64,000 nucleotides of DNA from Owenia fusiformis (taxonomy: Eukaryota; Annelida; Polychaeta; Sabellida; Oweniidae): the NCBI GenBank assembly GCA_903813345.2, contig CAIIXF020000004.1, forward strand, positions 4,793,525 through 4,857,524, written 5' to 3'. The translations under genes were made by a program, and so were the position numbers. Positions 1 to 64,000 of this stretch are shown here, piece after piece; positions within the stretch are counted from its first letter, which is position 1, and the number at the start of each line of letters is the position of its first letter. A model generated the notes under the pieces. That model searched no databases. It was not told the origin of the DNA and saw nothing but the letters and a program-made list of their open reading frames with translations.

Positions 1-487
1 TTCTATAATATGACTTTATTTCTTCTTATAATTTATCTTTCCATGATTTTACTCACATCTAGACAAAGTAGTAATGTTATAGCATACGCATTATTCTTTT
101 TGTTAAGAAAAAAACTGTGACAACAGTGTGATTTTTCATTAAAGGATCGAATATATAATTGGAATATCGTGTAAATTGTAATAAATGTCTCAGAAATGCT
201 ATTATGTATAATGTAAAGTAATAATTATTTTGTGATTGATAGTTATTATCACAGATAAAGACGGGCATATCGGAAATCTTTATGTATTTCTTCATTTTTA
301 GGTTTTTAGACAAGTCTTATCATTTTTACGTGGTCGGCCAAACAAATTGCAGGTGGTGACATTTTTCATGTTAATTCCTTGTTTAAACTGTAGGGACAAG
401 AAAAAATATCACAGGAAGTGACTGATGCGCATTTTAACTGCTTTTGGATCAATTCTTGTATATGCAATTTGACCATGATATTTTTAG
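1..487. other. Left edge, intron 1 of P450 copy A
   Basis: AT-rich, with no convincing exon. It ends in a pyrimidine-rich acceptor (ttttttag) directly before exon 2 of copy A, so it is best read as the end of intron 1. A short stretch near 350 (gcaggtggtgaca) recurs near 37547 in intron 1 of copy D, which supports the intron reading. Exon 1 of copy A should lie to the left of the window. Confidence 0.6.
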
Positions 488-1284
488 GTCGACCAAATGA
501 CACCTTCAGAATTAAAAGATTATTTGAAGACGACGATGTCATATTTCAAGACTATACGGATAAAGTGAGATACATGAAGAAACTCATGCTCCAGGGCCTC
601 AAGATGTTCGGTGAGGAACGTTCGAATTTAATCAAGATCACCCAAAGTGAAATAAACTTGTGTATAGACAAATTTGCCGCCAAAGGTGATAAGCCGTTCA
701 ATTATGACGACGCTGTAGATATGATGATCTTGAAGAGTCTTGCAGAAGTGGTAAGTATTGCCACGTGTTTTTTCAACCGATTATACAGTATGTTACTATT
801 AAAGCAGGGAAACAAGAAAAAAGTTTGAGTAAACCATTTAATGAACAGCTAGTTAGCAGTGAATAGGACGAAAGTAAATGGATGTTATGATCTTTCAATG
901 ATAATATTGGGTAATGTTCAAAATATAAACATTAAAAAAACAAAAAAAATATTTGATAAAGCTGTCATCAATTATACTTAAAATATCACATTACATGGAT
1001 CTTGCTATTCTGTATTGCTATGCATGTATTATTAGATAGGCGGAATGCAGTTTACAGACGAGCATCCTTATATGAAACTTGGTGCTGAGATGACAGAGTC
1101 AGGTGTAAAAGTACTGTCAGCAGGCAATGGTTTAGAGCTAGACATGTTTCCATGGTTACGATTTTTTGGAAATCAAAATTATAAACTAATGATGGAATCG
1201 TATAGATTGAGAGATACTATAATTACAGGAATGCGGCAAGACTGTGAGGTAAGTTAAAAGAGATTTTGATAGATAAAGAAATTG

Positions 1285-1665
1285 AAAGAAAGTGTGCTAA
1301 ATTCAATGGCCCGTGTGGGAACTGAACCTAGGACCCTTGGATTCAAAGACTGTTGCTCTACCATCTGAGCTATAAAGACTTAAGCCACTGCAGCTGGATT
1401 GTAGAAGCAACTTGTTATCAAGAGTCAACCAATGCTTTGATCCCACATCTGACACCAATGTTATGGCCCGAGGGCGCCCTAGGGAAATGACTAACTAACG
1501 AGCGTAGTGTAATAAGCCAGATAAAGAAATTGAAATAAAGTGTGCTAAATCCGATGCCCCTTGGATCCAAAGACTCCATGGTGCTCTACCAACCGAGCTA
1601 TAAAAGCTTTAGTCACTACAGCTGGATTGTAGTAGAAACTTGACTTGCTATCAAGGGTCGTTACA
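1285..1665 (-). repeat. Two adjacent tRNA-derived SINE-like copies
   Basis: On the minus strand each copy carries an A-box-like TAGCTCAGATGGTAGAGC, or TAGCTCGGTTGGTAGAGC in the second copy. The first copy also has a B-box-like GGTTCAGTTCC. The tRNA cloverleaf is degenerate. Both copies are followed by the same stretch containing cagctggattgtag, so this is a dispersed tRNA-headed repeat rather than a functional tRNA gene. It lies in intron 3 of copy A. Confidence 0.6.
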
Positions 1666-2069
1666 ATACCTGATATATAAAAAGTTACATTGTATAACTT
1701 TTGTAAATTGCTCTACCTACGACTGCATGCATGATTCTTAGTAATTGGTATTTACATTTTCATTATATTTTACTTTACACTTTGGATTTTCTAAACGGTA
1801 GTTACATGACCAAACTTATCTCACGTTCTATTTTCACTATAAATTAAACCAAACAAAATAAGTTACCTTACTTTACATCCTTTATTGCGCGCATCGAATA
1901 ATTTACAATATTTAATATGCATTACTCACATTCCTTTTTATTCGTAAATTCGTTAGCATTAATTGAATTACTTACCGAATGTAATATTTTACTTTTTTAT
2001 ATGACATTATCCAATTTGCATTACACTATACACTCTATATTACATGTCATTTTTGCCTATTCACCTGCA

Positions 2070-2596
2070 CACTGGTGATCCACTCGATTACGCTGGTTAC
2101 CAAAACGGTTCGTTTTGGTAACAAAATGTCGGAACATCCGGAAGGTACGATTTTTCTCGTTTCCTTATTTTACACGTTGTAGGCAGAATCCCCACGACAT
2201 TTTTTAGTATCAGTATCACATGTTTAAGAAATTGTACATATTTGCGAACAAATAGTTCAGAAGACAACAGAATCGTCGATTTACTTCCTCACTTAAGTTA
2301 CATAAACGGTTTGGGTTAAAAGTGCAGATCTTCACTGTTTTTCGAAAAACCGTTTATGTAACTTAAGTGAGGAAGTAAATCGACGCTTCTGTTATCCCCT
2401 GAGCTATTTTTTCGTAAACATGTACATTTTCTAAAACATATGATACTGATGCACGTTGTGAGAAAAAACGTCGTGGGGATTCTGCCTACAACGCGTGAAA
2501 TAAGGAAAAAAGAAAAATCGTGCCTTCGACGTTCCGACATTTTGTTACCAAAACGGTTCGTTTTGGTAACCAGCGTAATCGAGTGGATCACCAGTG
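2070..2596. mobile_element. 527-bp foldback (palindromic) element
   Basis: Two arms of about 245 bp are inverted copies of each other around a central spacer of about 30 bp (near 2315-2345). The ends read CACTGGTGATCC and GGATCACCAGTG. The 5-bp sequence CTGCA lies directly outside both ends (2065-2069 and 2597-2601), as expected of a target-site duplication. Each arm has a smaller internal palindrome around ACGGTTCGT. No credible coding capacity is seen. It lies in intron 3 of copy A. Confidence 0.85.
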
Positions 2597-2601
2597 CTGC
2601 A

Positions 2602-3655
2602 GTTATATTAGATGTTAAGAATTATATATCACAGTTCTTGCTAAAAAAGCGTAACATTTTAATCATGCATTGCATAAAGTATCCTACATACCACAGATCA
2701 TCATTTGTTGCACCATTTTACCATACATCAAATTTCTCAATATACATTGCATCTTTACAATGTAAAGCGCATTGCATTTGAATTTGTACGATGTATTAAT
2801 CTATAGGAGCACCGATTGTATTCTTGCAAATATTTATCTACCAGAGCACTGCTCTTGCATTTATATAATGTATTTATCTATAAGAGCACTGATTTGTCAT
2901 TTTACAATATTGTTTCTAATAAAGCACCTGATTTTGCATTTTTTTTATCTACCGCGTGACACAGCAAAAATGAAACCCACCTACCTAGTGTTTCATGACT
3001 TTTTGTCTGATAATTGTTGACTTGTTTTTTCGCACATTACAACTACGCTCGATTTTGCAACTCCACAAGAAGTTTCAGATGACTAGCTTAGCTAGAAAAT
3101 CATATATGAGCGTTACAAATGTTTCGTCTATTCCTTTGCTGGCAAAACTGGATCTTACATTAAAAATGACACACACTCTTAGTAACATAATCTTGGAAAC
3201 AAATTATCATGATTTTATCAAGGAAAACTCGATAATTTTTAGTTTAATTGAATGGAGTTAATTTCCCTGAACGCACAAGCTAAAATCATTAGTATTTACA
3301 AAGTTCTGTTGCAAAAGCTGGATGGCATTTTTTGTGTAGAATCCATGTGTGTCTGCAAAGGAATGAACGACATTTCGAGCAAATTACGCTCAAAAATTGA
3401 CCCACTTGAACTACATATCTGAAAGTCAAAATGCTTTGGCATAGTGTCTTCTTTTAATGTGCTAAACAAGTATGTATGTTACTAGACTAAGAAGTTATGC
3501 ACCGCAAGGTGGTGTCATTTTTTGTGTCACCCTGTAGAGCACTGATTTTCATTTTGCAATGTAAGATTACTTTCTTCATCATATATTGCCCTTTCATATC
3601 CGATTCGTGATTTTAAACTCACCATAATTCTTCACTTTAATTGAAAACTTTGTAG
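2602..3655. other. Intron 3 of copy A, right part
   Basis: AT-rich. A degenerate motif, gagcactgattttgcatttt, recurs several times between about 2805 and 2945 and again near 3537, with irregular spacing. A mariner-like end (tgtcaccctgta) is visible near 3522. No exon is seen. Confidence 0.35.
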
Positions 3656-3793
3656 ACATCGCTTGAATCCAACAACAGCATCATGGGAGTGTTTATAAAA
3701 GCCCAAAGAGACCCCTTATCATCGCACCAAATATCAGATTCTAACATCACGAAGGCGTCGGGTAATATCATCGGGGCAGGATTTACCACGACT

Positions 3794-3796
3794 TAA
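3794..3796 (+). other. In-frame stop in exon 4 of P450 copy A
   Basis: The codon order ACC ACG ACT TAA GCT ACA is in frame with the downstream MNHPDIQAK segment. The matching codon in copies B, C, D and E is AAA or AAG (Lys). The lesion is a single A-to-T change. Confidence 0.85.
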
Positions 3797-4261
3797 GCTA
3801 CAATCTCTGCGTTTTTTCTTCAACTGATGAATCATCCAGATATACAGGCAAAACTTCAAAAAGAGGTTGATCAAGTAGTTGGCAAAGACCGGGATCCGAG
3901 TATTGACGATAAAGAAAACATGCCGTACCTTCAAGCGACGCTTATTGAAGTATTACGGTATTTGACGCCCGGACCAATCTCTATTCCTCATAAAACCTTA
4001 GTGGACACAAGCATTGAAGGATACGCTATCCCAAAGGGTATACAGGTAGAATATCTGCATATTCACTGCATAGCACCATTTAAACTTCTAGTCCCTGATC
4101 TGGACCCTCTGAAAAAAAGTTTTGTTGTCCGGTACTTTCCCACATAAAATGATTGTACCGTTTGAAAGAACAGATTTCCCTCTTAAAGAAAACACCTCTT
4201 CTATTGATGTAAACAGGGGCAAAAGGCTCCAAAACGGGGTTAGACAAGGTGGCATACTGAA

Positions 4262-5465
4262 GTCTCACTTTCTTGTCATCACGATTCCAGGTAAACCATC
4301 AGACGGATTTACTTCAATTTTTTACACATGTTACATGGTAAGAAGTTCTAGAGCTGATTAACTTTGCGGCAGCCATTTTGCATTCTGGTAGCTATCTTGG
4401 ATTTTTTTTCAGATAAATATTGTCATCTCGATTCCACAAAAACACATAACAGATGTACTTCAAATGTTCACACATGTTACATGGTAAAAAGTCCTAGACC
4501 TCATTATTTTTTCGGTGGCCATCTTGCATTCTTGCAGCCATCTTGGAAGTTTTAAGATAAATCTTGTCATCACGATTTCAGGAAATCCAAACGGATTTAC
4601 TTCAAATTTCCACACATGTTACATGGTAAGAAAATATAGAGGTGAATAACTTTTCGGCAGCTATCTTGCATTCTGGCGGCCATCTTGGAAATTTTGGGAT
4701 AAATCTTGTCATCGTGATTCCAGGAAAACAACCTAACAGATTAATTTCAAATTTTCACACATTTTACATGGTATGAAGTTCTTAAGAGCTGATTAACTTT
4801 TCAGTGGCCATCTTGCATTCTGGCGGCCATTTTGGAAGGTTTATAGATAAATCTTGTAATCACGATTCCAGAAAAACCACTTCACAGTTTTACTTCGAAT
4901 TTTCACACATGTTACATGGTATGAAGTTCTAGAGCTGACTAACTTTTCGGTGGCCATGTTGCATTCCATCGGCCATCTTGGAAGTTTTTAGATAAATCTT
5001 CTCATCACGATTCCATGAAAACCATGTAACAGTTCTACTTCAAATTTTCACACATGTTATACATGGTAAGAAGTTATAGAGCTGATTACTTTCCGATAGC
5101 CATTTTGCATTCTGGCGGCCATCTTGGAAGTTTGTAGATAAATCTTGTCATCACGATTCCAGAAAAACCACTTTACAGATTTGCTTCAAATTTTCACACA
5201 TGTTACATGGTAAGAAGTACTACAGCTGATCAACTTTTCAGTGGCCATCTTGCATTCTGGCGGCTATCTTGGAAGTTTTTAGATAAATCTTGTAATCGCG
5301 ATTCCAGGAAAACCACTCAACAGTTTTACTTCAAATTTTTACACATGTTACATGGTAAGAAGTTATAGAGCTTGTTAACTTTCTGGTAGCCATCTCGCAT
5401 TCTGGCGACCATCTTGGAAGTTTCTAGATAAATCGTGTCATCGCGATTCCAGAAAAACCACTTAA
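4262..5465 (+). repeat. Tandem array of about 145-bp units
   Basis: About eight units each carry the phrases cacacatgttacatggtaag, gccatcttgcattctggcgg and gataaatcttgtcatcacga in the same order, with single-base variation. An inverted unit is at about 7130-7290, and a second array of the same family is at 27180-28180 in the intron of copy C. Confidence 0.8.
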
Positions 5466-5521
5466 CTTAAGATTTGCTACAAATTTTCACACATGTAACA
5501 TGGCGAAACGCAGGCAAATCA

Positions 5522-5857
5522 ATGATTGGTTATCAATCCCCCACATTACATGGTTGGACATTCAAAGGGAATAAACTACAAATTAAGTGGATGGAAAACG
5601 GTCCTGCCCCACAAGAAATAATGGAGCTTGTTGCTTGTAGTTGTAAAGGAGCGTGTGACTCAATGAGATGTAGTTGTAAGAAACAGGATCTCATTTGTGG
5701 AAGTTCATGTAAGTGCCGCAAAGATGTGTGTGAGAACTGTCCAACCAATCTGCACGATGATGTTGATGAAAGCGACAATGAATTTGAACCAGTTGATGAC
5801 ACCATTACACCAAACGTTGAAGATCAGGATTTATTATTTTTATGTCACCACCACTAG
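5522..5857 (+). pseudogene. Cysteine-rich (CXC-like) open frame inside the inverted-repeat element
   Basis: A frame of about 112 codons from the first ATG. It reads WTFKGNKLQIKWM, then PAPQEIMELVACSCKG, then a run of CxC and CxxC spacings (CDSMRCSCKKQDLICGSSC and CRKDVCENC), and ends in an acidic tail. This layout, with Pro-Ala-Pro, Glu-Leu-Val and clustered CxC pairs, resembles tesmin/TSO1-like CXC ends seen on transposon-associated proteins. It is probably the 3' end of a lost element gene, because the homology starts abruptly at the tandem array. A functional host protein is unlikely. Its own promoter or splice partners were not found. Confidence 0.45.
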
Positions 5858-6221
5858 TGATTGGGTGACATATTGTATTAGCTTCGAACGTTTATCTTGA
5901 AACTGTTCGGTAGTTAATGTGTACTGTATACTTAACAAGGTGTGGTGACATTTTGCATGTTTCTGCATCGTCACTACTATTGAAAGCTTATGTTGATATT
6001 GTAGCAGTGTTTTTTAAGTTATTTTTGTTGGTACAGTTAGTTTCCAAACCCTATACTTATATCGATCTGACACACAGTTTTAGTGCAGGTTAAAGTGATT
6101 TTTGTTGATTATTAAACGCAAAGAGCACATGTGTCTCCAACTTGCAAAATTGTGGATACAGAGCCAATTCACATAGTTTGACATGCTTGCTTTCCCGATG
6201 AAGAAACGTTATCTGCAGCTT

Positions 6222-6345
6222 TTATGAGTACTATACTATCTACAACTATTTTTGATCTTATGAGTATTGGATATCATTATTTTCAATTTTTCTTCAACAT
6301 GTATTTTAATGACTTCAGTATGAAGGGAATGTCCCTAGGAATTGT
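6222..6345 (+). repeat. Dispersed repeat, copy 1 (short)
   Basis: Shares ctacaactatttttga, tatgagtattgg, caacatgtatt and atgacttcagtatga with longer copies at 12590-12985 and 51962-52350. It lies inside the inverted-repeat element of intron 4, copy A. Confidence 0.6.
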
Positions 6346-7506
6346 GGTTGTTGATGAGGAATTGGTCATTGAACGGTGTGGATGCTGTTTATTCCCATAT
6401 TAGATTATTGTCTTGGGATATTCAGGTTTGATTTTTGTTTGCCAGTTTTACACTTTACAGTTTGTTTTTCCACTAGGTTGCTTTACACTTTTTTCCTTTC
6501 TCATTTGTCATTTTTGTTTATATTTAATAAGGATATGATACGCAGGTCTCTCCTTCTGTGTGATCACCTGTCCAGAAGATAATTCAACTGCATGAAGAAC
6601 ATTTTGTTGACATGATGCACAGTGAAAGGTTTTCCACACATTTACATTTTCTTTTAAAAGAGCTTTAATTCCGTTATACACTCAGATCAAGGCCAATTTA
6701 GCATACATTTTGCTCTCAAAAAATCGCTATGCAATAATGGATTTCAAAGAATGTTTGACCTTTTCAATAATATTTTTTCTTTTTGATGAAATGGAGTTAT
6801 TTATTCTAAAAATCAATCGATGTCATACGCAAAATGCATTTAAGTGGTATAAAGTACAGAAGCAGAGTAAAAATATGTATTTTAGAATATCACAATGTGT
6901 TACCCCATTGTAGTGCCTCTTGCCCATGTTTCTATCAATATAAAATATGATATCATACACCAAATATGCATTTATGTCAAATTATGTGGTTTAATATACA
7001 GAAAAATAGATAACATTCTCCTTAGAATACCACCTTGTGTAACCCCACTTTACTGCCTTTTGCCCCTGTTTATATCAATATAAAAGGTAGCATGTAACCC
7101 TCCTTGTAACATGTGTAAAAGTTTCAAGAAAATCAGTAAAGTGGTTTTCATGGAATCACAATGACAAGATTTATCAAAAAACTTCCAAGATGGCCGCCAG
7201 AATGCAAGATGGCCACCGAAAGGTTAATCAGCTCTAGAACTTCTTACCATGTAATATGTGTGAAAATTTGAAGTAAATCCGTCTCATGGTTTACCTGGAA
7301 TCGTGATGACAAGAAAGTGAGACTTCAGAAAGCCACCTTGTCTAACCCCGTTTTGGTGCCTTTTGCCCCTGTTTACATCAATAGAAGAGGTGTTCTCTTT
7401 AAGAGGAAAGTCTGTTCTTTCAAACGGTACAATCATTTTATGTGGGAAAGTACCGGACAACAAAACCCCTTTTCTAGCGGCTTTTTGGAAATCAGATCGG
7501 GGACTA

Positions 7507-8670
7507 TTCGCCATTATTTAGAGGGATACTTTATTTTTAATCCTCGGATTAGGGTTGAGTAGGAAATGGAAGGTAATCGTCTCCTTATAGGAAGTGAACG
7601 ATGTTTTTTTATTAATTTTATGCCACTGGTTTTATTTAGTTAATAAGTTATTTTTTAATTTTCGACTTCTTATTTCTGCAAAGAAGGAAATTGTCCGTTC
7701 TTACCATCTGGTCCAAAAAAACATGTGCGTCGTAATGGATTGGTTTGATGCCCTAGATGTACAAAAGTGTGTGTTAAACTTGGATAAAATATATTGAACA
7801 TTTAAAAGCTAGAAATCAATAACCATAGTGACCCAACAAACCACTGCTGCGAAATCTTTGGAACTTTTCCTCATTTTTGCTAAATAAATGGATTATTTTT
7901 TCATCTTACTTACATTGTAGTACATCAAATATCAATTAAACTTGCTGATTCAAATTATTGTTACAAGCATTATGCGTCATTTGATGCCAAAATTGACAAC
8001 TAGTAGTCTTTAAGCCCTTCAATTGATGTCCTTTTACCTCATTCAAACATGCCAAATGTGTCTCAGCAAATCAGTGTAAAGCATTCCAGTGTATTCATTT
8101 ATTGATATATGCATGAACATGATTTTGCTGTGCATTTAATTTTTGATAAATGCACAGTCTGAGCAGTTCTATTCTTTAAAAAGGGGTGACAGCATATCAG
8201 CAGTGTGTTCATTTAGTCAATGCTATGATTTTCCAACAAAGTTTAAATAATTTTTCTGCATCAAATAATTATTCCATTACCTATAATATTTTGACAAACA
8301 AAACCTTTCCTTCTCAATAGGTTTCAAACGAATATTAAATGTAACCCAATACCCCTATTTAGTATTTCTAAATAATAAACTTGTCCAAAACATATAAAAT
8401 TTAATTTTTTCAAAGACAACAATGATGTGAATGCGGATGTGAATGGTGAACTATTCTCCCTCATCATTGACCAGAGACATGTCTGAATTGCAATAAATGC
8501 GTGTATGTACTAACCCATTCTGATAATTCACTCAGGTTTCACCTCCGTGCATTATGTGCATTGGTTAGGGCATACACTCATGCTTTGATATTTCCAATAA
8601 AGAATGATACATGCTTTTTTATTCCTAAATTAAAAGATAAAATAAATTTAAATGAATGCTTATTTCTAAG
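7507..8670. other. Right part of intron 4 of copy A
   Basis: AT-rich intron sequence with no recognisable exon or repeat boundary. It ends at the acceptor tatttctaag before exon 5. Confidence 0.5.
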
Positions 8671-9159
8671 GTGTGGACAAACTTATTTGCGATGCAACAC
8701 GATCCGGTCTTGTTCCCAGATCCTTGGCAGTTTAAGCCAGAACGTTGGTTGGAAGATGATGGCAACTTGGTCTCTTTGGAGAAACGAAACAAGTTAGTAC
8801 CATAAAACCGATCTGGTGTATATACTCGTGCATTTTACAAGGCAGTCCATGTGCGTATTAATCCTTTTAACATATATTCATAGAATTGAAATTACGTTTT
8901 ATATATTATAATTCTTTCAGATTATCGGATGTTGTTTATTTATTTCAGAGCTTTTTTATTTGGAGCTGGCCGACGTATTTGTGTCGGGGAACAATTTGCA
9001 AGAACCAGATTATTCCTGTTCTGTGCTAAATTAATGCAGAAATTCACGATTTGTCCGCCAGATGGCTCTCAGATTCCGTCACCTGACTCGCGTGGCTTTC
9101 CCCTGGGACTGGTTCTCCATCCTGTTCCATTTCAGATCAAAGCAATATCGAGACGATAA

Positions 9160-9810
9160 ATCAACGTTTGTGGTTACTATATGGATTGGTTTAAAAGTAT
9201 AAAAATACTGATGGAGGCGAGGGCACCAGGGGGTAATTGATATTTTAGCCGTTTGTTATCTTTAAATTCCGTTTCTAAATGAACACGTGAAAGGATTCAA
9301 ATGCTAAAAGTAATATTATATCTATATTATGGTTTTATCTTAAATAATTCTTTGTAAAATGAAAGTGAAAGATTAGGGAAATGTTATGGGATGGATGTTA
9401 TACTATAGATTTCGCTATCAAGAGCACCGATCTGTCATGACGTATGTTATCATAGTATAGTATAATGTGTCGAGGATATCAGAATATGCTGATTTATTTC
9501 AGAGCTATTTAATTTATCCATTGCCATTTTAAATACAAATAGCAAGAGAAAAAATTATAATACAATGTTATTTACTCGACATTAAGTACAGTTGTCAATC
9601 AGATATTGTCACGGGATGTCAACACCTGGTTTTGGGTGCTGCGGCACGCAGTAAAATATATAAATAAACATTATGTTGGGCTAAGATTCTTCTCAGTGTG
9701 CCTCGAATATGTAGGCATAATGTAGGCATAATACTTGTTAAAGGAAGCTACAAAGGGACCTTGATCGTATAAAAAGAAATATGTGCGTCCCTGGATAACT
9801 TAGATGGGTC
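9160..9810. other. Intergenic spacer between P450 copies A and B
   Basis: Only about 720 bp separate the stop of A from the ATG of B. No ORF or repeat is recognised here. The spacing suggests simple tandem duplication of whole genes. Confidence 0.5.
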
Positions 9811-9823
9811 TGACCTTTGATGC
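9811..9823 (+). promoter_or_regulatory. DR1-like nuclear-receptor motif upstream of P450 copy B
   Basis: TGACCTTTGATGC, 73 bp before the ATG of copy B, reads as two half-sites spaced by one base (TGACCT-T-TGATGC). This is close to the DR1/HNF4-type consensus. Copies D and F have TGACCTGTGACGG at a similar distance (96 and 94 bp before ATG). The conserved position is seen in the sequence; receptor binding is inference. Confidence 0.35.
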
Positions 9824-9883
9824 ATCTTGATATAACTTTCACACAGCAATGTGATATGGAATTAAACACAAGTACATAGCATC

Positions 9884-12800
9884 ATGTTAGTGTACGTTGT
9901 TCTAGGCTGTTTTTCTTTATTACTTTATATTTTTTTCAAAAGATATACGAATGAGAAATCAAGGATTATCGCAAAGATTCCAGGACCCAAGGGAATGCCT
10001 ATCTTGGGGAATGCACTCCAGGTTGATTTAGAGTATATTCACAAGGATTTACTAAGATGGGCTGGAGAGTATGGACCAATCTTTAAGTTAAATTTTGCCG
10101 GGGATTTGGTTGTTGTACTTAACAGCTTCGATGCCATCTACGAAGCTCTAGTGACAAAATCAGAAGATTTTGCAGGTCAGTCATATACGAGGCCCGATCA
10201 GAAAGTAAGTAACCACTGTGAAAATGTCAATTTAATTGAATAAAGTATGGAGAAATAAGAGCAGTTGGTTACTTACTTTCTGATCGGGCCTCGTATTATG
10301 AACGATTGAAATTAGAATTGTACAGCAGATTTCGCAGGTAAGGATTATGAAAGATTATTAGAATTGTACCATTCAATAAAATACAAGTAATATATGCAAT
10401 GCCCGGGATACATTTACCAAGATTCTCCGATCTCGGATGTTTTGCAAGCCTACAATTGCCACATTGTACAGGGTGAGCAAAAAAGGTAACTCAGGCAAAT
10501 GTTACCAACTCAATCATTCAGCATTGGTGAAGTGTCATATTTGGCACAATTTAACCTTGTTTAATATTCCTTTATTCTATAAAGCTCACTTCGGAGGGAA
10601 GTGTATTTCATTTACGCACATAATTGCATCTTTAAGATTGAATTACCTATAAGCATCGCATTCAAGTGAGCTGACTCCATTTGCTTATCTTACAAACACA
10701 CAATGCATATGGCAAGGCAAGTACACGAATAATTTATTGAAAGAAAAGCAAAGAACAATAATTTTTAACTTATTTACAATCTGTCATGCTATAATATTAT
10801 ATCATAAGAAAATCCTGTACCTGACTTACATCTTTATTCAGTCGGAGAGACATGCCATGCACGATGCCTCCATACTTGGAATTGCATTACTGTACAGGGT
10901 GGTCCAAAAAAAAGTGAACCCCTGCAACAGGCTACAATTTTCTTAATACATGCATGAATTGGCTCATATTATCACATGTTGTAGAGAAAGGTCTAAAATT
11001 TTGGTTGATGCCATAATTCATTCTCAGTCTTAAATTTTGAAAAAATTACAAGCGTTTAACAAACATGCCAGAAAATTAGATATTGTACAAAATTTTACAA
11101 ATGTGATTCATGGAAATTGTTGAAACACATTGGATGATCTTCAACAGCTTTCAGTTAGAGATACAATCTAAAACCCTACCATATGACAACAGGGACTCTA
11201 TTCAAGCAGAAAACACATTTCACACTTTCATTGATCATTTTGAAGCATTTTTAACTGTTCAACAGTTCAGGGGTATGTTACCTACACCAACAGTTAGAGG
11301 GGGCCTCTTATGGAAGGAAGTTGCCCCCTGCGACCAGGAATCTGATAACCCCTTCATCAAATATCTTTAAAAATCAAAAGAAAATCCAATATTCATTATT
11401 TTGAGCCATATATCATTAGAATTGGTCCATGATTTACGAAGATATTGACATTTCAAGATCATATAGGGGTATGTTCATGATTTCACTTGAAAATGTTTTC
11501 GTGTTTGGAAGCTTAGCACATCTCTTTGGATCACAATAACTTTGCAACTAACAAATGTAGGATGCTAGTTTTAAGCCATAATGTGCAAGATTTAAAATTG
11601 AACAAAGTCAGAAAATATTAGTTTTTTAAGACTGCAACTTAAAATACTCTCAGGGGAAAGGTGTTAAAGGGTTGAAGAATCGCGGATATTGAAAATCCCA
11701 ATTTGTCCATTTTCAGTAATGTTTGGTTAGGGCTTATAATTTTTGTAAATTTCAAGACTTAGAAAAATGTATGGTACCAACATAAATTTTAGACCTTCCT
11801 CCACAACATGTGAAAATAAAAAATAATTCCTGCAAGTAATAAGGGAAATATGGCCAGTTGCAGGGGTTCACTTTTTTTTGGACCACCCTGTATATTAAAT
11901 TACCATGAATACAACTGCAACTATTTGTGAATTTATGTGAAATCCTCCGTACAAACATTTACGAACTTTTGGAACTTTTGGAACGTTTAGGCGGATAATA
12001 GAATTGGAGTTCATCTGGAAATATCGGAGAAAATATTCATTATGAGCAATACAAAAATGTTTTGATCAACCATGATATATGAAATTCGACTATGTTTTTA
12101 GGAAGACCGAATGACACATTTAGAGTCAAAACATTACAAGGAGGCGATGATGTTATATTTCAAGACTACACGGGTAAAATTAGATACATGAAGAAACTCA
12201 TGCTTCGGGGTCTAAAGATGTACGGCGAGGAACGGTCGAATATCGTAAACATCACCCAAAGTGAAATTAAGCTGTGTATGGATAAATTTGCCGCCAAAAA
12301 CGACGAGTCGTTTATCTATGACGGTGCTGTTGACACAATGCTCATGAAAATTCTTTCAGAAGTGGTAAGTATTGTTTTATGTTTTTAACAATTGTCAAGA
12401 GTATGTTACTATCAAAGCATAGAAACGAGGTAATCTTAGGGAGGCCTTTATAGACTCATTACAGTAATATTGACAACTTTGCAGCACGTCTATATTTAAG
12501 TCATTGTGAATTATTGTTTTATGGATTATGGCGACGGCTTTTGTGAATGGATGTTGGCCTATATGGACTTGGAGACTGGAATTTATCTATCCCACATTTG
12601 AGACTGAATGCTCTATCTTGTATGAGTATTGTATCTACAACTATTTTTGAGATTATGAGTATTGGTTATCAATTTTTTCTTAAACATGTATTGTAATGAC
12701 TTCAGTATGAATGAAATGTCCCTTGGTCTTTTGGTCTTGGATTGTGATATTGGGTCTTGAATGGTGGGGGAAAGGGGATATTAGACATTGTTTCTTTTGA

Positions 12801-15800
12801 CGTTAGATCATGGTTTTTGGGCTATGTTGGTTTTGTTTTTCTTGACTTGTATACACTTAGGGTTTGCTTTTTCTTGCTAAGTTCCATTACAACTTTTGAT
12901 CCTTTCCCTTTGGCGCTAGTGCTTATATATTTCTCATCATGTAAATTGCAAAATAGCTCTGTTAAAACATCGGTTATAAGAAGTTAGTTGAGTTTAAATA
13001 TCATAGATTCAAATATGTTATTGCTCCCACAACATGATGACATTAATCTTTATAAAAATGTAGGCCATTAACTGATATCATGGATTCAAACATAACATTC
13101 AAATGGTCTCCATTTTACTATCATCGTGCATGTATCAGGCTTGTAATTATGCACTCTGACGTCACATGTCATCAATCTTTACATTGCTCTGCATGCATTA
13201 TTAGATATGTGGAGTTCAGTTATCAGACGATCATCCTTATATTAAACTAAATACCGAGATGGCAACGAAAGGTGTTAGAGTATTGTCAGCAGGCAATGGG
13301 GTGGAACTAGATATGTTTCCATGGCTACGATTTTTCGGAAATCAAAATTATAAAGTACTGATGGAGACGTGTGCATTACGGGATACTATAATGGAGGGAC
13401 TGCGAAATGAATGTGAGGTATAAGACATAGATTACGTGATATTTGATGTTTTGTTGAGTTGTGTTGAATTGGTTTAAAAGTTACTTAAAAATTGAAAGAA
13501 AATGTCAATTTTAGGTTCATACTCTGATGAAAAATATTTTGTGTTATGGCGTCCCCCGGGGGTCTTTTTGGGACTGGATTCAATTCATATATAATTTAAA
13601 CATTAAATGTTTTAGAATGATAAAGCTGGTTATGTTTGCTGATGAAACGAATATTTTTTGAAAATGGCTTCATATAATCAATCGGTTAATACCGGAAGTC
13701 ACATTTGCTCCTATGTATAGGCCGCGGCCGGCGCGCGGCCGATTGAGTATTTTGTTTAAAATTGGATCCAGAAAATCATTCAATCGCCCGGGCGCCGGCC
13801 GATAAATCGGAGCAGATGTGACTCGGGCATAAATGACATAAAGGACATGTGCATAGTATACCCGTAGTTAGGTCCTATGAAGCAAACTATCTGGTGAACT
13901 TTATCGAGACTCAGAGACAAGATGTATGTTAAAAACTAGTCCGTTTAAGTACAAGCAAATAAATGGTAATAACAATAATGACAATGTATCCGTTATCATT
14001 TAATCATACCTGTATAAGACTTAGTTAAGAGGATTACACGCTTAACTAAATTTTACAACACTCACCACCATACAATACTTGTAATACATCATTTCCATAC
14101 ATTACATGTGATTAACTCTCGATAAATTGAAGGTTAAGTAAACATTTCTTTTTATTTGTAGAAATTGCTTGATTCCAACAACAGCGTCATGGGTGTGTTG
14201 ATAAAAGCTCATAGAGACCCCTTAACACCACACCAAATATCAGATTCTAACATCATTAAGGTGTCAGGCGATCTCGTTGGTGCGGGATTTTCCACGACTA
14301 AAGCCACCATCTCTGGATTGTTTCTTCTACTGATGAGGCATCCAGATATACAGGCAAAACTTCAAGAAGAGGTAGACCAAGTAGTCGGTAAAGACCGGAA
14401 TCCGAGTGTTGACGATAAAGAAAACATGCCGTACCTTCAAGCGACGCTTATCGAAGTGTTACGTTATTTGTCGCATTCGCCGATTGCTGTCCCTCATAAA
14501 ACATTGGTACACACAAGCGTTGCAGGATACGATATTCCAAATGGAGTACAGGTATGTTTTCAGTGTATGCCACCAATTTTGCAAGATTTTGATTTCAGTG
14601 TCGGTTGAACAGCTGGTTAATTGAGGGGATGTTATTTCTCCGGAAGTGAAAGAAAAATAGTATTTTTCATGTTTTTCAGTTAAGTAGGTATGACACATTA
14701 TATTGAAACGTTATTCAAAACTGTTTTTAGGTTTTCATGCTTCGTTTTCTATAACAATGTTCCATATTCCATCAATTTATATCTTCTTATTGATTAATGG
14801 CATAAAAGCCCAAAATATAACATTTAACGCAAAGTATGGTAAAAACAGAATCATGTAAGCTGTTAAAAAAAGAAATACTTATTTTAAAGGTTTGGACGAA
14901 CATATTTGCGATGCACCACGATCCCTTACTGTTTCCCGATCCTTGGAAATTTAAACCTGAACGCTGGTTCGATAATGATTGCAAATTGGTATCTTTAGAG
15001 GAACGAAACAAGTAAATGATTACATATTCTACATGGTGTTCCAAAATAAAAAAGGAATAACTATTTGAATGTTGAAGAAATATTCATGAAAAGGCAAAAA
15101 CATTTATTAATACGATCGCACATAGTTTAATGTTGTACCGAGACAAATACGGAATAATTATGAGTGATGGGGCAATACTGTACAATTGGTGATTTTGTCT
15201 AATCATTTGATTTGTCTATTGTCTATTTTTGTCAGCTTCGGAAAATTAAATGTCGGGAATATTAGTATTATCTTCATAATGTTGTCCAATGGGAAAATTC
15301 TTGTCATCTGGAAAATTAAAATTAGGAAAATCATCAAATTTGAACATTCATTCATTCATCTGAAAGACAAGTTAATTATTATGAAGACTTTCTTCTAATG
15401 ACTTTATGTAGTTTCAGAGAAGAAACTTGTAATTTAAGGCATGTCGTCTTAAATATCAAATTTCTCTGCAAGTATATGATTAGACCAAATTAATTACTGC
15501 TAATTGGTTAAACATTTGTCATGTAAAAATATAAACTTTTTCCGATTGAGGAACACTGGGTAATTTTTTGGACACCCTGTAATTACTTGCCTCGTGTTCT
15601 CGATTTCAGCTCAAATTAATCTACTTATAAAATGAAAGCCGCTAACATGAGCAGGAATGCATGCATGCTATACCATTGGTTTACGATAAGCGTAGAATAT
15701 ATGAATATGTCAATTCATTTTAGAGCTATATCATTTGGAGCTGGTAGACGTGTTTGTGTCGGGGAACAGTTTGCAAGAACCAGATTATTCCTGTTCTGTG

Positions 15801-15934
15801 CTACATTGTTGCAGAAATTCACGATCTGTCCACCAGATGACTCTCAAAGCCCGTCACCTGATCCACGTGACTTTCCTCTCGGAATAATACTCCACCCTGT
15901 GCCATTTCAAATTAAAGCAATAGCGAGACAATAA
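9884..15934 (+). CDS. Cytochrome P450, intact copy B (496 aa, six exons)
   Basis: The only complete, undamaged member of the array. Exons: 9884-10175, 12102-12364, 13205-13417, 14162-14551, 14890-15011 and 15724-15934. All introns are GT-AG and the joined frame is 497 codons including stop, a normal microsomal P450 length. Residues 3-18 form a hydrophobic anchor, followed by basic residues and the hinge PGPKGMPILG (33-42). EVLR (354-357) is ExxR, PERW is at 409-412, and FGAGRRVCVGE places the heme-ligand Cys at 438. Two positions are odd: the I-helix reads A297-G-F-S-T-T302, with Ser where Asp or Glu is usual, and the C-helix reads KIRYMKK (123-129), with no Trp. The motif set suggests the CYP2 clan; family and substrate cannot be named. 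The start is chosen because the same MLxYVLL-type N-terminus begins copies C, D and F. An AATAAA overlaps the stop codon. Confidence 0.93.
10185..10295. repeat. Hairpin 9 bp after the exon 1 donor of copy B
   Basis: Arms of about 31 bp (starting atacgaggcccgatcagaaa) are near-perfect inverted copies separated by about 50 bp. The left arm also contains a strong second donor, AAAGTAAGT, at 10205. Using it would add 29 nt to exon 1 and shift the frame. It is probably a small MITE. Confidence 0.7.
10895..11890. mobile_element. Non-autonomous Tc1/mariner-type element (996 bp)
   Basis: Ends CAGGGTGGTCCAAAAAAAAG and its inverted copy, with the inverted homology running about 35 bp (to cccctgcaac). 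TA dinucleotides flank both ends (10893-10894, 11891-11892). No transposase frame was found inside. It lies in intron 1 of copy B. A similar single end (tacagggtgagcaaaaaagg) is at about 10466. Confidence 0.8.
12590..12985 (+). repeat. Dispersed repeat, copy 2
   Basis: A longer copy of the family at 6222-6345 and 51962-52350. Homology with the third copy runs from ttatctatcccacat through catggttttgggctat to cctttccctttggc. It lies in intron 2 of copy B. Confidence 0.65.
13692..13827. repeat. GC-rich hairpin in intron 3 of copy B
   Basis: Inverted arms: ccggaagtcacatttgctcc followed by a ggccgcggccggcgcg core on the left, and gcgccggccgataaatcgg then gatgtgactcggg on the right. It is a striking GC island in AT-rich intron and probably a small palindromic MITE. 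It overlaps no exon. Confidence 0.55.
15032..15579. mobile_element. Tc1/mariner-type MITE in intron 5 of copy B
   Basis: The left end CATGGTGTTCCAAAATAAAA and the right end TTTTTTGGACACCCTG are inverted matches. TA flanks both sides (15030-15031, 15580-15581). No transposase was recognised. Confidence 0.65.
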
Positions 15935-17595
15935 AGTATAACTTCATCGTGTAATTTGTTTATAGAATCATACACATGAATTGCGGCAAATATATTAAAT
16001 GTGTCGCTGTTGAAAAAGTATGTCAAAATGAATGATAAAACTACATGTTAGGATAGGCAACTTTCCACTGCGCATTGGAAAAGCTATATCCGAAATTGTA
16101 TAACAGTGTGGCTTACAATTTTGCCGCTGGGGTTCCCCTTTTTACTTAAATTCAAGTGTTATAAGTCTTTTTGACGTAAACATTTTAAACATAATAAACA
16201 AATGCCATGTTTATTTCTACGTGAAAAGAAACAATACATCAAGGATTTTGAAGAAACAAAAAATCTAGAGGATGCATCCTTGGGCGTCGGGTATATAGCC
16301 CATCAAGAACGGATACCTTATAGTCCATTTGCCATTTTCTGAACGTATAAATATTTAAAAGTATGATGTTTTTCTGTGTAAATACTATCATTAGGGATTA
16401 TTGGAGTGATTTAGCTGGGTTGCCAAAAAATAACTTTGGGGAAAATTTTTGTATCTATTACCATGGTAACATACCAGGTATATGGTGGTATCCAAACGCT
16501 AAAAATTTTCAGAAAACATCGTACTTTTAACAATTTCTAGGTTCACTTTTGGATGTATAGGGGTGACAAATGGACTATTATGACATGACCTGAGAATGTT
16601 AACCTTGAACATTTATTTCTCTTAAAAGTTATCAAAAGAATCCGAATCAATTACATATCGTCATTACAATGGTCATCTTTTGAATGGTAACAGCCTCAAC
16701 TGATACTGTATTATTTGGTTTTGCGAACATAAGTGTGGGATGATGAATTGGGTTTATAAATGTTGCATTCAATACAAAGGAATTGGAAGAAAAGAACAAA
16801 TAAAATGTCTGGCTGGTTAGCTTAAACTATGACATAGAAATAAATAAATATTTCTGAAATAAAATTGTGGTATTTCTAGGATGTGTATTAATAGATTTTT
16901 TAGATAAAAATGTTGAATTTAGTTCACCAAACCATCAAGGTTATGAATAACAGTCTATTAACATAAGATACACTGTTAGAGTGGGATTTCCTAAAGGGAG
17001 GCTATGTGAGGCAAATTGCGTCTATCAACGAGGCAATGAGGCGGAAAATTGTCAGTGAGGCAAATATGGTCGGCTAGGTGAACATTTGGACCCGTCAATA
17101 TGTTGCATAAAGGTAACATAGTCGGATACGGTACTGCGCAAAAAGTAACATTTAAGTTTTTAGTAAAAGTAACATTTAAGATTTTAACGGTTTTGTTATA
17201 TCTTTTCTATCCCTCATATATTGACTTTGAATTGCAAGAGCTATCTAAATAAAAAGGCTAATTGGGAAAGTATCAAAATTAACTGGAGGCATAACGTTGA
17301 CATGTTAAGCGCCGAAGCAAACCCCAAAGGGGTGCGCAGAAACCGTAGCGACCTACTGGTAATAAACATTAAAAATATGTATAGGATATCGTATGATTTT
17401 GAGTGATATCAATTTTGTCCACGAGTTGATATCAATTTCTGGACGAGTGAGCGTAGCAAGGTAGTGTAGATCTATCAGTTCCTCTATTAAAGGAACTAGA
17501 CATATCAAACAATGGACTCTAAATATTTCTGTAGACCTTTCCTGTTTTGGGCAATATACAAATTAGAAGTTCTGAGAAATAAATTGTGACAAATA
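15935..17595. other. Intergenic region downstream of copy B
   Basis: No gene was recognised. The part around 16980-17100 (caacgaggcaatgaggc, aaattgtcagtgaggc, gtgaacatttggacc) resembles the DNA downstream of copies C (about 32850) and E (about 56600). The duplicated unit of the array therefore included 3' flanking sequence. Confidence 0.5.
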
Positions 17596-17696
17596 CACTC
17601 CCCTCCATAAGTTTGGCAACGTTAGCTCCCTCATTGAAAATCAAACGTACGAAGTTCGGTGGGGAGCTAAGGTTGCCAAACTTATGTAGGGGAGTG
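17596..17696. mobile_element. 101-bp palindromic MITE
   Basis: Arms of about 36 bp beginning CACTCCCCTCCATAAGTTTG are inverted copies with about two mismatches around a 30-bp centre. It is preceded by TA. Its family was not identified. Confidence 0.65.
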
Positions 17697-17844
17697 GAGT
17701 ATAAATGGTTTTAGATTATCAGTGTAATTGGAGGGGTATCTGACATTTTGATAGTTCTTGATCTATATAAAGATACCGTTTCCATATGCACAGTAGAAAA
17801 TAATGAAATGCTTAATTTAATATAAAGAACGATTTGATCCAATT

Positions 17845-18156
17845 GGCCTGGGGGCCCGGCCCCCCCCCCCCCCCTTGGGTGGGCCCAGAAAAAAAAATTG
17901 GGCCCCAAAAAAATTTTGGGCCAAAAAAGGCCTTAAGGCCCCAAAAAGTGGGCCTTTTTGGTCATAATTGGGCCTTTTGAGGCCTTATTTTTTAATTTCA
18001 GGCCAAATTTTGAAGAAAATTGGCCTCAAAATTTCAAAATTTGGGCCCACTTTTGGGTTTTAGGGGCCCAAAATTTTTTCCCGCGCAAGCGCGGACGATT
18101 TTTTCTCTGACCTGAACTTTGGGCCCCCCCCTTGTTGCTTCCCAGATCCGCCCCTG
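17845..18156. mobile_element. GGGCCC-rich MITE, copy 1 (left end degraded)
   Basis: Same family as 34359-34672 and 44342-44643, with the same internal order: a poly-C/G run, attgggcccaaaaaattttt, ggccttattttttaatttcagg, and the end gatccgcccctg. The left terminus lacks the usual CACTGGCGGAT, so this copy is truncated or eroded. Confidence 0.7.
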
Positions 18157-18732
18157 CAATATATTAAACACAAGGAGCATACGCGTCTCGACACCCATAC
18201 GCATAGCTCGGCCAACTCGACACTTCCAAAACTAGGTTATTTTGTTAGTCGATCCGACAAGAGGCAGCGGCTGTTAACGCTCGATCACATCGGAGATCAA
18301 CTGCTCTGTGTAGAAAGACCATTCAGAAATTTTTTCTCACAAGTGCCAAGACGAAGCGACCAAAATATTGTGATGAAAATTGATTTTTGTATTTTCGTTT
18401 CACCATTACCGGTTTTGATAAGAAATTCCGGAAATAAGGAAGTTAATGAAATCATTCTTTTGAAATCGGAAAACGAAGCCATTTTACAGGAATTTTAGTG
18501 GAACTGGTGAGTTTAGGCGAGTGGCGGATCAATTATTGGCGTATAATCTTTCATAGGAACTTTGATTTTTAATCATTTTCGAGTTAATTGATCACGTTTT
18601 TAGCATTTTAGTGACATGATCATCCACGGAAATTTCATATTATCGCCCATTGAGGTACCTCATCGGCATACTAACCTAGTTTTTGGCGGTATTAACCAAT
18701 CAGATTTATGCAGTCCAAAACGTCCGCGCGGG

Positions 18733-18743
18733 GCATATAAAAG
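18733..18743 (+). promoter_or_regulatory. TATA box in the 5' LTR
   Basis: gcatataaaag sits in a local GC-rich setting (cgcgcggggc just upstream). It is a good match to a TATA box and is the likely promoter of the element. It lies in the segment missing from the 3' LTR. Confidence 0.55.
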
Positions 18744-19029
18744 GAATTTGACCAGTTTGTCAAGTTGTTGTGCGACAAATAATTGACGGATTTACAGACT
18801 GGAACAACCACGGGGTCGTAAGTAAGAATATTTTGTTGAGTAATTGACGAAGGATTTTCGATCAAATATCATCACAGTTTGTCCATTTTTTAGCCTGGAC
18901 ATTTTGAACATTGTTTTAGAGATTCATATCGGATTGTATCTATTACTATATTTGCCGAGATTGCGTGTACTATATTTGCCGAGATTGGTGTGTATTTTTG
19001 TTCATTATTTTTACTCAACATTATATTGT

Positions 19030-20930
19030 TATTTGGGAGAGTTGCAACCAACTTTGCAACCCCATATCGGTGCAAGGAATATTTGCACCCTTAAAGTACA
19101 TTTGGGAGAGTTGCACTCAATCTTGCAACCCTAGAACTTTTGGGAGAGTTGCACTCAATCTTGCAACCCCAGGACTTTTGAGAGAGTTGCACCCAACTTG
19201 CAACCCCATATCGGTGCAAGGAACATTTGCACCCATATCAACCACCTTGAATAGGTGTGAAGTACATTTGGGGGAGTTGCACCCAATTTGCCACCCCATA
19301 TCGGTGCAAGGAATATTTGCAACCCAATATATCGGTGCAAGGGATATTTGCACCCACAATAATCAACGGAAGGACATTTGGGAGAGTTGCAACCAACTTT
19401 GCAACCACATATAGGTGCAAGGGATATTTGCACCTATAATAACCACCTGAAGGACTTGGGAGAGTTGCACCCAATTTGCAACCCCATACCGGTGCGAGGA
19501 ATATTTGCACCCATTAAAACCATTTGGGAGAGTTGCAACCAACTTTGCAACCCCATATCGGTGCAAGGGATATTTGCACCCACAATAATCAACGGAAGGA
19601 CATTTGGGAGAGTTGCAATTAACTTTGCATACCCCATATCGGTGCAAGGAATATTTGCACCCATAATAACCACCTAAAGGACTTGGGAGAGTTGCACCCA
19701 ACTTTGCAACCCCATATCGGTGCAAGGAACATTTGCACCCATATCAACCACCTTGAATAGGTGTAAAGGATATTTGGGAGAGTTGCACCCAATTTGCAGC
19801 ACCATATAGGTGCAAGGGATATTTGCACCCATTATAACCATCTGGAATAGGTGTGAAGGACATTTGGGAGAGTTGCACCTTACTTGCAACCCCATATTGG
19901 TGCAAGGGATATTTGCACCCATATCAACCACCTTGAATAGGTGTGAAGGATATTTGGGAGAGTTGCAACCAATTTGCAACCCCATATAGGTGCAATGGAT
20001 ATTTGCACCCATTATAACCACCTAAAGTACATTTGGGAGAGTTGCACCTAACTTGCAACCCCATATTGGTGCAAGGAATATTTGCACCCGGTTGCACCTC
20101 GGATTAAGGATTTAAGGATACTTGCACCAGGTTGCACCTATATCGTATATTTGCACCTGGTTGCACCCATAGCGTATATTTGCACCCGGTTGCACCTATA
20201 GCGTATATTTGCGCACGATTGCACCCATAGTGGATATTTGCACCCGGTTGCACCTCGGATATAGGATTTTAAGGATACTTGCACCAGGTTGCACCCCATA
20301 AGGACATTTGCACCCGGTTGCACCTCGGATTAAGGATTTATGGACATTTGCACCAGGTTGCACCCCATAAGGACATTTGCACCTGGTTGCACCTCGGATT
20401 AAGGATTTAAGCACATTTGCACCTGATTACAACTTGGATAAAGGATTTAAGGACATTTGCACGTGATTATAACTTGGATAAAGGCTTTAAGGACGTTTGC
20501 ACCTGATTGCAACTTGGATAATGGATAATAGAGGACTTGCACCCTGGTTAAGGAACAGGGGCAAGATGCACCTTGGTTAGGAACAAGGGCATATAAGGGA
20601 ATTGCAAACTGGACATAGGTGCAAAGTTTAATAAGGGCATATAAAGGACTTGCACCCTGGTTAAGGGACAGGGGCAAGGTGCACCTTGGTTAAGGAACAA
20701 GGGCACATAAAGGACTTGCACACTGGTTAAGGAACAGGGGCAAGATGCACCTTGATTAAAGAACAAGGGCATATAGAGGAGTTGCACCCTGGTTAGGAAC
20801 AGGGGCACACAGAAACATTGCACCTATGATCAAGAGATATAAGGGCTTTTGCACCCATTGAGTAGGATCGTTGCACCCGATTGCAACTTGGATTCCGGAT
20901 TTTAAGAATATTTGCACCAGGTTGTACATT
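19030..20930. repeat. GTTGCACC-rich complex tandem array
   Basis: Three successive domains. From 19030 to 20090, units of roughly 80-135 bp carry ttgggagagttgcaccc, aaccccatatcggtgcaagg and atatttgcaccc. From 20090 to 20520, shorter units are built on ggttgcacctcggattaagg and acatttgcacc. From 20520 to 20830, units of about 60 bp carry ttgcaccctggttaaggaac. The core TTGCACC recurs several dozen times throughout. The many overlapping open frames here are by-products of the repeat. Confidence 0.85.
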
Positions 20931-21591
20931 AATAAACTTGATAAGTAGACGGGGTCCCGTGGCCAGGAGCGCCATTTTATTTCAGGACAGACAATGGAAT
21001 ACAAAGAGCTGCATCCCACAATTGCTGAAGAAGACACAAACAAAGACATCTAATGTTATAGTGATTGTTTAATATGAGTTCATGATTATTTTATGTGGCG
21101 ACTTTAGAGACATTCAAGTGATATCAACCTTTATCTTTTGCTGGAACTTATCAAAGTGATATCCTCCTTTGATCTTACTTTCTTATAGTAACTTTAAAGA
21201 CATTCAAGTGACATCACATGTTTTTCTGTCTTAAGGCATTATTAGTGATTATATAGTTTAGGGTAGTTTGAGCTCGACTTTGTACATAATTTTCTATTGT
21301 TTCTAAAGCATTGTTTGGCTCATAAAGGGCAAATATATAACTTTATTTTTATTCTGTACTTGAATGTTCATTGTTGTATTGTATTGAGTTCCGGAGGGAA
21401 CTTGTGTAGTGCAAACCCCAGATTGCGTAATACTTTCTTTTCCCTTACATTCCCTTGGAGTAACATCTCAGGCGACTGTAGTGAGCGGAGTCAACGCCGC
21501 TCCGTATAATCCCGCAATTAAGTGACGCGCGGGAGAGTCCACCTTCCCCGAATTTTCCCCGCATTCCTGACCTTCGGGAAAAACGTTACAT

Positions 21592-21608
21592 TGGTGTCAG
21601 AAGTGGGA
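21592..21608 (+). other. Primer-binding site (tRNA-Leu type)
   Basis: TGGTGTCAGAAGTGGGA starts one base after the 5' LTR. Its reverse complement, TCCCACTTCTGACACCA, equals the 3' end of animal tRNA-Leu(CAG) including the added CCA, as recalled from known tRNA genes. Confidence 0.8.
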
Positions 21609-21708
21609 TTGCTTCAGTTGCTCTTGTGGAAGCAAGGATAAGGATTTATAATAGGGACGCACATCTTGGAAATTGCATGTAAATTTGCAGGTGGAAATAT
21701 CTGATAAA

Positions 21709-24084
21709 ATGTCAGATATTGAGAGTATGGATCAAACAAAGGAACAAAAGAAAACCTGGGTCTTCTTCAAGAATGACAACGAGGATATAAAAAACCCTTT
21801 GGCAGGTGATCCAACTTTGCCTGTCGAACAAAGACGATCCCCCACACAGGATGGGGAGAAGGATACCTCGGATTTTAGTAACCAAGGAATAAGACAAGAG
21901 CAAGTAGAAAGTAGGAAGCGAGAAGCATTAAACCCCTTTTTCGAGCCTATAGATGCTCTTGTGAGACAGACAGTCAGACAAACCGGCTCTATAGGGACGA
22001 TAAGTGCCCAAACATCTGTCTCAATGGGGGACAGAGGAGAGCAAAGTAAAGTGCCCACTGCACAAGCCAGTGGATTTAGCACTGGATATTGGACAGGAGA
22101 TAATTGGACCACGGGTGGTAAACCGTGGAAGGATCCTATGGAGGAAATAGGGACGCAGGATTTCCCTTTAGTGAACAGGAATTTGATCAATTGGCATGGA
22201 AAAGAAAAATTGGAATCAAACCCATTCATGGATACCGTTCAAGAAAATGGGATGGAGAGGGCGTCTGACCCCTGGAATTCACCCACCCTACAGTTGGGAT
22301 CTAGGAAGAAGTTCCCCAAAACATCCGCAAGAATGACACCGGGAAGGGATACCCCAAAGTGGGGAGAGTGCTCTCCTACTTTGAGTGAAGAACTGGATAA
22401 GCAGAAATTGCTTGTAAGTGAGATTGGATGTAATCTCTCGAGACTGGATAACACAGTCATACATATGGAGGAGAAAATAGACAATCTTTGTCAGCAAAAT
22501 CAGAGAGATAATTTACAGATGAATAATCGAGTTGAAAATATGGCAAAAATGATTTGTGCTCAGGTGGAAAATGTTGCCAAAATGCTAAGCACTCGTGTAG
22601 AAGATGTGGCTAACACTGTGCAGATATTGGCTAACACCGTGGAAGAGAATCGGAAGAGCAGGTCTGCTTTGAATGATCAAACTAGAATGGACATTGCCCC
22701 AACAAATAATAGGAAACTAATATCTGAAGAAGTTTTTGCCCCACCCAGGACCACCTCTGGATTTATTGAAGTGAATCCACAACACCGGGGTAATATGCAA
22801 ACATTGAAGAGTGCACCTCAGAAAAAGCTAGCCCCGTTACAGGAATGGGATGGCGATCATCCAGTAGAAAGGGCGGAAAACCCCTGGCCTTTGCAGAGGC
22901 AGGCTAGATTTCAAAGGGAAAGCTCATTTGAGGTGCCAGGCACTCAAAGCTATGTGGAAACTAGAAGAGATTTGGAGGTTGAAAGAGAGGATCCCTGTAA
23001 GGAACATCGGAACTGGATGGCACATAGTAAAGTTAAATCCTTAAACAATTTCTTAAGGAACTCGGAAAACAAGTTCGAATGGAAACAACCTAAAAAGGAT
23101 GAACACCAACATGAGCAATGGGAAGGTATCAGGCATTGTAGGAAGGACTCAAAATCGGAGTTCAGCCAAAATCCTGGAATTTCAGAGGAGACAAATAATG
23201 AATCTTCATTTGCTGTAACTCAAATGGCTCAGTTGGCTAAAACATGTATGGAATTTTGTAAGGAAATGGCCCAGGGAAGGAGCAATAATCAAGCTAGGGT
23301 AAAAATTCGCCCAGAGCCATATGATGGCAAAACATCATGGATGGGTTATAGGACTTATTTTAATGCCTGTGTAAAGGCTAATGGATGGAATGCCCAGGAG
23401 CAATATCAATTCTTAGTCACCAGTTTGAGGGGTCCAGCCCAGCAAATCATGTTGGAAATGGATCCTGGATACACTTATGAAGATCTGGTGTCTGCCCTGG
23501 AGAAAAGATTCGGACCAGGTGGGAAGGCCGACATTTTTGAAGCTCAATTGTCGAGTAGGACTCGGAAACCAAATGAGTCTCTAGCCAGTTTAGGACAGGA
23601 TATCCGCCGCTTAACTTGCCTGGCTTACCCCGAGATGACAAAATCTGCACAGGATAGGCTTGCACGAAGAAGTTTTGAGTTAGCCATTCCCCAGGAGGAA
23701 GTGCGAAGAGCAATACATCAGGGAAATGCACAGTCCCTTGATGAAGCTATTGAATTAGCTATTCGGGAGGAATCCTATTTGGAGTCAGAGAAGATGCGAA
23801 AAGGGATGAAGCAATTGCCCCGCTATAAGGATGGAGCAATTGCAGCGGTGGAAGAATGTCAAGATCAATCCCGAGACAGCAAGGAGTCTTTCTCGGAATT
23901 GGTTGAGATCATGAAGCATAGTTTTCAGGAAGGTCTCCAATCTATGAAGGAAGCCATCAAGGATCTTATTCAGACTAACAAACAAAAGGAGGAATTCCCT
24001 AAAAGGAATGTTGAATGTTACAGATGTCACAGGATGGGGCATTATTCGAGGGAATGTTATGCCAACAAAACAGCAGGAAACTGA
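21709..24084 (+). CDS. Retrotransposon Gag protein (about 791 aa)
   Basis: Structural protein that would form the particle and package element RNA in the cytoplasm. The first ATG of the long frame is at 21709; upstream in-frame codons are open but have no ATG. The N-terminal two thirds are charged and low in complexity. A segment with ENMAKM, ENVAKML and EDVANTV heptad-like repeats (around residues 280-315) may form a coiled coil. A retrotransposon-gag (capsid-like) domain follows at about 545-690, from WMGYRTYFNACVKANGWN to AIELAIREESYL. One CCHC zinc knuckle, CYRCHRMGHYSREC, is 8 residues before the stop. No protease or polymerase frame overlaps or follows. The frame has no internal stop over 2.4 kb, which suggests recent activity or selection on gag alone. 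Confidence 0.88.
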   Translation: MSDIESMDQTKEQKKTWVFFKNDNEDIKNPLAGDPTLPVEQRRSPTQDGEKDTSDFSNQGIRQEQVESRKREALNPFFEPIDALVRQTVRQTGSIGTISAQTSVSMGDRGEQSKVPTAQASGFSTGYWTGDNWTTGGKPWKDPMEEIGTQDFPLVNRNLINWHGKEKLESNPFMDTVQENGMERASDPWNSPTLQLGSRKKFPKTSARMTPGRDTPKWGECSPTLSEELDKQKLLVSEIGCNLSRLDNTVIHMEEKIDNLCQQNQRDNLQMNNRVENMAKMICAQVENVAKMLSTRVEDVANTVQILANTVEENRKSRSALNDQTRMDIAPTNNRKLISEEVFAPPRTTSGFIEVNPQHRGNMQTLKSAPQKKLAPLQEWDGDHPVERAENPWPLQRQARFQRESSFEVPGTQSYVETRRDLEVEREDPCKEHRNWMAHSKVKSLNNFLRNSENKFEWKQPKKDEHQHEQWEGIRHCRKDSKSEFSQNPGISEETNNESSFAVTQMAQLAKTCMEFCKEMAQGRSNNQARVKIRPEPYDGKTSWMGYRTYFNACVKANGWNAQEQYQFLVTSLRGPAQQIMLEMDPGYTYEDLVSALEKRFGPGGKADIFEAQLSSRTRKPNESLASLGQDIRRLTCLAYPEMTKSAQDRLARRSFELAIPQEEVRRAIHQGNAQSLDEAIELAIREESYLESEKMRKGMKQLPRYKDGAIAAVEECQDQSRDSKESFSELVEIMKHSFQEGLQSMKEAIKDLIQTNKQKEEFPKRNVECYRCHRMGHYSRECYANKTAGN

Positions 24085-24711
24085 AGTTGCTGCCCCTATT
24101 CAATTTCTAATAGAGAACAAAGGGAAAATTGAATCGGGAGAGGGAGACAACTAAATTGTACGGAAAATAATTGCCAAGACAGAGATATGTGGCACACTGT
24201 CTAGGAAAGTTGCTGAAGTCTCCCCAGCAACTAAAGGAGATGATTGTTCCGATTGTCGAACAAAGGAGAATATTCAAATTCAACCTAATACATTTGTCAT
24301 AACAGAACAGATCAGTGGTAGTACCGATACAAACTTCCATGTAGGATCGGAAACTACAGAGTCTACCGATGTCACATCAGAGGAGTGCCCAGACTTGGCG
24401 AACAAAGTTCCTCCCCTGAGTGGTAGTAGATGGAGTTCTAGATCATCTTGGGACTCAAAGGAGAACTACACTGGAAAGGACCGACAGAGGCAATTTGACA
24501 AAAATGAAAAATCATGTCCTCGACAAGGACAAATTGGAAACCGGGAGGAGGCATGGAGGAGACGAATTGGGCTCATTGAGGATGTAAATACAAAGAGTGT
24601 TGAAATAGATCTATAGATCAGGGAAGGTCAAACACGGACTTGTAGTAGCCGTAATCAATTTTCATCTTTTTTTGTTTTTTTTTGTTTTCGGTTCGGGACG
24701 AACCTACCCCT
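24085..24711 (+). other. Post-gag remnant of the LTR element
   Basis: About 630 bp between the gag stop and the polypurine tract. It keeps short open stretches of similar composition (for example from 24395 to 24616) but no recognisable pol motif. A small palindrome, ggttcgggacgaacc, lies near 24690. This is where pol would be expected. Confidence 0.6.
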
Positions 24712-24724
24712 GGGAAGGGAGGAA
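24711..24724 (+). other. Polypurine tract
   Basis: tgggaagggaggaa lies directly before the 3' LTR (TGTGATG). It is the expected plus-strand priming site of an LTR element. Confidence 0.7.
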
Positions 24725-25196
24725 TGTGATGAAAATTGATTTTTGTGTTTTCGTTTCACCATTACCGGTTTTGATAAGAAATTCCGGAAATAAGGAAGTT
24801 AATGAAATCATTCTTTGACATCACATGTTTTTCTGTCTTAAGGCATTATTAGTGATTATATAGTTTAGGGTAGTTTGAGCTCGACTTTGTACATAATTTT
24901 CTATTGTTTCTAAAGCATTGTTTGGCTCATAAAGAGCAAATATATAACTTTATTTTTATTCTGTACTTGAATGTTCATTGTTGTATTGTATTGAGTTCCG
25001 GAGGGAACTTGTGTAGTGCAAACCCCAGATTGCGTAATACTTTCTTTTCCCTTACATTCCCTTGGAGTAACATCTCAGGCGACTGTAGCGAGCGGAGTCA
25101 ACGCCGCTCTGAAACATCCCGCAATTAAGTAACACGCGGGAGAGTCCACCTTCCCCGCATTTTCCCCGCATTCCTGACCACGGGAAAAACGTTACA
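24725..25196 (+). repeat. 3' LTR, 472 bp
   Basis: Starts TGTGATGAAAATTG and ends CGTTACA. It equals the two ends of the 5' LTR joined at cattcttt/gacatcac, with a few substitutions (for example in the gagcggagtcaacgccgctc region). It lacks the TATA-containing middle, so it may not act as a promoter. Confidence 0.85.
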
Positions 25197-25200
25197 ATAT

Positions 25201-25689
25201 GTAACAGAAAACAACTAGTAACATAAGTCATAATGAAATCAAACTCCACTTGTTCAAAACCATAATCAAACGAACAATACCAATACCCCAACCCTTGCAT
25301 CACCATAAAAATACATTTATCACAATTTGAGACAACATAGTTCATTCATACTAAAGTCCTGATAATAAATGTTACGATTGATAATTGCCAATACTCATCA
25401 CATCAAAAATAGTAGCAGATCTTAGTATGTTTACAGGAGTATTCGGTCTCAAATGATATAGGAAGGACAAAATCCAGTGTTGTTTCAAGTAGTTTTTATT
25501 TCAGTCTGCATATAAGTCCACAATAAACGTCATCTACATACTCTTTGGTATGTAGAGTGTGTTTAAATCTGCCAGATTCATTACACGTTAACCCTAGTTG
25601 TTAAAATGTTACCTCGGCCTTGTAACATTGACTAGCTAAATGTTAAGTTGGTGTAGAGATACAGAGCTACATGCATATCTTACTCTGAC
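25201..25689. other. Gap between the LTR element and copy C exon 1
   Basis: AT-rich sequence. The TGACCT-type motif seen before copies B, D and F was not found here, so the promoter of copy C may be altered. Confidence 0.4.
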
Positions 25690-25926
25690 ATGTTAGTCTA
25701 CATTCTTTTAAGCTGCTCTGCTTTTTTAGTGTATGTTTTTATCAAAAAATGTACAAATGAGAAATTCAGAATTATTGCAAAAATACCAGGACCTAAAGGA
25801 ATACCAATATTCGTTAATGCACTCCAAGTTGATCTTGAACATATTCACAAAGATTTACTTCGATGGACTGAGGAGTATGGGCCGATCTTCAAGTTGAACT
25901 TTGCTGGGGACTTGGTTGTTGTACTT

Positions 25927-25946
25927 AAAACAGTTATGATGCAATC
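25927..25946 (+). other. 2-nt frameshift in exon 1 of copy C
   Basis: Compared with exon 1 of copies B, D and F, this stretch is longer by two bases, with a few substitutions. Downstream codons (EALVTKS-DFAG equivalent) return only in another frame. Confidence 0.8.
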
Positions 25947-26045
25947 TACGAAGCTCTTGTCACAAAATCAGCAGATTTTGCAGGTCAGTATACATGCGAC
26001 TAGGAATTAATGTTTCGAAATGTTATCGTTTTATTGAACAATCCA

Positions 26046-26230
26046 CTGGCGGATCCAGGGGGCATTCCCGTTAAGTTTTTCGGCATTTTGGACATTACTT
26101 TGCCTTTCTGGGCCTTACTGCAATTAATAACTGATTACACAACGCCGTTAGTAGAGTCGAAGTACGGCAATTACGTTCAAATAGGGAGGTCAATTACGGC
26201 AATAAAACCCTAGAATTGCATATGTATCAC
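26046..26230 (+). repeat. One-ended fragment of a CACTGGCGGATCC element
   Basis: cactggcggatccagggggc near 26046 matches the left end of the MITE family at 34359 and 44342. The GGGCCC-rich body and the right end are absent, so this is a fragment or a related element. Confidence 0.4.
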
Positions 26231-26544
26231 TAATACATATATTTTTGATAACTAGTACATATATTTTTGATAACTAACGAAGTGGTGTTGAAAAGTGGCC
26301 CCATTTGATAATAGCAGGCCTTGAAAATTTTGGACATTTAGATTGAGCTCCATGTTAATTTATCAATCTTCAAACGATCCCCTGGCAGAACAGTTTAAGA
26401 TTAATAAAGCCCATATTTTCAGGATCTTACAATAACATGATTATCTTCAAAATAAGAAAATTAAGATTTTTTCTTATACCTAGTTCCAAAGATATTTGCG
26501 TTTGAATTTTGGAAATTCCCCATTGGCTGCCATTATAACCGACT

Positions 26545-26710
26545 AGTTCAGTTCAGTTCAGTGTCTTTATTTCCTCCACATAGTTGAAGATTCAAACATT
26601 ACATAAAATTACAGACAATTCACATTAACAGATTATTTACATGTGTGCATATTAATTGTTACATATAGATTTACATTTAGAGTTTTTACATTTCTGTTTG
26701 CTTGATATAT
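26545..26710 (-). repeat. Probable 3' end of a non-LTR retrotransposon
   Basis: On the minus strand the sequence gaggaaataaagacactgaa is followed by repeated ACTGA units. This is the AATAAA-plus-short-repeat tail typical of some LINE families. No reverse transcriptase is present in this copy. Confidence 0.4.
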
Positions 26711-26991
26711 TAAGCCGTTAAAAACTATAAAAGTCCTTTATTGAGCCCCGTGTTAATTTATCCATCTCCAAAAGACTCCATGCAGAACAGTTTTGGAGTA
26801 ATAATGCCAATTCTCCTAGTATGCTACAATGACATGACTAGTTTGTTGTGATAGCTATATTTTACTAACTCGTTCACAAGCAGTCCCTAACACTGTGTCT
26901 AATACGTCCTAAACTCAATTTGAAATTAATTCTTTCTCATTCTCAACACATCTAGACTTTTTAACTCAATCTAAAAAAGTTCCTAGTAGAA

Positions 26992-28800
26992 TAGTCCCTG
27001 ATCTCATTTCCAAAAGGGCTCTAGAAAAGGAGTTTGTTGTCCGGTACTTTCCCTCATAAAATAATTGTATCGTTTGAAAGAACAGACTTTCCTCATAAAG
27101 AAAACACCTCTTATATTGATAGAAACAGAACAAAATGCACCAAAATGAGGTTAGACAAGGTGGCATTCCGAAGTCTCACTTTCTTGTCATCACGATTCCA
27201 GGAAAACCACCAGATGGATTTACTTCAAATGTTCACATATGTTACATTGTAAGAAGTTCTAGAGCTGACTAACTTTCCGGCGGCCATCTTGGATTCTGGC
27301 GGCCATCTTGTATTTTTTCAGATAAATCTTGTGATCGCAAAAAATAACTTAACAGATGTACTTCAAATGTTCAAACATGTTATATGGTAAGAAGTCCTAG
27401 ACCTCATTAGTTTTTCAGTGGCCATCTTGCATTCTGGTGGCTATCTTGGGAGTTTTAAGATAAATCTTGTCATCATGATTTCAGGAAAATCAAATGGCTT
27501 TACTTCTAATTTTCACACAAGTTACATGGTAAGAAAGTCTAGAGGTGATTGACTTGTCGGCGGCCATCTTCCATTCTGGCGGCCATCTTGGAAGTTTTGG
27601 GATAAATCTTGTCATCGTAATTTCAGGAAAACGACTTAACAGATTTACTTCAAATTTTCACACATGAACATGGTATGCAGTTCTAGAGATGATTAACTTT
27701 TTGGCAGCCATCTTGCATTCTGGCGGCCATCTTGGAAGTTTTAAGTTTTTAGATAAATCTTGTCATCACGATTCAAGGAAATCGACTTTATAGTTTTATT
27801 TAAAATTGTCACAGTACATGTTACATGGTAAGAAGTTATAGAGCAGATTAACTTTCCTGTAGCCATCTTGCATTCTGGCGGCCATCTTGGAAGTTTCTAG
27901 ATAAATCTTGTCATCATGATTCCAGAAAAAACACTTAACAATTTTGCTTCAAATGTTCACAAATGTTACATGGTAGAAAGTTCTACAGCTGATCAGTCTG
28001 ATTAACTTTTCGGTAGCCGTTTTGTATTCTAGCAGCCATCATGAACATTTTCAGATAAATCTTGTCATCACAATTCTAGGAAAACTACTTAACTGATTTT
28101 CTTGAATTTTTTACACAATTTACATGGTTTGAAGTTCTAGAACTGATGAACTTTTCGGCGGCCACCTTGCTCTCTTGGTCATCAAGTTCACACTGCTATG
28201 TTATAGGTACAATATTGTTCACCATGTGCCTTGTTTACTCTGTGTTTGTATTTTATACCACAAAATAGATGCATTTAGTGTATGACATCAATTGCCTAAG
28301 AAGGTCCCGTGACATGGTGCACAGTGACAAGTTTTCAATACATATAGGCCACACACATATGTTTCTCTTAAAAGAGCTTCAATTTCACTCTAATCAGTGC
28401 CAATTAAGCAGACATTTCAATCTAAAAAGATTGCTGTGCATTGTTGGATTTCAAGGAAATGTTTGACGTTTTCAATAATCTTTTTTTATTATTGGTGAAA
28501 GGGAGTTATCTATTCTAAAAATCGATTAATGTCAAACACAAAATGCATTTGTTTGGTATAAAGTACAGAAACGGAGTAAAAAGTTATATTCTAGAATATC
28601 ACATTGTGTTACCCCATTGAAGCGGCTGCTGCCTATGTTTCTTTTATATAGAAGATTATATCATGCACGAAATATGCATTTATGTCAAATTATTACAGAA
28701 GCATAGTTAACGTTGTCTTAAGAATACCACCTTGTGTAACGTCACTTTTGTGCCTTTCGCCCCTGTCTCTCTCTATATATCAAGGTTTTAAAAATCAGCT
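26992..28800. mobile_element. Truncated second copy of the 4090-7506 element
   Basis: Begins tagtccctgatctcatttcc, then ttgttgtccggtactttccc as in the first copy, followed by the same tandem units. It ends with the region matching 6700-7085 (ggatttcaaggaaatgtttgac, accaccttgtgtaac). The cysteine-rich frame and the right inverted arm are missing. It lies in intron 1 of copy C. Confidence 0.7.
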
Positions 28801-28825
28801 GATACCATACACGAAATATGCACAT

Positions 28826-29537
28826 ACAGGGTGTCCGGTAAGTAAAGATACAAATGCTGTTGTTTCAATAGATTTACCTGCTGCGAGATAAAATTGCTAC
28901 AAATTGTAGAATTACATTATAACAATTCCTCCTGCAACTCTCATGACAAATTGTTTGAAAATAAAAAGTTATGGTTGTTATGGTAACAGGAGTCGCGGGT
29001 ATGTGGAACAGCATGTTTTATAATTCTTTTCTCCTGCTCATATCATCTTGACACTCCATCATATGTTGCTATTTTACATCAAATTATGTACCACAACAGC
29101 AAAAGAATTAGTATTGTAACATTATTTGGTCATTTGATATTACTACTGTTATACAGTATTTTCCACCATTATCTAAACATTCGTGGTGCATCTTGACCGG
29201 AGATTCAAATACTTGACAAAACTGCTGCTCCCATCATTCATTGCTGATAATATTGGCTTCAAGCAGTCTCATTTTTATGTTGAACTTCTAGCACATATTG
29301 CTTTAAGATATTCATTAATCTAGAAGTCCAATAATGGGATATTATCAGGAAATATGGGCCATTGTAAAAAAAGGTTTAATGTCAAGACATTCAATTGTAA
29401 GATTTGTTTTATTTGTTTTGCGAATTGGTGCATTAACTCTGTTCGTAATATGTCCAGTTCTGATGGATCCCATCAAATGCGTTCATGAAGCAAGTTTCTT
29501 ATTTTAATAATATTGAATTTGTCAATGATTTATTCAG
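28826..29537. other. Intron 1 of copy C, right part
   Basis: A single mariner-like end (tacagggtgtccggtaagta) is seen at about 28825. No matching right end or coding exon was recognised before the acceptor tattcag of exon 2. Confidence 0.35.
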
Positions 29538-32500
29538 GTCGTGCAGATGACACCTTCCGAGTCCAAACACTAGTAGAAGGTGATGATGTCCTATTTCAAG
29601 ACTACACGGATAAAATTAAATACATTAAGAAACTCATGCTCCAGGGACTCAAGATGTACGGCGAGGAACGATCGAATATTGTCAAGATCACCCAAAGTGA
29701 GGTCAACCTGTGCATGGATAAATTTGCCGCTAAAAACAACGAGCCGTTCTATTACGACGATGCTGTTGAAACGATGATTTTGAAAATTCTTGCTGAAGTG
29801 GTAGGTACCGCAATATACTTTCAACAAATTATAGATGACACTAAAAATATGAACACTTTGAGTAGGCCATGTGTTTCGTAGCAGTAACTTGTACCTTTTA
29901 AAAGAGAATGAATATCAATTGACATTTGTTGATTCATCATGGGTGACCTAATACGAGACCTATACGAGAAATGGGGTACTTTGGCATTATTTTATCTCGC
30001 CATATTACTGTTGTGTTGCATGTTTCATCAGATAGGTGGAGTTCGGTTCACAGACGACCATCCTCACATCAAACAAATTACCGAGATGCAAGCTAAGGCT
30101 GGAAGAGTAATGTCAGCAGGCAATGGGGTTGAACTAGACATGTTTCCATGGCTACGTTTTTTCGGAAATCAAAACTATAAACTCCTGACAAATGCATGTA
30201 GAACCAGAGACATCGTTTTGACAGAAATGCGGAAAGAATGTGAGGTATACAGAGCGTATCAAAAAATGAAACAAACCGTTATCTTGTAAAACCACAAAAT
30301 AGTTATGACTACATCAATTTTATTTAATGTACCACAAAGCCACGTCCCTCTTTTTGCAATGGTATGTGATTGGTACAAAATTAATGTGGTCATGGCTTGG
30401 CAAAAATCATTCCGGCTATTTGCAAAGTTGTCCTGGACCAAGTTTTAGATATTGCAAAAGTCAGTGCAAGTGCTAAGTGCTAATGGAAGATTTTCTTGAC
30501 GTGAATTCGTGTGACTTTTTCATTTGAAGCTATCTCGGGAACAGATTCGTCCAACAGATATTGTCAAACTGCTAATGGGCTGATTTCTCCCCTTTAACCC
30601 ACAGAGCTTAGCCTTGGATGATATTGAGAGACGAGCACATCTTTGTGTGCTAAGAAGTGGTGGCAATTAGGAGGGCTATAAGATGCATTTTTGTAAGAGT
30701 ATGAGTATCAACTCTTTACAGTCTATCTGACACCTGTCACACCTTCTTCCAATAACCCCTATGTCCCATGCTCTGACTTTTGCAATGCTTTAAACTTGGT
30801 CCCGAGCAGATTTTGCCACGCTTAGCGAAATCAATGATTATTTCGCCAAACTTGAATACCTGTCAATGAATGACAAACCATTTAATTGCAAAGAAGAGAA
30901 ATGTGGCGTTGTGGTACATTGAATGAAAAGGATGCAGTCATCACTGGTTTTATGTTTTATTCCTGTGCACTGAATTGAGCGATGTTTATAACTTGGCCCC
31001 ATGCTTATTTTGACCAACTTTGCAAAGGGAATGATTATTCGCCAAACCAAAGCCCAATTTCAATAAATGACATACCATTGAAAAGAGGAGACACGTGGTT
31101 TTATGGTAAATTGAATAAAATCAATGCTGTTATCACTGGTTTTGTGCTTTTCCGAGAGTACAATTTGTTGCGTTTTTAATATAACGCACCGTATAAGCAT
31201 TGGCATTGGATACAAATGCACGTAAATAAACACTAAAAAGTGTCAGAAAACACAGCAAGAAAAAACATCCGTGAGACATTTGATATGCAACATAATATCC
31301 ACTGTATATCTTTGTGTGTTAATTCTTTAAGTGTTAATTCCGTCGTCAATCTGTAGTAAATTGCCCAGTACTGATTATGCATATATATCATTAATGTTGA
31401 CAGCATATGGAACATCATTAGTATAGCGACCACATATCTTGACCATGGATTAACGTTAGTACCGTACATCACGTTCTTACACTTCGAGAGATTCAATATA
31501 TACATTTTGTATCATTTACGTCTTCTGATGGTGCAGAAAAATATTCTGTTTGTAAACATTGCAGAAATCGCTTGATTTCAATCACAGCGTCATGGGGGTG
31601 TTTTTAAAAGCCCAAAGAGACCCCTCAACACCACACCAAATATCAGATTCCAACATCATAAAGTCATCAACGGATCTCATTGGTGCGGGGTTTACCACAA
31701 CTAAAGGCACGATCTCTGGGTTCTTTCTTCTACTGATGAAACATCCAGATATCCAAGACAAACTACAAGAAGAGGTAGACAAAGTTGTCGGTAAAGACCG
31801 GAATCCGAGTGTTGACGATAAAGAAAACATGCCATACCTTCAAGCGACGCTTATCGAAGTGTTACGTTATTTGTCTCACGTGCCAATTGCTGTACCCCAT
31901 AAAACTTTGGTAGACACGAGTGTTGCAGGCTATAATGTTCCAAAGGGTACACAGGTAATACTCACACTATATTTTCTAAATGATAAATGTGTATGGCATT
32001 TAGATAAATATTAAACATATTTGATAGAAATAAAGAACGGTCGTTTTTTAAAACGAAAGGATTTTCCATTAGATAATTCACTATTGTAATAATTGTATGT
32101 ACTTACTTTTCTGAAGGTTTGGACGAACATATTTGCGATGCACCACGATCCCTTATTGTTTCCTGATCCTTGGCAGTTTAAGCCAGAACGTTGGTTAGAT
32201 GATGATGGTAATCTGGTCTCTTTGGAGGAACGAAATAAGTTAGTTGTTATCTAAATATATTATATGTCTGTTGTATATTCATATATTTTCAAATCAATTT
32301 CTAATACGTCGCCTAAAATATGTATCCTGTATTTACCATTCGCTTTGAGGTCCGAGTCATCATACTCTCAAGGAAACATTCAAGCATTCATTGAATGACC
32401 TTTTTGACATGCATTAACGTGTTATTTTTCACAAGAAATCGTTGATCTATTTCAGAGCTATATCATTTGGAGCAGGCCGACGTGTCTGTGTCGGGGAACA

Positions 32501-32970
32501 ATTTGCCAAAACCAGATTATTTCTGTTCTGTGCTACATTGTTGCAGAAATTCACGATTTGTCCACCAGATGGCGCTCAAAGTCCGTCACCTGACCCACGT
32601 GACTTTCCTCTCGGGATTGTACTCCACCCTCAGCCATTTCGAATCAAAGCAAAAGTGAGACAGTAAATGGACAAGGTTGATAGTTCGTAACCGTACAAAG
32701 ACGTTTCTAAAAGTTTTGGAGGAAATCCTAGTATACTGAAAATAGATACTTTTTACAAATCCCCGAATTGTCCTTATTCAAATGTGACATTTTTTGACTT
32801 TATTCAAATGCGACACGTTTAAATTATGCGTGTTCCCTTGACAACAATTGTTGTCAACGAGGTAAGAAATTGTCAGTCAGGCAACTATCGTTGGCTTTGC
32901 GAACATTTGGACCTGTCTATGCTGCATGAATCGAACGCATTCGTATATGATACAGTTATCTAGAGCCCAG

Positions 32971-33787
32971 CAGTGGCGTAGGAACAATGTACGCCAAAAC
33001 GCCAGTGCGTAGTGTTGAAAAGTGAGAATAAAAAGGCTGATTAATTTTCTATAGTTATTTTTTCTCATTGTGCATAAATTGTATCTCGAGCACACTAACC
33101 TAAACAAATGTTTTTTGATACCATATGATCATGATATGCTCGATTTTTCAATAGTACTCTATTTGTGCCTCTGTCTAACCTTGGCCGCAGGTAAATGACA
33201 CTTTTTGAAAAATTAAATTCATATTGAATTAGTTTTAAAATATTGAAAGTTAACACTGGAGAAAATGCAAAGTAATTATTATTGCACTTTTTGGGAAATA
33301 ATCATTGAACAGATTTCATAAAAATCGAGCCACTATTGACTACTAGATTTGTCTTTTGGTATCCAAAGTATATTTTAGGGGAAAAGTCAATTGAACTTTT
33401 TGTAAGTGTAACTTTTTTTGAGACACACTGTGCTTTCTTTAATCTATATTGTCGTATTGCACGATACACAATGGAATCAGACAATAATATGTATCTAAAT
33501 TTAATTATTCAGAAGTCGTTAGAAATCTCTCATTGTTATCTGGAAAGTCGTCTTTATCATTCGAGAAAAATAACATTAACATGAGGAAAGTGAGAATGAG
33601 TTGTGTCGAGATTTAAAAAATCGGCTTTCCATGGTGATTTTATATGCATTCGAACATTTTAAGTACATTAGAAAGGTATTGCCATAACATGACATTTTAC
33701 AAGCATAAAATAGGCGTTTTGATATAGAAGATTTGAAATGTTTCATTTTTTGGCGTAGTGTTGAATTTACACCTTCCTACGCCCTTG
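32971..33787. mobile_element. 817-bp MITE with empty site in the paralogous arm
   Basis: Ends CAGTGGCGTAGGAA and TTCCTACGCCCTTG, with the target duplication CCCAG at 32966-32970 and 33788-33792. The copy E arm reads tagagcccagttctg uninterrupted near 56724. A diverged relative is at about 37010-37330. Confidence 0.8.
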
Positions 33788-34358
33788 CCCAGTTCTGTTT
33801 TTTAGTAACCATATACTCTGCCACCTTTTTACTTTCAACCAAAGAGCTTAATAAGTAATTTGATGCAAAAAGAAACCAAATATTTTTTGTTGAATTTACT
33901 GCCACCAAGGTGTGCTTGTATATTTTAAATTCACTGACCCATTTATATAGTTTACGCGAACTGCTGCTTCATAGCAGTAACTGCGCTAATATAAAATGAA
34001 TTAATATAATTTTAACATTGACACGTCTTATATCAAACATACCAAGATAGTCCAGAAAACGGCATACTCATCAGAATACATTGAGCGTTTGTTTACTTGA
34101 AAGATAGTTATATAGACCACTCTGCCCTAGATATTAATCATGTATTTCAAGTGTTAGTGCAACCTTGGTATTTTGACAGGCCTCGCTGGGAACAATTTAC
34201 TTAAAGCTGTGTCTTACAGGCAGAGAGTGAAGGAAATAATCGAGAAACAGACAAAAACATTAAGGTTTTATTAAAAGAAAGTAATGATTTCATGAAATTG
34301 AAATTTGATGCATATTCAAAAAATAATAAACACACAGTGTCGGGAATGGTTACATGTG

Positions 34359-34672
34359 CACTGGCGGATTAGGGGGGGGGGGGCTGGGGGCCCGGGCCCA
34401 GAAAAAAAAAATTGGGCCCAAAAAAATTTTTGGGACAAATAAGGCCTTCAGGCCCCAAAAAGTGGGCCTTTTTGGTCATTACTGGGCCTTTTAAGGCCTT
34501 ATTTTTTAATTTCAGGCCAAATTTTGAAGAAAATGGGCCTCAAAAGTTCAAAATTTGGGCCCACTTTTGGGTTTTAGAGGCCCAAAATTTTTTTCCGCGC
34601 AAGCGCGGGCGTGTTTTTCTCTGACTTGTAATTTGGGCCCCCCCCCCTTGTTGATTCCCAGATCCGCCCCTG
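34359..34672. mobile_element. GGGCCC-rich MITE, copy 2, with empty site in the paralogous arm
   Basis: Starts CACTGGCGGATTAGGGGG and ends GATCCGCCCCTG. The duplication ATGTG is at 34354-34358 and 34673-34677. The copy E arm reads gttacatgtgtgtcaagtc at about 57282, the exact empty site. Confidence 0.85.
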
Positions 34673-34914
34673 ATGTGTGTCAAGTCAGTTATTGTGGCTT
34701 GTAGTTAAATGCAATACACAGGATGTTTTTTTGGCTCGTTTCAAACAGAACTCATTTTGCAGAATTAGAAATAAGCTTTTTGCAGATGAGCACACACTTT
34801 TAGATCCGCCCCTGTGTCTGGGTATGTGCATTTCACAATAAATTAGGTATACTTGTTAAACACAACTGCAAAGAAGATTTGAAGTGAAAAGGCATGCTCA
34901 TTCTTAGATTACTC

Positions 34915-35010
34915 TGACCTGTGACGGGTATGGATATATTTTAAACCTAGCCAGTCTGACGTTTAAACAGGGAGGAATAAACATACGCCATATATATATC
35001 AACTTCTACC
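34915..35010 (+). promoter_or_regulatory. Conserved proximal promoter of P450 copy D
   Basis: TGACCTGTGACGG, then agtctgacgtttaaacaggg, aggaataaacatacgcc and a TATA-like catatatata within 30 bp of the ATG. The same blocks in the same order precede copy F. The conservation is visible; nuclear-receptor control is inference. Confidence 0.5.
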
Positions 35011-35712
35011 ATGTTATTTTACGTTCTTCTGGCCTGCTTTGCTTTTTTAGTGTATACCTTTTTCCGAAAATACACAAATGAGAAGGCAAGGATAATCGCA
35101 AAAATCCCAGGACCTAAAGGAATACCTATCGTAGGAAATGCACTCCAAGTTGACTTGGAAAATATTCACAAAGATTTACAAAAATGGGCAGAGGAGTATG
35201 GTCCAATCTTCAAGCTGAATTTTGCCGGGGAAATAATAGTTGTACTCAACAGCTTTGATGCCATCTACGATGCTCTTGTCACAAAATCAGTGGATTTTGC
35301 AGGTCAGTACAAATAAAGATAGACGATTCAAATGAAAATGACAATTCAATAAAGAAGTACATTGGTGAGACCTTTGAGTTGAGAAAGGCCCTTATTCTTA
35401 AAGCAATCATTGGGCACACAAAAAGTATATGTGCCCTGGGTCAATGGTCATATGTTATCAACGTCTAACCTTTTTTTATCAAAATAACTAATATTTCATT
35501 TCAATGTTTTTCCTTCCCATTTTAACGGGCCATTTGAATATCAAATCTAAGTTAAAATATAACAATTGCAATACCAGTTAACATATTGTAAGTACAAATT
35601 AACAGAGTAAACATATTTGCAGTCGCTAAAATGTCCCATAAACAAAGCATTTACATATATGTTTTGATCAAAGATTGTCATTGGTTTTAGTCGACGAAAT
35701 AGCTAAATTTGC

Positions 35713-36533
35713 GTTGACAAAAAGTTTGTGTTGTGACATGCGTTGACAAAAAGCTTGTGTTGTGACATGCGTTGACAAAAAGCTTGGGTTGTGACATGCG
35801 TTGACAAAAAGCTTGTGTTCTGACAAGCGTTGACAAATAGCTTGTGTTGTGACATGCATTGATGAAAAGCTTGTGTTGTGACATGCGTTGACAAAAAGCT
35901 TGTGTTGTGACATGCATTGATGAAAAGCTTGTGTTGTGACATGCGTTGACAAATAGCTTGTGTTGTGACATACATTGATGAAAAGCTTGTGTTGTGACAT
36001 GCGTTGACAAATAGCTTGTGTTGTGACATGCATTGATGAAAAGCTTGTGTTGTGACATGCGTTGACAAAAAGCTAGTGTTGTGACATGCGTTGACAAATA
36101 GCTTGTGTTGTGACATGCGTCGACAAAAAACGTGTGTTGTGACGTGCGTTGAAAAAAACCTTGTGTTGCGACATGCGTTGACAAAAAGCTTGTGTTGTGA
36201 CACGTGTTGACAAAAAGCTTGTGTTGTGACACGTGTTGACAAAAAGCTTGTGTTGTGACATGCGTTGACAAAAAGCTTGTGTTGTAACATGCGTTGACAA
36301 ATAACTTGTGTTTTGACATACTTTGAGAAAAAGCTTGTGTTGTGACATGTTTTGACAAAAAGCTTGTGTTGTGACATGCGTTGACAAATAGCTTGTGTTG
36401 TGACATGCGTCGACAAAAAACTTGTGTTGTGACGTGTGTTGAAAAAAACCTTGTGTTGCGACATGCGTTGACAAAAAGCTTGTGTTGTGACACGTGTTGA
36501 CAAAAAGCTTGTGTTGTGACATGCGTTGACAGA
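35713..36533. repeat. 29-bp minisatellite, about 28 copies, with 290-bp higher-order period
   Basis: The unit is acatgcgttgacaaaaagct followed by tgtgttgtg. Two distinctive variants (a cgtcgac unit followed by a gttgaaaaaaacc unit) occur at 36112 and again exactly 290 bp later at 36402, so ten-unit blocks were duplicated. Because 29 is not a multiple of 3 and the minus strand lacks stops, all three minus frames are open, giving false proteins of HVTTQAFCQRMSQHKLF type. It lies in intron 1 of copy D. Confidence 0.9.
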
Positions 36534-37700
36534 TATTTCATATTGAAGGGAACACCGCCATTATTTTCCTTAAATTTCTTGCACACCATTACTGTATCAT
36601 GGTTAGTCAACGGAGCTATAGCCGTTCTGTGGTGCCACTCTGACTAAGTAAAAGTATAGTTTCTCTGCATGGTTTCTAGGTTAAATCAAGATCATTCTTG
36701 TACCAAAGTGTTTCTTGCATGTTTGGGCATTTAGAAATGACAACGTCTACTCAATGAGTGTACGTTATATCAACGTAGTGTATGACGCATAAACACAAAC
36801 AACATTGCTCGTAAAACCATTTACAAAAGTGTTCTAGCAGAGACGCTAATTATCTACTTGGCTATAGGTTTTATTTGAAGATACATTGTCTTAATAGCAG
36901 GTAAATGTGTATATATATAGAACACGGAGCTGGCAATTGCAATATCGAAAAGATTATGTATTAAAGTTTATACATGTTAGTACATGTCACGTACGCCGGT
37001 GTTCTATATCCCTAATGTCTGCAAAGGGGATCAAATTGGCCCATTTTGATAGTATTTCTTGCGGTTTCTGTGCCTCTGTTATTTTTCTACCTTGGACCAC
37101 AGATATAAGACACATTTTGGCATGACAATCAAGGTGATTCGGGTTGTTCATAGTCGGAAGTCAGTGCCAATGAAAATGAAATTCATGAAATATTGTTACC
37201 TTGTTTATGAGGATGTAGGAAATGCAAAGTTATCAGAGTATTGCTCTTTTTGATAAACAATCATTTAGCACATTGAATTTCCTTCCAAACATGCTTTCAT
37301 GAAAATCGAACCACTATTGCTTATCGTGTAAATCTTTACAGGTAAAATACAGATACGATCCTTCTGAAATATCTTCTTTTGTTCTAAGCTGATGGATCTT
37401 GAAAATATTTGTGCACTGAAAGTAAGAACCACTTGTTAAAAAGAGATATTGTGCTTCTTTCCTTTACTGCAACAGAAGAGAAATGGTCTGCCAAGGAAAT
37501 CCCTTTGATAAGAAAATAACATTTAGGTTGTTAAGCATTTGCAGGTGGTGACACTTGCTCAAGCCAATAACTTGTGACTTGTAGTCGAATGAAGGAAATA
37601 ATTTGTCTACAAATATAACAAAAAGTGATAGATAATAAGCAGTATAGCACCTTTTACATCAACCTTGCATATATAATTTGACAATGATTTCTTAATTAAG
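36534..37700. other. Right part of intron 1 of copy D
   Basis: No exon was seen. The stretch 37010-37330 is a diverged relative of the MITE at 32971-33787 (shared gtgcctctgtt, ctttttgataaacaatcat and aatcgaaccactattg). Confidence 0.4.
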
Positions 37701-37963
37701 GTCGAGCAAATGACACCTTCAGAGTTAGAACACTGGTTCAAGAAGACGATGTCCTATTTCAAGACTATACGGATAAAGTCAGATACATGAAGAAACTCAT
37801 GCTCCAGGGCCTCAAGATGTACGGAGAGGAGCGTTCGAATATAGTTAAGATAACCCAAAGTGAAATAAACTTGTGTATGGATAAATTTGCCGCCAAAAAC
37901 AATAACCCGTTCAATTACGACGACGCTGTTGAAACAATGATCTTGAAGATTCTTGCAGAAGTT

Positions 37964-39551
37964 GTAAGTATTTCTAGATGTTTTCAATAGATCGAAGTTT
38001 AATACTATTACAATGGAGAAACAAAGATGTGTAGGGAAAACATTTATGAATATTTTGCAGCAGTAAATAACCTGTAACCTGCAACCTGTGCATGTTGAAT
38101 GATGGTGCAAATTGTAAATTAGTCGTTCGTTATGCAATTTCAAAAATTCGGCAGCAAGAAGTTTTGGGAGTAAAGAAAATGTGATTTATTTTTTGCAAAT
38201 ATTATATTGATCCAATAGCATGATAATCTTGATATGCAAGAAACTCAAGATAACGGATGTAGTACGGGGTATGGTAAAAAATTATTAGACTTCAATGGGC
38301 ACTTCAATGGGCAATCTCAGTCAGTATGACGATCGTCATCTTCATAAATTAAGCTCTTAAACATTATGATTTTCCAAATGGATTTAATGGGGGAAAAGTT
38401 GTAAGATAAAGTTAATTATTGAATTGGTGATTTGTACTAGTTCAATTCAAGACTCTGGATTAAATGCATGTAATATCCCATGATCCTTGATTCATACAAT
38501 AACAAATTAACCAGATTTATTAAGGACTTTTATAGTTGCTGAGATTCTTCTACAGGGTGTCTCAGAAAAAGACCCACATACCTATAACAATGCATATTTG
38601 TTAAACCATCACAGCTTAATAGTCCCTTTGACAGAACTAAAGTTTTTGCAATTTTCGTTGAGTCGAGCAGGTTCTATCACACAATATGCTGCTCATATAA
38701 CACTGTACTCTAAATGGATATCGCCTGTCTGCTGACAGACCTGTCCTTATCTTTCGTTTTAGCTCTACAATGATACTAGAAATGTAAGCATACACACTAC
38801 CTTTCAGGTTAAGATCAATATTTAAAACCACCAAAGTCACACGTGGTGTCAACAACATCAAAAGTGTACAAGTCTGTAGACAAGTTGTAGAAATGTGAGT
38901 CAAACTTTTTAAATGAGCAGCAAACTGGATATACACATTATAAAGTGATGGAACTTTTTAAACTCCATTTGTTAAATGTATAATGTAGATATAGAATCTA
39001 GATATTATCATGATAGTGTTATTGTATTCTGAAACTTCAAAATATCATAAAAGGTTTAACCAGTTGTCGAATCTCGATACGGAATCATGAGCAAAGTTCC
39101 TATCACATTAATGAAAATGGATTCATTCTTTCTATGGCAAATTTCTCAAAATTGGTAATCGAAACATAATTTTTGTAAATACTGTAAATACAACACAAGG
39201 GACATTTCATTCATAATGAAGTAAATGTGTGAATAGATTTAAAATTGATAGCAGGACACACAACATCAAAAATATTTGTAGACACGATATCTCATATTCA
39301 TACAAGATAAAACATTCAGTCAGAAATCACGCGGGACGGACAAAATCAAGCCTCGAAGCCCATAAGCGTATACAATGGCACGATGGTTTCTATAATATAG
39401 TTAACGCATTTTACCGAAAGCTAATTTGCTATTTACCGAAAATGCAATTAAAGTAATATTCGATAACTTTCGTTGTTGTCCAATGTTTTGTCACGTGACC
39501 GTGAGTTTTGCAAAATGGCCGCGCAGCTATTCTACATCGTTCAAATATATA
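37964..39551. other. Left part of intron 2 of copy D
   Basis: AT-rich. One mariner-like end, tacagggtgtctcagaaaaa, lies at about 38554 without a recognised partner. No coding exon was identified. Confidence 0.35.
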
Positions 39552-40429
39552 CTCCTCAAAAAAAGTTAAGGACCTCATAGGTTTACATGTTAATCCCCAT
39601 CTTTGTTTAACGACTGTTTTCTAAGCGGGGAACAAAAGAAATCCCAATAAAGTAAATAAATCTGTATCTTGATTCTTTTCACTATAAAGTCCACAACGTT
39701 TCAATGTTATATCTCCATTACATTGTGTCAATATTTGACGTCAAAATTGATGAATTCCATGAAATGTAACAAAAAAGGCAGATCCCATGTTAAACAAATG
39801 GGGAATGGTGGCTTAGGGGCAACTCAGATTTTGGAATATCTATTCAGCAAAACATTTATTAAAAATACTTTCTAAGTAGAAAATTGAATGATTTTACATT
39901 TTACACGCTAAATGTCTCGCTAATGTTGTTAAAGTTAGCGATACGGAGCGTTAAAGTAATTTTGACCACCTCATTGAACCACCTGTGTTATTTCAATAAG
40001 AGGTTCATTAAAAATTATTGAATTTGAAACCATTAACTTTTGTAAAGCCTGGACAATTAAATCATATTTTTGTCAAGTAGACAATTTAGCAAATTTAATT
40101 ATCTCTTACAATCTCAATTTTGAGAGCAATCGGATGGATGGATCGTTCCTCATATGACTTATGGAAAAACAACCATTCCCCATTTGTTTAACATGGGATC
40201 TGCCATTTTTGTTAAATTACATGAAATTCATCAATTTTGACATCAAATTTTGACCCAATGTAATGGAGATATAACATTGAAACGTTGCGGACTTTATAGT
40301 GAATAGAATCAAGATACAGATTTATTTTCTTTATACGGATTTCTTTTGTTCCCCGCTTAGAAAACAGTCGTTAAACAAATATGGGGATAAACATGTAAAC
40401 CTATGAGGTCCTTAACTTTTTTTGAGGAG
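39552..40429. mobile_element. 878-bp palindromic Tc1/mariner-type MITE
   Basis: Ends CTCCTCAAAAAAAGTTAAGG and its inverted copy, flanked by TA. The arms stay complementary for about 260 bp, to accattccccatttgtttaa at about 39808 and 40171. No transposase is seen. It lies in intron 2 of copy D. Confidence 0.85.
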
Positions 40430-40658
40430 TATATATCATGTAACTGAAAGTCTCGTAAGGTGTCGAAAAATAACGAAATTTTTCGAATGTGGCATTCGAT
40501 ATTTACCGAATATAAATAATCTAAATACCGAATGTACAGTCATATAATTAATTGAGTTATACCACTGTGGCTAGTCGATCTATGTGGATGCAGTCATTTA
40601 TATGTAATGTATCGTGGGTACTCGCGTACATTATAGGGAATGGGATCATTGCAAAAAT

Positions 40659-40674
40659 ATGACAGCAAATCGAG
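40659..40674 (+). other. Candidate first mini-exon within the CACTGTG element
   Basis: ATGACAGCAAATCGAG followed by GTAAGTG, a strong donor, ends in phase 1. It is offered only because the open piece at 42909 starts in the matching phase. Confidence 0.2.
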
Positions 40675-41485
40675 GTAAGTGATCTCAGAGTTTCTACTTA
40701 ACATTGTGACTTGAAATATTGCACACATATTCAATATACATAGTATGACAATGGGTGAAAGTTTCAGCTACCATATTCCTGTTATAGGGAAGATATTTGA
40801 AAAACATTTCGTAAACGTCAACATATATGTATAAAATGGATGCACCTATGTATCATTTGGATTCAGAACGGTAACAAATGGATGCTTTAATAAATTATAC
40901 TTTTATCATGATGATTTATTTACTGATGGACAACTGGCCAGATTTTCTTTGTATCCATTGTTTGGATAAACATTCCCCATTCAGTAAAGTAATCAGCCTA
41001 CCCATTACAAGTAGTCTAAAGGCACCCTCATGAAAAATTGAAAATACTATATATAAACCCATCAACTGGAAAATGCCATTACCACCCTTTGTATACGCAG
41101 CTAACGAAAATTGACCGGTACGGGTCAAAAGCTGGACCGGTACGGGTTAACGGTTTTATTTGAATTTAAAACAGCCATAACTTGCTCAATATTGACTTCC
41201 TCGTGTCTAATTTGAAATATATGATGCCTCCCGATGCTTTTAAGTACCCCAATTTTTTACAGATTTTTAAACGGACCAAAACTCTCTAAATGCGCATTCA
41301 TGCTCTTTTCTCTCGAGAACAACTATTTCATTTTCACGATAACTTTTATTTAGTACTTCTAACATATAAGATCTATTTTCCCCATCAAGGTATGATGTAA
41401 ATGACATGCTATTTACATCTTGTGAGTTTCAATGACGCGCGTTTGATTTTATAGAAAATGCCAAACTTTGTGACAAAGAATTTCC

Positions 41486-41556
41486 TCCTGCTTGCAGCGA
41501 GAAGACGGACCGGTTCGGGGCAATAGAACCGGTCCATCTTCTCGCTGCAAGCAGGA
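41486..41556. repeat. 31-bp-stem hairpin with 9-bp loop
   Basis: tcctgcttgcagcgagaaga and ggaccggttc pair with the mirrored right side with one mismatch around gggcaata. Related ggaccggtacgggt repeats sit at 41110-41150. It lies within the CACTGTG element. Confidence 0.75.
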
Positions 41557-41804
41557 TTTCATAACTTATACATTGAATTCCAAGAACTTTTTATTGTGAC
41601 CTACTTTTCGGATGCCATATCTCAAAAACGGTAAGAGTGATCAAAAACAACTTGTCAGTAGGGATTAGCTTTTTTCCAAGGAACATGATTAAAAAAACAG
41701 AGCAAAAATATTCAAGGACGACTGAGAAAATTGAAAAAATGACAAAGTACTGGATTTGACCTAGTTCTTGACCTTTGACCTGGTTTAAACCTGATTACAT
41801 CCAG

Positions 41805-42135
41805 ATCTGGACTTGGACCTGAACTGGACCTTGACTTGGACCTGGACCTGGACTTGGACCTGGAAATGGACTGGACTGGTATTTTTTCAATCTTTTCTTC
41901 ACTTCTCTTGACTTTCTATAAGGCTATCATCAGATCGATTTTTCTCGAAATTTAAAAATCAGTAATTTCTCGGAAACCGGGCGAACTTGGGAAATGGCGA
42001 TGATAGGTCAAATAGACATTATGGATATGCATAAAATGAATGTGGAAATGACTCAATCTGAATAGCAGTTTTAATTTGTGCAGCCAATGTTGACAGACGG
42101 ACGGACCGACGGACGGACCAACGGACGGACGCCTG
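41805..42135. repeat. Hexanucleotide and tetranucleotide simple repeats
   Basis: 41805-41875 is made of ggacct/ggactt units, and 42091-42132 of gacggacg/gaccgacg units. Both are inside the CACTGTG element. Confidence 0.7.
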
Positions 42136-42908
42136 GTCGATCCCTTAGTCTCACTGTGTGAGCCAAAAACTATGGTTTTATCGCTGATACTGTTAATTTG
42201 AAAAAAGGGGTCCATAACATGTAATGATGACAATGGAAACGTTGAAATTAGGTACGCTAATGAAATGAATTCAGAGCAAAAGACCCATCGACCCACTGGA
42301 ATACCCACAAATCAAGTTTCATAGCCTTGCCAAAGTCGGTCTATTTTACTTGTCTTGATTTCTATTATGACTGCCTTGTACCCAAGAGGAAGCCATGTGC
42401 TTTACCGACCCAATGTTTTTGTCGGTAAAATTTGACAAATCAACGACGGCCCTACATTGCCAGACTAGATCTTCGTGCATTTCCATCGCGAATTCATTTT
42501 TGATTTTGAATCAACATTGAATTGCATGATTTCATTTAGACGAGTATTAATGACTGCTTACATTCCAATGTACATTTAATAACATAATATATTGTAACTC
42601 TCAAGAAACACTCGATCAGATCATTGAATTTCAAGTCCTAGACGGGTAGTTTGCTTTTTTTATGCAGGTCAACCTGATAACGTTTTGATTGGTCAATCAG
42701 CCTGAAGTCACACGTTGTGTCCATGTCCATATTGTCAATCAATATGGTTTTGCGATACCCTTAGGTAGCCTAGGTATTATGGGAATCTCGGAACCGCTGA
42801 ATAACTTAGCATAATATCAGCGATGATACATTGGATTGTACAAGGTGGTAATAATTCAAGATCAGATAAGTAAATAAATACCGACTTGGGCAAGGCTACC
42901 AGTTTCAG

Positions 42909-43071
42909 AGCCATTAACATTCCTTGAAGGTGATAATGAGCAGCCAACAGATGGACCATCCGTAAATCTTGATGATTTTGTCAGCTCAGCTGAACGAGCC
43001 TCCAGATTCCTTGAAACAAATGACCATCATTCAAGAATAGTATTATCTATTTACAATTTTTTGAAATCGTG
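42909..43071 (+). other. Candidate captured or element exon (about 54 codons)
   Basis: Open from the acceptor accagtttcag to the donor GTAAGTGG. It reads PLTFLEGDNEQPTDG, then DDFVSSAERASRFLE and HHSRIVLSIYNFLKS. Composition is protein-like (Asp/Glu/Ser-rich, then an amphipathic end) and unlike the surrounding repeats. No family was recognised. It may be an exon of the element's gene or a host exon it picked up. Confidence 0.3.
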
Positions 43072-44341
43072 GTAAGTGGAATTTTTCCAATTACCAATAT
43101 AGCATTATTATTGTTTTCGGACACTGTGGATTAAAATATTGAAAATACACACATTCAAAATGATTCAATTGAAACCTAGCCAGTCTGTTCAATGAATCCA
43201 ATCAGAACGTCTACTAATCCACATGATACATCATAATTAAATTGCTTTTTTAAAGCTGATATTTCATACCATAACTCCAAAAATATTATAGAACGCATTG
43301 TATTTGTATTTTACTTCACACAGACATATTTGTGTATGTGAAATAATTATATTACTTAAATTTTTTATTCCCCATTACAAGGTAAACCTATGGCAAATTA
43401 TACATACCTTCTCACAGCTATGAGCGAGATGATAAAACTGGTCGAGTGAACTCGTTTGAGTTATCTATTCTCTGTAAAAATATCAGAGAATGTGTGTTTA
43501 TAGCGTAGCTTTGGTTTTGTAAATCAATGAAGTATGATATACACGGATGAGTAAATATAGATTATTTAAACAGAAGTGCAAAATTCTTCCATTGAAAAGT
43601 ACAGAGGCGGGTACTCACGAAACATTACATGTGCCTGACTGCATCCACATAGATCGACTAGCCACAGTGTATACGTGCTTTGGGGAAAACAAATTGATTC
43701 GCTGCATCGCATAAATTCATATAAATATCAAATATAAATGCCAACACAAAGAACTAGACGTAGTGTAATTATTTAGCGAATATAAATTGTATGGATTATT
43801 ATATTCGATATTTATTTATTTATTTATAAAATTAATAAACACATATAATATAAACATTCGATAGATTGGGTAAAGGTTTGGTAAATTGTTTGTTTTATTT
43901 GGTATGTTTGGAATATTTAATGTACCGAATAAAGAAACAGTTAAACACCATACAGTTTATGCTGTCGTTGGCTTGTATTGTCTGGAATACTTCTAGAGCA
44001 TTTGTCTTTTGATGCGCCGTCATCGGGTATACTGACATTTATTATATGTCTTCATTCGTACTATGCGTAACATGAATTTTAGATAGGCGGGGTTCAACTA
44101 ACTGACGACCACCCTCATATCAAAGGCCTTGCCGAGATGACGTATAAAGCTGGAAGAGCGATGTCAGCAGGCAATGGCGAAGAACTAGACATATTTCCAT
44201 GGCTACGGTTTTTCGGAAATCAGAATTATAAACTACTGAAGGAGTCATGTAGATTAAAAGCTACTGTAATTGGGGAAATGCGGACAGAATGTGAGGTATA
44301 TTTAGATTTATATTAGTGAGAGTTATAGTTGATGTGCTACA

Positions 44342-44643
44342 CAGTGGCGGATCCGGGGGGGGGGGGGGCATGGGGCCGCCCCCCCCCCTAAGTTGGGCCA
44401 AGAAAAAAAAATTGGGCCCAAAAAATTTTTGAGCCCAAAAAAACTTTAAGCCCCTAAAGTGGGCCTTTTTGGTCATTATTAGGCATTCTAAGGCCTTATT
44501 TTTAATTTCAGGCCAAATTTTAAAGAAAGTAGGCCTCAAAATTTCAAAATTTGGGACCACTTTTTGGTTTTTGGGGTCCAAGTTTTTTTCTCTGACCGAA
44601 AATTCCCCCCCCCCCCCCTTGTTGGTTCCTGGATCCGCCACTG
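44342..44643. mobile_element. GGGCCC-rich MITE, copy 3 (complete, 302 bp)
   Basis: Perfect ends CAGTGGCGGATCC and GGATCCGCCACTG. CTACA is duplicated at 44337-44341 and 44644-44648. A run of G near the left end pairs with a run of C near the right. It lies only 46 bp downstream of the exon 3 donor of copy D. Confidence 0.85.
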
Positions 44644-45083
44644 CTACAAAATGTTCATTGTACGTATAACACTTCTGAATTTCTTTGCTTTACATACGTT
44701 GCATTGTATTCTCTAATACACATTTCAATCTTATCTTCACCATACACATCTTGCTCCAATCTAATCATACATAAACATTGTTTTAATTCTTCACATTTTT
44801 CAAATTTCAATAAATTCTTGTCAAACGCGTGAATTTCTATTTTTGAATTTTATTTTGCCTACAGTCGTTTAAATCGATGGCAACCTGGTGTTATTGCCTG
44901 ACTAGTTTTATTTATTTCTGTACAGTGACAATTAAATTAGTCAATAGATCGATAAACGAAATAAACCTCACATTCCTCGATACGCTGCGTATTATATTAC
45001 TTACCATGCATTACTCCTTAACCATACAGTTCATTCTTAATCATACATTACATTCTCTGTCATAATTTGCATTCTTTATGGTA

Positions 45084-46539
45084 CAGTCTGTTACACTGCT
45101 TCAAAGGCAAGCAGTTAAACTTAATATATAAGAAATCTAAATAATATTGTGCAATAATATAAAGAAAAATATATTCATATTGCACACGAATGACATTTGT
45201 ATATGTCGGGTTGCTTGTAAATTGGCCCATAAAGTCTGTAACCTCTTATATTTTGATGCTTCTCTACCTTGTTTAATTCTCAAAAAATAACACGGCGGAC
45301 GGACCTCAAATTACAAGAGGGCACATGCCCATTGCACTAAACACTAACAAATCTTATATATACAAATGCCATTCGTGTACAATATGAATATATTTAATGA
45401 ATAAATAATGATAGGCCATTCAATATGGTGAAATTCTGCACGAGTTGGACAGAATGTTTTACAAAGCACGAACCGAAGGTGAGTGCATTTGTACTAACAT
45501 TCTGTCCAACTCGTGCTGAATTTCACCATATTGAATGGCCTATCATTATTTATTCCGATTCAAACATAAAAATTAGTAAAAGCCGTGTCTGTGTGGAACG
45601 GGCATGAAGGAAGAATTCGCATGCCAAGATTCTGAAGTCGGCCGGAAAAATTTTAGAATTTGTTTGGGCTGTTCTATTTTACTCCCCGTTTTCGATTTTA
45701 TACGGTGCATGCAAACATGGGGTGTTGATAAAATAAAAATAAATATAGAGGGAGGAGGGAGTAAAAAAGAACAGCTATCCCCGGACAGAGCCCCAGATGT
45801 GCAGCTGAGATGTGACGTCGCTCAAAACAATGCAAATTGCAGATTGAATAGAGCATGGTCGTGCATCTATGCAGAATTCAAACATGACCGTGCTCTATTC
45901 GAATTTCTCAACCAATCAGAATGCAGCATAGCCAATATAGAACGTTCTCTAATTCTCCATAGATGCACGACTATGCTCTATTCAATCTGCAATTTGCATT
46001 GTTTTGAGTGACGTCACATCTCAGCTGCACATCTGGGGCTCTGTCCGGGGATAGCTGTTCTTTTTTACTCCCTCCGTAACTACTGTAACTATTTAACTAT
46101 GGCTGACTTCAAGTTTATACACCGTATAAAATCTAAAACGGGGAGTAAAATAGAACAGCCCAAACAAATTCTAAAATTTTTCCGGCCGACTTCAGAATCT
46201 TGACAGCATGCGTATTCTTCCTTCATGCCCGTTCCACAGACACGGCTTTTACTAATTTTTATGTTTGAATCGGAATAAATAATGATAGGCCATTCGGTTC
46301 GTGCATTTGTACTAACATTCTGTCCAACGAGTGCTGAATTTCACCATATTGAATGGCCTATCATTATTTATTCCTTAATTAGAGAACGTTCTATATTGGC
46401 TATGCTGCATTCTGATTGGTTGAGAAATTCGAATAGAGCACGGTCATGTTTGAATTTTCTATATATTATTGCACAATATTATTTAGATTTTTTATATTTC
46501 AGGTATAACTTCTTGCCTTTGAAGCAGAGTAACAGACTG
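45084..46539. mobile_element. 1.46-kb nested palindrome (foldback element cluster)
   Basis: Outer arms of about 90 bp (CAGTCTGTTACACTGCTTC at left, its inverse at right) are flanked by TA. Inside are further inverted pairs: 45166-45202 with 45358-45394; 45397-45700 with 46110-46290 (gataggccattcaatatgg, gactgaagtcggccggaa-type, taaaacggggagtaaaa); and 45750-45900 with 45960-46075 (cccggacagagccccaga). Several open frames across it are by-products. It lies in intron 3 of copy D. Confidence 0.75.
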
Positions 46540-46910
46540 TACATTACATTATTTCCACACATAGTATCCTTTACCATAACTAACATTTGCATCATACATT
46601 ACATCATCTACTATTCGTCACATTCCCTAATGGATTACATTATATATCACACACATTATCGTTTATCAAGGCTTGCATTCTCTACCATCGATTTTGTTTA
46701 TTCTTTATCATACATTACACTCATGTCCATATAGTGCATTCTTTGGCATTCGTTGCATTTGTAAGTACTGTCATACATTACAGTCTTGGTAATCCATTAC
46801 TTCATTCATAATGATTAATTTACTATAATATAAAGATTGTATTGTTTAACTCAGTGAATATTTAATTTCGGATTGTTACAGAAATCACTTGAATCCAACC
46901 ACAGCGTCAT

Positions 46911-49413
46911 CACGGTGTTATAGCATGACAGATACGCCACCTCTGAAAACGAGGTTAGTCGTATACGATCACTGATTTATCCAATAAAATGGCCACGATG
47001 AAACAGAAAGCTAAGGTAGGTGCATTATGTTCTACTACTGCGTATCAATAAAAGCATGAAAGATTTATGTAAGCGGCGCATTCGGTGATGCATTCAGTAA
47101 TGTTTATTTTGAACGTAGTCTTTGCAAATCGACGCCCATGGATAACATGAAATAAGCGAAAAACTGTCGAGTTTGAAATTCAAAACTTCATAAAATTTAG
47201 TAATTTGTTTCTTTTCTTCGTTAGGACATGCTCTACATTGCGCAACAACCTTGGTGTATATAAATGTAACCTACATACGATCATACAAAGCCAATTAAGC
47301 ATTGTAAACCACTTAATATGTTCTACTCAAGCCATAATAATGTATTTTGAATTTGCGGATACGCCAAAAATTGATAGACAGTTACGCGAACCTCGTTCAT
47401 ACTGTCATATATGTAAAACCGAATCATTTCATATCGCTTGTGATCCAAAATTGAAATGTTTTTCAACCGGATTTGAGTTTTGTAAGCTATAATAGATGAA
47501 ATCGTATTATAACCACCTTGCAGGGCCTGTTCTAGGGGTTTTAGTACTAGTTGAGAAGGCATTTAAATTGCTATATTGACGTGAGCAATATTGTGTCGGG
47601 CGTTAATGACTTTAGTCGAGAAATAATGATATTATTCGCCCGGCTATGTTTCCCGGAAAAAGTGATATCGTTCAGTGCGTAAGATTTTCTATTTCAAAGG
47701 ACAAGGTGCAATTATTGGCAAATATCCCTATGGTCAAAATGAATCATTCGTAGGTGTAACATGAAGAATAAAATGTCATATAATACTTTGGAAAATATTA
47801 AAGTGCTCGGACACACATAAGCTGAGATAGGGATCATTTCGTTCAGTAAGGTTGTATTGACTTATATGGGGCTGTGCACCATTGACTTAACATGAGGATA
47901 TCAGCAGATCCCAATAGAGGCCATTGGTTTCCATTGATTATCACAGAAATACCAAAAATACACTATGACCTGAATCAATTGCAAACTTAATAATTTCACA
48001 ATGCGACACAAATGGTTTATCTCATCAAATGTGCAAATATGAAGTTTGCAATTGCGATTCAGGTCATACTTAAAATTAAAAGATTGTACATTTTTTCATC
48101 ATTTTTTCCCCTACAAAATGGCTATAGAAAAATGCTCCAAAAACAACTTTTACACTTATCAAATATCATACAAGTTTGTAAAACCAAAGATTATACTATT
48201 ATATTTCATTATGTAGTAACATATTTGGATAAGATGCAGGGATGCGTAGGATGTAAATGGATTTTGACAGACACAAAAATACTTCCTGGTTTGGAATCTA
48301 TGCCTCTACACTTCATGATTGAATTATGACCCTAATAAGTGGCCTATACATCAATACAGTGCTGAATATAGGTCAACAAGATACTAGTGTGCATATAAAT
48401 GTAATAATTGAAGCAGAATACTCATTTTGAAAAATCAGATGAATTATTTTTTCCCATGGGGAGATCCCAATGGAGGGTATATAAGGTCCTTTGCTATTTC
48501 AGCCCTGGGCATTAACGGTGGTAATAATGGTAATAACGTCATTTCTGCGGCCCTTGGTCCAATGTTTCACTATATTGCCCGCAGAAATGACGTTATTGTA
48601 CTATTATGAAGATGGTGACATAAACAGCTGAATATGATTTGTAATAATGGTAATATATGTCTAATGTCACTTATGACATCATCAATTAATTTGGAGTTGT
48701 TTTCTTCCGTCGCCTGTTCGTTGTTACTAATTTCTTCCTTTGCCTCTTCATTACAATCATTTTCACTTTCATTGGCTTTCGCTATTTTTTCCTTGCCCTA
48801 TAGAGGCTCAAGCAAGAGCGTCTCTTGCGAGTCCTGAAAACAAATATAGGCAGTTCACACATAGAGAGCTATCCATCTAGGGACCTTGACTTGACAGGAA
48901 CTTGCATGTAACCGTCCGCTAACATCTAATGTAAAACTAATACAATGCGTTGCTGTCCATAAAAAAGCATGCGATACATACGTATCTGTCTAACGACCTT
49001 GCGATTGAAACCTTATTATCTACAATATTTACCACATTTCTGTTCTGCATTTGTCATTTTATGGCTTGTTTATACACAGTTTACGTACAGTTAGTATTTT
49101 GAGTGGCTCTGAGGCACATATACTGAGAAAACACGAAAAAGGACTAAAAATTATGAACTTCGAAATCTCAGCTGGGTAGGTTTACAGCTTATATTCTGCT
49201 TCTTGTAGACCACACGACAGATTTAACTCAATCTTTATAACCATTCACATATGCATCACCGAATGGAACTAGTTGAAAAGGATAGCTTATCTGTGAATCT
49301 TGCCTACAGGCGAAAAAGAGGACATGCTGTCTTTCCCGTCCGCCATTTTTTGTTATCGTTACCGCAAAATTTGGCCAATTGCCTTGTCGTATCTGTCATG
49401 CTATAACACCGTG
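46911..49413. mobile_element. 2.5-kb Transib-like element inserted in exon 4 of copy D
   Basis: 26-bp perfect terminal inverted repeats start CACGGTGTTATAGCATGAC. The exon sequence GTCAT is duplicated at 46906-46910 and 49414-49418. The CACGGTG end and 5-bp duplication match Transib elements as known from the family. No transposase was recognised; the longest protein-like piece is a short frame at 47340-47492 with SYCHICKTESFHIAC, possibly a zinc-binding scrap. It is therefore most likely a non-autonomous copy. Confidence 0.85.
48523..48597. repeat. Short inverted repeat within the Transib-like element
   Basis: ataacgtcatttctgcgg is followed about 30 bp later by ccgcagaaatgacgttat. The stem contains the CRE-like core TGACGT. 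Confidence 0.6.
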
Positions 49414-50569
49414 GTCATGGGAGTGTTCATAAAAGCCCAGAGAGACCCCTTAACACCACACCAAATATCAGATTCTAACATTATTGAGGTGTCAGGGAAT
49501 CTCATTGGTGCAGGATTAACCACGACAAAGGGCACGATCTCTGGTTTCTTTCTTCTACTAATGAACCATCCAGATATTCAAGTAAAACTTCAAGAAGAAG
49601 TTGACAAAGTAGTTGGCAAAGACCGGAATCCAAGTGTTGACGATAAAGATGACATGCCGTACCTTCAAGCGACGCTTATTGAAGTGTTACGTTATTTGTC
49701 CCATGCACCAATTGCTGTCCCGCATAAAACAATGGTAGACACAAGCATTGCAGGATACCATATCCCAAAGGGAATACAGGTTCTACGTATTATTTAATTC
49801 TTCATACTTTTATGATGACAGATTTAAGATTATAGTAAAGAAGACCACTATTACATATTTACAATTTTCAAATATCGAGTGTCTTTAATATTATTATATC
49901 AATTCACCAACAGCCGGGGTTTTATAGGTAAATCTCCATCTTTGTAAAGGAAGACAAGTTGACACTTGGTTAGAATGGAACAAATAAAAATATAATTTAT
50001 GCTTGCTTTAAGGTTTGGACGAACATATTTGCGATGCACCATGATCCCTCATTGTTTCCTGATCCTTGGCAGTTTAAGCCAGAACGTTGGTTGGATGATG
50101 ACGGTAAACTGGTATCTTTGGAGGAACGAAACAAGTCAGCAATTCCCCTTATCATGAATTAAATATTAATCTTAATTTTAATCCGATTAGCCTATTTGAG
50201 TAAATTTTCGGATAACTTGTTATAGACCCTCAGGCCTACCACAAGCTCCTCACAAAGCAAATGAAAAAAAACACAGAACAAGATCGTTTCAATACACTCG
50301 CTTAAAAACGATATCTGTTACAAGGGAATTTTCATTTAAAAATGTTTATTCATTTCAGAGCTATCTCATTTGGAGCTGGCCGACGTGTTTGTGTCGGGGA
50401 ACAATTTGCAAGAACCAGATTATTCCTATTCTGTGCTACATTGTTGCAGAAATTCTCGATCAGTCCACCAGATGGTTCTCAAAGTCCGTCACCTGACCCA
50501 CGTGACTTTCCTCTGGGAATAGTACTCCATCCTTTGCCATTTCAAATAAAAGCAATAGCGAGACAATAG

Positions 50570-51961
50570 ATTGAACTGCAACAAGCGGTCTAACCTATAT
50601 GGAGTACAGTGGTTCAAATGAGAGATTGAGAGATTTTGCAACGCACTCATAGCGTGTTTATAAATCTCATACGTTTATAACTAATAAAACGTTTACAACA
50701 TCTGATTATATTCATAATTTGTTGCGCATGTCTTTTTTTCCCTTCATAAGGAGCATCGCTTATACGTTGTTTATAATTGAGTAAATACTTATCTGATTTT
50801 GACATAGTTATTGGTAGGGAATCATGGTGATACTTGGCACGAAGCCATATAACTATCCAATCCACCGAATAAACAAGGAATTTGGAGAAAACATTTCATT
50901 TTTGGTGAAAAGAACATCAGAAGTTTTGCGAAATGCCAAATCTGAAAACTGAAAACGACACAGATAATAAATAGTCTGACTTTATACACCGGTATATTTA
51001 TTTCCCTCTGTATTTTATCCAATTTAATTCAGTTTATATTATTTATGTAAATCGATGGTCTTTGTCATGCTACATTTTGATGGTAGAATAATTCAGCAAA
51101 TATGATATTACAGTTACCCAAATGTCTGAAATGCATAAAATATAATAATATATTGCTATATGTTTTGCATAGGAACTAGTTCAAAAGAAAGATGGCAGTA
51201 GTATATTTATAAGATACAACCCCTCAGCACAGAACTCCCATCATTATTTTACTCAGTACCTATGATTTTCATCAAATGTATACAGTACACATTTTTCGTT
51301 TGACTGGTTATTGTTGCGATTTTATTGTGTCTATATTTCACTATATCGGTAGCTGCATTACTCCATTAGTATCTGTATCATTATATTGTACTTGTTATCT
51401 GTCAGTGTTATCTAACTATTCCAGCATCCTGCGCCATAGCGAACAAAATTCCTTCCGTATTACTTAGTAGTGTACTGGGCGTATCGAATTCCACGATAAG
51501 ACCATCGTCAACGACCAGAATTCTGCAGAGAAAAAAATATAGCATTTAATCCATGGTGATAGGAAACATCAAATAAACAAAGTTAACATTTAGAACTAAT
51601 TTACATTAGTTTACATCCAGACAAAGCTAGTTATTCTGTATTACAATTTCCGGCTTTGTATAATGCAGTATAGATATATTATACAAAATTAGGAATGGTT
51701 AATAAAATAAATGGAAGTTACTGACCCTTTGAGAAATTGAGTATTCTGTTGTTTAAAATGTTAAGCTTGAAGCTAGTCCCGAAATTTTGTTTAGTTGAAT
51801 ATCAATTCTATTAAATGTCATGTGTCAACATCAGTGAACATAATCAAATGCAAGCACTCAACGAATTTTAGGTGGAATCTATAATGCGTTTTCATTTGCA
51901 AGACTTAGCAGAGACCGTATCCTTCAACGCATTAAACGCGTATATACACGTATACAGGGTG
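50570..51961. other. Intergenic region after copy D
   Basis: AT-rich. No P450 exon 1 for copy E was found here or up to 53048. A short mariner-like end (acagggtgacaaac) lies just before the dispersed repeat at 51962. Confidence 0.45.
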
Positions 51962-52350
51962 ACAAACAAATTGTATCTATCCCACATCATTTGAGACTAA
52001 ATGCTCTATCTTGTATGAGTACTTGTATCTACAACTATTTTTGAGGTTATGAGTATTGGCTATCAATTGGCTATCAATTTCTAATTTTTTCTTCAACATG
52101 TATTGTAATGACTTCAGTATGAATGAAATGTCCCTTGGTCTTCTGGTCTTATGGATTGTGATATTGGTTCTTGAATGGTTGGGGGAAAAGGGGTATTACA
52201 CATTGTTTCTTTTCACGTTAGATCATGGTTTTGGGCTATAACGGGTTTGTTTTTCTTGACTGGTATGCACTTAGAGTTTGCTTTTTCTTGCTAAGTTCCA
52301 TTACAACTTTTGGTCCTTTCCCTTTAGCACTTGTGCTTATATATTTTGAT
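51962..52350 (+). repeat. Dispersed repeat, copy 3
   Basis: Close match to 12590-12985, including tgtatgagtacttgtatctac, tcagtatgaatgaaatgtcc and gttccattacaacttttg. It is intergenic, upstream of copy E. Confidence 0.65.
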
Positions 52351-52486
52351 CACAATTAATCTCTAATAACTTCTTCACTAAAAGTGATAGCAATTCAACT
52401 ATTTTGGTGCTTTATTTACACAATGTGTGTGATAAAGTAGTATTGAAATTAATATCAATAGTGTATTTTTCATGCATAGTGTATCA

Positions 52487-53048
<562 letters not shown>

Positions 53049-53233
53049 TTCTATTACGACGACGCTGTTCAAACGATGATTTTGAAAATCCTTGCCGAAG
53101 TGGTAGGTACCGCAATATACTTTCAACAAATTATAGATAACACTAAAAAATATGAACATTTTGAGAAGGCCATGTATTTCGTAGCAGTAACTTTTACCTT
53201 TTAAAAGAGAATGAAAATCAATTGACATTTGTT

Positions 53234-53295
53234 TCTCGTATATTAGGTCACCATGATGAATTAATCAATTCATCATGGTGACCTAATATACGAGA
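53234..53295. repeat. Perfect 29-bp-stem hairpin in intron 2 of copy E
   Basis: tctcgtatattaggtcacca and its mirror surround a 4-bp loop, aatc, with no mismatch. Copy C has only one arm of this sequence at the same place (ttcatcatgggtgaccta near 29934). Confidence 0.9.
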
Positions 53296-54695
53296 CATGG
53301 CCTGGGCTACACCTATTCATTTAAGGATGAATCTTTATCAAATTTGAAACACGTTTGAGCTAAATATACAAATTGTGTCTTGGCCGAGGCGGAATTTTAA
53401 AATTCAAATTACAAGTAGAGAAAAAATAGCTAACCAGTGTCAAGTTTTACTGCTGATTTTCGAAAAAATTATGATGTAATTCCTTATAGAGTTGGAAGAA
53501 AACGAATTGTTTAAACTGCACAGGATGGAAATTTATTAATCCAGATACATGTAAGCTTTATATAAAAATCATTACCTACGTTAAAGGGCATCATCAACTA
53601 CTAGAAAATCGTGTGTAAAGTTGGACAATGTTTGACCCGCATTGACCGGCTAAATGGCCGCGCGCTCGCAGCGCCTCTAGCGGAGGAATAATTATGACGC
53701 GAAATTCCCGGGTGTGTTTGGCATTATTTTATCTCGCCATATTACTGTTGTGCTGCATGTTCCATCAGATTGGTGGAGTTCAGTTCACAGACGACCACCC
53801 TCATATCAAACAAATTGCCGAGATGCAAGCTACGGCTGGGAGAGCAATGTCAGCAGGCAATGGAGTAGAACTAGACATGTTTCCATGGCTACGGTTTTTC
53901 GGAAATCAAAATTATAAACTACTGATGGAGTCATCTCTTACCAGAGACATGGTTTTGACGGAAATGCGGAAAGAATGTGAGGTAGAGTGTATCAAAAAAT
54001 GCAACAAACAGTTATCTTGTAAAACCACCAACCTAGTTATGACTACTATACTACTATGTGGCACCTGTCACACCTTCTTTCTATTACCCCTGTGCCCCAT
54101 GGTCTGACTATTGCAATGCTTTAAACTTTGTCCCGAGCAGATTTGCCTCACTTTGCGAGATCAATGATTATTTGGCCAAACTTGAGTACCTGTCAATGAA
54201 TAACAACCCATTTAATTGCAATGAGGAGAAATGTGGCGTTGTGTATACATTGAATGAAAAGGATACAGTCATCACTGGTTTAATGTTTTCTTCCAATGGC
54301 ACCTAGTCTGTGCACTAACTTTCGCGATGTTTTTGAACTTGGTCCCAAGCTAATTTTGACCAACTTTGCAAAGGGAATGATTATTCGCCAAACCATAGCC
54401 CAATTTCAATAAATGACATACCATTGAAAAGAGGAGACACATGGTTTTATGGTACATTGAATAAAATCAATGCTGTTATCACTGGTTGTGTGCTTTTCCT
54501 AGACTACAATTTGTTGTGTTTTTTTAATATGCATCGTATAAGCATTGCCATTGGATACGAATGCACGTAAATAATGACTAAAAAGGTGTAAGAAAACACA
54601 GCGAGAAAAAACATCCGTGAGAAATTTGATTGCAACATAATATCCACTGTATATGTTTTATTAAGTGTTAATTCCGTCGTCAATCTTTAGTCAAT

Positions 54696-55260
54696 GATTC
54701 TTTTTCCATATAGGATTGAAATCTCGCTTTTAATGAGATTTTAAGAGATCTGCATTTTTAAATCTTTAAAGACTAACATTTTCTTCTATTTTTTATTTTA
54801 TTTTTATTTATTTTTTATTCCTTCATTCTTATTATTATGTACATGTAAATGTAAATATAAATATGTACATGTAAATGTAATGCAATTAATAATATAAATA
54901 TTCTATTTGTTGGCATATTTGAATTCTGTGTTTAATTTTCTATCAAAACAACTTTGATTTGCACCATTATTTACCTTTATTTAAATTCTAATGATTTTCT
55001 AGTTGTCTAAAAAAGGTCTGGCTAAACCCCCATTGACACAATGCTGCAAAACCTTTAAAAGTTCATTTACTCCTACAAGGATCACAATTTTATTTTGATC
55101 ATAAAGTTCATTCCAATGGTGTTTTAAGTTGATCTGAATGGAATAACTTCCTTAATCAAGAAATTAAGTGACCCTGGCAATACATTTACATGTATTCCAG
55201 CCCTACTTTAGCCCTACCAATACCCATGATGCCATCTATTTTCATTTTATATGGAAAAGG
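54696..55260. mobile_element. 565-bp insertion in intron 3 of copy E
   Basis: Flanked by TCAAT on both sides (54691-54695 and 55261-55265). Copy C has no insert at the same site (agtaaattgcccagt near 31357). Ends are weakly inverted: ctttttccatata near the left, tatatggaaaagg at the right. Confidence 0.7.
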
Positions 55261-55338
55261 TCAATTGCCCAGTATTGATTATGCATATGTCATTAACGGT
55301 GCAGCCGAACAATATCCTGGTTGTTAACATTGCAGAAA

Positions 55339-55370
55339 TAGCTTGATTTCAATCACAGCGTCGTTTTTAA
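55339..55370 (+). other. Nonsense codon and 8-nt deletion in exon 4 of copy E
   Basis: AAA TAG CTT replaces AAA TCG CTT (TAG at 55339-55341). After agcgtc at 55362 the eight bases atgggggt found in copy C are missing. Confidence 0.85.
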
Positions 55371-57495
55371 AAGCCCAAAGAGACCCCTCAACACCACACC
55401 AAATATCAGATTCCAACATCATAAAGTCATCAACGGATCTCATTGGTGCGGGGTTTACCACGACTAAAGGCACAATCTCTGGGTTGTTTCTTCTACTGAT
55501 GAAACATCCAGATATCCAAGACAAACTACAAGAAGAGGTAGACAAAGTTGTCGGTAAAGACCGGAATCCGAGTGTTGACGATAAAGAAAACATGCCATAC
55601 CTTCAAGCGACGCTTATCGAAGTGTTACGTTATTTGTCACACGTGCCAATTGCTGTACCCCATAAAACTTTGGTAGACACGAGTGTTGCAGGTTATGATG
55701 TTCCAAAGGGTACACAGGTAATACTCACACTATATTTTCTAAATGATAAATGTGTATGGCGTTTAGATAAATATTAAACATATTTGATAGAAATAAAGAA
55801 CGGTCGTTTTTTAAAACATAATTCACTATTGTAATAGTTGTATGTACTTACTTTTCCGAAGGTCTGGACGAACATATTTGCGATGCACCACGATCCCTTA
55901 TTGTTTCCCGATCCTTGGCAGTTTAAGCCAGAACGTTGGTTGGATGATGATGGCAATCTGGTCTCTTTGGAGGAACGAAATAAGTTAGTTGTTATCTCAG
56001 TATATTATATGTCTGTTGTATATTTATATATTTTCAAATCAATTTCTAATACGTCGCCTGAAATATGTATCCTGTATTTACCATTCGCTTTGACGTCCGA
56101 GTCGTCATACTCTCAAGGAAACATTCAAGCATTCATTGAATGACCTTTTTGACATGCATTAATGTGTTATTTTTTACAAGAAATCGTTGATCTATTTCAG
56201 AGCTATATCATTTGGAGCAGGGCGACGTGTCTGTGTCGGGGAACAGTTAGCAAGAACCAGATTATTCCTGTTCTGTGCTACATTGTTGCAGAAATTCACG
56301 ATTTTTCCACCAGATGGCGCTCAAAGTCCGTCACCTGACCCACGTGACTTTCCTCTCGGGATTGTACTCCACCCTCAGCCATTTCGAATCAAAGCAAAAG
56401 TGAGACAAAAAATGGACAAGGTTGATAGTTCGTAACCATACAAAGACATTTCTAAAAAATGTGCAAGTTTTGGAGGAAATCCTAGTATACTAACAATAGA
56501 TACTTTTTACAAATCCCCGAATTGTCCCTATTCAAATGTGACATTTTTTTACTTTATTCAAATGCGACACGTTTAAATAATGCGTGTTCCTTTGACAACG
56601 AGGCAAATATTGTTGTCAACTAGGTAAGAAATTGTCAGTCAGGCAACTATCGTTGGCTTTGCGAACATTTTGACCTGTCTATGCTGCATGAAATGAACGC
56701 ATTCGTATTTGATACATTTATCTAGAGCCCAGTTCTGTTTTTAGTTACCATATACTCTGCCACCATTTCACTTTTAACCAAAGAGCTTAATAAGTAATTT
56801 GATGCAAAAAGTAATGCAACTATTTTTTGTTGAATTTATTGCCACCAAGGTGTGCTTGTATATTTTAAATTCACTGACCCATTTATATAGTTAACGCGAA
56901 CTCCTGCTCCGTAGCAGTAACTGTGCTAACATAAAATGAATTAATATAAGTTTAACATTGACACGTCTTATATCAAACATAGTCCAGAAAACGGCATACT
57001 CATCAAAATACATTGAGCGTTTGTTTACTTGAAAGATAGTTATATAGACCACTCTGCCCTAGATATCAATCATGTATTTCAAGTGTTTGTGCAACCTTGG
57101 TATTTTGCCAGGCCGCGCTGGGAACAATTTACTAAAAGCTGTGTCTTTTACAGGCAGAGAGTGAAGGAAATAATCGAGAAACAGACAAAAACATTACGGT
57201 TTTATTGAAAGAAAGTAATGATTTTATGAAATTGAAATATGATGCATATTTGAAAGATAACAAACACACAGTGTCCGGAATGGTTACATGTGTGTCAAGT
57301 CAGTTATTGTGGCTTGTAGTTAAATGCAATACACAGTATGTTTTTTGGCTCATTTCAGAAACATGACTCATTTTGCAGAATTAGAAATAAGCTTTTTGCA
57401 GATGAGCACACACTTTTAGATCCGCTCCTGTGTCTGGGTATGTGCATTTCACAATAAATTAGGTATACGTGTTAAACACAGCTGCAAAGAAGATT

Positions 57496-60400
57496 CACTT
57501 GGTGAAATCAATAAAATAATATATATAAAGATGTTTTATTTTCGGATATTTGTGTAAAAAGATGCGTAATAATACAGTATTTCCATTCAGTATTGTAATT
57601 ATTATATTATATTATGAAGGAAAAAAATATAATCAGCATAATATACTATATTATATAGAGATTAATATAATATAATTAGAAATAAGTGAGATCCAAATAT
57701 ATTATTTGTACATATAAACATTTACCAAATCCGATTATCTCAATAAGAAAATGTAGCAGGATGTTTTATTCCCAGTATAATATTATTTTTTAGAATTATT
57801 TGCGCCAATTTATATTTATTCTGTCTTTCTAAAATATTATTTGGTCATATTTATCAATCCAAACTGATGATTGCAGTTTATATAGAATTTTTTTCCATTC
57901 TAAAAAATATTATTTTCTAGTATTTTCCAATCTAAGCAGAATATATCAAATTATATTGTATTATTTGGGTTCTAAAAATATTATACTCGATTATTCTCGT
58001 CCAACTTGATGTACAATACATCTGGTTAATTACTTAACCAAACAAAACAAAGAATGCACAGCATGGCATGGTTAATAGGATCAACCATTCTACTGGCCTT
58101 CTCATCTCTATTACTTACACATGTCACACTTATTTTATTTTGATTGTTATATTTCCATTTGAAAAATATTTACAAATAAATGTTTAGAAGAAAGAAATTT
58201 AACTTGATTGAAATTAATGTTAACAATGGAGTAAAAGTGTGAAAAAGTCATCAATTAAAAATCAAAAAATTAACTTTCCAATGAGTTAAGCGATTCAATC
58301 CAAATTTTAACACAATGTTAATCATAGAAAGAGGGATTCTATACAATAAAACAAATATGAATAATTTAATTTGCAAATTATTATTTTTTGTGGAAATTAG
58401 AACAATCGGCTCTAGATATTAATCCATTAACTCCAACAAACGGATTAACTCTCACAAACAGATTAGTAATCAGTGAACAAAACTCATCTCATAGAAATTG
58501 AAAAAACTTAGGGATTAAAGTATTACTTATATTGCTCTGAATTCAATACATGAATGTGAATGATGAAAATCTGCATGATTTTGAAAAAATTGTTGGCCAA
58601 GGGGGGGGGGTCGTTACTCGTTAGGTACAGGCCTGTATTAAATGCGTAATGTTTTTAGCTTTTTAAACTTAATATGGCTGACAAACAATGGAGTGAAAAT
58701 GTGAGGAAATCCATTAGTTAAAAATCAACTTTCCATTGAGTCAATCAATTTAATCCAAATTTTAACACAATGTTAATCATAACATTAGGGACATTATACA
58801 ATCAAATAAATATGAAAAACTGAATTTTTGAATTATTTTTTTGTGAAACTTAGAATTGTTGGCTGTTGGAAATTAATCCATTGCCTCTAACAAACGGATT
58901 AGTATCAGTGTTAACGAAACTCATATTAAAGAAATTGAATAATTGGGGATTAAAGTTTTACTTATCATATTGCTCTGACATACATGTACCATATGCCAAT
59001 ATGTTATTTATTTACATATTTATCTACCATGCACCAATTTGCTCAAAGCATAATCATCGCTTTGTAAGATGAAATATTAAGAATAAATGTAAAATGTCCC
59101 CGCTTCTTTATTTTCATTATCAAACAACTAAACATATTGTATATGTATTTGGAAATGGAAAACAAAGAAAGGTTAATAAAACCAGCTTTAATTAAAAGAA
59201 ATGGTCCAATTGTAGTAGAAACAAATGTATTCCATCATGGACTAATCTGTTGTTTATATCCCTGGTTTATATCTCAGATATTATATGGATAACAGAAAAC
59301 ACATGAATTGTGAAATGTGAGAGAATACAAGTTTTAATTTTGTTTTAGCATGGACCACTTGTATCAGTTAATCTAATGCACGTTTCCTAATTTATTATCA
59401 GTGATTTGCCAGAAGAAATCGGAGCAACACATCCAATATATTACAGGCTCGTAATAAGTTTTAGCCCAGGGGATCAATTTTCAAAACAAACCAAGGGGTC
59501 ACAATTGATAATTTTGGCCCAAAATCACTTAATAGTGCTCAGATTGGTAAAGAATGTAGGATTTTGAAAGAATCTTGGCAAGGGGGGAAGGGGATTTACT
59601 TGAACCCAACGACCCCCCCCCCCCCCACGGACCAATACCAAATTCGTAATGTATTGATATATAGCAGTTTCGTGTCATATATGTTTTGTGTTGTTTGTGA
59701 AGTGATTAAAGGTGTTTGTGTAAGAGGGGGCTTTAAGTGTTGTTTGTTGTAAACTTAATTTGACAGAAAAACAATTGAGTTAAATTGTGAGGCAACCCAA
59801 TGGGGTAAAAATGTGAGGAAACCCACTGATTAAAAATTAACTTTCTGTTAAATGGATGCATTAAATCCAAATTTTAACACAATGTTAATTATAACATAAG
59901 GGACATTATACAATCAAATAAATATGAAAAACTAAATTTGCAATTTATTTTTCAGTTGAAATTAGAACCAACTGCTGTAGAAATTAATCCCTTAACTCTA
60001 ACAAACAGATTATTTATCAGTGTGAACAAAACTCAAATCATGGAAATTGAATAATTAGGGATTAAAGCTTGTTGCTCTGGAATGTCAATACATGTATGTG
60101 AATGGTGAAAAACTACATGATTTTGAAAGTATTGTTGGCCATGGGGAGGGGGGTCCTTGGCTAAGGGTCTGTATAAAATGCGTAATAAGTTTATTGAATA
60201 TTGAGCAGTTCCGTGTCATGACTGTTTTTCCGGTTGGCAAAGTGAATACAGGTGGTTGTTTGTACCTGTGTAAGAAGGGATCAATTTAAATGTTGTTTGC
60301 TATAAACTTAATGTGACAAGGAAACAATGGAATAAAAATGTGAGGAAAACCAATTAATTAAGAATTCAAAAATTAACTTTACAATGAATTAATTGATTGA

Positions 60401-61347
60401 ATCAAAAATTTAACACAATGTTAATCATAACAATAGGGACATTATATAATCAAATGTGTATGTAAAAACTTATTTTGCAAATTATTTTTGTGGAATTAAG
60501 AGCCATCAGCTGTAGAGATTAATCCATTAACCATAACAAATGGATTAATTACTCAGATGCGAGTAGGCAGTTACCAGTTTCGCCACCAGGTGGCTGATTC
60601 GGGGGAATTAACATGGCAGGGTATTGCAAAATTCCCTTAAACTTGAATATGCATCAGTTTTAATGGTTCACTTTTCATATTACCTTTATGTATCTAATAG
60701 TTATGCAAATTCAAATATGTCCAGTAAAAGAAAATACTATCTGCCCAACACAAGAAAATATATTTCACTTTTTGTGGTTTTACAACATGGGCTCTATGGG
60801 GAATCTCCCCGACCTAGAAGTCACATTTTCAAAGAAAATTAATTTTTCAAAGTTGATAAACACTTTTTAAAACCACATTTCTAGATGTAATTTTACATGT
60901 AGATTCCAAATATGACATCAGTTTGACTGAATTGTGAATTTTTAATGACGTAAATCAAGATTATTTCTACTCGCATCTGGGATATTCTCAGTATGAATGA
61001 AACTCATTTCATAGGAATTGAATAATTAGGGATTAATGGCTTGAAAATAACAGCGTATAATCGGTTTTTGATTGCAAATGCCAACATATTATTTGCTCCT
61101 GACAGGAATATTATTCTATATTATATGGTATTATATGTTGTTCCCTTTAAATAATACACGAATAATATTATTAAATCAAAAATAATTCTTAAAAATACGT
61201 ATTATATTTTTTTCCGCTATAATAAAAGAAATAACTGCCTATTTATTATACAGGAAAAAATATTCTCTACGATTCTCTCTTAATTCAACTTATTTAGCAG
61301 TATATTAAAAATTTTATTCTATATTATTTTAACTATTTTACCAAGTG
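57496..61347. mobile_element. 3.85-kb CACTA-like element upstream of copy F
   Basis: Ends CACTTGGTGAAAT and ATTTTACCAAGTG. ATT lies at 57493-57495 and 61348-61350, and the copy D arm shows the uninterrupted site aaagaagatttgaagtg at about 34871. A CACT terminus with a 3-bp duplication is the CACTA/EnSpm pattern. The AT-rich subterminal zones share short motifs (aataatatta, ttatatta). No transposase frame was seen, so it is probably non-autonomous. Confidence 0.7.
58200..60560 (+). repeat. Four degenerate internal repeats of the CACTA-like element
   Basis: The phrases tttaacacaatgttaatcata, attaatccattaac, aacaaacggatta and attgttggcca plus a run of G recur in order near 58300, 58770, 59870 and 60410. 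Spacing is uneven (about 450-1100 bp). Two of the G runs are followed by a similar short open stretch that is not protein-like. Confidence 0.6.
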
Positions 61348-61391
61348 ATTTGGAGTGAAAATGCATGCTCCAGCTCATTCTTAGATCAGTC

Positions 61392-61485
61392 TGACCTGTG
61401 ACGGGTATTGATATTTTTCAAACCTAGTCAGTCTGAAGTTTATACAGGGAGGAATAAACATACGCCATATATATCAACTTCTACC
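61392..61485 (+). promoter_or_regulatory. Conserved proximal promoter of P450 copy F
   Basis: Carries TGACCTGTGACGG, cagtctgaagtttatacagg, gaggaataaacatacgcc and a catatatat block, as in copy D. The CACTA-like insertion ends only about 45 bp upstream of it. Confidence 0.5.
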
Positions 61486-61777
61486 ATGTTATTTTACGTT
61501 CTTCTGGCCTGCTTTGCTCTTTTAGTGTATACTTTTATCCGAAAATACAGAAATGCGAAGACAAGGATTATCTCAAAAATCCCAGGACCTAAAGGAATAC
61601 CTATCGTAGGAAATGCACTCCAAGTTGACTTGGAAAATATTCACAAAGATTTACTAAAATGGGCTAAGGAGTATGGAGCGATCTTTAAGTTGAATTTTGC
61701 CGGGGAATTGATAGTTGTACTTAACAGCTTTGATGCCATCTACGAAGCTCTTGTCATAAAATCAGGGGATTTTGCAG
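61486..61777 (+). CDS. Cytochrome P450 copy F, exon 1 only (runs off the window)
   Basis: 292 nt, same length and phase as exon 1 of copies B and D. It encodes anchor MLFYVLLACFALLVYTFI, hinge PGPKGIPIVGNALQVDLE and LNSFDAIYEALVIKSGDFAG, and is followed by the donor GTCAGT. No lesion is seen. Exon 2 is not found in the remaining 2.2 kb, which is compatible with the 2.4-3.6 kb first introns of copies C and D. Whether the rest is intact cannot be judged. The upstream block resembles that of copy D, as expected from the C/E duplication. Confidence 0.88.
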
Positions 61778-62965
61778 GTCAGTAGACATAATAGTCCATG
61801 GTATGACTCATAGCTATTACAAATCCGTGGCACCATATCTGCATAACGACATTTGAACCGATATTTAGGGAGGGGCAAATGTCCTTATGCTTTTAAAATG
61901 CCATTTGGTAAAAAATATTAAGGCTCTCTGGTCGCATTATGTCTGTCATCACAAGAGGTCAAAAAACGTGAAACTTTTCATGCGCATTTTAGTGCATTTT
62001 ATGAGACTCAAATTGTAAATCGAAACTTATATATAATTTAAAGGATTAGGATTACATAGAAATATAATACTATTTTAACGTAAATGTCATTTTTCAATTA
62101 GTGCATTGCACTAGGGTACTTTTCAACGTTTTATTATTTAGAAAAAATGAGACAGAGCAGATGTGACCAAATTATGCGAAATATTCAGAAAATCTATAAT
62201 TAGTAACATATTAGTTTTGTACTTATAGAAACAATATATTCACGGAAATATTTCTTTCGTATTCAAGGGTCAAACAACGGATTATTGTTAATGATATTCA
62301 AAACGTAATCAAATAAAAATATAAAGGATGTATCATTTAAATAATTAATGTAATTTTGGTATTGGAATGTTTACATTTTTAAACTAGATGATTTGCATCG
62401 AGGAATAAAGAAGGCGTAGTCAAATGCGTCGCATATATCATAGTGTCACAATGCTGTGCTCCCACGATAAAATAACCATGCAATGTTGTAAGAAAGTAAA
62501 TTAAAGGTACTCATTTATATTTTATTTCATTGACTATCTATATTTTATCATCTGTGTTCACGATATGTATCGTTGTTCCAAGGTGTGACCCTATCAATCA
62601 TATCAACTCACCCATCGCGTGCAAAGTCCCGATTGGAATTGGGAGAAATCTATAGTGTTGCACACATCCAATCTTTCAGACGAGCCTCCGATATTTAAAG
62701 ACAACATCGAATCTTTCCATTCGAGTTTTAGGAACCCATACTTCACTCCAATTGTTCTCTAGAACATTCCAATTCTTTCTCACCAACTCCCATTTTTCTG
62801 GTTGACGATTTTTCTGAAACCCTTATTTTTCTCCAGACTTTTACTGGACAACCCTTTGTAAATGCTCAAAATGTAATATGATCGATATACACTTGGTTTT
62901 ACTTTGTATATAACATATCGAATTGATTTCAAAATAAAAGTCCCACCCAAACCTGGATTGGAAAA
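61778..62965. other. Intron 1 of copy F (left part visible)
   Basis: AT-rich, with no recognised repeat or P450 exon. Confidence 0.4.
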
Positions 62966-63068
62966 ATGTCCAACAATACCTCGACTAATAAAATGAAACA
63001 GTCATCTCTTAAAAGGAAACAATCTTCAAATGACACATACGATGAACCATCTCCAAAAATTCCCACAG
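62966..63068 (+). other. Exon-like piece, 34 codons, Ser/Lys-rich
   Basis: ATG frame reading MSNNTSTNKMKQSSLKRKQ and then TYDEPSPKIPTG, followed by a GTATAT donor. The basic Ser-rich composition resembles N-termini of nuclear or transposon proteins. It lies inside intron 1 of copy F on the same strand and may be the start of a nested or element gene. No partner exon was identified. Confidence 0.25.
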
Positions 63069-64000
63069 GTATATTACCTAATGAGATGTCTCCATAAATA
63101 TATTGTTATTCACTCGAGACACACAGATGTTGAAATCAAATGGTTGGAAGGTTATTAAAGACGAACTTTCTTTTTTGTGCATTCTATACAGGAAAGTCAA
63201 TGTAATTTGTGGAATACTAGTTCTGTGACTTCAGTTATAGCAAAGAGGCTTCATATTATTCACATCTTTGTGTGAGGCATTCGTTTTTGTTTTGAAAGTG
63301 CACTGTTATTGTTATTTTTAATTTTCTATGCGGAGGCCAAGTTTTTGTGAGTATATTCTTTTCAGTAAAGCCTACAGTATTTGTGATATTTTATGCGGCT
63401 GGAATATTGATTTTGTGACTTTACTCTGTACCAAAGAGGCCTTATGATCTTTGAGTTTACATGTGGGTATTCTTGTTTTAGAGTTTACTCAATTATATCA
63501 TTTTTTGATTGCATTCTTTATTGCTGCATCATTGCTGGAGTGGTATTTTTTTATTTACTCTATATTAAAAAATGCATTAACATTGCATCAAGATGCTTTG
63601 CCATGAGTTCTGGAATGAGGTTTTCGTTTGGTGAGTATATTCTATACCAATGAGGTTATATAATTTGTAACTTTTTATCAAATCAGGCATTATTCATTTG
63701 TGCACAAACTCTATGTCGCCAAAGCCATGCGAATTGCACTTTTACGAATTGTTGTTAGTGTTGTAAGATACATTTTCCTTTCACGTTGTATATTGATTTG
63801 GGATAGTTGGATTTTCTTTTCATTTGGCAATGAGATCTTAGACATTTCATTTTCTTGCTATGACGTGTCGCAAAAAGGTCGCACACGCATTGTTACACAT
63901 TTTCGCTTTTTAACACCATAGAATGTGACGTTTTTTGGAAAAAATGTACTCATATGGAAATCCTTTCGTCCTCCACATTTGCCTCTATATCTCAAAATGT
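63069..64000. other. Right edge of the window
   Basis: Repeats the loose motif tttgtgactt..actctgtaccaaagaggc near 63220, 63415 and 63640 (gtgagtatattct also recurs), suggesting a degenerate repeat of about 200 bp. No coding exon was recognised. Confidence 0.35.

Follow-up and report, generated by a model that had tools for sequence, protein, structure and literature searches.

The window, by which we mean the whole 64-kb stretch of DNA analysed here, is a tandem cluster of cytochrome P450 genes, five of which (A to E) have their exon 4 within it. Gene D of this cluster is a six-exon P450 on the + strand, and exon placement puts its exons 1, 2 and 3 at 35011-35302, 37701-37963 and 44083-44295, and its exons 5 and 6 at 50013-50134 and 50359-50569. 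Exon 6 carries the haem-binding motif and the stop codon. All five introns of the gene start with GT and end with AG. Intron 1 contains a 29-bp tandem repeat of about 28 copies (35710-36531), and nested inverted repeats are clustered in the intron directly before exon 4 (45081-46542).

Exon 4 itself, positioned by exon placement and by comparison with the paralogs, extends over 46882-49779 on the + strand and is interrupted by an element with CAC..GTG ends, here called T3, of 2503 bp (46911-49413, no strand assigned). When T3 and one copy of the pentamer GTCAT are removed, 390 nt are left, that is 130 codons, preceded by AG and followed by GT. This agrees with the sequence-only reading of this DNA, which had claimed that an open exon of 390 nt is restored on removal. 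Without T3, gene D has a frame of 496 residues with no stops, whose product matches the Pfam p450 family over positions 2-461 of 462 (E 1.5e-101), and its best relatives of solved structure are CYP17, CYP2 and CYP1 proteins, which point to an animal source.

Ends and target site of the inserted element

Comparison of the two ends of T3 gave terminal inverted repeats of 26 bp, the right one (49388-49413, - strand) being identical to the left one (46911-46936, + strand), and both ends begin with CACGGTG. Over slightly longer arms (46911-46939 and 49385-49413), 28 of 29 positions are complementary, with the outer 26 perfect. By direct reading, the element is flanked by two exact copies of GTCAT, at 46906-46910 and 49414-49418 (no strand assigned to either). 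Perfect 26-bp ends starting with CACGGTG and an exact duplication of GTCAT were what had been described from the letters, and the observation proved correct in each detail checked; the range then given, 46906-49418, spans both copies of the duplication, and T3 proper is 46911-49413.

The first 25 bases of the T3 end were found at only two sites in the window, the ends of T3 themselves, with up to three mismatches allowed (shuffle mean 0.00, n = 100). In 40 Markov-simulated windows, with at most two mismatches in the inverted ends and a 5-bp direct repeat required, the longest CAC-starting inverted ends accompanied by such a repeat measured 8-16 bp, as opposed to 30 bp for T3 in the same scan, a value that is the upper limit of the scan length. 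Farther inside, T3 has a 15-bp subterminal inverted repeat (47079-47093, + strand, and 49251-49265, - strand), lying 168 and 148 bp from the ends of the element. It is the longest common word of the two 200-bp end regions of T3, compared with 6-12 bp in 300 shuffles in which only the base composition was kept. The element also contains two imperfect palindromes, of 105 and 84 bp.

In the rest of the window, four segments match T3 over 16-23 bp, at E 0.13-0.45. The segment 10779-10794 is identical over its 16 bp to bases 8-23 of the T3 end, and the CACGGTG heptamer is missing there (BLAST E 0.13); it may be a chance match or a decayed T3 end.

The paralogs show what the site looks like when it is not interrupted. 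In genes A, B and C, exon 4 is gapless across the T3 site, which reads AGCGTCATGGG in genes B and C and AGCATCATGGG in gene A. Since these uninterrupted sites carry the pentamer in one copy, they support one insertion event accompanied by a 5-bp duplication. Indeed, the proposal that one clean insertion disrupted a coding exon finds support both in the paralogous sites and in the unbroken 496-residue P450. If T3 is considered alone, its flanks are also compatible with a duplication of 4 bp plus one extra G at one end. The 5-bp duplication is the better reading, because the ends are then symmetric and because two companion elements in the window also have 5 bp.

Companion elements and coding content

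The companions were revealed by a scan for CAC..GTG ends flanked by 5-bp direct repeats. Another scan, which used exact 12-base seeds within 8 kb, allowed duplications of 2-10 bp and made no assumption about the first bases, gave a list of 60 inverted pairs at least 14 nt long, many of them overlapping. Only three of these listed pairs have a duplication of at least 4 bp, and they are T3 and its two companions, T1 and T2; all three start with CAC and each has a duplication of exactly 5 bp. T1 is a CAC..GTG fold-back of 527 bp with the duplication CTGCA, located between exons 3 and 4 of gene A (2070-2596), and T2 is a CAC..GTG element of 3107 bp with the duplication TATAC, located in intron 2 of gene D (40563-43669); no strand is assigned to either. 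The 64 kb therefore contain three CAC..GTG elements with 5-bp duplications, and two of these are in gene D. As T1 and T2 also have exactly 5 bp, this duplication length is reproducible in the cluster. T1 starts with CACTGGT, which is a poor RSS-like heptamer, and since the three elements have little in common beyond CAC, they may represent three unrelated families.

Nothing recognisable is encoded by T3, and because of this the element looks non-autonomous, with a transposase that would be supplied from elsewhere. Its frames contain 44-59 stops each, the longest stop-to-stop stretch being 113 aa, and none of the six, with X placed at each stop, matched a Pfam family. In the PDB, four of the six frames had no match and none of the matches overall was better than E 1.3. 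The matches in the two other frames, to an iron superoxide dismutase (E 1.3) and to ribosomal protein eS8 (E 1.9 and 2), were taken as chance. Pfam and PDB searches of the six T3 frames, which could miss old transposase remnants, thus revealed neither a Transib nor a RAG1-like transposase.

T2 gave a comparable picture, with no Pfam family in any of its six frames. It has an open stretch of 65 aa (42878-43072) that ends at a donor-like GTAAGT, and the three weak PDB matches of this stretch, the best of them to a pseudomurein endoisopeptidase (E 0.0068), were also taken as chance. Exact end words of T3 had no occurrence in viral_contigs or in genome_contigs, and those of T2 had none in viral_contigs; these are not animal genome collections, and absence from them says little. 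The same applies to the comparison of whole T3 with phages, which gave no match, phages not being animal genomes. At gathering scores, Rfam had no match in the window.

Family assignment

Transib transposons are related to RAG, the recombinase of antibody genes. According to the sequence-only reading, CACGGTG plus a 5-bp duplication is the Transib signature. The combination is consistent with Transib, and it is insufficient to identify it, because CAC..GTG ends also occur in Chapaev and EnSpm; it is the 5-bp length that favours Transib. Transib and RAG-like elements are described as having CAC ends and 5-bp duplications (PMC7204232, PMC4411706, PMC8355894), and ends that are mostly CA..TG with duplications of 2-5 bp are given for the wider CMCT group (PMC12730594). 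T3 starts with CAC, as CACGGTG at both ends, and its duplication GTCAT is 5 bp long, as are TATAC in T2 and CTGCA in T1. The presence of this length in all three elements favours Transib or the RAG1L-RAG2L (RAGL) elements. We consider it probable that T3 is a Transib-type, non-autonomous DNA transposon moved by a transposase encoded elsewhere. This assignment is plausible rather than proven; it is the likeliest one, and it rests on the duplication length and on the first bases.

The first bases by themselves would suit a Chapaev or EnSpm (CMC) transposase that moved T3 with an unusual 5-bp duplication. CAC..GTG ends are common to T3 and these groups: they are called invariable in an account of Chapaev (PMC4079192), whose 5'-CAC..GTG-3' ends T3 shares, and they are described for fungal EnSpm families (PMC12730594). 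The duplications are different, being generally 3-4 bp in that account of Chapaev (PMC4079192) and 3 bp in those fungal EnSpm families (PMC12730594), a length given as an EnSpm/CACTA trait, and 5 bp in three out of three elements here. Movement by a Chapaev or EnSpm enzyme is thus unlikely.

The duplication length does not separate Transib from RAGL. Like T3, RAGL elements, ProtoRAG included, are described with a CAC start and a 5-bp duplication (PMC7204232), and the same source reports non-autonomous RAGL copies in an oyster and several deuterostomes. T3 might accordingly derive from a RAGL element and not from a Transib without RAG2L. However, the fit of T3 to the protostome RAGL consensus printed there, CACTWMCAAACKTYKBB, is poor (7 of 17 positions by direct reading; PMC7204232), and T3 is without the AAA block at positions 8-10 of this consensus. 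Moreover, the convergent pair of RAG1L and RAG2L genes was not found in T3 with Pfam and PDB in six frames, an absence also expected of a non-autonomous copy. We regard a RAGL origin as highly improbable.

Another superfamily whose duplications can be 5 bp long, hAT5 for example, or one not yet described, would be a very unlikely source of T3. The ends of hAT elements usually start with CAG or TAG, and the CAC..GTG ends of T3 fit CMCT better than hAT. On the other hand, hAT5 elements with 5-bp duplications do exist, to judge from a title cited in PMC12730594.

Returning to the Transib-type assignment, T3 resembles most Transib families in its symmetric ends, as these are described in PMC8289069. 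Its resemblance to Hztransib of Helicoverpa zea includes the CAC start, the 5-bp duplication (GCTCG in Hztransib) and the insertion at a P450 locus (PMC1852546, PMC7204232), and the account of that species indicates that transposon insertions at P450 loci are known in it, exons included (PMC1852546). In contrast to Hztransib as described there, T3 is 2503 bp and not 3518 bp long, has no recognisable transposase, and lies in a coding exon as opposed to the promoter region of a P450 gene.

Three results count against a simple filing of T3 under Transib. The first is that no transposase was found. The second concerns base composition: Transib and ProtoRAG duplications are reported to be GC-biased (PMC8289069), and in the target sites of T1, T2 and T3 G or C occupies 6 of 15 bases, near the window mean of 36%, so that no bias is seen in what are three sites only. 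The third is that none of the papers whose text was searched contains both 'Transib' and 'CACGGTG', transposon ends being often printed in figures.

The heptamer CACGGTG differs by one base from CACAGTG, the heptamer of V(D)J recombination signals. The first nine bases of T3 are CACGGTGTT, which is reported to rank second among the TT-spacer signals in a RAG1/2 recombination assay (0.925; PMC9723617), and in being recombined well by RAG1/2 this sequence is like V(D)J signals (PMC9723617). The T3 end is therefore compatible with RAG in that assay, which is not evidence that RAG or Transib moved T3. Unlike a V(D)J signal, it is a transposon end and does not belong to a receptor locus.

Consequences for gene D and the P450 cluster

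We infer a cut-and-paste movement of T3 by a Transib-type enzyme. In the mechanism proposed here, a transposase encoded elsewhere in the genome would have cut T3 at its CACGGTG ends, these ends would have been joined to exon 4 of gene D, at points on its two strands separated by 5 bp, and repair of the gaps would have produced the GTCAT duplication. With T3 in place, the frame of gene D enters the element for four codons and stops at TAG 46921, after 269 residues. This truncation comes before the I helix, the K helix and the haem-binding cysteine. Because translation would stop before all three, gene D is expected to be null on this haplotype.

Rescue of gene D by splicing T3 out as an intron seems unlikely from the splice sites at hand. 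Upstream of the first in-frame stop there are four possible donors (GT or GC), and with 21 AG acceptors they yield six pairs that keep the frame and are free of stops. The best donor scores 5 out of 9, which equals the weakest native donor (native donors score 5-8), and the acceptor paired with it is poor, at 2 out of 13. The best acceptor scores 8 and has a GC donor with a score of 3 as its only partner.

No lesion besides T3 was found in the six exons of gene D. Pairwise dN/dS over exons 2-6, calculated with one or two intron bases included in the codons at the borders of exons 2 and 6, is 0.27 for gene D against gene A, 0.20 against gene B and 0.14 against gene C, values which indicate that gene D was constrained for most of its history. 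With T3 as the only lesion found and dN/dS this low, the insertion is probably recent.

T3 is a clean gene disruption for which uninterrupted paralogous sites are available in the same 64 kb. With it, and with its two companions, the P450 cluster gains what is probably a Transib-type family. The case would gain importance from the discovery of the transposase and a demonstration that this enzyme is active.

Other members of the cluster have lesions as well, which in genes A, C and E differ in kind from the T3 insertion. Several of these members look broken, given that exon 4 of gene A (3656-4045) has an in-frame stop and that exon 1 of gene C (25690-25982) is split across two frames. Within the window, exon 1 of gene E was not found, and of its exon 2 only the last 18 residues were found. 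Gene B is the only one of the five in whose coding frames, over exons 1-6, neither a stop nor a frame change was found.

In exon 4 of gene E (55336-55375), 8 bp are missing and the gap begins inside the pentamer that T3 targeted. We estimate that a random 8-bp deletion in an exon of about 390 bp overlaps the pentamer about 3% of the time, and the gap is possibly an excision scar. A bolder account would have a RAG-related transposase active in this organism now or recently and hitting the P450 cluster repeatedly, with the gap in gene E as the scar of an excised sister insertion; we give it very little credence. Were it true, the T3 ends, with a heptamer and spacer used well by RAG1/2, would be a naturally occurring substrate on which the closeness of Transib ends to V(D)J signals could be tested.

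Elsewhere in the window, a possible LTR retroelement lies at 21209-25115, with 300-nt direct repeats at 21209 and 24816 that are 98% identical and an open frame of 809 aa between them.
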